Shown: piece by piece, positions 1-64,000 of the stretch
How the letters are laid out: every line of letters starts with the position of its first letter
Numbering within the stretch: the stretch's first letter is position 1
From: Nymphaea colorata
Taxonomy: Eukaryota > Streptophyta > Magnoliopsida > Nymphaeales > Nymphaeaceae
Assembly: GCF_008831285.2 (NCBI RefSeq)
Contig: NC_045140.1
Location: 17,358,370 to 17,422,369, forward strand
DNA: 64,000 nt
Direction of reading: 5' to 3'
Translations under genes and position numbers: made by a program
The notes under the pieces: generated by a model
The model's input: the letters and a program-made list of their open reading frames with translations, nothing else
What the model was told of the DNA's origin: nothing
Database searches by the model: none

Positions 1-504
1 AAGTGGATATCTTTCTTCCTATCAGAGTGATTTCACCTGTGGTCGTGACTTCCTTGGGACTTCCACTGCAAACTAATGATCTCACCAGGATATTGTGACG
101 TCCTTTACATGGCGCTAGGATATGTTATTGTGTCCTCTCTGCTGATGGTCCTGAAGCCCTCTATTAGGGAAAGTCGATGTTTTACTACATTGGAGGAGCA
201 GAGTGTCATAATAGCATTTTGTGACTGAGTTTGGGTTGAAGCTGGTATTTACATGATCTATAGCGTCTTTGTGCATTTCCCCTTCAGCTTTTAGTCATTT
301 TAGCCACTAAAATGTTAATCCTCCATTGCTATGTGATATTACTGTTGGTGATAGCAAACTCAATCGTTTCATAATTTCATTAGAATACTTATGCACACTT
401 TTATATCCTTTGACTGTTGTGGGCTGCTATATGCCTTTGGTTATGCGACTTTCTAAAGAAATTCTAGCTTATCGGGACCATCCATCTTATTCCTTTCTGA
501 GCAG

Positions 505-1649
505 AAACCTTTGACGTTGATATCAGTAATACAAGGAGGCTCCTAGAGGGAGAACGTGGTGAAGTCATTCGCAAGAGGGATATAATTGTCAGTTCCTCCA
601 CTCCATTTTGTTTAGTTAAATTTGGCTGGTTTATTCACGTACATGTACATGATATACATGTGCTATGTATATGCCTTGCAATAATCTTTCATGGATATGA
701 CAGAAAAATTGGTTTATGAAGAAATGAGGCCAACTTGTTGATGTGTTCTCTGCTCATCCTGCAGGTTGTTGGGGAGTCTGGGCTGTTTACCCCTGATGAT
801 ATTGCATATGTGCAGAATGCTGGAGTAAAAGCGGTATCTCTGAATTTTTTTAGCCCATATTTCTTGACCAATTTCTGGAAAAAAAGCTGCTTTAAGCTAA
901 GAGAGCTACAATATTAGAGGCGGTTAGCTTGTTTCTCCTATAATAGTTATGAACAACAGCTAACGGACTTGGCTAAATCAAGACCTTTTGATTTGATTAG
1001 CCATGTAGACTGCACTGAATTTCTAGGTTTCATGACTTACTGTAATGGACTTTCCCGAAGTCCATAAGAATGCTTATCTTTGGTGGGTATTGTTTGATTG
1101 GATTAGCCATGTAGATTGCAGTGAATTTCTAGGTTTCAAGACTTACTGTAATGGACCTTCCCGAAGTCCATAAGAATGCTTATCTTTGGTGGGTCTTTCA
1201 TCTAGACCATGTCAGACACAAGTATGAAAGAAGCAGATTTAACCTGACATTTTAATTTTTTTCCTCATCGAGGCTTAGCAAAAGCATGAGTGCCTTGTTT
1301 CTGAACAGCACTTAGCAACCTAAGTAATACTACTTTGGATACGGGAACAGAGGAATCCAACTGCTGGACAAGTTGGACGTGGTTTGCATATTTAGCCCAA
1401 TAAGTGCTCATATTCTTAAGAGCATTTTCACCTTTGCACCTATCTGCATCTACCTATGTTCAAGAGATGCCATGTCCAATTTCAGTTGATTGCATACTCT
1501 GCGTGGCTGTGATTAACTGCATAAATAGTGGAATAGTGAAAATAACATGTATTCTGCACTTGCAGGTTCTGGTTGGGGAATCAATCGTGAAGCAGGCTGA
1601 TCCAACCAAAGGAATTACAGGCCTCTTTGGCAAAGATATCTCTCTTTGA
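505..1649 (+). CDS. IGPS: Indole-3-glycerol-phosphate synthase, 3' end (partial; last three exons)
   Basis: This enzyme of tryptophan biosynthesis closes the indole ring of indole-3-glycerol phosphate; plant forms act in plastids. Three coding exons are visible: 505-587, 765-833 and 1566-1649 (TGA stop). Phases agree at both joins, and the first exon needs one base from an upstream exon. The peptide includes TFDVDISNTRRLLEGERGEV, then VVGESGLFTPDDIAYVQNAG, then VLVGESIVKQADP and a C-terminal LFGKDISL. The two VGES stretches are the phosphate-binding strand ends of the TrpC (beta/alpha)8 barrel as known for the family. About 77 residues are present; the catalytic N-terminal part lies left of the window. 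The intron 834-1565 carries a tandem duplication. The family call is firm from these motifs; the exon ends are inferred. Confidence 0.9.
985..1194. repeat. Two-unit tandem duplication inside the IGPS last intron
   Basis: Two nearly identical units of about 104 bp, 985-1088 and 1091-1194, repeat at a 106-bp spacing and differ by only a few bases. Each contains the short inverted repeat GGACTT-TCCCG-AAGTCC, perfect in the first unit and with one mismatch in the second. It lies fully within an intron, so it should not alter the protein. Confidence 0.85.
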
Positions 1650-1723
1650 TCTTGGTTATGGTCTTATGGTTATCCATTATAACAGGTCCTTAGTTGCATC
1701 ATGAAATAGATCAATGACAAATC

Positions 1724-1729
1724 AATAAA
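1724..1729 (+). terminator. Putative poly(A) signal of IGPS
   Basis: AATAAA lies 75 nt after the stop codon, in an AT-rich context suited to a plant near-upstream element. It is the first canonical hexamer after the gene. Confidence 0.45.
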
Positions 1730-2366
1730 ATTCTGTTGGCTTATGTCCTAGAACCAAAATATCCAGTTTTATGGTTAAATTTGCAATCAATTGTCCTAAA
1801 ATGAGTACGATACAGTCAGTTCCTGTTCTGGAAACAACCAATTAGAGGTCATGTCATTTGGGTGGATAGTTTTACTCTTCGGTCAAGCATCTAATTTCAA
1901 ATAGAGGTTTCGTTTCAACTTTCATGAATCTCTTAGCATGGGCCGCACGTTTAATGTTTACTATCGTATACAGTTCTTAAGTTGGTGTTTTTCAGATGGG
2001 AAATAGTGCTTTCGATTTTTTTTTTTTTTAAGTGTTTAAAACCTTGCACCTTAGCTGAGGCCTTGACGTGAGTAGTGTTTAAGAACATCGGTCAGTGTTA
2101 TTGTGGCTTATATCCAAGTGAAGCTATGAGCGAAGACCTGTATGTAGCTAGAAGTTCCCTGTACTTCTATGATACACATGAACACCCTTAATTCTTGAAG
2201 GAATGAAAAAGTCTGGCTCATATTGGAATATCTTAACTCTGGCTGCTTTAACTACTGTATGCATCACGAGAAATAGGCGGTTGGATGAAAATTGTTGAAA
2301 TTTGAAATATTTACTTGTAGTTAAGTTATTTTCCTAATCTTTTCATACATCTATACTTTTCTTATT

Positions 2367-2410
<44 letters not shown>

Positions 2411-3789
2411 CTTCCGTACTTTTAGAAAAAACTAACCAGCAAGAGTTACATTTCAAGGCGGTTTTGTCCCCAAAACGAGTCCATGGCGTTGCTCTCATCT
2501 GTGAAGAAAGAAGAAAAGAAACTGATACTCGCACCCAAGTAGCTACAGACACATCCATTCATACTAATAATAAAGGGTTATCAAATGGTTTTCCCATGAG
2601 GAGCTACAAGACTTTTTTTTTTCATTGTTGACCCTCATAGACCCTTTTCTTCAAGACGTAGCAGAAAGGAAAGACCGGTTGTCCTAAAAAAATCTCTAAG
2701 ATGGACTACTTTGCAATGAAGATGGATGTAAATGAGGCATCCTCTTGGAAAAAAAAGGCACTAAAAATTCATTGGTCTCTCTCTTTGTACTAGAATCTTG
2801 CGTTCGCACTTCCGCCAAACCTGCTCGCTCCACCTTTGTTTAATCTCTGCTCATTTCTGTAAATCAGTTGAGCTTAAATGAACTGATCTGATGCAGCTTA
2901 TTCGACCACAAAATTAGACTCTACCTTCCAATTGAGAAGTTACACACTATTTGGAAACGGAAGCAAACACAATTCAAATCACCACCTTATTGGGTGGTGG
3001 GCCTAAATATTTTTAAGTTGAAGAAAGCTACTAAAAAGCATAGAATGAAGTACAGTCGGGTGGATGAGACCAGCGTTAGATTCATAAAGTCAATGAACAT
3101 GATCTTATAGAAGGCTATTATATATAGATACTCAATGTTATTAGACCTGAATATAAACCCTGATCGACTTTGAAGGAGATATTCTAGGACCGGTAAGTTT
3201 TCAGAGTAGCTATTTTACATCGATTGCTGCTAACTTTCTCTAAGAAGTTGACTCACAAACGTGTGCCTGTTTTCGGAATAGAGGTTAAAACATAGGCACT
3301 AGATTTAAATATTACTAATTGGTTTCATTTAATGAATATAAATAAACCAGAACAAGAAATACGCAATAATAGGGTGAAACGACATTTGCCATTTTGAGAA
3401 AAGAGAGGGAAGAAAGTGGGGCTCCTCTCTCTGACTCTCTCCCTCTCTAGGGTTTCATGGCGGGAGTGCGAGGGTTTTGCCTGTAGGGTCTCCATGGCAT
3501 CCCTCGTCCTTAGCTCAAACACATTCTGATGACCATTTTTCTGCACCCCCTTCTTGGATTCTATCTCAGAGAACAAGATGGTGGTTCTCTTTCCGCTTGA
3601 AATGGAAGGATACATTCTCTCGTGTTGAGGTACATCGCGTCCTCCATTAAAATAATACGTCGTTTCGTTCCCAGATGTTAGCAATGCCATCACGCTGTGA
3701 TGAACAATGTGTCGTCGTCGTCGTCGTCGTTGTACTTGTATGACCTTATACAACATACTAAAGCAAGTCATCCTCGTTCTCTTCTCAGA
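1730..3789. other. Intergenic region between IGPS and the SAWADEE locus
   Basis: No gene is recognisable. It holds a (GA)18 microsatellite at 2371-2406 and AT-rich single-copy-looking DNA. A (GTC)n-like run at about 3713-3731 sits shortly before the duplicated SAWADEE exon. Pyrimidine-rich sequence at 3420-3450 could belong to a promoter or leader, but no clear TATA box was assigned. Confidence 0.6.
2371..2406. repeat. (GA)n microsatellite
   Basis: About 18 uninterrupted GA units in intergenic DNA; a simple-sequence repeat with no gene association visible. Confidence 0.95.
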
Positions 3790-3849
3790 ATGGCGGTCTG
3801 AAAAGCGAAAGAGGGAGACGTTTCCGGCGAGCTTTCGGCTGAAGACGCC

Positions 3850-4143
3850 ATGACGGTCGACTACAGAGCATGGGACGACGCGTGGTACGACGTGGAGCTG
3901 CACATGCAGGGGGAGGTGCTCACCGTCGAGTTCTGCAACCTGGAGCCCCCTGTGCGCGAGAGGTTCACTTCCTCGATGTTCCGGGATGATGCCGATGTGG
4001 AGTTGTTCCGGAAGAAGTTCAGGAGAAACTCCAGTCAGTTGCAGGATGGGGAGTGCCACAGAGTCCGCGAGGGGATGATGGTCTGCGGTTCGCTCTCCTC
4101 CACAGAGGGCGACCTCAGGTTCTATGATGCTAAAGTTCTTGAG
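3850..4143 (+). CDS. Diverged duplicate of the SAWADEE first exon (orphan or alternative first exon, possibly decaying)
   Basis: This open stretch encodes 98 residues aligning along its length with the first exon of the downstream SAWADEE gene; shared landmarks are DDAWY, SSQLQDGEC versus SEQLQDGQC, and DLRFYDA versus DVRFYDA. Extending upstream in frame gives ATG-GCG-GTC-TGA from 3790, matching the downstream ATG-GCC-GTC-GGA, so codon 4 has become a stop. From 3790 to the GAG|GTGAAG donor at 4143 the exon is exactly 354 nt, identical in length and phase to 4858-5211. Translation could restart at the ATG at 3850. I found no second exon for it before 4858. Either it is a dead tandem copy, or it splices in phase to the shared exon at 5642 as an alternative first exon. 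Homology is confident; function is unknown. Confidence 0.6.
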
Positions 4144-4857
4144 GTGAAGAGCTTGCAGTGTTTTTCTTACAGACTTTTCTCTGTTCTCTTTGTTTCGTGT
4201 TATGGTCTCTAGCTTCCGCACAAGGAGAAGCTTCTAATGAACAATTCATTCACGAATCACGAGCTGCAATATACTGTTGTTTGTTCAGTAAACATCTTTC
4301 CTCCAGAAACTTCTTCTTTGCAATGTCTATTTTGGAGATATTTGTTCTGTCTAATCAACCAATGAAAAAATTCTTAAAATATTTTAACATTTGGGGAATG
4401 AAGCTGAAGCTAGTGTTTAATCTCTTTTCGTGTAAAGGCCATGCCTTTCGTGAAAGTGAAATTCTTGAGAATTGAAAACGGCGAGGTTTACTTGGTATTC
4501 TCTTTGTTTTGCGGGGAACTTTGTTTCAATCTTTTATTTGACAAAAGAAGCGGCAGTTATTTAAAAAAGTTGTGTCCCTTCGCTAGAATTATACGGAAAT
4601 TCCGGTGTCGGAGAAGAAAATGTCTCTGCTTTTAACTGACTGTCCGCCGTCATTGTGGAAATGACGCAAGTGCCCCTCAGCGTTTGGTTCTCGCGAATAA
4701 GCGTATCTTGTTGGGTGTGGGACCGTGGCAGTGTTGTTCGTATTCAAAAAGGGGGTGGCATTTTCGAATCACGGCAAAATGAAAGGAGGATCCCGCGTCC
4801 ATCACCCGGTAACCACCGATTGTCCCGAGCCAGCGGCGGTTCCCGCGCTCTGGCGAG

Positions 4858-7800
4858 ATGGCCGTCGGAGAACGAAAGGGAACGCCGTATTCCGTGGAGT
4901 TCGCCGGTGAGATCGCGCCGGCGATCGAGTACCAATCCCCGGAGGATGACGCCTGGTATTCTGTTCGTCTGCGCCTGGACGGGGAGTCGCTCATTGTGAG
5001 CTACGTCGAGTTCCCGAACGAAACGGTCGAGCGGGCGGCCGGTTCGTTTCAGGACTCCGGAGAACTGGACGCATTCCTGGAGACGTTCCGGCTGACGTCC
5101 GAGCAGCTTCAGGACGGACAGTGCCGAAAAGCCTTCGAGGGGGTGAGCGTGTGCGCCGCGCACAGAGTTGGAGAGGACGACGTTCGATTCTACGATGCTG
5201 TCATTGAGGCGGTAGGTACAGAGAGTGGGGGTACCAGGGTTACGCTTTTTGGCTAATTGTTGGTGGTTTATGTTCCTCTTTCCTGTTTCTGGGGATCTTG
5301 GACTGTGAATCAATGGAAAAGAAGATTGATGATTTAGAAGATACTGAATCTTGGACTGGATGGTTTCGTTGTTCTTATCTTTGAGAGTTTTAAGTGTAAT
5401 GAATCCCTGTCGGTTAGAACTTAGACGGTTACTGGGAAGAAGACAAAGGAGAATTATGTCGCTATGGTTCACAATATTCTTGGTGATGGCTCATTTTAAG
5501 TATGAATTCTTGATAGGGATGGGATCTCTGTACAGTCGTGGTGGAAATAGCATTCGTTGTTTCTGCTACTTGTTGATCAACTAGAGAATGAATGTCTCGC
5601 TAATGTTTTGTGCGGATCTTAGTTGGTGCTTTTTTATGCAGGTATTTCCTGCTGAACACAAGGTTGTTGACGGAGAAGAAGAATGCCTATGCAAGTTTGT
5701 GTTACTTTGGCTACATGGTCCTAATGCTGGTTCCACAACTTGTACCGAAATTGCAAATATTTGCCTGTTACGGCATGGCAATGCTCAAATTCATCCGCTG
5801 TTGGATGCCTTTGTGAATATTTCTAGAAAGAAGATCAACCAAAGGTTGCAGTCACATGCCAGCTCTGGAGTTGGGTTTTCTGGTGGCAGTGTTGGTTCAC
5901 ATGCATCTCTTCCTGCTGTAGTTGGCCAAGAGTTGGTTTGTAAGAGCCTTTCACTTTCCAGTTCAAAGTTTCGTCATTCAACAAGTTGTAAGGATAGTGG
6001 CATCACTTTGACTAGAAAAGATGGTAGCAGCTGTCGGGGTTCACAGGAGATAGTGGGGGGTGTTAATGTTGGAAGTGAAGCAGAAAATATAGTCGGTAGA
6101 CCTGAAATAGCGACTAAGTGGCATTATTTCATAATCAACAATTTGGACCCAGAATTGTCACCAGCAGATATAGTGAATTTCATTTATCATCATACGTCTA
6201 TCCTGTGCAATGTGTTCTTCGGACCCAAGCTGTCAACTGAATATTGTTCTAGAGGAATTGTCTTTCTAGAAGGCGAAGAAAATCTTGGGAAGCTATCAAG
6301 CTTTCTGGAGGACCCATGTCAACTTATCACGTCTTCTACTGGCAGGTAATTTCCCGTAGGAGGATATTTGTTTCCTTGTTTAGTCCATAAGTTATATATA
6401 TGGTTATATTCATTAACATTTTTTCAAAATATCACCAGGGAACATCAGTTTTAGAGTCTGGACAGTAATGCAAATTTGTGGACAAGCTATGTAAAGAAGT
6501 TTCTTTAATCCATGGCACATGCATATTTTTGAGGCACGAAATTTAGTATCCTAATGTTGCATTCTCCAATCATAGATGTTTGATGCAATGAAGCTTAAAT
6601 TGGACAATATTGGATTTGTTTAGTTGACACTTGATGTGTAATTAAGAAAAACTTGAAATAAGTCCATTTTGGAAAGAGAAGTAGCGCTTGCTTGGTCTTA
6701 AAGGTAAGAGAATTCAGAGAATGTGTTAATGACAGAAAGGAACTGAAGTTCATGACTCCGAGCCCATGCTTGTTCACGTATATTGACAAGTTGTATAAGT
6801 GATTAATTTGTTCAACACTTGAAACTTGTTCACTATTTTTTTTTGTCAGCATTATCAATTTCCAGAATTATGTTTTCCAGCAATGGTATTTGATCTCTTT
6901 TGATATTCAAAGGGAATGCATTGATGATTGAACACAAGGACCAACTACTTAATGTGTTGGAAGTATTTCATGATTAGTGCCTTGGATGGTCAGCTACCGA
7001 CTACATGTGGCTTGAAATGCCTTCTTTGGACATGTGATTCATGCTGTTATGTTTTTCATGTCTTGAAATGACCAATTTTTGTTCTATTGTGCTGAAGGTT
7101 AAGGATGAGAATATCTAGCTGATCAAATTGGCCCTTGATATGCTCAGTTGACAAACCTTCATCTCTTTTCTCCATAAACTTGAATGGGAAATTCCTAGTG
7201 GATTCGCTATTGGATATGACGGCATCTGAAACTTGAGTGGATTTGATTAAGACCAAGGAAGCCTTCCTAACAAATAGACCGTGCTTTTCTGATGTCAATT
7301 AGAGATGCTTAGTAATGCTGCCTGCGTATGTGAAAGGGCCTTTAAGAAGGAGAAAATAGTATAAATTGGGAAATGTGGAATCCTTTTGGAAAATAGTGGT
7401 GAAAAAATCTTTTGCTTTTGTTGCATGGGTTGGAGTAAAGAAAGATGCATCAGGAGAAGAGATTTTCTTAGTGATGAGTAATGGGGTGTTTCAAGAAGAT
7501 ATTCTTAGAGGTTTATGTAAGATATGGAGGACTGACAACATGAAATGACAAATATTTGGGGCCAGTGTGGGATTTCTGCATTAGTTGACAAACTTTCATC
7601 TCCTTGGTCATGGCTCTTCTCGTGCTGCTTCATAGTGCAATGTAATTAATGAGATCAGAGAAATTCAGTGTGACATCGTAGGTTGATTTGATAATTGAGG
7701 GTCATATTTCTTGAACAAGAATTCTCGTCCCTCCGCATAATTAAGCTTTTCTGAGTCTTGTAGTTTGTTGGTTAACGATTAGCTTGTTTAGTATTGTTGT

Positions 7801-8506
7801 TAATATTTGCATTTTTCTAAATGAATTATCATTTTGAACCTCTTACAAGATCCCCGTTCATAAGCATCATTGTGTTGATTCCTTTTGCAGACCATGGTTA
7901 ATAGCAGAGCATGGTTCTGGTACATTGGATATGATCTATGGTTCCCTAGGGCTAAATTTGACGGTGAGATCTTGTTTGCTGCCTGTATGGTGACTGAAAT
8001 TTGTTTCATGCTCTTGAGTCTTAACTTTGATGCTTTCTGTTATAGTTGACATGTCCTTCGACGATAGCAGTTGTACTTAGATTTTTGTTAAGAATTTGAA
8101 CACACCTTTTTGTAATAAATGATCTTGAGAATTTCTTGTTCCTTATCCCAGTAAAAAAATGCTGATGCAAACTGTAGTTATTATTGTTTCTTGGATGTTC
8201 AAATTTTGGTCTCTTGAGTTGTGAAAGGGTGCTACCCCTTTTCCCCTTTTAGTAAGGGCAACGAGAAAACAGTCCAGTACCATTGATTCACTTCTGTTAA
8301 TGTAGTGCTTTCAGGAGATAAACACTGAGCAACAAAGGAGATATCTTCCTGAAAATTTAAAGATAGTACATGAAGGAACTTCTGAATATGCAGTGGGTTT
8401 GCAACAAAAGCAGCTTTGGATTGAGTTTCAGCATCAATTTGAAGATCTTTATAAGAATTTACAGGAGCGCTTGTGCAGTATTTCAACCCGTAGAGGTTTA
8501 ATATGA
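4858..8506 (+). CDS. SAWADEE-domain protein (putative chromatin-associated), four exons, 440 aa
   Basis: Predicted exons are 4858-5211, 5642-6345, 7891-7963 and 8315-8506 (TGA), with consistent phases. Exon 1 and the start of exon 2 form a SAWADEE-like domain (residues about 28-170): DDAWYSV, EQLQDGQC, VRFYDAVIEA, then a Cys/His-rich part (EEECLCKFVLLWLHGPNAG, CLLRHGNAQIHP). In Arabidopsis SHH1 this fold is a tandem-Tudor-like, zinc-containing histone H3 reader used in RNA-directed DNA methylation; no homeodomain is visible here, so it is not an SHH1 orthologue. A Ser/Gly-rich linker follows, then a second conserved-looking region from about residue 275 (KWHYFIINNLDPELSPADIV, later RPWLIAEHGSGTLDMIYGSL) whose fold I cannot name. 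The C-terminus is Gln/Glu-rich and probably helical. The start at 4858 is the first ATG in frame with the domain. Chromatin function is inferred from the domain only. Confidence 0.75.
6346..7890 (+). other. Intron 2 of the SAWADEE gene
   Basis: A 1.5-kb AT-rich intron joining GGCAG|GTAATT to TTTTGCAG|ACC, which restores an AGA codon. I see no nested gene, RNA or transposon-like structure in it. Confidence 0.65.
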
Positions 8507-10542
8507 AGGGAAAGTATTATACAAAATCAGCACCAGTCTTTTATTGGCTATGGACATGTACAGGTATTATCTTTGGTGTACTTGATTGAACAATTTGCAT
8601 ATTTGCATGCTTCATTGGCACACATGCAGTTTCTAGAAGCTTCTTGAGACCTCAAAAGGCCACAACAGAAGGCCAAACTGCATATTTATTTCAAATGTTC
8701 GATTGTTTATGGAATCACTAATCTGAAGAGGTCTCTTAGATAAGGTTATGTCCTCCAAGATGCAAAACTGACTTTGACATTGTGTGTTGAGGTGGGAAGG
8801 AATGTGCATGCATAAATTTTTAAGGATCCTATGTTTTTGTCATGGTCCACGACTCCATAGAATTCATATATTTTCTGCCAGAAGAATTCAGAGTTCAGCA
8901 ACAATGCACGTTTGTATCTATATTTTTAAGCCACTTTGTCTGTTGCTTCTGTTGTTTCTTACCTGCTTTGTACTTCCTGGATGTCTTGCAGTGAACACTT
9001 AATCACGTGCGTTTTTGTGTCCAAGTTGAGCTTGCATAGATGGTACTCCTGCTTTTTTCTGGTTGGTCTTCTGCAGCACTTCAGCTCCATTTTGGCTTGT
9101 ACATGTAGTTCATAACATAGACAGAGAGTTGAACGAAGGCGACACTACTCGTCCCGGCAATTTTTGGAAGAGGCTTGGAACCAACAGCTGCGGGCGTTGA
9201 ATACCTGATGGTATACAAAAAATATGTAGATAGATACAATGAACTTTGCTTGAACCCACTCCTCTGATGCAGCCAACTGATATAAGAACACTCCAACACT
9301 CAAGTCTTGGTTTCTCAGATGCCCTTGTCACAGTTGTGACCTGCCTACTGAAAATTTTCCAATGATTTTCCTTTTTATTCTTTCGCTACAAGGCTGGTGC
9401 TCATATTTGAGGGTAATTTCGGATACCTGTCAAATCTTGAACGGGTTCATTTGAGTAGGTAGGTTCTTACATCTCGTGCCCTTATTATCCTTGAACCCCT
9501 TGCATGTTTTCTTGGTGGTCTTGATGTAAAGTAGTTTCTAGTTGGGCATGCATGATCTTTATCTTTATATTATAGTGAACTATTTGACAAGGTACATCTG
9601 ATTAAGAGTAAGTAACTGAGGCCGTTTTCATGAAAGTTCTCAGTAGCTTCACCTCCTTTTAATTTGTTGGGGTTGTGCGTTCGAGGAAGGATCCAGTAAA
9701 AAGCGGGTATTATAATTAGTCCTTGGAATTGGGCTTTCCCTCGTCAAGGATGAGAACCCATCGGCTATTGGTTCGGATTTAACATTTATTCAACCTGACC
9801 TGACCCAATAGGGTGTTCACGTTCAGACCCAAGCTCGGACTTGAACTTCCAAAATGGATCCACATAACATCGGGTCAGATCCTTGCCGGAATCGAGACGG
9901 ATTTCAGCTTGGATCACAAAAGCGACAAAACCACATTTTACTCTCGAAGTCATTACTATCTAGATCTAATTTCCTTTCCTGGACCCAATAAGGCTGATCT
10001 GAACTCGGTTGGTGATCAACCCCAACTCGTTGGGCATCCCCTAATGTCAGTTCTTTTAGTTAGAAATAGGCAACAATGACGAAAAGCTGTTCATTTCCGA
10101 TTCACAAATGGCCGCTCAAACTTTTAAACTTAATCAAACAGCCACCCAAAGTTTCATGTTAATTCTCAAACGCAAGTGCCCTTTTGGTCATAATTTTTGA
10201 AAAGTAAAAATAAAGAAAAAAAAAAAAACGCCGTCTTCCTAGCGCATCTTCTCTTTATGCACAAAAAATAATGGCCCTTAAAAATCTTCATAGTTTTCCA
10301 AACGTGGCTGCAAATGCCAAATGAAAGCATTTTTTTATGGAAAATTTATCTTCCTAAGGAGCTGGGGAAATATGATTATCTTTACATGAATGAAAGACTA
10401 TCGGAGCTTTGTAGAGGCTCAAGAAAGGCTTTCTCTCGCTCTCTCTCACACTTTCGACAGCATCTACCATTCGGCCATCGCCCGCCTCTCGTTCGGATCC
10501 GGAGTCATCTTGACCTCGATGCAGATCCGACCCGTTGAAACC
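8507..10542. other. SAWADEE 3' flank and intergenic DNA up to the SPT2 promoter
   Basis: No supported gene. Open stretches such as 9813-10079 have no recognisable domain and lack splice or codon support. The sequence is AT-rich with short A/T runs near 10200-10230. Confidence 0.55.
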
Positions 10543-10548
10543 TATAAA
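10543..10548 (+). promoter_or_regulatory. Putative TATA box of SPT2
   Basis: TATAAA lies in CCTATAAATC, followed about 30 nt later by a pyrimidine-rich CT stretch typical of plant transcription starts. The leader downstream up to the first splice donor at 10697 contains no ATG, which supports transcription starting near 10570-10590. Confidence 0.6.
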
Positions 10549-10574
10549 TCTTCGTCGTCCTTCTCTGGCCCTTC

Positions 10575-11402
10575 TCGGGCTCTCTCGCTGTCTTCTCTCT
10601 CTTGCTCTCTCAAGCCATTGCTGTTGCGTTCCGCGGGTTCTCGCGTAGCGTTCAACACCCCCCCGGCGACGGCTGGCTCTGGCGAAGTGCGTTTCCGGTA
10701 ATCCCCGTTCTTTCCCACTTTCGCTTTCCCTTGTCCGTTTCTTCTTCTTTTTTCTTCTTGATAATCGTCTCGTGTCGTGGAATTTAGGGTTTTTTGGGCA
10801 TCTAGAGCTTATGTTTGGGAATTTATGTGAGGCTGCTTGTAATGAGGTGTTTTTTGTGTATTCGTAGAACTTCGTGGTTTTGTTCTGCTCGCTAATTGTT
10901 CTATAACGCAAGTTTTGCGCTATTCGGTGGGAATCTAGGGTTTGTGTTGGGGAGTTTTTAGAGGAAATGATTATATTCTGGCGTCTTATTTCTTTTCCCC
11001 ACTTTTTCATGGCTCTAATTTTTCTCCTGTTTGCTAATTTTTTTTTACCTAACGGTCTTTAGGGTTCTCAGGTGACATCTAGGGATTGGATTTGGGAATT
11101 TCTGCGGATATGCTTTTTTTTTTTTTTTTGTATACGTTAAACTACCAGTTGTCAACCCTTTTTGTTGTTTAATTTTGAGCGATATTATGTTATGAATCCT
11201 GCGTCTAATATGAACAGTTCATGCTAGAGCACAGGTAAAAACCTGTTGCACTAGCAAATGTTCTTCTCAAATGAGTGGACACCTGGTTTTCCATTACTTA
11301 GTTGTTTCTAACATTCTACTTGATTTGTCATGTACAGGGACCAGGTTTTTTACGCTGCACATGATCTAAGATCAGTTCAGAAGATTCTGTGGTTATAAAA
11401 CG
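10575..11402 (+). other. SPT2 5' untranslated exons and leader intron
   Basis: A CT-rich, ATG-free leader runs to a donor at TTTCCG|GTAATC (10697). The predicted leader intron spans 10698-11337 and ends in TGTACAG. A second untranslated piece, 11338-11402, leads directly to the start codon at 11403. Leader introns are common in constitutively expressed plant genes; the exact start site is inferred. Confidence 0.5.
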
Positions 11403-14341
11403 ATGAGAGGATCTGATATATATGTAAGCAGATTTAGAGTTTGACATATCAACCCTAACCCTTTTCTTTGTTTCGTTTTGGTTGTACACAACATATTATG
11501 GCAGACAATGATTCCATTTTGACGAATTTGGCATGTAGCAGAGGGATAGAGATTTGGATGAATATGAGGAAGATGAACAGTATGAAGAGGACGGAGAAGA
11601 AGAAGCTGAATATGAAGGAGAGGATCATGAAGAGGAAGAACCCCAGCTCACCAAAGATCAGCTAGAATATCTAGAAAGGAGGCAAAAACTGAAGGAAATT
11701 GAAAGGCAGAAAATGAAGAAGAATGGCTTGGTTGTGGCCTCCACTAAAGAGAAAACACCTGCTCGAGATAGGTACTGCACATGTCTTTCCTCCTTTTGCA
11801 TCTGATTTTCCACATTTTTTTGGAAACTAAGATGCTTTCGTGTAGAATTTGATCATGGTCCTTCTATTTAGTAGTTTCCTTGGCACTTATTTTGGTGCCT
11901 GACCATTGCATGTTTTTTGTTGGCTGGTTCTTTTGCATGGAGTCACAACGGCCGTTGTTCTTTTATGTGCCTTATTAGTTCTTAGTCAGGATCTGTTGTA
12001 AATGCTTAGTTTGTGGGTCTATGATTGACCTAAATCTTCTGGTTAGTGATTACCCGTCTACGAAGACGAAATCATGTGGCAAATAATGCTTTCCAGCTAT
12101 ATCTCGGTTCTGTTTGTTGCTAGTCCTTTTCAAATTAACAGGATACTGTAGTAGCTATGCCTTTTCAAGTTTCAAATTTGAAATTGCTGAATATTATCAT
12201 TGCAGTTTTGGTTCCTTTTTTGGACCTTCTCAGCCAGTTGTTGCAAAAAGGGTGATTGAAGAAAGCCGTGCAATGTTAGATTTGCATCTCATTTCGGCCA
12301 GTGGACCAAAGGCTTCTTCACAGGTATGAGCACATGAGTATGATAATTAATTTCCAGATTTTTTGTTCTTTTGACCCACTTATTAATGCTTACAGCAAAA
12401 CAAGAATGCCCGGCACATTCCAAGTGCAAATACGAAGTCCACTCAGAGTAAGCAGCCACGTAGGCCTGTTGATCAGGTATGATGATTGCCACTATTCTTT
12501 AATCTTTAAGTACCCTACAAGAAGTGATGTGTACCTTGAAAACTTCATGGCACTTGCAGATCAAGACTAAAATCGAGAAACTTAAAGAAGCAAGAGATTA
12601 TTCATTCCTGTTGTCAGGGGATGCAGAATTTCCTGCACCAGCAAAGGAGCCTGCTGTTCAAAAGAAACCTGTTCCAACTTCTGGTGTGTCATGGTGCCCT
12701 TATGTCGACTATCTTTGTTTTCTGCTTTCTTATGTTTTCACAGGAAGGACTTATGTAGGTCGCTCTGATGTCTAAGATGTTCGGCCAAGCCAAGTCGCTG
12801 CAAATCGGAAGCCATCAGAGAGCAAGAAGCCTGCCAACCTGCTGCATGCTGCGCATGATAGAAAGCAAACAGTTTCAGCTGGTAGATCTCTGCCCACAAT
12901 CGGTGCAGAAAAAGGTGCTTCAACAAGCAAACTCAAGTCGTCTGGTGGGCACATGATGCTGCCCACTGGTAATGCAAGGAATGGTGAACGGAAATTTTCT
13001 CATACCAGTAACGGGCAGAATGCTGAAAGCAGAAAGCTCCCTGCTGGTAATGTAAGGAATGGTGAACCCAGAAAGCTTCCAGCCACTACTGCAGGGAATG
13101 GGCCTGGCCGGCCTATGGTTACCAAGGTATCAGATCAGAGGTCACAGGGTGCTATATTGGACAGAAAGAAGTCTGCTCATGCTACGATCCAAAGTAATCC
13201 TTCTGGTAGTGCACCAAAAACATCCTTGCCTAAGCAGCAGATATCTGTCCAAAGGCGGCATGTGGAGCAGGAGAGGCAGCCCCAGAGAGCTGAAAAAACA
13301 ACTGCTAAAATGACATCTTTACTGCCCACATCATCGATGTCTGCTAAGGTGGCAACTCAACGTCCAACTGCTATAAAACAACAGGTTCTCTTTCTTTCTC
13401 GCTCTCTTAAACAGATTCTCCTCTTTTGCTTTACTGTTGACTCCAATTTTTTTACTTCAGAATGGTAAGCTCTCAAAGCCACTTCCATCACGGCCTATGA
13501 GCAGCAACAAGACAAAGAAGAGGCGTGCAGATGAATACTCTGATGAAGAAGATGGTGATGGGGGGGATTACCGCAGTATGATCAGGCAAATGTTTAGGTG
13601 AGTGTTTTTGTGTTATTTTGGCCAAATAATTAAATGAAGTTGCTTTTGTGAGCGGGTGTGCATATCCTGGAATTTGGCTGGTTTGTCTGTCCAAGTCTGA
13701 ATGTCTGCCATTATGTTGTTCAGGAATTTGCTTCTCCAACGAGATGCTTTACCGCGTGTTTTTATGGTTTCTTACCATGTTATTGTCACTTGTAGGTATG
13801 ATCCTCGTAGGTACGGTGGGGTTGATGAGGATGATAGCGACATGGAAGTAGGTTTTGACCGCATTGAAGCAGAGGAAAGGAGAAGGTAATGATTTGCTTG
13901 ATCTTCCCTTTACTTTTCATCGAACTTCTTTGTCCTCCAGTAAGCATGTCAGTTGAACGTTTTGAAGCAAACATGAAGTATCCGAGTAGAACTTCATGTT
14001 AGTGGCAGTTTTTCTTAATTTTGATTTGTTCAGGCATGTTAGTGGTAGTTCTTCGTAATTTTGATTTGTTCAGGCATCTGCGAAGGCCGGAGGTAGGCTG
14101 TTGTAATCTTTAAATAAACCATAAGTTTTGAGGACATGTTTAGCTGTCTGCTGAATCCGCAATTTGTTTGCATGGACCAATCTATCAGATTGATTGATCA
14201 CTCTTCGTCTTTTGCTTCTATAGTGCAAGGATTGCAAAAGAGGAGGACGAGAGGGAACTTGCCCTCATTGAAGAGGAAGAGAGGAGAGAACGGCAGAGGA
14301 AAGAGGCAAAGAGGCAGAAGCTTAAGCATAGTCAAAGGTAG
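11403..14341 (+). CDS. SPT2: SPT2-family chromatin protein (histone chaperone), nine coding exons, 508 aa
   Basis: SPT2 proteins bind histones H3-H4 during transcription. Exons: 11403-11423, 11542-11771, 12206-12323, 12396-12476, 12560-12683, 12777-13384, 13461-13597, 13796-13885, 14224-14341 (TAG); all phases agree. The N-terminus starts MRGSDIY and becomes an acidic stretch (DEYEEDEQYEEDGEEEAEYE), then a charged helix (LTKDQLEYLERRQKLKEIER). The middle is basic, Ser/Lys-rich and low complexity, with an imperfect internal repeat (LPTGNARNGE, LPAGNVRNGE). The last three exons form the conserved C-terminal SPT2 domain: acidic SDEEDGDGGDYRSMIRQMF, YDPRRYGGVDEDDSDMEVGF, then a charged helix with ALIEEEERRERQRKEAKRQK. 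In yeast and human SPT2 this region contacts H3-H4. The acceptor before exon 6 is TCTAAG; the more usual CAG and TAG sites just upstream would put a stop in frame. The tiny first coding exon (21 nt) is inferred from phase and splice sites. Confidence 0.9.
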
Positions 14342-14486
14342 CGCTGAAAACAAGGAAGTTAACAATCTTATTTTCCTAGAATTTAGCTTGGGAGGAGAGT
14401 GACATGCTGTAGTTAGAGTTATCTTCATTCTAATTGCACATATTTTTTGGGTCATTTATGTATGTGTAACGTCGGGTTGATCCGTG

Positions 14487-14492
14487 AATAAA
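14487..14492 (+). terminator. Putative poly(A) signal of SPT2
   Basis: AATAAA about 145 nt after the SPT2 stop codon, the first canonical hexamer in the 3' flank. Confidence 0.4.
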
Positions 14493-14991
14493 GAAAGCGT
14501 TGATGGTGCATCTTGTCTTCTTTCTCCTCGTCCCCCATTAATCGATCATAAGATTGGCACGTCCTACTACATTGGGAGGAGATCCCCGTTTATAAGCAGT
14601 TCTCCGTCGCGTTCATTTCTGGAAAGCATGGGCTACATCGAGAAATGGAGCTCCTATGGAAGTGCTACTAGTTGGGCATTTGATAGCATGAAATATTTCT
14701 TGAGAAAAGATCTCATGCTGTAGTGCAGCTTAAAATTTTCTGGAAGAAAAAATGGAGAGCTCACAGCTCTCAAAACTTTGGAAGAGCCATAAAACGCACC
14801 TTACAGAGCAGGAAAGTTCCTCAGAAACGTCTCGCGGACGTTTGTTGGCATCAAGTGCGGTGGTCGACCTGTGCCTTCCTCGCCAAACAAAATTTCTGAG
14901 CCAAAGAAAATTCTGTTCTGGGGTGGAAGAGTATTAACCTGTAGAGCTAAGATCGTGCTTGGTTGTTCAGCGGTTGATCGATTGGCATCTG

Positions 14992-15022
<31 letters not shown>

Positions 15023-16189
15023 TATGGTAGTAGCGGGAACTGCTTTTGGGTTGTGTGTTGGGTATTAAACATGTCCTATGTTTGATTCTGGAGGGTGCTA
15101 TTATGAGGAGTGTTGATTTGAGTTGAGGGTGGCTGTTCTTCAAGGTATATTTGCGTTATATTTTTTAAGGAAACGAAAAAGTTGTTTTTTTGTCCATTGT
15201 ATCGACTCTCTTTTGAATTACCTTCTTTTACTTGTATGAACAACTTTGTTTTTGAATGTTAGGTTATTAAATGCCCAATTTATATAAGCTGAATCCTCGC
15301 TTCTTGGCCAATCCCGGTCCAGTGTCAGCTGGTATTTGGACGGGCCAGGATCCTTCCTTCTGGCTTGTAACAGTGATACTGATGCCATTGGATAGAATAA
15401 AGTGCCAAGAAAATCGATCGCTCATCCTCTGAAAGAAGCGAACATCGAAAGCTTGTCCTACAAAGAAGATAGAGAAAAGTAATCATATTGAGAACAAGAC
15501 ATGAAATTAATCATATCTTTTGACATGAAAAAGAGTAAAGAACCTAATGAAAGAAGTGTTAAATAACGAGACATCTAAATTATAAAATAAAAAAGCCAAA
15601 AAATCTGTAACACGTGGATCATCAAAAGGTACCATTGGCATTAATAAGAGAGAAAGAGAGGGAGTGGGAGGAAAATGTGAATCCTAGTTAGAAATGGCTG
15701 AAGACCCCGTTGCCAATTTTTAACTTGGCCATTTCCATTGGTTGAGCTTTCTAATGTGATATCCTCGTTAAGGCTCGGTGATTGAGTCTCACCTTTGAAT
15801 TCTATAATTTCAATGTTTCAGTATTCCTTGTGCTTGCTTATCGGTTTTCTTTTCTAGCTTTTAGTATTCAACGCGACTAGCTTTTTTTCTATTCTCGCAA
15901 GCCAAGGGAAGCAACACTATAAGGAAAAAGATATTTGATTTGAACACTAATCCAAGATTCCAGCTTATGATCTTAAGTCCAAAGCTCTTGGTGGATCCCA
16001 CGGTAGAAAATGTTGAAAAACTCTTGAATGCAGCTGAGTCAAATTCACTATTCCATCCATTCTGGCCTTATCAGAAAGTACATGTTGACAATTACAATTT
16101 TAGCAACCCAGACAATTGACAACCTAACCCACAATTCTCCTTACATCTCCCGTTAGCATGTTCTCTTTTATAGTCCTATATATATATAT

Positions 16190-16228
<39 letters not shown>

Positions 16229-17046
16229 CACACACACATACATGACCAACATTTTCTGAAAGAGTGGAAAAATATTAGGGGATTTACTTGTCCAGGGTTA
16301 TTGTGAAATAAGTTTTGAAAATATGAATTCCTTTAAATTTTTTAATTTAAAGAAAAAGGCACTAAAAATCTAATGATTCTAACAAAATGGTGAACTTTCA
16401 TAAGTTTTTGGTCAGGTCAAATGGATATCGTATACTAAAAACTGACCTTTTGACAAAGGTAAAAGAGAGCTTATAAGAAGAGAGATTTTTTTTTTGTTTT
16501 TATTTGTCTATTTACTCGTTTACATAGTAACAAGTGGCATGCAAGTGAATTCTTTTTTTTTTATAAAAGAATCGCAAGGGTGAAAGTCCAAAATAATGTG
16601 CAGCAATTTTGTTTGATGAGAAAAGCAATGACATACGACCCTTTTTCGATTTCCTCATTGAAGTTGGAACTTCTCTCTGACGGCAAACCAAGAAGCATGA
16701 AAAGTTAGACGGCATTCATCATGTTAGAGGGGTAAAAAAGACGCACGCACCAGACGTGGCAAGGAAAAGGACCGGAAAAAAGAAGCGACTTTTCCGTTGC
16801 CATCATCATCTTAGCCAGCCAACATCAGACAATCTTGATATTGATTCTGCATTATTTGAAAATTCAGCTGCTACAGAAAGAAGTTGCAATCCTAAGACTC
16901 TGCAAGCAATTATAGAAATTTGGGAATAAATGAATAAGCGACGGATTTACGCAGCAAAACAAAGAGGAAGAAGCCACAAACTTTTCCAAAGTGTCTGCTT
17001 AGAAGCAGGCATGTCAGGAGCCTGGGTCCGCGTTGCGTCCTTCTTT
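14493..17046. other. Intergenic DNA between SPT2 and the CslE array
   Basis: No gene recognised. A short (TTA)n run followed by (TA)n lies at about 14994-15025, and (TA)n followed by (GA)n at 16177-16226. An open stretch at 14484-14723 has no recognised domain and probably is 3' flank. The last kilobase is presumably the promoter of the first CslE gene. Confidence 0.55.
16177..16226. repeat. Compound (TA)n(GA)n microsatellite
   Basis: A TA run of about 16 bp passes into roughly 17 GA units and then into a short CA run; intergenic simple-sequence repeat. Confidence 0.9.
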
Positions 17047-17053
17047 TATATAG
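17047..17053 (+). promoter_or_regulatory. Putative TATA box of CslE copy 1
   Basis: TATATAG within CTTTTATATAGACAACC, 82 nt upstream of the start codon. A GA-rich leader (17107-17124) follows, as in the other two copies. Confidence 0.5.
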
Positions 17054-17128
17054 ACAACCGTATCCATTGTTTTTATTGAAGGTTAAGTAGGACCGAAGAG
17101 GAAGAGGTGAGAGAGAGAGAGAGATAGA

Positions 17129-20100
17129 ATGGGGAGGGAGGAGATGAGTCTGCACAGCAGCATAGGAGCAAGAGGCAGAACCATGTACAAGTTGTTTGTG
17201 GCCTCAAATCTTGCAGGGATTATGGGCATCCTCTACTACAGAGCCACCAACATCCCCCGTGAAGGCCCCTCTTTAAGGCTTCTAGTTTGGGCAGCCATGT
17301 CCCTCTCTGAGCTCTGGTTTGGTTTCTATTGGCTTGTTACTCAGTCTGCCCGCTGGGATCCCATCTATCGATCCACCTCCAAAGATCGGCTCTCCAACAG
17401 GTACCCTTTTGCTTTTCCGTGTCCTTCACTCTGGTCAAGTAACAAGTGCTGTCTTCTACAGTTTTCTTTTTGTTTTCTGAATCAAATTTGTTCCTGACCA
17501 AAATCTCTGTTTAGTTTGAACATCTTCTGCATTTAATTGCTTTTCTTCCTTTTAACAGTAACAGTTTCATCTATCCACCTAGTTAGGGCGATCGATTTTT
17601 AGGTCCATCAAACTGCTGGACACCTGGTAAGAGTGCGTTGCTTGGTTGGTCCTGTGACTCCTGTCTTTGATCGCAAATAGCTTTCTTTGTATGCGTCCTT
17701 TCTTTCATGGGCTACCTTGACTATAAGATTATTGAACTACATCTGAGGAATTTCATAATTCTATTTCGCTGTAATAAACTTCTGCACGTGGTAATCTACT
17801 GTTGTAAGCCAATGGAGAATCAAAATCAAAATCAGGATCACAGGAAATGGGATCTCATTTCTCCGCTGAGGCTCAGGATTATATTACAAGTTTTGCAGAA
17901 AACATTAGATCAATCACGTCAACTTGATTTCTCGTATTGCAGGATAAACATCATAAAACCAGATGACATGATTTTAATTGGTACAATTTCCTTCGGCATG
18001 CATGTAACTCGATAGAAAAAAGAAAAAAAAAATCAATCTTCGTCTTTCGACCAAATTTAGTAGTGTCTACAATGTCGCACATGAACACGAGGGGAGAACT
18101 GTTTTTTCTAGTTTCTATCGCAGAAACGTCAAAACTTTTGGTAAACAAAAATAAAAAAACAGAGTTATGAATCCTCATTGCCCCTTTGTTGGGCCAGTTG
18201 GTGCTTCACAGGAAATAGCACAGGATCCACGTTAAACAAGCACTTGTTTAGAAAAAAGGAGTAAATCCTAAAATGGCATTTTGTACCAGTTGGTACAACA
18301 GGAGTAAATTCTGAAAAGGCATTTTGTTTTGTCGTTTCTTAGTTATTCGTCTTCTTGCTCGACCGCTCTGTAAATGATAAAGTGATTAAAGTCCGGCGAC
18401 CGCCTCTCTTTTTTAAAATTTTTCTTCGTCGAGCTTCACTAGATCTTGGTGGTCGGGCCTTGTTCACTGAAAATTTCATAGAAAGGCACTCAACGTTTCA
18501 AAGAATGGGATTAAGGTTTTAGTTCTATTTATTTGACTTTTTTTCTTAATTGCAATTTGGGTGGTCGAGTGAAAGAATTTCATTGACTCAGTTCAGCGCA
18601 TTTTCCAGTTCCCAACCCCCAAAGAAAACTAGTTTGGCCCCAATTTCAACGTGAGCTTAACAAGAACTTTCAATACTAACGATACAGCAAGAAACCAATC
18701 ATTTTGATTGAATATTGCTAGGAGTAAGCAATCATCTTGAGACAACAAAAACGTACTCTGTGTTTTCCATGGACCAAAAGTTGGTGAGAGCTTCGGCTCT
18801 TTGCGGACGGTGGTCTCCCCACTCTCACCAAAAATCTTAATTCTTTATTCTTTTTTCTGTAAAAGGGCAATGCTGTGGGACATCAGATTGTTGAAATAAT
18901 GTGAAGATTTACTTTATAGATCTGTGCCAACAGGTATGCACCGCAAAAAAAATATAAAAAATATAAGAAACGACAAGAGGACGGTTTGGAACCTGCCACC
19001 TCCTTGGAAATCGTCCCGTTTCAACCTGGGCAATTTTTTTTTTTAGTATTTTCCGTTCTATATCTCTTGATTGCTTTTTAAGAGTCACAAGAATAACGTC
19101 CGAAGAATTTTTGCTTCACCAAACGGACTGCAAAAGTAAGCCTACTAGTACTGGGGAAGTCGAAATTTTTTAGGTGTAATCTGGCATTTAGTTCCAACTC
19201 AAATAAAGTATAATTGATGAATTTTAAGCTCTATCAAGTTTATTACAAAAGTGACTTTAGTTGGGAACTCAATCGTTTGGATATAATATAATATTTGATT
19301 GGAATTCGAATTCAGCCGTTTCGTTCAATGAGAAAATCCAAATGAAATTGCAACTAGATGCGTACATAATTAATGGTTTTGATCAAGTGAACAGGTTTGA
19401 AAGGGAGCTGCCGGGGGTGGACGCCTTCGTGTGCACTGCAGATCCATGGAAGGAGCCACCGTTGCTCGTCATAGGCACAGTGCTGTCTCTCATGGCCTAC
19501 GACTACCCACCGGAGAAGCTCAGCGTATATCTTTCGGACGATGGCGGCTCCGACTTGACGTTGTATGCCCTCCTTGAAGCCTCTGCCTTTTCCAAGCACT
19601 GGCTGCCCTTTTGCCGGAAGTTTAAGATCGAGCCCAGGTCGCCGGCCTCATTCTTCTCCACCAATCCTGATCCGCCCCTCACCTCTTCGCAGGAATGGTC
19701 GACCATGAAGGTCTCTCTCTCTCTCTCTCTCTCTCAATGAGAGCCATAATAAATTCTATGCTTATTGGTTGTTGTTCTCATTCTCGTGATTGCGTTACAT
19801 GGTTCAGAGCTTGTACGAAGAGATGGCGCATCGTATTGAAAGTGCAGTCAGTTTAGGCAGAGTTCCACCAGAGATTCGTGAAGAACACCAAAGGCTTTTC
19901 TCTGAGTGGAATTCAGGCACAAACTCACGCGATCATCCAGCAATACTCAAGGTAGACGGGAAGATTTTGGCAGCAGGACTAAAACGCAAGAAACACTTTT
20001 TTTGGCTGCACATTGTTTATAATTCTGAAAACTCGATCATATCCTCGCTTTTCTTTGATTAATTTCAGATACTAATTGGTGGTGGAGACTCAAAGGCAGT

Positions 20101-22183
20101 AGACGTCGATGGGTGCCCATTGCCAACTCTTGTATACTTGGCCCGTGAAAAGAGGCCTGGCTACCCTCATCATTTCAAGGCTGGAGCTATGAACGCCCTG
20201 GTAATTTATTCACATTTTTCTCCTAAATATATGTCATATGTATTCATACATCCTCATTCTCATTCCTAAAAATAATTCTCGCTTTCTTTGGCTTGCATGT
20301 AATGAGCAGCTAAGGGTATCGGCCGAGGTGAGTAATGCTCCCATAATACTCAATGTGGACTGCGACATGTACTCTAACGATTCACAATCTGTAAGAGATG
20401 CATTGTGCTTCTTCATGGACGAAAAGACGGGAAGCCGAACTGCATTCGTTCAATTCCCTCAGCGTTTCGACAACATCACCAAGAATGACATCTATGATGC
20501 GTCGTTATTACTCTTCACCGAGGTGACTAATGCCCAAGTCATTCACTTTTCCTGTATTTTCAATATATTCAGTCGTCCTGGATCCGACCCCTTTTCAATT
20601 TCAATCTGCACTGTAGGTGAATTCACTTGTGATCTCTTAAAAAGTTCACTTTTTTTATTTTTTTTTAGTTTTTTTCTTTTTATTTTACCCGATACTGCAA
20701 TGCAGAAAGAGCTTCTTCGCTGATCACTGCGAAAACTTTCCAGGTTGAATTTTATGGACTTGATCGATTCGAGGGGCCATTGTATATTGGGAGTGGTTGC
20801 TTCCATAGAAGAGAGAGTCTTACTGGAAGGGAATATAGCGAAGACTTCAAGGGAGATCTGAATGGGAGGATGTGGAGCAAGCCTGTGGGAATGGTTGAAG
20901 AATTGGAAGAGAGAAGCAGGAAACTTGCTGCTTGTTATTTTGAAGAGAACACTCTATGGGGAACTGAGGTCCCTTTCTCTCTCTCTCTCTCTCCTCCTCA
21001 TTCCCTCTCTCTGTCTCTCTATATCTAAATCAAAAGGTGGGGTTTGTGCAGGTGGGATTGAAATATGGGTGTCCAGTGGAGGATGTCATAACTGGGCTTT
21101 CAATACAATGTAGAGGGTGGAAGTCTGTTTATTTCAGCCCAAAGAGAGCTGCTTTCTTGGGGCTTGCTGCCACTACCCTAAATGATGTATTAGTTCAACA
21201 AACGAGGTGGTCTGGAGGAGATTTTCAGATCTTAATATCTAGATACTCACCTTTCCTCTGCGGCCCTAAAAAAATAAGCCTTGGTCTTCAGATGTGTTAT
21301 TGCATCTATTGCTTGTGGGTCCCCAATTGCTTTCCCACTTTATGTTATGCTATTGCGCCATCACTTTGCCTCCTCTATGGAATTCCCATGTTCCCCAAGG
21401 TATGACTCTCGCTCTCTCTCTCTCTCTCTTTCTCTCTCTTTCTAACAGAGGAAATCTATGTTCATGTTCATGACATGGTGGCATCCTATATGTATATGTA
21501 TAGATTCAGATCATTTTATTAATTTGCAATGTAGACTGTTGGTCTGTTCAGAAAGACTGCAATTTATGTTCTGTGATGAGTTAATTATATAGTGATAAAC
21601 GTTGGTAGAACTGATCTTGCTTGACATTTTCTTAATGCAGATCTCCAGTCTTTGGCTTATACCTTTTGTATATGTTTGCATAAGTTCTTATGGGTACAGT
21701 CTGGTGGAAATTTTATGTGTGGGAGGTACATTTAAGATGTGGTGGAATGCACAACGAATGTGGATGATGAGAAGGGTGACATCCTACTTCTTTGCATTCC
21801 TCGACTTCATCTTGAAGCTTGTAGGCATGGGGGAGATGAAATTCACAATAACATCCAAAGTTGCAGATGCGGAATCAGAAACCCGATACAGGAACGAAAT
21901 CATGGAGTTCGGAACTGCGTCGCCCATGTTCATATTGCCCACAACACTTGCTATACATCACTTGGTGTGCTGGGTAGTAATGGTTTTCAGGGTGGTGGAG
22001 AAAGGAATTGGAGTTTTGGATGACCTGTTTGTTCAAGCTGCATTATGTGGCTTCTTGGTGCTCATCAGCCTCCCCATTTATGAAGCAGCATTCCTTCGTA
22101 GAGACAAGGGACGGATTCCTACATCAGTTACTTCCATCTCTGTAACATTAGCCTTGATGATATCATTCTTAGCTGCACGCTGA
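17129..22183 (+). CDS. CSLE1: Cellulose-synthase-like protein E1-type, array copy 1 (eight exons, 730 aa)
   Basis: A family GT2 membrane glycosyltransferase of the CslE group, probably in Golgi/endomembranes; the substrate of CslE enzymes is poorly defined. Exons: 17129-17400, 19395-19710, 19808-19951, 20069-20200, 20310-20522, 20744-20968, 21052-21399, 21641-22183 (TGA); all phases agree. Two membrane helices lie near residues 17-65 ([30 protein letters not shown]). The catalytic core has [12 protein letters not shown] (first Asp), [11 protein letters not shown] (DxD), PVEDVITGL (ED) and QQTRW (QxxRW). About six C-terminal membrane helices follow. The length matches the family. All introns are GT-AG here. 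Intron 1 is 1,994 nt against 81-113 nt in the other copies. Introns 2, 6 and 7 begin with CT-repeat tracts. It is closest in type to CslE rather than CesA because it lacks an N-terminal RING-type zinc finger and is about 730 aa. Confidence 0.9.
17401..19394 (+). other. Expanded intron 1 of CslE copy 1
   Basis: This 2-kb intron is about 18-25 times longer than the same intron in copies 2 and 3. It is AT-rich, and no transposon protein is visible. It contains a short imperfect duplication (GGAGTAAATCCTAAAATGGC at 18259 and a similar segment at 18301) around a GTACCA-GT-TGGTAC palindrome. I could not identify the source of the extra sequence. Confidence 0.6.
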
Positions 22184-25000
22184 CAGTGAACTGCAGCATG
22201 GTTGATGAACACTTGATTTTTATGTATAAGATTTCCTTGATTTCCTTTTCCCATACAAAGCAAATGTATTTCATTTAATAATACAAGGAGGGCTTTATGT
22301 TATCTTACATGTGATGATTCTCGAATATCTCATTTACCTGCAACAAGGTACCCTGAAAAGGACGTTTTCTTTGGAGAGACTGTTTCTTCATTTAAGTCAC
22401 ATGTCTCTCACGTCTTGTATCCAATTCAGAAGGGCATCGCAGAAATGTCTCATTTGCAATTCAAACAAGTAAACGATCCATATTCCATGGCACGAGATAA
22501 TTGTAACAATCGCAAAAACATGGAGATGGAGTCTTTGCTAGATTAGACAGGAGAAGCATTTGAAAATGTGCCTTTCTAAGTGCTCCTCCAAAAAGGGTGC
22601 ATCCTAAAAGTATATCCCGTGATTCTTCGCTTAATCAAGGTGCAATTTTACCAATTCCATCCTCCATACCCATTTCGCGATAAGGTTAGGAATCGTGAGG
22701 AATCCTTCGCTTATGGAACTTGAGAAGTTCTTAAGGACGTCAATTGATTGCTAGAGACAACGGCTGTTAGAAGGAAAGGGTCTCTGTTCAGGCGAAGGAG
22801 AAAATTTTTAAGGCATTCCAGCTAATAGATAGATAGATAGAGGGAGAAAACTCTCACTGGATAAGGTTTTTTCTACAGCAAAACTTGAGTTATCAGCGAA
22901 AGAAAACTCAACAGCAGCTGCTATATATATATATCAGACACCATAATTGACTTAGCCCAAAATGGTCAAAAGATTTTAACTCCATACCTCGAACTGTCGC
23001 TGTATCGAGCCACATGGATTGGCAACAAACAAAAAGATAACACGGAAAATGAGAACAAATTTAATTCCTTGAAGACGAAACCGGCACTCCTTGTCCCGAG
23101 GAGCCTAAACACTTCACCAATCTTCGGAAGCCACGCTGTTTACGTGCTTTGGAGTGGGGAATTTTGGTGGGGTCATCGAAAGGGCTTTCCTTTTTCCCAG
23201 TTTTCCCATTTTATCCTTTCATCGACTGCGCTTTTTATATCATTATCTTAATTTTTTTTAATTTGTAAATGGTCATGAAAGGGGCATTTTAGACCTTTTC
23301 CTCGGCAACCCCATCTCCTCCTTGTGCCTGTTTGGTAGAAAGTGAAAGTATGAACAGGCAATGTGAATACTTTATCAGTTTGATCAAGGGCGCAGGGTAT
23401 TGGCTTGTATTTTTCTAATTTCTTTAATTAAAACAAGATGGACACTTTATATTAATTTCAAAACTAAAAAAGAAAAAGGAAAATAAATCACCCGTATCAA
23501 TAACGTGAAATCAACAGGTAAAACTGGAACTGAAACTGGTTATATATACAGGCGTATGCATTGTGCAGATATTAATACATTCTTTCTAGTGACCCAATGA
23601 AAGTGTAAACCAAGATTACAAGCATACTCGAATGTTGAGGCCACAAAGAAAAGAAAAATCTGGCCGGCATAACTCCGAAGGATCGCACCCAGAGGCGGAG
23701 CCAAGGATGGGGCTGTAGGGCCCTGGCACCCTTAAAAAAATTTAAAAATTTACATGAAAATTTCATTTGTCTTATATAAAAATTAAAAAAGTGCTGTCAA
23801 AATTTAGAAACTTTAATTGAGAAATGACACCCATAAAAAAGGTTAAAACTATCATACTATTAAATTGACAATTAAGTTACATGACATGTGGCCCAAAAGG
23901 GCACCCTGTCAACAGAAAAGACTTCCTTGCACAGGACAAGTCCGATTCAACCCGACTGTCAAAACTGAATAAGAATGACAGAACAAGCACTATCTATAAG
24001 TGCAAAAAATTAACGGTCGAGTCTTCTTCTTAGCAAAGCTGATATGATGAATCGACTTCTCACTGTCCAGACAATGCCAAATCGAGATCTTGTGTGAATT
24101 TATTGTACATTCATCAACTTAGATTACTCAACACTTAAACTTCAATCTACTTCCCCATTTAGGGAGACGACTCAAATTATTTGAATTAATTTGATTAGAC
24201 AAATCCTTTATAAAATTTCAAAATTTGCTTTGGATTAGAGAATTAAAGAGTTAACCACCAAAATTTTGTTGAGCTTATAGAAAACCTTATTCTTTGTGGC
24301 ATAAAAATCTCTTCTAGAGGTTGTTTGATACCAAAAATAGTTTCCTATTGTCCAATGAATATATGAAAGCGTACTATGTTAAAGGATTTTATGAAAGATT
24401 TACAGGACATTAGCAATTTATTACTAGCCACTCACCCATTTTACTTTTAAGGTCTACTAAATCTTTTTCTTTTTTTTTCCCTCCCAATTAATATATGAAA
24501 GCGTCCCATGTTAAAGGATTTCATAAAAGATTTACAGGACAATAACAATGTGCTAACAATTTATTACTACTGACAGTCTCTAAAAAAAACTCACTCATTT
24601 TGCGTTTAAGGTTTACCCTTTTCCTCTTTTTTTTCCTTTTTTCCTCTAACTGCATGCGACCGCGGATTATGTGGATGAAAAAATTGAAGCACATAAAGCT
24701 GGTGCATTTGAGAAATTCAAAATGGAAACCATGAATTCGAAAAACTGAAAAGGTGAAAACTATTAATTGAAAAACATCTCACGTAGGGAAAAATAGAAAC
24801 TTGGTGCTGTACTAACTTGGGTGGACAGGACAGGAGGAATTGAGATGTCAGCCGCCCGCCCATGTCGGATCATTGTAGCCAGAAAATTATAAGCTTTGTT
24901 ACAAAGTCGTAGTCTAGTAAATTCCAAACTTTGGAGTCAATAACTTGGCAAATCCTGTGAGCTTCTCGCCATGCGAAGAGCCAGAAAGCAACACCCTTTT
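22184..25000. other. Intergenic DNA between CslE copies 1 and 2
   Basis: No gene recognised. The stretch around 22430-22700 resembles the region downstream of copy 2 (about 30985-31210), marking it as part of the duplicated unit. The remainder is AT-rich and includes the tandem duplication at 24351-24617. Confidence 0.6.
24351..24617. repeat. Imperfect two-unit tandem duplication upstream of CslE copy 2
   Basis: Unit 1 (about 24351-24456) and unit 2 (about 24483-24617) share stretches such as AATATATGAAAGCGT, GTTAAAGGATTT and AAGATTTACAGGACA, and both end near a TTTAAGGT motif. They differ by small insertions and substitutions. Confidence 0.75.
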
Positions 25001-25010
25001 TATACATAAA
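25001..25010 (+). promoter_or_regulatory. Putative TATA box of CslE copy 2
   Basis: TATACATAAA, preceded by a T run, lies about 48 nt upstream of the start codon. The preceding GAGCTTCTC and AGCCAGAAA elements recur upstream of copy 3, so the core promoter was duplicated with the gene. Confidence 0.45.
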
Positions 25011-25048
25011 GAACAGTAGACAATGAAAAAACAGAGCAAGAGAGAGAG

Positions 25049-28000
25049 ATGGGGGAAAGGAGAGAGGAGATTCCTCTGCACAGCAGCAGAAGAGGAAGAA
25101 GAAGAGGAAGAGGCATGTACAGACTGTTGGCAGGCATCAACCTTGCGGGGATGGTGGCCGTCCTCTTCTACAGGGTAACCAACATCCCCCATGAGAGCCT
25201 GAGCCTAAGGCTTCTGTGGGCAGCCATGACACTCTCGGAGCTGTGGTTTGTTCTATATTGGATCATGAATCAGGCCGTCCGGTGGGATCCCATCTACCGA
25301 TCCACCTTCAAGGATCGACTCTCGCTCCGGCAAGTTTGCTCTTCACCTCCTCCGAATTAACTTGACCACCATCAGGCGGCTTCACTTGTCGCAGACTTTT
25401 GCGGCGAAGTCACAGTTTAAACTTTTTCGTGGTTCAAAGCAGGTTCGAAGAGGAGCTGCCAGGGGTGGACGCGTTCGTGTGCACTGCAGATCCATGGAAG
25501 GAGCCACCGTTGCTCGTCATCGGCACAGTGCTGTCTCTTATGGCGTACGACTACCCGCCGGAGAAGCTCAGCGTATATCTTTCTGACGACGGCGGCTCCG
25601 ACTTGACGTTGTATGCTCTCCTTGAAGCCTCTTTTTTCTCCAAGCACTGGCTGCCCTTCTGCCGGAAGTTTAAGATCGAGCCCAGGTCGCCGGCCGCATT
25701 CTTCTCCGCCGAAGCTGTTCCGCCCCTCACCTTTTCACAGGAGTTATCGACCATGAAGGTCTCTCTCTCTCTCCCTCGATCTCTCTCTCGATCTCTCGAT
25801 CTTAATAAAGAACCATGATTAGCTCTACTCTTATTGGTAGCTGGTTCTTATACATTCCATGATTGTTGCTACATGTTTCAGAGCTTGTACGAAGACATGG
25901 CGAATCGTATTGAAAGTGCTGTCAGTCTAGGCAGAGTTCCACCAGAGATTCGTGAAGAACACCAAAGACTTTTCTCTGACTGGAATCCAACAACAAACTC
26001 ACGAGATCATCCTTCCATTCTCAAGGTAGACAGGAAGATGGCTACCGGATTAAACGCAACAACTTATTTTGCAGCACCATTAATCGTCACCGCAATTTAT
26101 TTTGTTTGCTTTTTTTCTTTTTTAATTTCAGATACTAATTGGTGGTGGAGACTCAAAGGCAGTAGACGTTGACCGGTGCCCATTGCCGACTCTTGTGTAC
26201 ATGGCCCGTGAGAAGAGGCCCACCTATCCCCATCATTTCAAGGCTGGAGCTATGAATGCACTCGCAAGTAATCCAACCCATTATTCAATAAAGGCTTGGT
26301 ATCTTCGGAATCGGGGAGTAGTTTGTTGTCCGTAGAAACAACATTTGTGAGTGTCTCATGAATCTATCTTGTGATAAATTCAATTAGACAATCACAATAT
26401 TTTCTTATGCCAAACAAATCCTTAAGTACTCGATTCATGAGGAGTCAGGCCGGACCGTGAAATATGGCCTTGAGCCAGCATAATTATTTTCTGAGTCAAG
26501 CATATATATATATATATATATATATTATTACCTGGTTGTGCTGGCTGGCTGCACCGGAATGATGCCACAGCCATGGGCACAAGCTGCAAGCTAGTCCGAT
26601 GCCTAACCCTACTTAAACATGGTTCAGTTTCATGACCCTACATAGAAAATAAAGTCAGGATTGTTATGACAACTTAGTTAAAAAAAATTAGTCAGGTTTT
26701 CCCTGGCAACTTAGGTCAACTAAACCTGTGATCCGAGTAACCGAAGGAACAATATTCAAGCTTGGTTCAGTTTGCGAGTGAAGTTACCCGTGCTTAAGCT
26801 GATTCAGGCATAGAGTTAAACAAGCAGAACCCAAGCTAGCTTGGTTTCATGCAAAATGCACCTAGACCGAGCATGGCATGTTCATTTTTCTTTAAGCTCA
26901 AACAGCATCTTTGTGGACCGAACCGAGCGAGCTGAACGACGAGTAGCTTGACTTGTTTCATAACCCTAATAGTTACCGTTTTGATTTAGATTCTTTTACT
27001 GATTTACGCAGTTAAGGGTATCATCAGAGATCAGCAATGCTCCCATAATACTCAATGTGGACTGTGACATGTATTCCAATGATTCACAATCCGTAAGAGA
27101 TGCATTGTGCTTCTTCATGGACGAAAGGACGGGAAGCCGAACTGCATTTGTTCAATTCCCTCAGAAGTTCAACGTCACCAAGAATGATCTTTATGATGCT
27201 TCTTTACTTTCCTACAATGAGGTAAGAAATTCTTTAACTTGCCATTGATATATAAAAGCAACTCAATTACGATTTTCAAGTTATATTAACTGGGAATACT
27301 CACGATGGTTGGGTGGTGTATGTATCAATGGATACGATTATGAATACTGTATTGCATCTCCCTGGTGAGACTTGGGTGGCATCCAAGATGTTTTTTGCTG
27401 CCGTCCATAAGGGGGTGTTTGTAATCAAACACCCCATAAGGGATTCGTGAATGAGAAGAAATGACACATAATTAATCGGTTGTATTTTGATTTAGTTTCT
27501 TTTCGTTGTTCCCAATTTTCTGATAGTATATTTTGTCCTCCATTTTCTATGTGCATTAGTTCTGCACATGAACGTAACATGATTGTATCCCGCCAGAATA
27601 CTTGTTTTAGTTTTTTGTTTTACTTTTTTGCATAGAATTTCCCCTTTCTGTTGTTGGACTTACCAAAGAAATCATCTTGAAATGCACCAATGTAGAATAT
27701 CCTTTGACCCATTCAATTGAATCCTAATGCCTGAGCGACTCGGTCATTGTTGTCTACCAGCTAAAGTAGCACTGAAACTTTTGAGAAATCAAATGGGTGC
27801 TTTCCTGTCTTCCATATCAACTGTGTTCTCTCTGGAATGAGGTGGCAGGACACCCGCCGTAGCGAATTTTATAGTTGTTATCATATTCTTGTAATTGTTG
27901 AATTGTGGGAAGGCAGAATCCTCAGGATTATGCCAACTGGAACACTGTGGGTGTCGAAGTCTAATGTTCTTCAACTTGAGGGTCCTCCGCAGAACCCTAA

Positions 28001-29433
28001 CGAGGAGGGCAGGAGTCATGTTAATGCTGCAATATGTGCATTTTGCAGGTAAATTCATATGGATTTGATGGATTTGAGGGAATGATGTATATCGGGAGCG
28101 CATGCTTCCATAGGAGAGATTGTCTCACCGGAAGAAAGTACAGTGATGATTTCAAAGGAGATCTTAATGGAAGGACATGGAAGAAGTCTTTGGAGAGTGC
28201 TGATGTATTGGAAGAAAGAGGAAAATTTCTTACTAGTTGTGCCAGTGAAGAGAACACTATGTGGGGAACAGAGGTTTCTCTCTCTCTCTCTCTCTCTCTC
28301 GCTCGATCTCTTTGTCCAACAAAACTTGGGTTTTGTGCAGGTGGGATTGAAATATGGTTGTCCTGTGGAGGATGTCATCACTGGGCTTGCAATACAGTGC
28401 AGAGGGTGGAGATCTGTTTATTTCAATCCGAAAAGGGCTGCTTTCATAGGGGTCGCCCCGGCTACCTTGAATGACACCTTAATTCAAAGAGAAAGGTGGG
28501 CTGAAGGAAACTTTCAAATTTTCCTCTCCAGATACTGCACTTTTGTATATGGGAAGGGGAAGATAAGCCTCGGCCTTCAGATGTGCTACAGCATCTATGG
28601 CCTCTGGGCTCCCAGTTCCTTGCCAGCGTTGTGTTATGCAATTGCACCTTCACTTTGCCTCCTAAATAACGTTTCTCTGTTTCCTAAGGTACCTCTCTCC
28701 CTCTCTCTAAGTATCGGCTCATCTGGACTCTTTCAAAGAAATGAGTTGCAGGAACTTTTTCCATATGACATCCCATTGATGTGGTTTTTGTACATGACAT
28801 GAAGTAGAAGAATATTAAAGGTCATATCATACTGACAAACAAGACATATTGCATATACTAATGTGTGGCAATTTGTTGATCCAGATATCTACTCTCTGGT
28901 CCATACCTTTTGTATATGTCATCATAAGCACATATGGATACAGTCTGGTGGAGTTTCTGTGCTTAGGAGGCACATTTAAGTTCTGGTGGAACGGACAACG
29001 AATGTGGATGATTAGAAGAGTAACATCCTACTTCTTTGCATTCCTTGACTCAATGTTGAAGCTTATAGGCATGGGGCAGATGAAATTCACAATAACATCG
29101 AAGGTTGTGGATGCGGATGCAACAGCTCGATATGAGAACGAAATCATGGAGTTTGGAATTGCATCACCCATGTTCATATTGCTCACAACAGTTTCAGTCC
29201 ATAATTTAGTGTGCTTGGCAGCACTAGTTTTTAAAGTGGTTGTGAACGGAATTGAAGTTCTGGATCCCCTGTTTTTCCAAGCAACTTTGTGCGGATCCAT
29301 GGTGCTACTCAGCCTCCCCATATATGAAGCAGCATTCATCCGTAAGGACAAAGGGAAGATACCAACAGCAGTTGCTTTTATCGCGGTCATTTTAACATTG
29401 GCGATATCATTCTTGGCAGTTCTTTATGAGTGA
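25049..29433 (+). CDS. CSLE1: Cellulose-synthase-like protein E1-type, array copy 2 (eight exons, 734 aa)
   Basis: Second tandem CslE gene, same architecture as copy 1. Exons: 25049-25329, 25443-25758, 25882-26025, 26132-26263, 27012-27221, 28049-28273, 28341-28688, 28885-29433 (TGA); phases agree throughout. The N-terminus is Arg-rich (RRGRRRGRG), then two membrane helices. Catalytic landmarks are intact: [30 protein letters not shown] and QRERW. Intron 1 is predicted to be GC-AG (CCG|GCAAGT) and intron 4 also GC-AG (CTC|GCAAGT, where copy 1 has CTG|GTAATT); only these donors keep phase. Introns 4 and 5 are enlarged (748 and 827 nt) and intron 4 resembles that of copy 3. One residue is missing in exon 5 relative to copy 1 (KFNVTKND versus RFDNITKND). 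It appears functional if the GC donors are used. Confidence 0.9.
26502..26525. repeat. (TA)n microsatellite in intron 4 of CslE copy 2
   Basis: About 12 TA units inside the enlarged intron 4. Confidence 0.9.
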
Positions 29434-29607
29434 ACTCAGTGAGGTGAGCAGGCAGGTCATTTTCATGCTTCTTTCTCATTTTCCTTTAAAGCGTGTATGA
29501 TTTTGTGATCCGTGTGTTTCAACTAGTTGGAGCCACACATGATCATACTCATGCTGAACCAAGGGTTGCGGCTTTGAAGCAAGTCTTATATGCTGGTCAT
29601 CAGAAGT

Positions 29608-29712
29608 GTTCAAAATTATGTTTCATTAGAAGAGTTCAAAATTATGTGGGCATCAAAAGTTTCAATAGAAGAGTTCAAAATTATGTTTTCATTAGAAGAG
29701 TTCAAAATTATG
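29608..29712. repeat. Cluster of four GTTCAAAATTATGT repeats
   Basis: Four copies of GTTCAAAATTATGT, three of them preceded by AGAA-containing sequence (for example ATTAGAAGA), lie within about 105 bp downstream of CslE copy 2. Spacing is irregular, indicating local slippage or duplication rather than a regular array. Confidence 0.8.
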
Positions 29713-30819
29713 TTATAATGAATCAAAAATTATACAAGGCACGACAACATCAGACCTGGGCTGGTGACTCCAGTGTTTCTCAGCCAAAAATTCTCGCTCT
29801 GCCACGGGTGTTAAACTCATGATTAGGAAGCTCTTCTGCTGATCCTTAAGCAAGTTTTTTGAGCTTATACCAACTGGGGAAAGAGCAAAGAAATTTTTAA
29901 TGCTACACATTGATCGTTGAAGAGATAACCTTGAAAGCAGATACTATCTGGTTTAGATACAAAGTTGAGCGTCTGATTGCTGTTAAGAAGCTCTCTCCTT
30001 CCCTGATTCAGCTGTTGGTTTGCACTTGAAGCCATCGTACCCATCGTGATTTTGACCAGGATGAACGCATTGCTGCAGACAAGAAGTTCAAGATTATTAA
30101 AGCTTGATTTATATAACCTGCTAGAAACAAATTCTGCTGAATTTTTAAGCAAACAATAGCTAATGTGAAGCATTTCATAAGATAAGACACTCGTTATGAC
30201 TGCTCCAAAAACTAAGCCAAAATAATCAGAATAATCCAAGCCCACTCTGGATTATGAAATAGGTTTTACAATCTCTCGTGAGTGGCTGTTTCGAGTGTAG
30301 GAAGGCAAGGAATGTGTAAGGTATGGCAACATTCAACAACACTGAAACTAAAATGCGGTAGCAAGGACCGACTTTTCCTTTATAAATATGATCCTCCACT
30401 TAACCAGAAAATGATATGTGCAGAAAACAAATTAAAAACAGAAGCATGATAATCAGCCACACCTCTTTTGCTGGCAATTGAAAATCCTTTTGTAGCATAG
30501 CAATGCAGGAACAATCCTGGGTAATGACTGTCCAACAGACCTGTAATTAGTCAGATAAAACCCTGAAAAATCCTGTATAAGCAGAGGTGTACCCTTTTAA
30601 TCTTTGACTTCTTGGAAATATCAGGCCTAGCAGGCAAACTGAGGTGCTCGTAAATGGGCATGTTTCAACTTATCAAAATCTTGCTGGACCTTTAAAGGGA
30701 GCTCGAGCTCAAAATACACAACACGAGCCAGAGCAAAGGCCTAGTTGTAGACCTGTTGAGGAGAACCCGCCATCTCAGTCTTCTTCTAGTTTAGCAGCCT
30801 TCCTGTAAAGAAGATAAGG

Positions 30820-30889
30820 GTGCCAGAGATTTCACTCACACACACACGCACACGCACACACAGTGCCAGAGATTTCACTCACACACACG

Positions 30890-30926
<37 letters not shown>
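30820..30926. repeat. Duplicated compound (CA)n(GA)n microsatellite
   Basis: The sequence GTGCCAGAGATTTCACTCAC occurs twice (about 30820 and 30862), each time leading into a CA repeat; the second continues into a GA repeat. A unit containing the flank was duplicated along with the microsatellite. Confidence 0.85.
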
Positions 30927-33142
30927 GGAGATTTCTGAAAAAAATGAGACAGATGCTACCAATTAAAAAGGGGATTGCCTAAATGCCTCAGTTTCAATTC
31001 AAAGAAGGGAACAGTCCGTATTCCATGGCGCGAAAGGAAATTTTATCGCTCTCAAAAACATGGAATCTTTGCTAGAAACGCATGGATGGACAGTTTGAGA
31101 GAGTGGTTTTTTTAAGTCTCTAAGATGATCCTTTCAGAAATTATATTCCATCCTTCTTTACTAAAACAAGGTGAAATTTTTCGAGATTCATTGCCAATCA
31201 TAGGTATGAGGAAATAATGAGGTGTTTTGTTCATTGCCTAGCATAGATAGGAAGAACAGGGTGTTCTGTTCCAGCATGGCCTGTCAAATGCTGGACGCGG
31301 AGGACAACACTTCTTAGGCATTCCAACCGCTTTATTTGTCATCACAGCACGGCCGGAACGGAGTAGTGCATTCTGTTAGACATCTAAAGGCAGCATGAAC
31401 TCCGAGCGGCTTTGAAACAGATTAAATTGTTGAGCACTCACCACACAAATAGTGCAACTGGTAGTTTCTCGATTATGACCAGCAAATGTTAAAATTCTGC
31501 AAACGAACACTTCAATAAGAGCCTCTTCAAAGAATATTAAGGCTTTAACAAATGCCAATCTTGAGTTATCATCCAGGCATGAATGCCACTGTTTAAACAA
31601 ATGAAAATACTTCTATGTTTTTATGTTTAGAATGTCTAAAATAAGACATCGGGGCCAATCCAAAATTCTATGATGAACAAAGCACATAAGGATTGTGACA
31701 ATGATTCATATTCGGTATCAATAACATTGCGACCTTTTGATGAAAATCCTTGGGACACAGGAGGAAGAGAAATGGTGGCAACAGGCGGCGCCCTTCACCA
31801 AATAATTACATGTTCGTTTTTATCATGTGTTGCAAAATATTAAAGTTTTATCATTTTTTGAATTATGAAATATCACAATCTTTGCAAGTAATGCTCATAT
31901 TACATGTAATTCAATTTCAGTTGAGGAAAAAGATCAGACACGAAGTCTCAACAGACCTTCCTTCTTCATTTAGTTATTAAAAAAATACTTTAAAAATTTA
32001 TGACCTAACCCAGGTTGGTGCCCTAATCTTCAACAAGTCTGAGTCATGGGTTTGCCAACTATGCAAAATTTGAAGGTTTTTCATAAAGATATATATTGGA
32101 CATAAAGAAGATCAACGGGGAAAGACGAAACCATTCCATTTTTTGGTCATCTAGAGCGGAACGCAAATCTCAAGGACACGCACCGATGACCTTTGATGGT
32201 TCTCATACCATGCAGCGCTAGTAACAAGTTAATTTCTGGTTATGTTTTAATGATATTAATCATCTGCTACATCATTTACATATAAGTTGCAAGAAAAATA
32301 ATACTGTTAGACGATATAGTTATTAAAAAAGGTACTACTAAAGCATCTGGGAAATTAACTACCTCCTTGGATAGTATATCGGTTCCGTATTTGGCAGTCG
32401 TCATAGGAGTGGGGATCAAAAGAGAATATTACGGCGGAGCATGACAAGAAAATGATTCAATTTTGTGTTCTTTTTCAATTTATGAAACGTCATTCCATGG
32501 TCCTTGTAGTATTTTTTTTTGCTTTGCAACTTGGAAAGTATGCAACGTCAGCTCCGTATTAGTTTAATTAGTATACAGCGTATTGGCTTGTATCGTATTT
32601 ATTTTGTTTTTCTAAATCAAAAGATGAAATTAGAATATTCTAAAGTGATTTTAAAAACAAAACAAATTAAAAAAAAGGAACAGATCTGTACCATCCATAT
32701 GAACAACAACAATAAGCTGAGCTTCTTGGAGTACATAATTCTTTCATAAAATTTAAAGTTTGTTTCAATGATTACAAAATTTAAAACGTTACCACCCAAA
32801 TTTCTCACGCTTATAAAAATCCCACTCACCGGATGGTTAGCTTGATGAGGAAACACTTTAGACATAATGACTCACATCTCTTAACGTGTAACTAAAGCTT
32901 ATATATATATATAAAGTTTCACAAGTGGATAGATTAGGAGACCTAAATTGGAAATTAGAATGTAGTTGAAAGGCTAATAATTAATCAAGGTCGAAACCAC
33001 TGTTTAATAATATATCTTATAAATAGGAAAACTTATAAGTTTCCTACGTAGTGGATATAAAGTGGGTAGTGCATCTTAATGCCTTTGAAATTTGAAGAAA
33101 ATTATTCAATAAATCATGTGAGCTTCTCACCTACGCGATGAG

Positions 33143-33252
33143 CCAGAAACCAACGCAACGATCATTTGTAGTTAATTTTTATACAGAATAGTAGACCAGA
33201 AAGCAAGCACTGATCATCTGTAGCTACTCTTTTTTTTATAAGTAATAGCAGA
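33143..33252 (+). promoter_or_regulatory. Duplicated core-promoter segment of CslE copy 3
   Basis: Two adjacent imperfect units, 33143-33195 and 33196-33252, both start CCAGAAA, contain a GATCAT(T/C)TGTAG block and end in T-rich sequence with TATA-like motifs (TTTTTATACAGAATAG; TTTTTTATAAGTAATAG). Copy 2 has only one unit. Copy 3 may therefore have two alternative TATA elements upstream of the start at 33286. Confidence 0.6.
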
Positions 33253-33285
33253 GAATGGAAAATCAGAGAGATCAGAGAGGGAGAG

Positions 33286-36200
33286 ATGGGGAGAAAGGAG
33301 GTTCCTCTGCACAGCAGCAGAAGAGGAAGAGGAAGAAGCATGTACAGACTGTTGGCTGGCATCAACCTTGCGGGGATGGTGGCCGTCCTCTTCTACAGGG
33401 TGACCAACATTCCCCATGACACCTTGAGCCTAAAGCTTCTGTGGGCAGCCATGACACTCTCGGAGCTGTGGTTTGTTCTATATTGGATCATCAATCAGGC
33501 CGTCCGGTGGGATCCCATCTACCGATCCACCTTCAAGGATCGACTCTCACTCAGGCAAGTTTGCCCTTCACCTCCAAAATAACTTGACCACAGTTCTCTT
33601 AACGAGCTCAGGCTTTGCTTGGTGGCTGCGAACAGGTTCGAAGAGGAACTGCCCGGGGTGGACGCGTTCGTGTGCACTGCAGATCCATGGAAGGAGCCAC
33701 CGTTGCTCGTCATCGGCACGGTGCTGTCTCTCATGGCCTACGACTACCCGCCGGAGAAGCTTAGCGTATATCTTTCTGACGACGGCGGCTCCGACTTGAC
33801 GTTGTACGCTCTCCTGGAAGCTTCCGCCTATTCCAAGCACTGGCTGCCCTTCTGCCGGAAGTTTAAGATCGAGCCCAGGTCACCGGCTGCATTCTTCTCC
33901 ACCAATCCCGATCCGCCCCTCACCTCTTCGCAGGAGTGGTCGACCATGAAGGCCTCTCTCTCTCTCTCTCTCTCTCTCTCAATAAAGAACCATGAGTAAT
34001 TCTGGTCTTAGTTGTCCTTATACGTTCTTCTCGTGATTGTCGTCACATGTTTCAGAGCTTGTACGATGGCATGGCGAATCGTATTGAAGGTGCAGTCAGT
34101 CTAGGCAGAGTTCCACCAGAGATTCGTGAAGAACACCAAAGACTTTTCTCTGACTGGAATCCAGCCACAAACTCACGGGATCATCCAGCGATTCTCAAGG
34201 TAAAAGGGAAGATTAAACGAAGAAACATATTTTGCTGCACCATTATTAATAATACTGAACGCTTGATCCTATCGTCCCCTGTTTTTCTTTCGATTATTTT
34301 CAGATACTGATTGGTGGTGGAGACTCAAAGGCAGTAGACAATAATGGGTGGCCATTGCCAACCCTGGTGTATTTGGCTCGGGAGAAGAGGCCTGGCTACG
34401 CTCATAATTTCAAGGCTGGAGCCATGAATGCACTTGTCAGTAATCCAAGGCCATCGTCAATTGTGTGCCGACCTCTTTTCTGAATAGAGGCTTGGTATCC
34501 TAAAGCTCGGTTCAGCTTCCCCTAACGTAGAAAATTAGCCAGGATTCCAATTAAGGCAGCTTAGCTGAAGTTAGCTTGTGATCTGAGTAGCAAAAGGGAC
34601 AAATTTTTTGGATGCATGTATGTATTCAAGCTTGGCTCATTTCATGGTGAACCTAGATGTGCTTAAGCTGATGAACCCATAGATTTAAACGTGTACAAGC
34701 TGAACCCAAGCTAGCTCGTCAATCTGCACATGAATTGCACGGCCTCAACCTTAGAGTACTGAACATGCCAAGTTCATCTTTGTAAGCTTAAACAAAATAA
34801 TTGGCAAGCCAAGCTGGGTGGGCTCGCTGGCTTGATTTGTTTCCCTGCCCTAGTTGTGATCATCGTTGTCTTGTGAACAAAGTGTAACGACCCCGACCAC
34901 TACTACTACACCAAGCTTGGGCCCCTGGTTTGATAGATCCGGTTTTAGGTCGAGCTTTCAAAAAGGTCAAGAACCATGACAACCAATCACATAATAACCA
35001 TTTCTATAAGTCTCCCTATATTCTTTATAATCTTAAATACTGGATTAAACTATTGAAGTGTTACACAAGGTGGGGGACTGTGTAAAGCTTTTTACTTTGA
35101 ATTAGGGTCTGAAAAAAACTTGTCTTTCCATGAACAGAATTAGTACTTGCCTTAAATTTAGAAGTTGGATCGTTTCATCATCGATGTCTTCCTCCTTTTC
35201 CTCATTTTGATTTAAATGGTGCAGTTAAGGGTATCATCAGAGATAAGCAGTGCTCCCATAATACTCAATGTGGACTGTGACATGTATTCAAATGATTCAC
35301 AATCAGTAAGGGATGCATTGTGCTTCTTCATGGATGAAAAGACGGGACGCCAAGTAGCATTTGTTCAATTCCCTCAGCGCTTCAACAATGTCACCAAGAA
35401 TGATATTTATGATACTTCCATACTAATCTACAATGGGGTAAGAAACTATTTAACTTCTTGTGAACGCTCTATTGCATATCTTGGTAGTAGAGGCGTGGGT
35501 GGCATCAAGATCAAATGGCACCTAATCTCTTCTTTTGTTGATATTTCGAGTTAATTTTCTGCTTTTCCCCCCCATTTTTTTTATAATGATCTTTCGTCCT
35601 GCATTTTGTCCGTTGCGTTAGCTGTGCACATGATCCGGACATGAACGTATTCGTCATAATACTTTTTAATTATTCGTTCTTTGTTTTATCTTTTTTACAA
35701 AACATTCCTATTTTAAGTTGTTCGACTTTCGAAAAGAACTTCTTCGAATACATCGATCGATGAAAATATTTATAAACGCTCAACTGAATCCTAAATATCA
35801 CTGAAACTTCTATAAATCAACTGTGGCACTTTCGAGTAACATACCAGGACAAGCGCCTTGACCATTTTCTTGTCATATTTCTAGTAATTGTTGAGCTGAG
35901 GGTAGACAGACTCCGATTTTGCCAAGAACGCTTGTAGGTATCGAAGTCTAACCTTCTTCAATTTGAAGGTGCTGCGCAGAACCAATAACAAGCAGGGTAG
36001 AGATCATGTTGGCACATGGAATAGTTTCGATAATGCAGCGACATGTGGATTTTGCAGGTAAATGCACATGGATTTGATCGATTTGAGGGAACAGCATATG
36101 TTGGAAGTGGATGCTTCCACAGGAGAGAGATTCTCATGGGAAGAAAATATAGTGATGATTTCAAAGGAGATCTGAACGGGAGAATATGGAGGAAGCCTTT

Positions 36201-36308
36201 GGAAAATCTTGACATATTGGAAGAAAGAGGAAAATTTGTTGCTAGTTGTGCCAGTGAAGAGAACACTATGTGGGGAACAGAGGTCTCTCTCTCTCTCTCT
36301 CTCTCTCG

Positions 36309-36342
<34 letters not shown>

Positions 36343-37552
36343 TAACAAAACTTGGGTTTTGTGCAGATGGGATTGATATATGGGTCTCCTGTAGAGGATG
36401 TGATCACTGGGCTTGCAATACAGTGCAGGGGGTGGAGATCTGTTAATTTCAATCCAAAAAGGGCTGCTTTCATAGGGGTCGCCCCGGCTACCTTGAATGA
36501 CACCTTAATTCAAAGAAAAAGGTGGTGTGAAGGAACCTTTCAAATTTTCCTCTCCAGATACTGCCCTTTTGTATATGGGAAGGGGAAGATAAGCCTTGGC
36601 CTTCAGATGTGCTATAGCATCTACGCCCTCTGGGCTCCCAATTCCTTGCCAGCGCTATATTATGCGTTTGCACCCTCACTCTGCCTCCTACATGACATTT
36701 CCTTGTTTCCTAAGGTAAAAAACCTCTCTCTCTCTCTCTCTCTTAAATTAAGTATCGGCTTATATGGACTCTCCTTTCAAAGAATTCACAGTTGCAGGAG
36801 ATTCTTAATAGACATTCCATTGATGTGGTTTTTTATATATAACATGAAGTGTAATATTAAAAGGCCACACGGACTCATGTACAGTCGCTCTTTCTCACCA
36901 CTGTTCTGGAAATATGTGTGCACTTTTGGATATATATTTAGAGTTGACATCTATGTCCATATCCTCGAGAACACGACATATACTAATGCTTAAAAATTTG
37001 TCGACCCAGATATCTGCTCCCTGGTCCATACCTTTTCTGTATGTAAGCATAAGTACTTATGTGTACAATCTGGTGGAGGTTCTGCTTTTGGGAGGCACAT
37101 TTAAGATATGGTGGAACGGACAACGGATGTGGATGATCAGAAGAGTAACTTCCTACTTCTTTGCATTCCTTGACTCGATGTTGAAGCTTGTAGGCATGGG
37201 AGAGATGAAATTCACAGTAACATCAAAGGTTGTTGATGCGGATGCAACTGCTCGATATGAGAACGAAATCATGGAGTTTGGAATTGCGTCTCCCATGTTC
37301 ATAGTGATGACGACAGTTGCAGTCCACAATCTAGTGTGTTTGACAGCCCTAGTTTTTAAAGTGGTTGTGAACGGAATCAAAGTTCTGGATGCCTTGTTTT
37401 TCCAAGCAACTTTGTGTGGATTCATAGTGCTCCTCAGCCTCCCCATCTACGAAGCAGCATTCCTCCGTACGGACAAAGGGAGGTTACCAACATCAGTTGC
37501 CTTTATCTCAGTCGCGTTAACATTGGCTATATCGTTCTTAGCGCTCCGCTAG
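33286..37552 (+). CDS. CSLE1: Cellulose-synthase-like protein E1-type, array copy 3 (eight exons, 729 aa)
   Basis: Third tandem CslE gene. Exons: 33286-33554, 33636-33951, 34056-34199, 34304-34435, 35225-35437, 36058-36282, 36367-36714, 37010-37552 (TAG); phases agree. Catalytic residues are intact: [30 protein letters not shown] and QRKRW. Two N-terminal and about six C-terminal membrane helices are predicted. Intron 1 is GC-AG with a textbook donor (CAG|GCAAGT). Intron 2 also begins GC, but with a poor context (AAG|GCCTCT), where copies 1 and 2 have AAG|GTCTCT; if unspliced, the frame ends soon after in the CT tract. The last residue of exon 5 is Gly where copies 1 and 2 have Glu. Expanded introns 4 and 5 link it to copy 2. 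It may be functional, or partly impaired by the intron 2 donor. Confidence 0.88.
36284..36340. repeat. (CT)n followed by (TA)n at the start of intron 6, CslE copy 3
   Basis: A CT run begins directly at the GAG|GT donor and is followed by about 15 TA units before the acceptor at 36366. The two tracts make up most of this 84-nt intron. Confidence 0.9.
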
Positions 37553-38671
37553 GAGTGAAGTTACGCAGAAGTCATTTCAGATTCTCTCTTCAGATCAAAG
37601 ACAAGATAAAAATTCAAATGCTTGGCAGAACTCCCCTCTTGCATGAGGAAAGTTTAATAAGAAATTTTCATGTATTTCCACTGGTTTATAATTTTTTGTT
37701 GAGCAATATGGCAAACGAAAAACGACCATTCACATGAAGCTCAAGGCATTAGCGCAAGAAGGCAAGTTCAGTAGTGACGGTCATAGGTTTAAACCACATT
37801 CTGTTCTGCAGCCAAAGCCCCGCCATGCTTGTTCTGATAGAATTTTTAAGGGTTTTTACCTCAGAATTTTGCAGTGTTGAGAGGGTAATTGTAGGGATAG
37901 CAAATAGATCAGCGGGTAATTGTAGGGATAGCAAATAGATCAGCGCAGCTGAGCCTCGAATCTCAATAGTAGCTTCTTCGCTTATCTATGAAGTTGACTC
38001 GGAAAAGCAAGATTCAAACAGCTCCCATCTAGCCATTCTTAAGTGACAGCCTGCAATGATGCTGGTGACGACGAGGTAAAACAGTAAGTGCGCGGAATCA
38101 ATCCAAAGCGATTACTAGTCACAAATCATTTAAGATCCGCAACGTCTTTTTATTTGCACAAACGGGTGCGCCAGCATTACCAATGATCGGCTATTCAGTG
38201 TTAACCGGAAAGTACTTCGAAGGAGAGATCAAAATATGTTCTGCAGACTCCTCGAAACATGGTAACGAAGAGAGAGAGAGACAGAGTCTCCGGAAATCAA
38301 TACAATGGGGAAAAAAAGACGCTATTTCAATCACCAGAGGTCATATAGACATGAACCACAAAAACGAGGGGCCTGAGGAAGTGAAGGAAAATATGTTGGG
38401 CCTGTTCATCCTAGAGTATATTCTCTTCACATATATTTATATTTATATATATATATACCAAAAATAGAAATCTTTTATCCATTCATCTTCCCCAAACTCC
38501 CTCGTTAAAAAAAAAAAAAAAAGGAGAGAGAGAGAATCCATCACACTAAAGCATTCATAAGACATAGCATTGGACAAGGCTTCATTTTTTCCCCTTCATA
38601 CTTGACACAGAAGTTCACAATCCATCTACACGCCAGAGCCCTTGACTGCTTTACATTCAAGTCTACACCTT
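37553..38671. other. Intergenic DNA between CslE copy 3 and the NOI gene (convergent)
   Basis: The 3' flanks of two converging genes. It holds the 31-bp duplication at 37883-37944, a TA-rich run near 38440, a poly(A) run near 38506-38522, and no recognisable gene. Confidence 0.6.
37883..37944. repeat. Perfect 31-bp tandem duplication
   Basis: The unit beginning GGGTAATTGTAGGGATAGC occurs twice head to tail (37883-37913 and 37914-37944) with no differences, implying a recent slippage-type duplication. Confidence 0.9.
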
Positions 38672-41600
38672 TCAGGACTCACCAGATGTGGGCTGCATGC
38701 AGCAAAACCATTTTTTCTGCATGGACAACAAGAAAATTTTAATCACATGTAGAATAACTACGTTTGGCTATAAAATCATTGGAATATCAGGCAAATTTGA
38801 CCTGAAATAACAGTCCACTTCTGACAGGCTCCTATACCATGTCAACAACCAACAAATAGTAGTGTACGAATAATAAATCATCCACATATCATAATCTACA
38901 GGTTATCTCTAATAGGTTTGGTCATGCATGCTCCCAAATTAAATGTTCGTGAGCATATGACCAAGACAACATATATAGGGGGGATGTGAGAAAGAGAGAG
39001 AGAGAGAGAGAGAGTTCACATTCATGAACACGATTATCACATGTTAAGGGTTCACTTAAAACCTACCGAGTTGGGCTTGCTAGTATAAGTCCCTGGTTTG
39101 AAGGCAACATCATCCTTCATGGGAGAGTTGTTTGGACGTGCATTTCCTCCTGTCTTCTTCTCATCTCTCGCCTTGTTGAAGATAACAGTAAACCCCTCAG
39201 CTGATGCAGGGTCATTCACGTCCCATTCCCCAAATTTGGGCAATGGTCTGCCTTTGTCCTGATTGATAAGCAGCAGAACCTTTTCAGGAAATATAATAAC
39301 AGTTTTAAGGAAAGAAAACAGATGGTAGACGAGCACCTCCCTCTCCCCCTCCGTGTGTGTGTGTGTGTGTGTGTGCATCACTAATATGAATGTGCCACCA
39401 TATAATTGTTGCTAAATAAAAGAGATATAATGACATTTACGTTTACTTATAATAGTTCACCGGCGTGGGTACCAGATCAGGTAAATATGAAAAGTAAAAA
39501 GCATAGGAAACGAACCACATCATCTAACTGTGTCTAAGATGGCATGAGCGAGAAGCAAGTTGAGGGATCATCTAGAAAGGGATATGCATGCAGTGATGGC
39601 AATTGGTACAGCAGTGCCACAAGTACCTCTCTTAGTCACTAGAATCCCTTTTGTTTATTGAAGGCTAGAATGCTCTGTTTTATCAGCATGTTACCAAGAA
39701 ATGATTGATCTGTAAAGTTTGTGCCCCTCATGTAGCACCACTGTGAGAGGTTCTTAGAAACTTTCATATTCATTTTTTTGGTGAAGTTACAAAGTTCTTA
39801 TTTCATTTCGCTTCCAACCTTCAGTTCACATCTAAATAGCAGAAAAAAATTTCTACTTTTGTATCTCATAATTCCATGAAAAGCCTAGTCCAAACAGGAA
39901 GAATGCTCCTAAACTTGCTTGCATACCCAAGAAGGAGTTTATCGTGCAAAATTTTCAACAGGATGTACCTGCCTATCCACCTGTTGCCCCTCATGAGCCA
40001 TCATCATCTTCATCCATGGAGGAGAAGCCTTTCCAAGTACTAGAGAAACTATGACTGTCAATTTTTAATGTTTTGGCAAAGTGCAACACAACAATCAAGA
40101 ATCCTAAGTGGGTTAGTTAGCAGGATAGCTAGGGGACCTGAGGATAATCTGCCAAGCCAACCTGTGGCTGTAAGGAATCCTAAGGGCTTGCATCATGCTT
40201 CTTCGAGTTCCCAAAAGTGGAATAGAGCTGAATATTATATCATTATTATACGATAGTAGGTTAGGACTAGAAACTCTTTCTAATTTCGTTTTTCACATTT
40301 CATTGTTGTTATTCAACAGTCATGAGTTTTAGTCTTTTTGTGCAAAAACATGAAAGTTGTAAGTGTAGGACATTGAGAAGTTGAAAGACTTCTACAAGCC
40401 AAATGAGCAGATAGTAGTGTACTTTTGTGTTGCAATTAACAATGCAGTCATCAGCAACAAACTACGCATCTGAGCATGTATGGTGTGGTGCAGAGGCGCA
40501 TGGAGACTTCTGAGGAGCTTCTGTAGGTTATCAGGTCATATTGTTCCTTTTTCCCCACATCTTTTTTATTTTTAGCATACATTTCATGTAAAGTCTAAAC
40601 ATGGGGGCATATCACTGAGGATAGTCACTCGAGCATGAAGAGGGAATGGTACCGATTCAAAATTTTGTCCATGTATTTATTTAAAAAAGTTCACAAAATT
40701 TGGGTTAAAAAAATCAGTTTCGAGCCATTTATAGATTGTTTTTCGTAGGATTTAACATATTTCAAAAAATTTAAGTTCCATGCGAAAACATTTTCCAAAA
40801 ATTGAGGTAAAATGCCTGATTATTGAACAGTCTTCTAACTAGACTTCTCCTAAACCCAGATATAAAATATCCGCAGCCTGTAGAGTTATATATCTAAACT
40901 TGAAAGAGAGCTTATATGGCACCTGTACGAATGATAAGATTATAACCTGTAGTTGCACATAAGTATGAAAATAAGAACTATAAGCTAAAATATAAGGCTA
41001 CCCATTCATACAAACACATATGCTAGAGGCATATGTGCAAATACACACAAATATATTCTTATAAAACTGGTGCAGTTTACCCCAACTGAAGCACTATGTA
41101 TTAGGAAATACCATTACTGATGAACCGAACACAAATTCCACTACCAACTTGTGTCGACTTTATAATTAGACCCATGAGTTAGTAAACTGTTAAATTAGAC
41201 ATTATTATCTGCTTAGGGAGAATCTAAGATGTGGCATACATCAACCATTATGGTGCATCATTTAGTTGCTACAGGAGAGTCCTCAAGTTAAAAGAAACAG
41301 AATCAGGAAACAACCGTTCAACAAGAGAGAGAGAGATCTCATCAAAGTCATGCTTCCAAGGTCCACGTCCAGCAACTCCCATTACTGGCAAACCATTTGA
41401 AGTCTGGCAAGGGATGACAACATTATGTTCAAAAGAAACATGTTTCCAATAATTATGGTTCCATTTCATGCTGGTGTCAGTTTAGGTGTCCAAAAGTAGA
41501 CACACCTTTGACTCTGTAGAAGTGTCAAGATGACAACAATTATATGCTTACGATTTACATTAAAAAGAATCTCAGACCAACGTGGATTGAATTTTTTTTA

Positions 41601-44600
41601 AAAAGGCATTCTTCTCAATTTTGATGATGCCCCTAGATGGCTTAATTTGGTGATCAGATGAGTTTCATCTGCCTTCTGTTTTGCAATTATTAACAGTTTA
41701 CCTTCAACGTTTACTTCTGGTCAAGACTTCAAGTACTAAGACAGCAAAACCCTCTTATCTCCTTATCTCTTCATTCTGGTCACATAAAGCAAGGAGTATA
41801 ATCCTGAGAACAAGATGATAGCAATTGCTCATGGGTTTAAATGGAGTCATGCTTTTTTATTGATGATGATATTCTTTTTCTACATGACAGAGGGTATTCA
41901 ATAGATGATTTTCGATATTTTTAATCACTTTCTTCACGAATTAGGATTAAACAACAACAATACCAAATCCCATTTTGTTGCTACTAATTTGCCTAGCGAT
42001 AGAATTAGAATAATGTGTAGGAAGATGGGGTGGAAGAAAAGTCATCTACCAAGTAACTGCTTGGGACTACCCCTCTTCACCAGACATCTCCAAGCTAAGC
42101 ACTGGATTCAATTCATTGATAAACTCAAAAGATAAAATAGTTTGACTAATAATTTGTTATTGATGGCTGGTTGGCTGACTTTACTTAACACAGTGCTCAG
42201 CTCATTTCCTATTTATCGGATGACCTGCTTCTATCTTCCTTGGAAAATAACTTTGATTTTGGAGAATGTTCTAACATCATTTTCCCGATCAAAGAAGCAT
42301 TCTCCGAACTGAGAGTCAGTTTACAAAGCCATCTCAGAAAATGGACAAGTTTGAGGCATTTCAGGGCTATGAATAGAAGTTCTTTTGCAAGATGTTTGGC
42401 CATTGATATCAGAACGAAAGAGTGAACAGCTGGAACTCATGACATATTGAGACATAAATATCTTAAGCTAAGTCACATGGCTATGGGTACTGCTCAGGCA
42501 CGAGATACGGGTATGGACACTGCAATTTTAAAAAATGTGGGTACGGGGTTATTGTAACATACATATATGCATATATGCAAAATAACACAAAAAAAAATCA
42601 AAATAAAAGCAACATTTACATAAACAAGTGATATAAATAAAACATTACATATTAATGAACAATAACCCTAAAAACAGAATGAAAGCTAGATTAAAAAAAA
42701 TAAATCAAGTAAAATTCAGTAGTTTGGATCAAATTCAAGCCAAAAAGAACCCAACTGTGCCAAGTACCCACTTTGGGTACGGGAACAACGATAAGGGTAC
42801 GTGGACCTTATTGAAGTACCTATGTGACTTAGATTCTTAAGAAGGTTTCCTTGTGTTATTGGAGCCTCGTCTAAGAGATTCTTATAGATGAAAAGCAGTC
42901 AAGATGGGTCTAAGGTGGTTGCTACAGGCAATAGATGGAAGCTGGGACATGGTACCAAAGTATAGGCCTGGTTTGACATTTGCAGTTAGATAGGCCCTGA
43001 TTTTCCTTCCTCCCTTAAAATACCAAAAAGTTTATCATGTACGAGAGAGCCTTAGGTTTATTCCGGTGAAGGAAGTGCTGATTCCAGATCAATTCCCCTC
43101 TTGCAAATGGATACAGAGTAATTAAGAACACCTGAAAAAACATCTCAATTATCAAAAAGGCACCCTTGGGATCAAACCCATTAACATCACAAGATATGAT
43201 TTCTAATTCTCATTTGAGCACCAAATCAGGTTGGAATCTGATCAGAGAGGAAAGCAATAGATGGAAAGGTTATAAATGGATTTGGAACAAATTTCATGAA
43301 GAGAGATGGTGTTGCTACTTTTTCATATAGAGCATAAACTGCTCACTCAGGACAGAATGAAGAACCGGGGATGTGCCCTGGCTAATCAATCGACTTAGGC
43401 AACAATGAAAAGGAAAATTCTTAATGTCTCTTTGCATCATGTAAGATTTCCAAGTAAGCTTGATCTGTAGGAGGATTAGGTTTCATCAGGAAAGCATTTC
43501 AACTTGAAGGCTAAGAGAACAGCTCATGAAATAGGGGAGCCATAGATTCTCTTCTGATGCTTGTATAATGGGTGGTTGTCCTTTCCAATCTGTGGTGTAG
43601 AGCACTTGGAAATTTGCACTGGAATCTGTCACAATAATGTACAATACTCCCGTATATCAAAGCAAAATGTACCTTGACCTCTGTTAGAGAGATTAATGTC
43701 AAATGCATCAGAAATGTATGGAACCCGTTAGCATTTGCCTCAAAATAACCAGACTTATGGCAGCCCCCTGAGAGGGGATGGTTAAAGATCAGTCTAGGCA
43801 GTTGCATGTGCAGAGGTGGAGGTCAGGGATTCACTGTCAGGGACCATCTGGGTTGGTACCTTACAGCACGGTATTTATCTGAGGAAGGTTCCATTAAAGA
43901 GGGTGAATGCAAAGGTTCGGAAGTTAGAAACATGATCCCTGATGATAGTAAATTGAATCTGCTAAAAAAGGAGCTGGATGGGAGCTAGTATTAGACAAAT
44001 TCCATTGAATCAACTCCAAGGTTTCAGGCTGAGATGCTTCCAGGTCAGGTATGTACATACAGCATAAATATAATTGCACAGCAGTTAACCTTGCTAAACT
44101 AGCCAAAATGTCCATTTATTTGTGCTGGAGAGATAAGCCTTCGGGTTGGAGACATCACCATGGATTTTTGTAAGCCATAAAATTCAATCACTTTGATATA
44201 AGGGTAGGCATCTGTGGTCTGCCTAATCCCAGCTTAACTATTGAAAAGTACAATACTTTCCAAAGTTGTGGATGAAAAGAAATAGATATTCAACACATTT
44301 GAAGTGTCTAGAAAAACAATATCAACCAAATGAACAGATAACCATTGAAACTAAAACATGTTGGACATAATTTCTCCACCTTAAGATTCCAGGTTCATGA
44401 CAATAAAGAGACCACATGACCACCCTGAAATAGGATTAGACAGATCATTAATTCATTATGCTTTTGAATGGAGTTGCTTGACACCCAATTCGAAGTGAGT
44501 CATATAGCAAAAGTTATTGTGACCCTGCAGGATATTCGATATCGATCGATTTGAAACAAGCACAAATTAGGACTATTGACCATAGTGACCAAGGGCATGG

Positions 44601-46276
44601 CTGGAAACCAGATCAGGAGCACCAGATCTGTGAATATTGCATAAGTAGCACCTGAAAGGGGAATCATTATTTGCAGAAGAGAAAATACATACTTTAGTTA
44701 TAAATATAGAAAAGCGAAAAGGCAGGCAGTCGGATGATGTAAAAGTGGCAACAACCAATTAACACAAACAAACTTAATTCTCCATGTCTGTGAATCCCTG
44801 ACCATTGGCAATAGTGTAGCAAGAGTTCTAGCAACGTGAGATTTCCAAGAAATAAAATGAAATAAAGTGCAAATAAAAGAGAGAATGGATGACTATGTCC
44901 ACTAGCATGTCACAAGTATCGCTAGAACCGAAGAATATTGTTTCTTTTTTAATGTGAGATTTCCAAGAAACAAAATGCACCAAACCACAAACAGAGGGAA
45001 GAATGGATTGATCATGTTCATTAGCATTTCACAAGTATGGCTAGAACTTGATAGAAGAAGACAAAATGCAACTCCTAGGATAAGAGGCCTAATAATCTGT
45101 CTGCTTAGCAGTCAAAAAGGCCTGGGCAGCATCTAAGGGGGGCTACATGGGGCGACAACAGTAAATGAAAGGAAAAAAAAATGAAGAGGAAGAAGACAAA
45201 GCAGGAAGGAAAAGAAAAAGAAGAGCAAAAAAAGAAAAAGGAACGGATAAGGAGAAGTAAAAGTAGAAGAAGAAGAAGACAAGAAAATTTATCTAACACG
45301 TTTTTTTTCTACTTGCCCTTCCTAGCCGAAATGGTCGGGACCTAATAAAGTTGTCCACCGGCCTACTGATCATTTAAGAGAGTGAAGAATTCGTAATATG
45401 AATTGTCAAGTGTCAACACAAGTATGTATGGATTACGTGACATGTACAGTTACGCAACCAGATACAATTCCAGTAGAATTGATGTTTCTCAGAAAAGGGT
45501 CCCAACACATTAAAGGATCAAATGCGGCACAGCTAAAATTTTCAGCAAAAAAAAAAAAGCAATAACACTGCATTCAGATGAGGGAAACATCAAAAACTAA
45601 AAACAAGAAGGACAATAACTGCTACAAAGCTATTACTCTAAGCTATCAATGATTTTGCAAAAACTACAGATTGCGTGTTTATGTCTATAAGGTGGGACAA
45701 CTTAGAAAAGGAAATAAAGAATTCGTCCAAACGGAACTAGTATTCATAAAAGGGAAAAAACTGACTTAGAGAAGCCCAAACTGAGGATTTAGGATCAGAT
45801 GGAAAAACAAACAATAACAAATAGCATTTCCCGGAACAAAAAGTGAGAACTGAACTGCAACCCCTTGCTTTCAAACTTACCAAGAATACAAGAAGATAAC
45901 TAAGAAGCTTATCGCCCCAACAAAACCGGAAGACAGAGAACGCCAATAATAAAATTTCCCTTTCCATATTATTCAATAGCGATCAGGAGAAATATATGGA
46001 TCGAAATCATTGCATCTCAAAACTACAATAAGCGTCAAAGGCAAATAGCAACCACACGATACCACTCTCTTTCACTAAATTAAAAAGATCGTATAAGAGC
46101 AGAACTACGACCTAAAGAAAAAATAAAGCCAACAAAGGGCAAAAATCCACCGAGGTTTCGACCGATTCCGCCTGTTCTCATGGATGGCAGACTCCATCCA
46201 TGAAAAAAGAAAATCCAAACCATAAAATATGATTGAAATTGTTTGCCGAAAAACTAGAAACAATACTTACCGTCAT
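38672..46276 (-). CDS. NOI: NOI-domain / RIN4-like small protein (three exons, 80 aa)
   Basis: A member of the plant NOI (nitrate-induced) family related to RIN4, a membrane-tethered immune regulator. Exons on the minus strand: 46276-46271 (Met-Thr), 39258-39067, and 38716-38672 (TGA); every join is phase 0. The domain reads [20 protein letters not shown] then [24 protein letters not shown] (residues 9-14) matches the PxFGxW motif known as the AvrRpt2 cleavage site in RIN4 and NOI proteins. Exon 3 encodes [14 protein letters not shown]; the Cys pair (residues 71-72) fits the family's C-terminal lipidation site for plasma-membrane anchoring. The domain and C-terminal exon are strongly supported. 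The 6-nt first coding exon, about 7 kb upstream, is inferred from its GTAAGT donor, phase, and the TATA box and leader just behind it. Confidence 0.82.
41853..42300 (+). mobile_element. Degenerate LINE (non-LTR) reverse-transcriptase fragment
   Basis: The sequence encodes pieces of a plant LINE reverse transcriptase in order: [13 protein letters not shown] (the F-x-DD catalytic motif), then after a frame change [20 protein letters not shown] and [20 protein letters not shown], then past a TAA stop [20 protein letters not shown] with [12 protein letters not shown]. The order matches palm motif, KS motif, LG-PL motif and thumb segments of the family. At least one frameshift near 41905 and the stop near 42133 show it is dead. 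It lies antisense within the NOI intron. No ends, poly(A) tail or target-site duplication were found. Confidence 0.75.
44836..45049. repeat. Imperfect two-unit tandem duplication in the NOI intron
   Basis: Units 44836-44930 and 44954-45049 share GTGAGATTTCCAAGAAA, GAGAATGGAT/GAAGAATGGAT, TAGCAT and TCACAAGTAT-GCTAGAAC blocks in the same order, at a 118-bp spacing, with moderate divergence. Confidence 0.75.
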
Positions 46277-46284
46277 GAATCCCC

Positions 46285-46442
46285 TGAGAGAGACAGAGAG
46301 AAAGAGAGAGAGAGAGAGGGAGGGAGAGGATGATCGGAACGGCCGCCTCTTCTTCTCACCCGACGAAACGAACGGAACGGACCACAGAGAGAGAAAGAGA
46401 GAGGGAGAGAGAATGAGAGAGACAGACAGACAGAGAGAGAGA
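46285..46442 (-). repeat. GA/CT-rich leader of the NOI gene
   Basis: Several interrupted GA runs on the plus strand, which would be CU runs in the mRNA leader, lie between the TATA box and the inferred start codon. CT-rich leaders are common in plant genes. Confidence 0.7.
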
Positions 46443-46471
46443 AACAGAATGGAGAAAAAGATGGGGGAGTA

Positions 46472-46479
46472 TTTATATA
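46472..46479 (-). promoter_or_regulatory. Putative TATA box of the NOI gene
   Basis: Read on the minus strand, GTATATAAATACTCCCC contains TATATAAA. It lies about 200 nt upstream of the inferred start codon, and the intervening leader is dominated by CT repeats on the mRNA strand (GA on the plus strand, 46285-46442). This supports transcription beginning here on the minus strand. Confidence 0.6.
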
Positions 46480-49400
46480 CTCCTCGTCTTGGCGGGTGAC
46501 TCAGCCAGCACTAACCCGAAGTGGCTAAAAATAAGAGGGGACCATTTCGTTTCACGAGGGTCTGTTCTTTAGTTAATTACAAATGGAACCTACATTCTAA
46601 TAAAATTCTAAATGGAGTATCAGATTTTCGGTAAGTGCTGAACTACGGCTTAGTCTTGGAACCTCCTTCAGACTTTGGTTGAACAAGGGAAATGGAAGTC
46701 CTTTTTATTTTTTTTCTTTTTTGGGTTTAAAACAAGCAGTTATTTTCTTTAATTTCTCAAGAATAATTTAATTCTTCCTCAAAGCTATGGCACAATTATT
46801 CAGGTAGCCAATAACGCATGAGGCCGATTTGACAAGCAAATCTACCTTTTGCGAGATAATACATGAGGGACACTGATCTTATAGTTTGACTTATGAAAAA
46901 TAGCTTTCTATTAACTTACAGTAATTTGATTGAAAAAAGTTGGAGACCTGCGAAATATTATTTCATTAACTGAATTAATTTCTTCAAACACATTCCCAAG
47001 TTTGTCGTCATCATACAAGACGCCTGGCATGTTCCAATATGACAATCTATCTATTTAAGGGTAAGCCTTTTTCAGGATTAGGAGCAAAACCTTTGTTCTA
47101 AGTAAGAATTTCCCTAAAGTTAGCTGGTGGTAATTTCCAAAGAAAACCCGTCCGTTGATCGAATTGAGGGCGTCGGCATGAAGTTTTAGAAAAATGAGGC
47201 CCTGATTGTTCATAAACGATTTCCTTAGGGCCATTTGTGATATGTACTAAACTCCACCAAACGTACATTTTTTCTCGCCTTATTTGCCATTTATTTTATA
47301 TTTAATATGTTTGGTACATTTTGAGTTGCATTATTTGCCATTTATTTTATATTTAATATGTATGTGCATATATGTATGACTTGTATTTATTTTATTTCAT
47401 AGCGTCCTTTAAATTTTGTATTTCGTTTTTCCTTTATTTAACGTTAAAAATCTTGCAGTACAATCACTCGTACGCGCGAGTACAGTCGTGTAATTTAGTA
47501 TTAGGAGCTGTCTTCCCAGGGTTCAACTTATACAGAAGAAGCCCAATGTAAAAGGAATAAAGGAAAAATACTAAGCGTAAACATTAATTTCTATGAGATA
47601 TCTAAAGGGATATATTTAATTTTTATTATAAAATAGTTGTTTCGATATCATCAAGAGGAGAGTTATTTAAAGTTGAGCTCTCGCCAACACCAATTCGTCC
47701 GTAGCTACAGACAATTAAAGTGGGGTTCTCGCCAACACTAACCCGTGGCTGGCACTCACTTCTATTATTTTATATTAAGCACCAATCATGTTAGAGGCAA
47801 GATAATGGAGTTGAAGGTTTTATGTTCCAAGTATCTCAAAGTGGTTTCCCAAGTAAAATGAGAAGGTAAGAAATGTAGACGATGCACATTTTTTCATAAA
47901 AAACAAGCAGGAGGGGTTCCATTGGAGGAAGAGGACCCGTTTCCTAATTTTTATTATTTTTTGACTTTATGTGGTTTAGTATTTAGTTATTCTGCAAACG
48001 GTAGCGTTGGGCAGATGTCTTCTACCTTAACTTTTTAAAATAAAATTCAAAAAACAAAAACAAAAACTACCGACGTTACACAGATATTCGACAGCCTCTT
48101 TTTTAAACTTATCTAATTTTGTTTGTTTGCGTTGACCACCAGCACCGCCACCCACATGACCCATGCTTGACTTACCAACTGAAAATCTTTGTGGGGAGTT
48201 TCAGAACACAAACTACAGTTTATTCAAAAACTTCTAAAAAATTAACTGCATTTCATGATTAAAATAGTTTAAAAATTAGGAAAACTGGAAACTTTTATTT
48301 TCTTTCTGTCTGAAGACTTGAGGAGCGCCTCGAGAAAGAATTAAAAGACCACCTTTGGCCGTGTCTGCCTTCTAACGAAGAGTTAAAATATGAATTACGA
48401 TTATTAAATATCTTTTCCGTTGAAAGAAAGCAAAAAAGACAAAGTTTCTCGTGTTTGACGTGACGTAATTCAACTGAGTCTCCATGAACGGAGCCCGCCG
48501 TTTTGAAATCACAAGGAAAAGAGGGGGCTCAGACGAAAATCCCGTGCAGGCGCCAAGAGATTTCGGCTCGGCTCGGCTCGGCTCGGCTCGGCTGCAGTGC
48601 CGTTGTGGGACCACCCGCACTTCCAAAAAGAAAGGGACACGTCATTATGACAGCCGAGCAGTCAAGGGGGAATGTCCCGCATGTCTCCACCAAACGAACA
48701 CCCTTGGCCCATACCCAATATTACCTCAATGCCCCAATCCAAAATCCGCGATTGGCACCGCGACCAAGTTCGTAACATTCGTGCACCTCTCGCGTCACTG
48801 GTTTTCGGGAATCCCCTGATTTCGTGGTCGTTAATATGAGTTGTCCAAAATAATGGTAGCATCGATTCAACAGGCGCATGCGTACCACTTCACTCTAGAT
48901 ACCAAGTCAGCATGAACCCCGTCGGTTTAAACTTCATATATTATATAAAATCAATTGTTTTTCAACAAATTTAACCATATATGCCCAAAACAGTAGGCAT
49001 AAAATGCTTATTTCGGCAGCCAGTATACGTATACCACGGACATTTACAGGTAGTCAGATGCGAATCCATGGCCTCCGGAAATAAGAACTTGATCATCGCT
49101 TAGATGCCAAGAAACAGTGTGCACACGCCTAACACTGCAGACATACACGAGTATACACAGAAAAGATACAGAAGAGAGACTAACCCACTTATTTATTCAC
49201 CAGTTCCAATACTCACAAATTCACACCCTGACAAGGACCAGGCAGTCTATCTTTCAGGCCAGGAGAAGGGGAGGAAATGAAAACCAAAAAAGCAAAAACA
49301 ATTTAACGAAAAAAAAAAAAAAACAGGAACACGGCATTTTAGACATTTTAATATATACATGCCCAATTGCAAAAATGGGAACTGATATAATCTCCGGATC

Positions 49401-49712
49401 TTGATGACCAAAATTTGCAAGATATGAAGAGCTCTACATCCCGAAATGAAAGCCAAGTCCAGAGAGATCAGTTTGCGCCCAGCACGTTCTGCCATCGTGT
49501 TCAATGTTGTTCGCACAAGCCTACCTCATGACAAAATCACCGACACGTTTGCCTTAGCAACTGCACCACAAGGTTCAACTGCTCAAATCAAACCAGCAAA
49601 GGAGACCAGAACGATGAAGAGCCAAGAAGCCTGAGATGCTGACTACCCACCTCACTTTAAGCAACTGGAACAGGGTTGAATTCAGTGTGGGTCGATCACC
49701 TTCAGCCTGTGT
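46480..49712. other. Intergenic DNA between the NOI promoter and the UPL 3' end
   Basis: No gene recognised. It is AT-rich, with a short CGGCT pentanucleotide repeat at 48564-48593 embedded in a locally GC-richer stretch (about 48480-48800). Open stretches there have no recognised domain. The part next to 49712 is the UPL 3' flank. Confidence 0.55.
48564..48593. repeat. (CGGCT)6 pentanucleotide repeat
   Basis: Six perfect CGGCT units in tandem, unusual in this AT-rich intergenic region. Confidence 0.95.
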
Positions 49713-52700
49713 TCAACCAAAGCCAAACCCTTCACTAGCTTCGTGGATAGCAAGCAGCAATCGATCTTGGAGCTGCTCCTTTGACGAATATTCCGGCAGG
49801 TCTAACTGGTTGAAACTACAGAGTTGGACCACAATAAATAAAAACAAATCCACTGTAAGACGAAAGCAGACCATCATCACAAAGGGATTAACTGAATCTC
49901 AAGCATCCAGCAACTTTGACAAAACCATAATTGCAGCTATACTACCTTTTATCATTAACTTATAGTAGGAATATACAGGCCATGATACTAACCACGTATG
50001 AGCGGAAGGCAATCTTTCTGGTGCACCATATGCCTTGTGGATCTGAAAACGTTGAGGGCCAGATATGCCTTGCAGGGCTCTAAAACCCTCCAAAGGAACC
50101 TAAAAATTGAAGCAAACAGTGAGACTTTCACAGATAGAGGTATGATTCAAATGCATAATCCCTTGAATCCGTAAACCCACAAAATTTAAAAAAGAAAAAT
50201 TTAAATTTAAAATTCAGCCCACTCTGAAACAAGAACCTGACAAAAAGGTTAGGTATGGACCCTAATGTTGTCCATAGCTAAATATATATAGGGCATCTGT
50301 TTCACATTTAACAGCCTATTCCACACGTGTTCTAGGGTACTCCACATCCCCCATGTTAAACCATTTCCGCACATTTTCTATTTTTCATCAGCATGTTGCT
50401 GCGAGTCAAAATTCCACATTTTTACACCTGTTATCCAATACCCAGGTTGGTTTATTCAAACTACCGAGTAGTCTGCACAAGCAGAATCGTTTAACAAAGT
50501 TTCTGAATACAATTTACTCTGTAGAAAAAGAGACTAAGACTTTGCAAAATCAAGCAATCAAGCCAGGCTTCGTCCAAGAATTTCCAAGAGATTTGACCTA
50601 ATAAAGGAAACATGTCATTATAATCATTACCACAAACCTATCTCCAAACAACCTAGGTGCCCATTACTTTTCGATTTTTTCAATTTTTTCCTTTCACTTC
50701 CATAAACTAATCTACTATTTTTCTCTTCAGAATAAATTCAGAAGAGAAACTAGAGTGTAAGGTTTACAAAAGAGATTACCTTAGAAGTGCCAGTGACAAA
50801 CTGAAGTAACCTAGCCATATCTTCCTTGCTAAATGTTTTCACTACCTCCCAAAACCATTGGATGACACTAGAGGCAGCAGTGTAGCCAGTGTACTCAGTA
50901 TTTGCCTTCAGATCGTCAACTGGAGAGAGAGAGACAGAGACAGAGAGAGAGTTAACGGACTTTACATGTAAATTCAGTGGATTATGCTCCAAAAACTTAC
51001 GGTCAATTTCAGGAAGGCCACTAATCAGAAGCTCAAGCTCTTTGTCGTTAAATATTGAAATAAGATCTCTTGGAACCAACTCATTGAAACCTTCAAGGAA
51101 AGAATTTATCTGTGGGCGGATGGCAGTATTCAAGTGATGTTCTGCCACAAGATCTACATATTCATGCTTTGTTTCTTCTGTGACTCGTATATTTCTCCCA
51201 CCAGGTATAAGCTCGTGATCAGTAACCTGGAGGGGAAAAAATGGCCATAATTAATGCATGCTCAAAAAACTTCATACTGTCCGAAAAATACCAGGAAGTA
51301 AAATTGATTATTCATCTAAAAAGTAACATTTACCACAAAATACAGGTCAACGGAGAAACAGGCAACAGAAAAAAAAAATCACATAGCTAGTGTCAGATTC
51401 ACAACAAAAGAAGGTTATAAACAATTTAAGAGTACTCTTGAGTCTTGACAATTTTAAATTTTAAAATAGACCAATAGATGTGCAATAGACTATTACAGAA
51501 ACAACAAACAATTTTAAGCATAACAAAATCATTTCTAGGTTCTAATTTTCTTTTGAGCTTTTTATGATATATAGGGAAACATCCTTGGGAGATAATCTAT
51601 GTGATTCTAAAATTATATAATCAGTACTTATGTGATGAAACAATGAGTACTGATCAAATGGTTAAAGGAAAACAGGATAACAAAAGAATTCAAGCTTGGA
51701 GATCCTAATGACATAGTCACTGAAGGATGTAACGCAGAGGTATATATTCAGAAGTCACACTAGTACCTCAGTTTTCTCATACAGTATATGCTTCTCCTCA
51801 TCAGCATCAATACTAAATGTCAGGTCTGGGATGTCACTCACATCATTCTGTTCAATGTATAAAACAAAAGGTCAGGAAAAAAAAACTAAGAATGAGGCTA
51901 CAACTTAACAATAAAGGCATAAGAATGCGAAAAACATGTTATTGACCTCCAACATCCACTTCAGATTCTTGTAATAATCAGGGTCAACAGCCTCTATGTC
52001 ATGGTAAGTCACTTTGACCCCGAGAATATGCTTGTAGAAGGACCGAGTGAAGTAAACATCAAGAAGTTGACCATCAAATAATGCTTTTGCAACCTGTATA
52101 CATTCAAAGGAGAAAGAAGGAATTCAAATGTAAAGGATAAAAGAACTAATAGAAAACCTTTTTTTTTTGGGGGGCAGGGGGTTGGAGTGGAGAGGGGGAG
52201 AGAGAGAATTCAAATCACACCAAAGAGAAGTAGAAATTACCACACGGCCCACAAATTTGAAATACGATAGATGCTCAGGTTGATAAACAGAATTTGGATT
52301 AGGTTGAAATGTAGCATTATTTCCAACAGTAGTAAACAGCAATGCTCCCTTGTCAAATATAACCCTGGAAAGTAACTGATACCATTCTCTTGTCAGACCA
52401 CCAGCATCAATTCCTTCTTCCCCTTGAAACTGAACAGTCAGCCGACCTTTGAGGTCTTGACTAGGCCGTAATCGCAACTGGTTATAGGAGTCTTCCAGTA
52501 CATATGCCCTCCGAACACTTATCCTCAAAGGAGCAGAAGGGTGCTGCTCATGCTGCTGTCTAATTCTTGACCGGAAATATGCTCTTTTATTATCAAAATC
52601 AATAAGTTTTGGTGCCTTAAGTATCAAAGACAGCGACTTCTCCAGCAATCCTGGGTTTTGTCTTATAAATGCATTTAGAAGCCTCCGATGCTTGTCAGCA

Positions 52701-55700
52701 AATCTTGCAAATGTTATAGTTCCATCATGCCGCTTCTGAGTAGCTCCACCACATTTCGTTGGAGGTGCTACTGATGAACCTGCAGACTCTTTTACTTCCC
52801 TGGCAGTCACATTGTTGACATCTTGCTGTATGATGGCGCTATTAGACTGTAGCTTCTCACACAAAACAAAGAAAGCTTCTATAAATGGTAGCAGCCTCTG
52901 GGTCCCAGGTGGAAGAGGTGGTGATAGAGCAGATGCCCCTCCAACATGGTCTCCAGCATCAGTACTTGAGAGAGGAGACAATGAAGAGCTCTGTCCTAAT
53001 TTTGATTCGGTCTTGCTAATGCACACACTCAACTCTTGCCACAACTGCTGAAGTGCCTGATTTAACTCTAACAGGGTAGTCTGGTCATCCTGCTCTCCTT
53101 CATTCTCTTCACCATTTTTCCCATCAGAACTGACTAATGTCAATGTGCTAAGTGCTTGCAAAACCCGCAGAATAGCTGCCCCAGCCATAGAGCCTGCACT
53201 CAAGCCCAGCATGTGAGTGCTCTGGAGAGTTAAGAGCTCACTGACAGCAGAGCTACTCAGACCATGAGCCAAACTTGCTAGCTCTGAAATAAAAAACTTG
53301 CGGTGAGGACCAGCTACAGATGCCAATTTCTTCAGGACCTCAGCAGCGAGTGAATAAACTTTATCTGATAACCTAATGACATCATTGAGTTTAACTCATC
53401 ATTAAACAAGAAGAAACAAAATTAATAAATTAAACAAAAGTTAAACAACCCATTCATTTGAAGCATCTCATCTGCTGAAACCCTTGAGCTGCCAGAACAA
53501 GCAATAGAACACCCTGACTTGCAAAACTTACCCCTCATGGGCAAGAAGACTGCACAAATTGCGCAATTCTGTTTCAGGAAGCTGCAGGAGAATTTCACGT
53601 GGATTAACAGCTTGCTTGGTAGCAGAAGTTGAGACTTCAGCTTCCGGCTTTTTACTAGATTCATGATTAGTGTTTTGTTCAGATGTGGAAGCTTCTTTCT
53701 GAATATCAGATGTCTCATTATCTAAAACCTGTGAGCTGGATGTTGCAGCTTGATTGCAAGGAAGCTCAGAATCAATTTTCAAGGCAGCATTGTTGACCAC
53801 CACATGTAGAAGACTCATAACCTACAGAAAAATAAGCACCTCAGTTAACAGTAGAAGCATCCGTATCAACCATTTCTTGAGGACTACATGTAAATCTTGG
53901 TCCTGGCAGAAAAAGATTCCACAAATGCCAATGCCAAGATCAAGAAGTTCTGGTGGATTTGGCTATCAGCCTAATCACATAGCCAACTTGAATCCTTATA
54001 GGTGCAACTACGATTGGAATATTAGCCCATAATAACAGGTTATGACTAACAAGAAAGAACAGAATTTCTCCAGCAAGAAGGAAAAAAGGTTCCTGTACCT
54101 GTTCCAAATGAGCATTACTACGCAAGAATAATTGTTGTCTCAGTAACTTCAAAAACAATATGAGTGGAATTTCGCCTTTCTGAGAAGCTTCTGAAAGTCC
54201 ATTAAATGTTGACCCCTCTGAAAGTTTGCCCTTTCCTTTCTCCTTCCTAGAATCGACTAGGCTATGAGACAACAACACCAGCTTCAAAGGCTGATCCAGG
54301 TATAAAAGAATATTTGCGACAGCCAAATGGTTTGTTGCCAAATATGTAAGTATTTCAAGAATTCTGCGTGATACAAGAGGTGGAAGGCCTGCGACACAAT
54401 AAATGGAGATGGTTATGCACACACTGCACATAAACTCCAAAATATAGACAACTAATCTCCAAGTAAAGAAGAGTACCATCTGATAATTGTGGCCTACCAT
54501 AAACCACATTCCACTGACAACCATACAGCCTCTGGGAAGTCATTGTGTTTGATGTTCCAGCAACATCATGTGCTTCAGGTTTGATCATATCAATCAAGAG
54601 GCAAACAAGAGCAGCACGTGTAACACTATGTGCACATAGGTTCAGCAAGAGTCTCTGGAGAAGACCTTTGCCCAAAGGCTGATCATGCAAAACCAAAAAG
54701 CTCATGTTAACCAACCATTGCAAAAGCAAAAACAAAAATGAGATCCCTTGCCCCGATTTATGTGGAATATATAGTACAGAAACTGAGCACCAAAAAAAGA
54801 AAAGATTATTTTAGAATATTAGACTAACAAGGCAAGGAGTGCAACTTAACAACTGATATGAAAATCATGATAATAGAAAAGTCAATTTACCTGTTAACTT
54901 TGAACCAACAATTCTACCGACTAGACAAGCATCAGCAAGGAGGAGATTACATTGCTCAAATTTTCAGCTAATAAATTTGAGGCAAAAAATCTCTTTGAAA
55001 AGTAATTAATCAACAAACTACCTTTTTGCATAGGAAAACGTCAAACATGGAATAGTGACACCTTAGAAGCTCTGAAAATTTATATAGTTGACAAAAAACT
55101 TACCTGAGCAAGCCTCAATAAGCGAACTAATGCTCTTAATGCACTAACATCCAGAAGGGGTGCCCCCTCAACCTCTTTAACCTTCAGGCTATTTGCAATA
55201 GCAGAAACTGCCCTTCTACCTATTGTAACGCCAACACCTCTATCCATTGCTGCATGTCTGTCAATCACTATACTGTTCCTCCTCCCACCAAGCCTATGAC
55301 TACCGCCAAAAAGGCTACGTGCCTGATAATGGCTCATGGCTCTGTCCCTTAGCATCTGAGCTTCAGCAAGCAAGGGAGACGGAAGTCCTGATAGAACTGC
55401 ATCTGAAGAAGTCAATAGTACCTAAACCGCGCAAAGAAATTAGAAAACCAAATAGCTATACAAACGAGCAACAAATATAGTTAAGGTTACAGACCTCTTC
55501 ACGCAAATCTGCAGGAAACGTAGCTATTATTGATGCATTATCCATGTCTACAGCTCGTCCTTCTGCTTGCTGAGACTGCAAAGCTCTTTGAGCTCTTTGC
55601 TGTGCTAAAACTTCTGCTTGGATATCAGGAGGAAGAGCGGCCAAAAACTCAGGATCAATATCCTCTGTCGGTGGAGGTACATATGCTGCAGAGGGAACAG

Positions 55701-58700
55701 ACTGAGCTTGCCTTGATGCCAGCACCTCTGCTCGAAGATCCTCAGGTAGAGCCTCCAAAAAGGTTGGATCTATTGTATTGGTACTTGAGGTGTCATTGTT
55801 AGTATTACCTTGTTCAACTTGATTACCATCCAGCGTGGCTACTTCCACATTCTGTCTAGATGATGGTTCATCTACTCCATTACTAGAAGCAGGCCCAGGA
55901 GCTTGATTATCTACGTTGTCTGCACCATCCATCTCAACATCAGCACTAACATGGAAAGACACAGCTTGACCAAGACTGCCACCGCCAACTTCTAAGCCAG
56001 AATCCAGCAAAGCATAAGTACTAGAATTTGTTTCGACACTAGAAGGCTCATTGCTGCCTTCAAAGTGAAAGACTAGATCATTAGGTTCAGCTCCTGCCTC
56101 GACCTGGACTGCAGGAACTTCTGTTGGTAGATTAGTTGGTGAAAGATCAGGAACTAGATCAGGTAAACTGCCAGAATCACTATCTCCAGTCATAATCTGC
56201 ACACTTTCGGTAGCACTAGAAACAGGTACATCAGGATGCATTAGATTCAGTTCCTGGGCTGGCAAATTTTCTTGTGGCTCACTTGCAGCAATATCAGAAT
56301 TCAAAGTCCCATGGGATAAATGTGCAAGAGACGCATCCTCTGCAGCAGCCGAACTCTCATGATTGAATGATGGAATTGCTACTTCTTGATGCAGACCACC
56401 GCCACCTTGTTCATTTGCAGAAACATCTTCATTTTCTGGACGATTTACAGGATTCAATGGAGGCAACTCCGGAGTTGGCTTACCCTGCAATTCAGAATTC
56501 TCAGATGATTTTACCACGTTAAGACTTTCAGCTGGTGCCAAGCTGCGAAGCTGAGAAATGAATTGCTCCTCAATTGCTTGAGCAAGAGCAGCAGCTTGTC
56601 CGCCAGCTTGAGGCTGACCATCATCTGTCCACCGACCATCACCTGGACCTCTTCTTCCCACAAATGGCAAAGGGTCCACACCTAAGTCAAATAATGAAGG
56701 TCCAGTTCCCATGTAACGGTCACCAAAAAAGTTTGCTGCTGCATGTTCAGTTGGAAGAACTGGAGCATCAAACATATAAAAGTGAGCAACATCAATATTT
56801 CCAACTGAAACCGACCCTACGTCCCTTGCACCTCCAGAAGATGGCCACACTGAAACATTTGTATCACCAGAAAGAGATGACCTTACAAGCAGAGGATGTT
56901 GAAAAGCATTAATGTGATCCAAACCAGACCTCTCAAGGAAAGGTCTGGATCCAGCTTGTCGTCTTCGATCAAGACCACTAGACCGACGAAGACCAAAGAT
57001 ATCATCCACATTCAACCTTTCAAAAGGTTCACCTGCAACATCAATTAGACCACTTGAAGCGCCAGGGCGCCCCAAAACCTGTAAATGGTCTAACCCATCT
57101 AGACCTTCTCGCCATCTAACTTCTATGACACGATTCTCATGGTAATCATCTTCTTCTTCATCCATGATATCATCATTATAGTCATCCCCTAGACCGTTAT
57201 CATCACGATCTTCTACATCAGTATCAGCTAAAGACATCCGAGCACCACCCTCCTCAGCTATATCTTCATCCTCATCTTCATCTTCATCCTCATCTTCCTC
57301 ATCATCATCCCCATCATCACCCATGTCTTCATCATCCTCGTCACCCATGTCGTCAACTGCCCTGTGCTCCACATGGAAAGTCATTCCAACATCTTCTGTG
57401 TGGTGCCCATCTTCCATGTCACCCCTGATGAACTCTACACCACGATCTGAAGAAGGATGAGCATGCACAGTCACCTCCACTTCTATCCTCATCTCCTGTT
57501 CCATAGGTTGATTTTGATTTTCAGCTTGATCTCTTGAATTGGTGGAGGTTTCTCGAGGCGGCTCTTCAGCTTGAACTACATCTGTCTCTTGTTCCTGAGG
57601 ATTTGCAGTTTGATTGTTCTCCATGGGTTCACCATTAGAAAGCACAACTGCTGGATCTTCAGTCCTTTCAGCTGTACTTGAAGACTTTTTCTTATTGATT
57701 CCATCAGTTTTGAACAGCTGGTCACTAGCATTTGCAGCCCTAGTCAAATTTTCCAATGCTTTTAAAATCAGGTTCACTACTTTTGCCGCATCAGGATGAT
57801 CAAGGTCAAGTACCTGAAGAATACCAGTTAATGATTGTACCATCCCACAGTCAATCATAGTTTTTGCTACATCTGGTGAACATCCAGGACCGGGCAGAGT
57901 ACTGGATGATGAGTTCTTTGACAAAATGGAATTCACCAAATCAGCAAAAGCTAAGAGCTTTCTGTTAGGTAGCAATACATTTTTTGTAGAATTGCTTTCC
58001 AAGTTTGAGTATGCAGACAAAGCTTTCACAAGTTCAGCTATCACTCGCCTTCGTCCTTCACTAGAACGACCACACAGCACAACTAAAAACCATGAAGCTT
58101 TTTCTGAGAGCTTGTCCTTCCATTCATCTATAGTTCCAGAATTCTTGTCAGAAGACAATGGAAGTAGCTCATGCAGTACGTGATGCAGCAATCCACCATG
58201 CACTGAACCATCAACTTGACTTGATCCACGCAGTTGACAAATTTCTGAATCCCTCCGCAAAACAACCCCCACAACGTGAACATACATTAGAAGAATCTCA
58301 CTCATCAACTTCAAGACAAAAGTCACTTTTGCCAAGCCAGCAGATCTTTCAGAGGAACGATCACCCTCCAGCTTTACATCATCAATCTTTGATTTACCCT
58401 TTTCCTTAGTTGCAGGTGGATCAATCTCCATAGACACCTCGGAGCCCAAACAGTGCTCATGTTTTCTTGGCAAGGGGTAGCACATTATAATTTCCAAAAG
58501 CTGATCAATAACCTGTGCAAGACTATGAGGAACCCTTTTGTGCCCCTTTGACAATTTCCCAGACCCATCATGGAGCTTGCTGTAGGATTCAGGCATTCGT
58601 ATACCCTCATTTGAAGAACTGCCAGTTCCATTCTCAACACCACCAGCCTTTACCCGGTCTTTTTCCTCCTTCTTCTCCTTCTCCTCCTTCTTCTCCTTGT

Positions 58701-61700
58701 CTTTCTCCTTCAACAGGACAACATATGTTCTTGCTCCTGAAGATTCCAATTGACAAACTGCAGCAGTAGCCCTCATAAACACAGCAGGATCTCTGGAAAT
58801 AACAGGTGCCATGGACGTCAAAAATGTCCTGGTGGAAACACGACCACCATGCCGACTGCTAATGCTTGTCAAAGTTTGCCGTATTTCCATCTCCATAGCA
58901 GTTTGAAGGGTTTGGGGGTCCTCCAGCAGATGCCTTATAATAGCAGATGCTATGCTGTCATACCCTGGAAAGAAACAACTCCTGGGAAGACTGAAAAGAG
59001 CACCTAAGCCTCCATTTTCAAGAAATTGCATTGCTACTGCATGTGATTTTGTTAAACGCGCACATAGTTGCAAAACAGCCTGCATGACAGTAGCAGGCAC
59101 ATGCTGTTTTATGAACTCACAGATAATCACAAGTAGTCTCTGACTCTCCTCAGCAGTAAGATACCCAGTAGACTTTCCCATTATCTTTTCAAAAACATCA
59201 GCTGTTTCTTTCTCCTGACCATCACAGGCTGGTTTCCCTTCCTTACTGGACGTAGAAAGTGACAAAGTAGCATCATCTCCAAAACCATCACCTACTGACC
59301 CTGACTGAGATCTTCCAGGGTTTTCTGAAGAAACCTTTTGCTTCGACTGCAACATGTTATCTAAGATAAGCAATAAGGTAGTTATACACTTCGGGATTAA
59401 AATATCTCCTCTTGAATCATTGCAATGCTTGAAGTTCGTCAAAATATCCAACACAACTGGAATAAGACCATTCTCTGCTGCAATTCCTCGAGTAGTACTA
59501 TCTTCGCTAAGAAGTAGAGCTAAAATATGAGAAATTGCAGATAATGCACCAGTTTCCTTGGAGAAGTCCATAGGACAAAGCTTCAAACTCCGAATCAGAT
59601 ATGACACCACTCTTGGACGATCTTCACATTTATTCCGGTTACAAAGGGTTACAAGCAAGTCGGTCAATGGAAAGGCAACAGAATCACTGCTTTCAAACAC
59701 TTTCATGGATGCAGACAGAATATCATCAATAGGAGGAAGCTCAGCCCCTCTCTCTTCTGCTGGAACATCTCTCATGACATCGCCATTATCCTCCTTAGAT
59801 ACATCTGATGTGTTGCCCAATGACAATGCAAGAGCCCGCGCTAGTTCATCATCCTCCTGCAATGGCTCCTCTGCATGGCTAAATAACCATTCCATAGCCA
59901 TCTCAACACTATTTGTCTCAACACGTCTTAATGCTTCTTCTGCCCTGGCCCGACTGAAGCCCATCTCCACTATTGTAGCAATAGCCGAGTCATCAGGAGG
60001 GGGGGCCATTAAACGATGACCTGCACTTGCTGTAACACCATTCCTGCCCTTCTTTATATCTCCCACACCACAGTATACATGAGTAACTATAGAAACAATA
60101 GAGGTGATAAAACTTGGACTGCAACGAGCAAACATGGGATGATTCCAGACAGGAAGAATCACATCAAGAACCTGAGACTGCAACATCCGGACAAAAACTT
60201 CTGGATCCCTAGGAACAGCAAAGAGACCAATTGACAGCCCAGAAGCAACAGGCTGAACAAGCAACTGAGACGCAGATGCTGGTGACAATAGTAAGGAAGA
60301 ATTGACAAAATATTCAAGCATACGACAATAACTTTGCAAGGTATCTAACAACCAAGAATTGTGAGAGAGTTTGTTCCCCTCTACAACATTTTCTTGCACA
60401 GCACTGGGGCCAGGGATGCTGAAAGGCAACGTCCATAGCAACTGACTTGTAGCTTCAAAAGTGGTCAGAAGTTCCTTAAATGTTCCATGTACATAAAAAT
60501 TATTAATCAATGCCGTATTACATAATCGGCGCCTGCCATCAAAAGTCAGAGCGGCCATGTCATCCACAACCTTTCCAAGATATCTACATTTCACCGACAG
60601 GGACATTTCCAGACCACTTAAACCAGGATATCCAGAGTAGCTGAGACTGTCGTGAAAGGTTTTAGCAAGAGCAGTTGCAAGATTCTTAGCAGCAGAACTA
60701 AGTGATCCAGGGTCAGCTCTCCGTCGACTGGGAGCAGAGAAACCCTTAACCAAAGTTGCATGAAAAGAGCGAATGGCAGTAGCTAGTTTATTTAGGACTT
60801 CTGAAATCAAGGCATCAGGACTTTTTCTTTTACTTTCAGGATTGTGAGACGTCTCTGGTGCATTCGAAGAGCCTTCTGAATCAATGTGTGAAGCATCAGC
60901 ATGACGACTATTTCTCCCCCCACGGGCTCTGCTCAGAACTTCATTTCCATGATGCCTTCTACCATGTCTGCTTACACCTTCCCCATGATGAATTACAGAA
61001 AGGAAATCTGATTCTCCACCCCAGCGTGATGCAGAACTGCTCCTGATTGAGACAGGATTGACATATCTGATAAACGAAACAAGATCCTCATCATTTTCTC
61101 TGCCAGAAATATTTGATGTCAAAGAATCCGCAGATCCACCTTCCTGTTCAGCATCCTGCTTCTCATCCGTTTTTGAATCACTCAACAAAGAAAGTTGCCA
61201 AAGTATTTCCTTGAAAATCTTCCCCAGATCCTTCAAAGCATCAGCATCTGCAGAACCCAATTCAGACACCATAGTAGTTGTACCCTTCAATAAAAAATTG
61301 GAGAATGACAGAAGACCTTCCAAACTAGAAAGACATCTCAAAACTTTTGTTTGCTTTGTTACTTCCACATCAACAAGTTGGGTTCCAGCTACAGACAGCA
61401 ATAATTCATTCATCAGCTTGAGATGTTCCTTTAGAAATGCACAAACAGCTCGGGCAAGTGCAGCAGAATGCTGCGGTGAGAAGCTCTTGAAGGCAACGGA
61501 TATGCTTTGACCACTCAAACTGCCAGGAGGAAGTAATGGCAGCGTGAATAATTGCAGAACTGCTTCAATCCCTTTTTTCTCAATGAATATGCGGCAAGTA
61601 TCAGCATTTTGAAGAACATTTTCTAGAAGGCGAGCAACATTGCTTATGCACTCAACAAGGAAGGGCTCAACGTTTGCAAGTGGACCTTCAGTAGATCCCT

Positions 61701-63558
61701 CAACTATTTGATCAGAATTTTCTATCTTGGATGGTGCACCATCATTGGAGGTAATCAATGCCCCCTCTTCTACATCTGTTTCCATTGGCACTGGAGATGG
61801 TGAGGTCACAGATTCCACAGAAAGCAATGAAGATTCACTTCCTGATCCTATCTTTGATATTGAATGTAATATCTCAATCAACATATCCACCCCAGGCGCA
61901 CGAAGAGAAGATGCATGGCGCATCAACTCATCCAACCCTGTAGACAAGGACCCTGGAGTATCACCAGAAAGGGCACGCAAATAAATCCTTGAAGTAAATA
62001 TTTTCACAAAACATCTCAAAGCATTCCGATCCTTTACAGCCTGAAGGCCATTGTTATTTAGGCATAGGGCATCTAGACACTGTGGGATGCAAGATATTGC
62101 TTCTGCAGAGCAAAGTACACCACCCATAATAGCATCCAGAAAAGCACAAGGCAGATCAGCAGAATCTAGGACAGAAAAATAGGTGGGATCCTTGTGAATG
62201 AGATCACTCATGACAGTGGCAGCAAGAGAAAATACACCACCACCAAAATCTTTTGCTCTTCTGAAAATAATGCACAGACATTCTGGTAGTAAACTCTCCT
62301 CTGAGCCATAAATACGAGCAGTGCTACCAGGAGCATAAGTGCCAAGGGATATTGCACGAAGTAATGCCTTCATAAGCAGTCGGCGGTGGTAGGACACCAA
62401 TGACTCTGAGTAAAGAGGCCGAACTTCAAGCTCACTAGAAGTGTCAACAACAGCTTTACCTTTCATATTACTGCCATGGTCATCCTCATTTTTCTTTGAA
62501 CCCTTCTCCACATAGGACACTTCTATTTTCAGCCGTGCAATCGTGTCACCCAAGCCCCCTAAGTCCCTGAATAGTGTCGCAGCAGGATTGCTGTAGTCCA
62601 TAAATGCCTCCAGAATATGAACTGCTGTGCTCACTAAATGTAAATGCTGAGGATTGATGTCTTTAAGCAATGGAAGAAGAGTGGGTATAAAACCAGCTTC
62701 ACGTAGAGCAGAGCAACCTGAGGATGATGATACCAAAACAGTGACAAGAGACAAGAGGGCTTCGGCAAAAACAACAGACCATTTTGAAGACCCAGTCGTA
62801 ATGGAATCAACAGCCTTTTGCATAAGACTTGGTAAGATTCCTCGATGCCCCCCAGATGTCACAACACTTAAAACTGTTGGCTGGCGAGACCTGTCCTGGC
62901 AAAGAGCCACCAAAGACAAAATAGCCAGAATACGAATTTTTTCAGGAACTAGGTCTTCATAACTCAGTAAAGTGACTAGTTCATTAACAAATTCAGGCTC
63001 ATTGCTAAAGAATGCAGTTAGGTCATCAGCATCATTGCTAGCTTGAACAAGCACCACAAACGCATATAGACGAATGCAGATGTACTGCTGACGAGAAGCC
63101 AATGAACCAAATGACCTTGCAAAACGCAATCTCGTCAAGAGCGAAAATCGTAACCGTGGTGGTACTTTATATTCCATGACTAGCTTGTTTAGAAGATCCA
63201 GATCACTCACATGGTGGGAGCCAATGTCTGGCAAGTGAATCACCTGCAGACCTTCTCTCCTCTCTTCTTTACCACCAGTCTCATCAAGTGAGCCACTCGA
63301 TTCATAAAACTCAAAATGAAGAGTAGAGCCTAACTGGTGAGCCACAGAGTCGAATCCATTCTCAGTGGCACATGCAATCAACCCAAGGCCTTCTTCCTTA
63401 CTACCCCATCCTTGTGAGAATGCAAAAAGTCTTGAATTCAAGGTAGGGTCTCTGATAGAACACTTTCCAATTGTTTTCTTTAAAAATGCAGCAAATGTCT
63501 GCAAGCTGGCTTCCACAATATCTGCATCCGTGCAAGCGAGAAGAGAAGAAAGATGTTG
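49713..63558 (-). CDS. UPL1: UPL1/UPL2-type HECT E3 ubiquitin-protein ligase (5' partial)
   Basis: A giant E3 that accepts ubiquitin on a HECT cysteine and passes it to substrates. Twelve minus-strand exons: 63558-55495, 55421-55104, 54678-54477, 54388-54099, 53821-53532, 53372-52241, 52093-51947, 51847-51767, 51226-51001, 50919-50780, 50099-49993, 49815-49713 (TGA); all phases agree, giving about 3,699 residues. In order: armadillo-like N-terminal regions (DUF908/DUF913 type, 63.5-61 kb); a UBA domain ([16 protein letters not shown], about 59.99-59.87 kb); a UIM ([14 protein letters not shown]); a long acidic tract (57.36-57.14 kb); ubiquitin-binding LP motifs ([28 protein letters not shown]); and the C-terminal HECT domain ending EASEGFGFG. 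The catalytic Cys ([12 protein letters not shown]) is present, its codon split by the last intron. Roughly the first 140 residues lie right of the window. UPL1 and UPL2 are close paralogs, so the number is tentative. Confidence 0.93.
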
Positions 63559-64000
63559 CTGCGATTGAGATATAGTGAAACCATAAGAAGATAGCTCAAT
63601 ACATGTAAATTCCCAAACAGCAGCAAAAAAGAGGATGTGCCGATAACATGATGTTGTCCACCTCCAAATAACCTTAGTTTTAAACGAATGAGGAATTAAA
63701 CTACATCACCCCATAAAGATAGCAGGTACCACTGCGATCAGGAAAAGTCCCAGCATAAATTGTTTACAGTCAAGCTCAAACAAACATTCTTGGCTTGAAA
63801 ATGGTTCATGCATATCTACTTCCAGTTGCTAACACTACAAACACGGGATCACCAAAGTTGCAATCTCAATGCTATTCAAGAGAAAATCTAAAACCTCATA
63901 ACATCATTTTTACTCAGATTATTTATCATATTTTTTCATTTGCTTAAACCCATACTTCATAGTTCATACTCATTAAAACCCACACTTCAGTGTGACCACA
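63559..64000 (-). other. Intron of the UPL gene continuing past the window edge
   Basis: On the minus strand this AT-rich stretch ends in ATCGCAG just before the large exon at 63558. No sequence resembling the UPL N-terminus is visible in it, so the upstream exons are outside the window. Confidence 0.65.

Follow-up and report, generated by a model that had tools for sequence, protein, structure and literature searches.

The question raised by this locus is why, in three tandem cellulose synthase-like genes of Nymphaea colorata, a CT repeat begins just inside the 5' end of the same introns in every copy, and whether such repeats are accidents of placement or a part of what allows these introns to be spliced. 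The window, by which we mean the whole stretch of 64 kb that was analysed, holds the three genes at the following places.

17129 to 22183, + strand: CslE gene c1, coding, 8 exons and 7 introns; spliced model of 730 aa with intact frame and catalytic motifs; exon 8 matches PF03552.
25049 to 29433, + strand: CslE gene c2, coding, 8 exons and 7 introns; spliced model of 734 aa with intact frame and catalytic motifs.
33286 to 37552, + strand: CslE gene c3, coding, 8 exons and 7 introns; spliced model of 729 aa with intact frame and catalytic motifs; exon 5 matches PF03552.

It is noted that the label CslE is the naming of the sequence-only reading that preceded this work, our own assignment being at the level of the family and resting on PF03552 and the motifs. 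The cellulose synthase superfamily is defined by the motifs D, D, D and QxxRW. In the spliced gene models of the trio, with frames of 729–734 aa, DDGGSD, DCD, VED and QxxRW are found in all three proteins, and c1, c2 and c3 each have a PF03552 match in the genome-level family search, so that both marks of the superfamily are present. A search of solved structures also finds the trio to be akin to cellulose synthases, and no relatives of it were found in viral contigs or in bacterial and archaeal contigs. By simple counting, the nonsynonymous/synonymous ratio is 0.33 on the c3 branch versus 0.41 on the c2 branch, which does not suggest that c3 is decaying.

Some features of the surroundings are recorded here. 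A GA repeat lies just 5' of the start codon in c1 (17109–17124) and in c2 (25039–25049), and a looser GA-rich stretch lies just 5' of that in c3 (about 33262–33285), the strand sense of these tracts being opposite to that of the intronic CT runs. Between c2 and c3, at 30820–30915, there are two 43-nt units, each closed by a CA repeat. Two adjoining frames with a SAWADEE domain (PF16719), at 3802–4209 and 4813–5253 on the + strand, are probably a tandem pair. On the strand opposite to the trio lies a HECT-domain gene, which we take to be a UPL gene and call UPL below, with 9 donors examined.

The runs in introns 2, 6 and 7 of the trio are as follows, with the first intron base counted as +1 and with a slash marking the exon-intron boundary.

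19712 to 19735, + strand: c1 intron 2 (19711–19807), pyrimidine run from +2, (TC)12; donor AAG/GTCTCT.
20970 to 20999, + strand: c1 intron 6 (20969–21051), 30-nt pyrimidine run from +2, with perfect (TC)9 from +8; donor GAG/GTCCCT.
21412 to 21443, + strand: c1 intron 7 (21400–21640), 32-nt pyrimidine run from +13, preceded by a short CTCTC at +7; donor AAG/GTATGA.
25760 to 25777, + strand: c2 intron 2 (25759–25881), 18-nt pyrimidine run from +2, then CT blocks interrupted by GA; donor AAG/GTCTCT.
28275 to 28300, + strand: c2 intron 6 (28274–28340, 67 nt), 26-nt pyrimidine run from +2; donor GAG/GTTTCT.
28692 to 28708, + strand: c2 intron 7 (28689–28884), interrupted 17-nt CT run from +4; donor AAG/GTACCT.
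33953 to 33980, + strand: c3 intron 2 (33952–34055), 28-nt pyrimidine run from +2; GC donor AAG/GCCTCT.
36284 to 36307, + strand: c3 intron 6 (36283–36366), (TC)12 from +2; donor GAG/GTCTCT.
36723 to 36744, + strand: c3 intron 7 (36715–37009), 22-nt pyrimidine run from +9; donor AAG/GTAAAA.

It was claimed in the sequence-only reading that all nine of these introns have a CT run close behind the donor and that introns 1, 3, 4 and 5 lack it. Both parts of the claim hold. The nine positions listed there are the first bases of introns, as confirmed by the 8-exon gene models with intact frames; pyrimidine runs of 17–32 nt, starting at +2 to +13, are present at 9/9 of the donors; and a CT repeat is near the donor in none of the 12 introns 1, 3, 4 and 5, among which c1 intron 4 carries 10 nt of mixed pyrimidines at +15. 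Moreover, the + strand of the 64 kb has nine perfect CT runs of at least 10 nt, all of which fall within eight of the nine introns, the ninth, c2 intron 7, having an interrupted run with no perfect repeat of 10 nt and thus not being a microsatellite. In intron 2 the perfect CT repeat extends over 24 nt in c1, 14+10 nt in c2 and 26–27 nt in c3. In UPL a donor-adjacent CT repeat is present at 0/9 donors, perfect CT runs lying deeper in two of its introns and a mixed 15-nt pyrimidine run lying at +10 in one.

While nine of nine is right as a count, it does not stand as nine independent cases, since the genes are tandem paralogues and introns 2 and 6 can be aligned between the copies, leaving three ancestral introns (c1 intron 7 hardly aligns with c2 and c3 intron 7 except at the ends, with 44–52% identity). 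If CT/GA runs were as dense at donors as elsewhere in the window, 0.011 of the seven ancestral donors would be expected to carry one versus three that are seen, this comparison being post hoc. The codon-based dS, computed by the NG86 method, is 0.28 for c2/c3, 0.63 for c1 versus c2 and 0.69 for c1 versus c3; relative to c1 it is 0.20–0.33 in exons 2–3, 0.78–1.25 in exons 6–7 and 0.45–1.25 in the gene outside exons 2–3. The low dS in exons 2–3 suggests that gene conversion spanning intron 2 may have occurred between c1 19395–20068 (exons 2–3 and intron 2) and c2/c3. Two TA repeats are present in the trio, each confined to one copy. In c3 intron 6, a TA repeat (36311–36344) is inserted directly behind the CT run, and c1 and c2 are without it.

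It was also argued in the sequence-only reading that the donors of introns 2 and 6 are weak and that the run supports them. The weakness is borne out by the predicted pairing with U1, which is −3.0 to −4.2 kcal/mol (mean −4.0) for introns 2 and 6, −5.6 to −6.8 kcal/mol (mean −6.0) for trio intron 7 and −6.5 kcal/mol on average for the 21 other donors examined. As an argument for the tract, it is only partly valid because the repeat itself sits on +3 to +6: a run starting at +3 brings about a poor fit at +3 to +6, and the link between the run and the weak donor is thus partly circular. The runs of trio intron 7 start further in and follow donors of ordinary strength, yet these runs are the best conserved. 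Donors of comparable weakness that lack a run are present in the window at UPL introns 3 and 7, c2 intron 4 and c3 intron 4. At the run-free homologous intron 2 donors of related genes, the U1 pairing is −6.8 to −11.4 kcal/mol (computed for 6 of the 11 run-free genes), and at intron 6 it is −7.3 in L019 and −6.6 in C11m. Judged from these predicted values, the stronger donors at run-free homologous introns would fit compensation as well as simple overwriting.

One of the weak donors had been overlooked in the earlier reading as not being a GT. The donor of c3 intron 2 is GC (AAG/GCCTCT, 33952–33953), with a U1 pairing of −3.0 kcal/mol that is among the three weakest of the 30 donors. Under the structure of c1 and c2, the predicted GC is the only frame-compatible donor; retention of the intron would stop the frame at codon 211, and c3 keeps an intact frame despite this donor. 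GC-AG introns amount to 4/21 in the CslE genes (c2 intron 1 at 25330–25331, c2 intron 4 at 26264–26265, c3 intron 1 at 33555–33556, and c3 intron 2), those of intron 1 in c2 and c3 being common by descent, and this share is far above the value of ~2% or below that is given for all non-GT-AG splice sites together (PMC7072748). As AAG/GCCTCT and GAG/GTTTCT pair poorly with U1, caution is called for in gene finders.

Whether the runs were retained, as the sequence-only reading supposed, can be seen from the homologous introns of related genes. In the window's own genome (408 Mb), 13 stretches were taken, which hold 11 further Csl genes and bring the total with the trio to 14; the 11 are the most CslE-like by exon pattern in the family search rather than the full Csl complement, and with some introns unplaceable in some paralogues the number per intron is 8 to 14. 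A tree of exons 2 and 7 has three clades, consisting of c1–c3 with C11m, of C13, L019, L017 and L018, and of the cluster L009–L014, with between-clade identity of 41–52%, about as distant as from one CesA (43–49%). With a run defined as pyrimidines of at least 10 nt starting at +3 to +15, it is present in 0/9 of the Csl genes at intron 1, 3/14 at intron 2, 4/8 at intron 3 (one clade only), 1/14 at intron 4, 1/10 at intron 5, 11/14 at intron 6 and 13/14 at intron 7, where the one exception, C11m, has a CT repeat at +20. Under the stricter definition of four CT units by +20, the values for introns 1–7 are 0/9, 3/14, 3/8, 0/14, 0/10, 9/14 and 8/14. Pooled, introns 6 and 7 with 24/28 versus introns 1, 4 and 5 with 2/33 give a strong contrast, although among paralogues that are not independent. 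The runs recur over the three Csl clades at introns 6 and 7; retention does not hold for intron 2, at which they are confined to the window trio.

Among the background donors, taken from UPL and three CesA genes, the run is present at 4/27 and the CT units at 1/27; two of the four runs belong to one CesA gene, at the introns homologous to 6 and 7, and it is the only one of the three CesA genes with runs there. For the CesA introns, 3 of the ~9 CesA-like loci were modelled by dynamic programming, with 18/30 predicted introns used and 12 dropped as unreliable. In the CesA-like locus L053 (on C12), CT repeats come after GAG/GTCTCCCTCCCTCCC at the homologue of CslE intron 6, where the other two CesA genes examined have none. 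As to length, the intron 6 run is 10–12 nt in five genes of L009–L014 and broken in L010, versus 24–30 nt in the trio, which suggests that slippage lengthened an originally short run; in intron 7 of C13 the CT repeat is over 50 nt.

On the further possibility that donor-adjacent CT runs occur by chance throughout this species, counts were made in the whole 408-Mb genome, in which there are 362 sites of AGGT(CT)7.5 and 401 sites of BGGT(CT)7.5, where B is C, G or T. AG stands before GT(CT)7.5 at 362/2892 sites (12.5%) versus 304/6316 (4.8%) before AT(CT)7.5, giving an odds ratio of 2.8 and a surplus of ~220 sites with AG before GT(CT). At −2, the ratio of A to not-A is 362:401 before GGT(CT) versus 308:720 before GG(TA)8, the latter being near base composition; a donor-like excess of A thus precedes CT repeats and does not precede TA repeats. 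G is not enriched over A ahead of CT runs overall (2892 vs 6316), implying that donors are a minority of such sites. Together with the recurrence at homologous introns 6 and 7, this association supports the view that the runs are not accidents of placement: the observation is real, non-random and wider than could be known from the window.

Some of the genes in which such sites lie can be named. The first 30 of the 131 AAGGT(CT) loci were examined, and 26 of them with open frames were compared with Pfam, L029, L030, L036 and L050 being left out of this step as having no open frame of at least 25 codons. Nine of the 30 have a match above the curated cut-off, two have one below it and 15 have no match. 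The nine are a V-ATPase G, a DJ-1, a CTP synthase, two SWEET-type transporters, two neprosin-type and two LRR genes; since the two neprosin genes lie close together, as do the two LRR genes, the nine represent about seven independent genes. The Pfam match ends at most 4 residues from the donor in 7/9 and ~14 residues before it in the two LRR genes. The divergent SWEET-type genes L039 and L040 both have AAG/GT and, behind the same part of MtN3, a CT run longer than 50 nt, and their CT-run introns are apparently homologous. A codon-usage classifier for the exon ends at AAGGT(CT) sites failed on 16/21 known donors and was dropped in favour of open frames and Pfam.

The most likely reading of the pattern is that it exaggerates a known splicing aid and is not an accident. 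Donor-proximal pyrimidine tracts are described in ~20–40% of introns with a mean of 10–14 nt, nearly all of 22 eukaryotes show an enrichment of them within ~20 nt of the donor, and their presence is inverse to donor strength in A. thaliana and in all metazoans studied except C. elegans (PMC2766253); pyrimidines starting within this distance are found in 9/9 of the window introns 2, 6 and 7. The reading that we prefer, with a probability of about 0.5, is that the CT runs are microsatellite-expanded forms of this tract, aiding splicing via pyrimidine binders that hold U1. Based on this reading, a short pyrimidine run by the donor of introns 6 and 7 would be ancestral to the CslE genes and their relatives, in some genes replication slippage would have converted it to a CT repeat, and runs would have originated separately in intron 2 of the trio and in another clade's intron 3. 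The repeat would often mask +3 to +6 of the donor, which would then be recognised through pairing of the exon-side AAG/G or GAG/G with U1, with pyrimidine-binding proteins on the CU repeat keeping U1 in place.

What is observed here comprises the position of the runs, their recurrence in paralogues, the genome-wide donor association and the specificity for CT versus TA. As the intron 7 donors are ordinary and the weak-donor link is partly circular, that the run helps splicing is what we infer, and so it is with the binder, which would be a UBP1/RBP45/47-type or a PTB-like protein. Alternating CU is a textbook ligand of PTB. TIA and UBP1 proteins, to which the sequence-only reading had appealed, are described as U-rich binders, and PTB-like proteins would be at least as plausible. 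A bolder and quite unlikely extension is that the CU microsatellite replaces the intronic half of the donor code, so that the exon-side AG/G plus a CU platform of variable length would be enough, the T of GT being dispensable (c3 intron 2). If it is true, around two hundred donors would have a fast-mutating splicing enhancer tunable by slippage, and repeat-length polymorphism would be splicing polymorphism.

The runs could also be explained without any splicing role, by seeding of repeats at pyrimidine-rich intron starts, slippage up to the invariant GT and tolerance given by strong exon-side bases. Introns 2 and 6 align between the copies, so that their runs are common by descent; conversion over intron 2 is suggested by the low dS in exons 2–3; introns 2 and 3 acquired runs only in single clades; the runs of introns 2 and 6 come no closer to the boundary than +2 or +3; and the run-free homologues have canonical donors (intron 2 in the 6 computed of 11, and L019 intron 6), as if overwritten elsewhere. 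All these are consistent with seeding, which nonetheless has to give a reason for the choice of introns, with recurrence at 6 and 7 and near absence at 1, 4 and 5. It also meets the facts that there is no donor-like A excess before TA repeats, and that the CT repeats outlast a dS of 0.78–1.25 (exons 6–7), which the TA repeats do not. We thus regard it as rather unlikely. An explanation by RNA structure, with the CU run keeping the donor unpaired or pairing with GA elsewhere in the transcript, is scarcely credible. In the predicted folding, the intron 2 and 6 donors are slightly more open than shuffled ones in 4/6 cases (z 0.6 to 1.5; ~0 in the two remaining cases), but these differences do not exceed noise and c3 intron 7 behaves oppositely (z −1.6); donor accessibility was rejected as a cause because of this inconsistency. 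Pairing of repeats within an intron has been described for the AC/GT repeats of fish introns. In the introns studied here, such pairing of the CT run within its own intron was rejected, no perfect GA run of at least 10 nt being present.

Two other proposals give the repeat a function different from aiding the donor. As CU repeats are a classical PTB ligand, the tract could regulate intron retention or alternative donors through PTB-like binding, tuning or lowering expression; retention would add a stop codon for 8/9 of the run-bearing introns (the exception being c2 intron 6), but this is unspecific because it is true of most introns. Plant PTB does act via pyrimidine-rich motifs 3' of a cassette exon, there promoting inclusion (PMC10914923), and we consider the regulatory proposal very unlikely. 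The remaining proposal, to which we give a slim chance, is that the repeats work as DNA, being intronic GA/TC elements through which BBR/BPC GAGA factors regulate transcription. GA/TC repeats are targets of BBR/BPC proteins, and in Arabidopsis and rice extended GAGA motifs are reported as enriched, in an orientation-dependent way, in introns and around transcription starts (PMC6477699); GA/TC repeats are present in the trio introns, and GA repeats or a GA-rich stretch lie just 5' of all three start codons. This would, however, leave unexplained the abutment on the donor and the genome-wide AG before GT(CT), and also the presence of CT on the sense strand in 9/9 introns, which, as 3/3 ancestral ones, is weak evidence.

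If the run aids splicing, as the reading of an expanded donor-proximal tract has it, these would be natural donors in which a microsatellite has replaced the +3 to +6 consensus, with the run-free homologous introns of the same genome serving as natural controls. The share of the donor signal that a plant can shift into a downstream pyrimidine tract would then be directly testable, and variation in repeat length would be linked to variation in splicing.

As for known systems, no paper on donor-adjacent CT microsatellites in plants was found in the open-access literature by titles and abstract openings, most subscription journals lying outside it, which is weak evidence of novelty. The nearest likeness is to the TIA-bound tracts (Gal-Mark et al. 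2009, PMC2766253), which also lie within ~20 nt of the donor and in one case beside donors poor at +3 to +6. The window runs differ from them in length, perfect CT reaching 24–27 nt here and over 50 nt in C13 intron 7 versus a mean of 10–14 nt, in that the trio repeat often overlaps the donor, and in being alternating CU rather than U runs. In the same study no TIA1/TIAR homologue was found in A. thaliana, UBP1 and RBP45 being named as the related plant binders of U-rich elements in introns. The elements of these proteins (PMC2766253, PMC2682935) resemble the trio runs in being pyrimidine-rich, intronic, of plants and said to support suboptimal sites, and differ from them in that the trio runs are half C.

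In the plant PTB reporter (PMC10914923), inclusion of the cassette exon needs downstream pyrimidine-rich motifs, similar to the present runs in lying 3' of an exon; there the exon is a regulated cassette, whereas here the introns are seemingly constitutive, as far as sequence tells. The repeats bound by BBR/BPC (PMC6477699) share with the present ones the GA/TC dinucleotide in plant introns, but they are elements at the DNA level with no reason to adjoin donors. Finally, c3 intron 2, intron 1 of c2 and c3, and c2 intron 4 start with GC and end with AG as the described GC-AG introns do (PMC7072748), and among them c2 intron 1, c3 intron 1 and c2 intron 4 keep GCAAGT, whereas c3 intron 2 has GCCTCT, without the consensus at +3 to +5.
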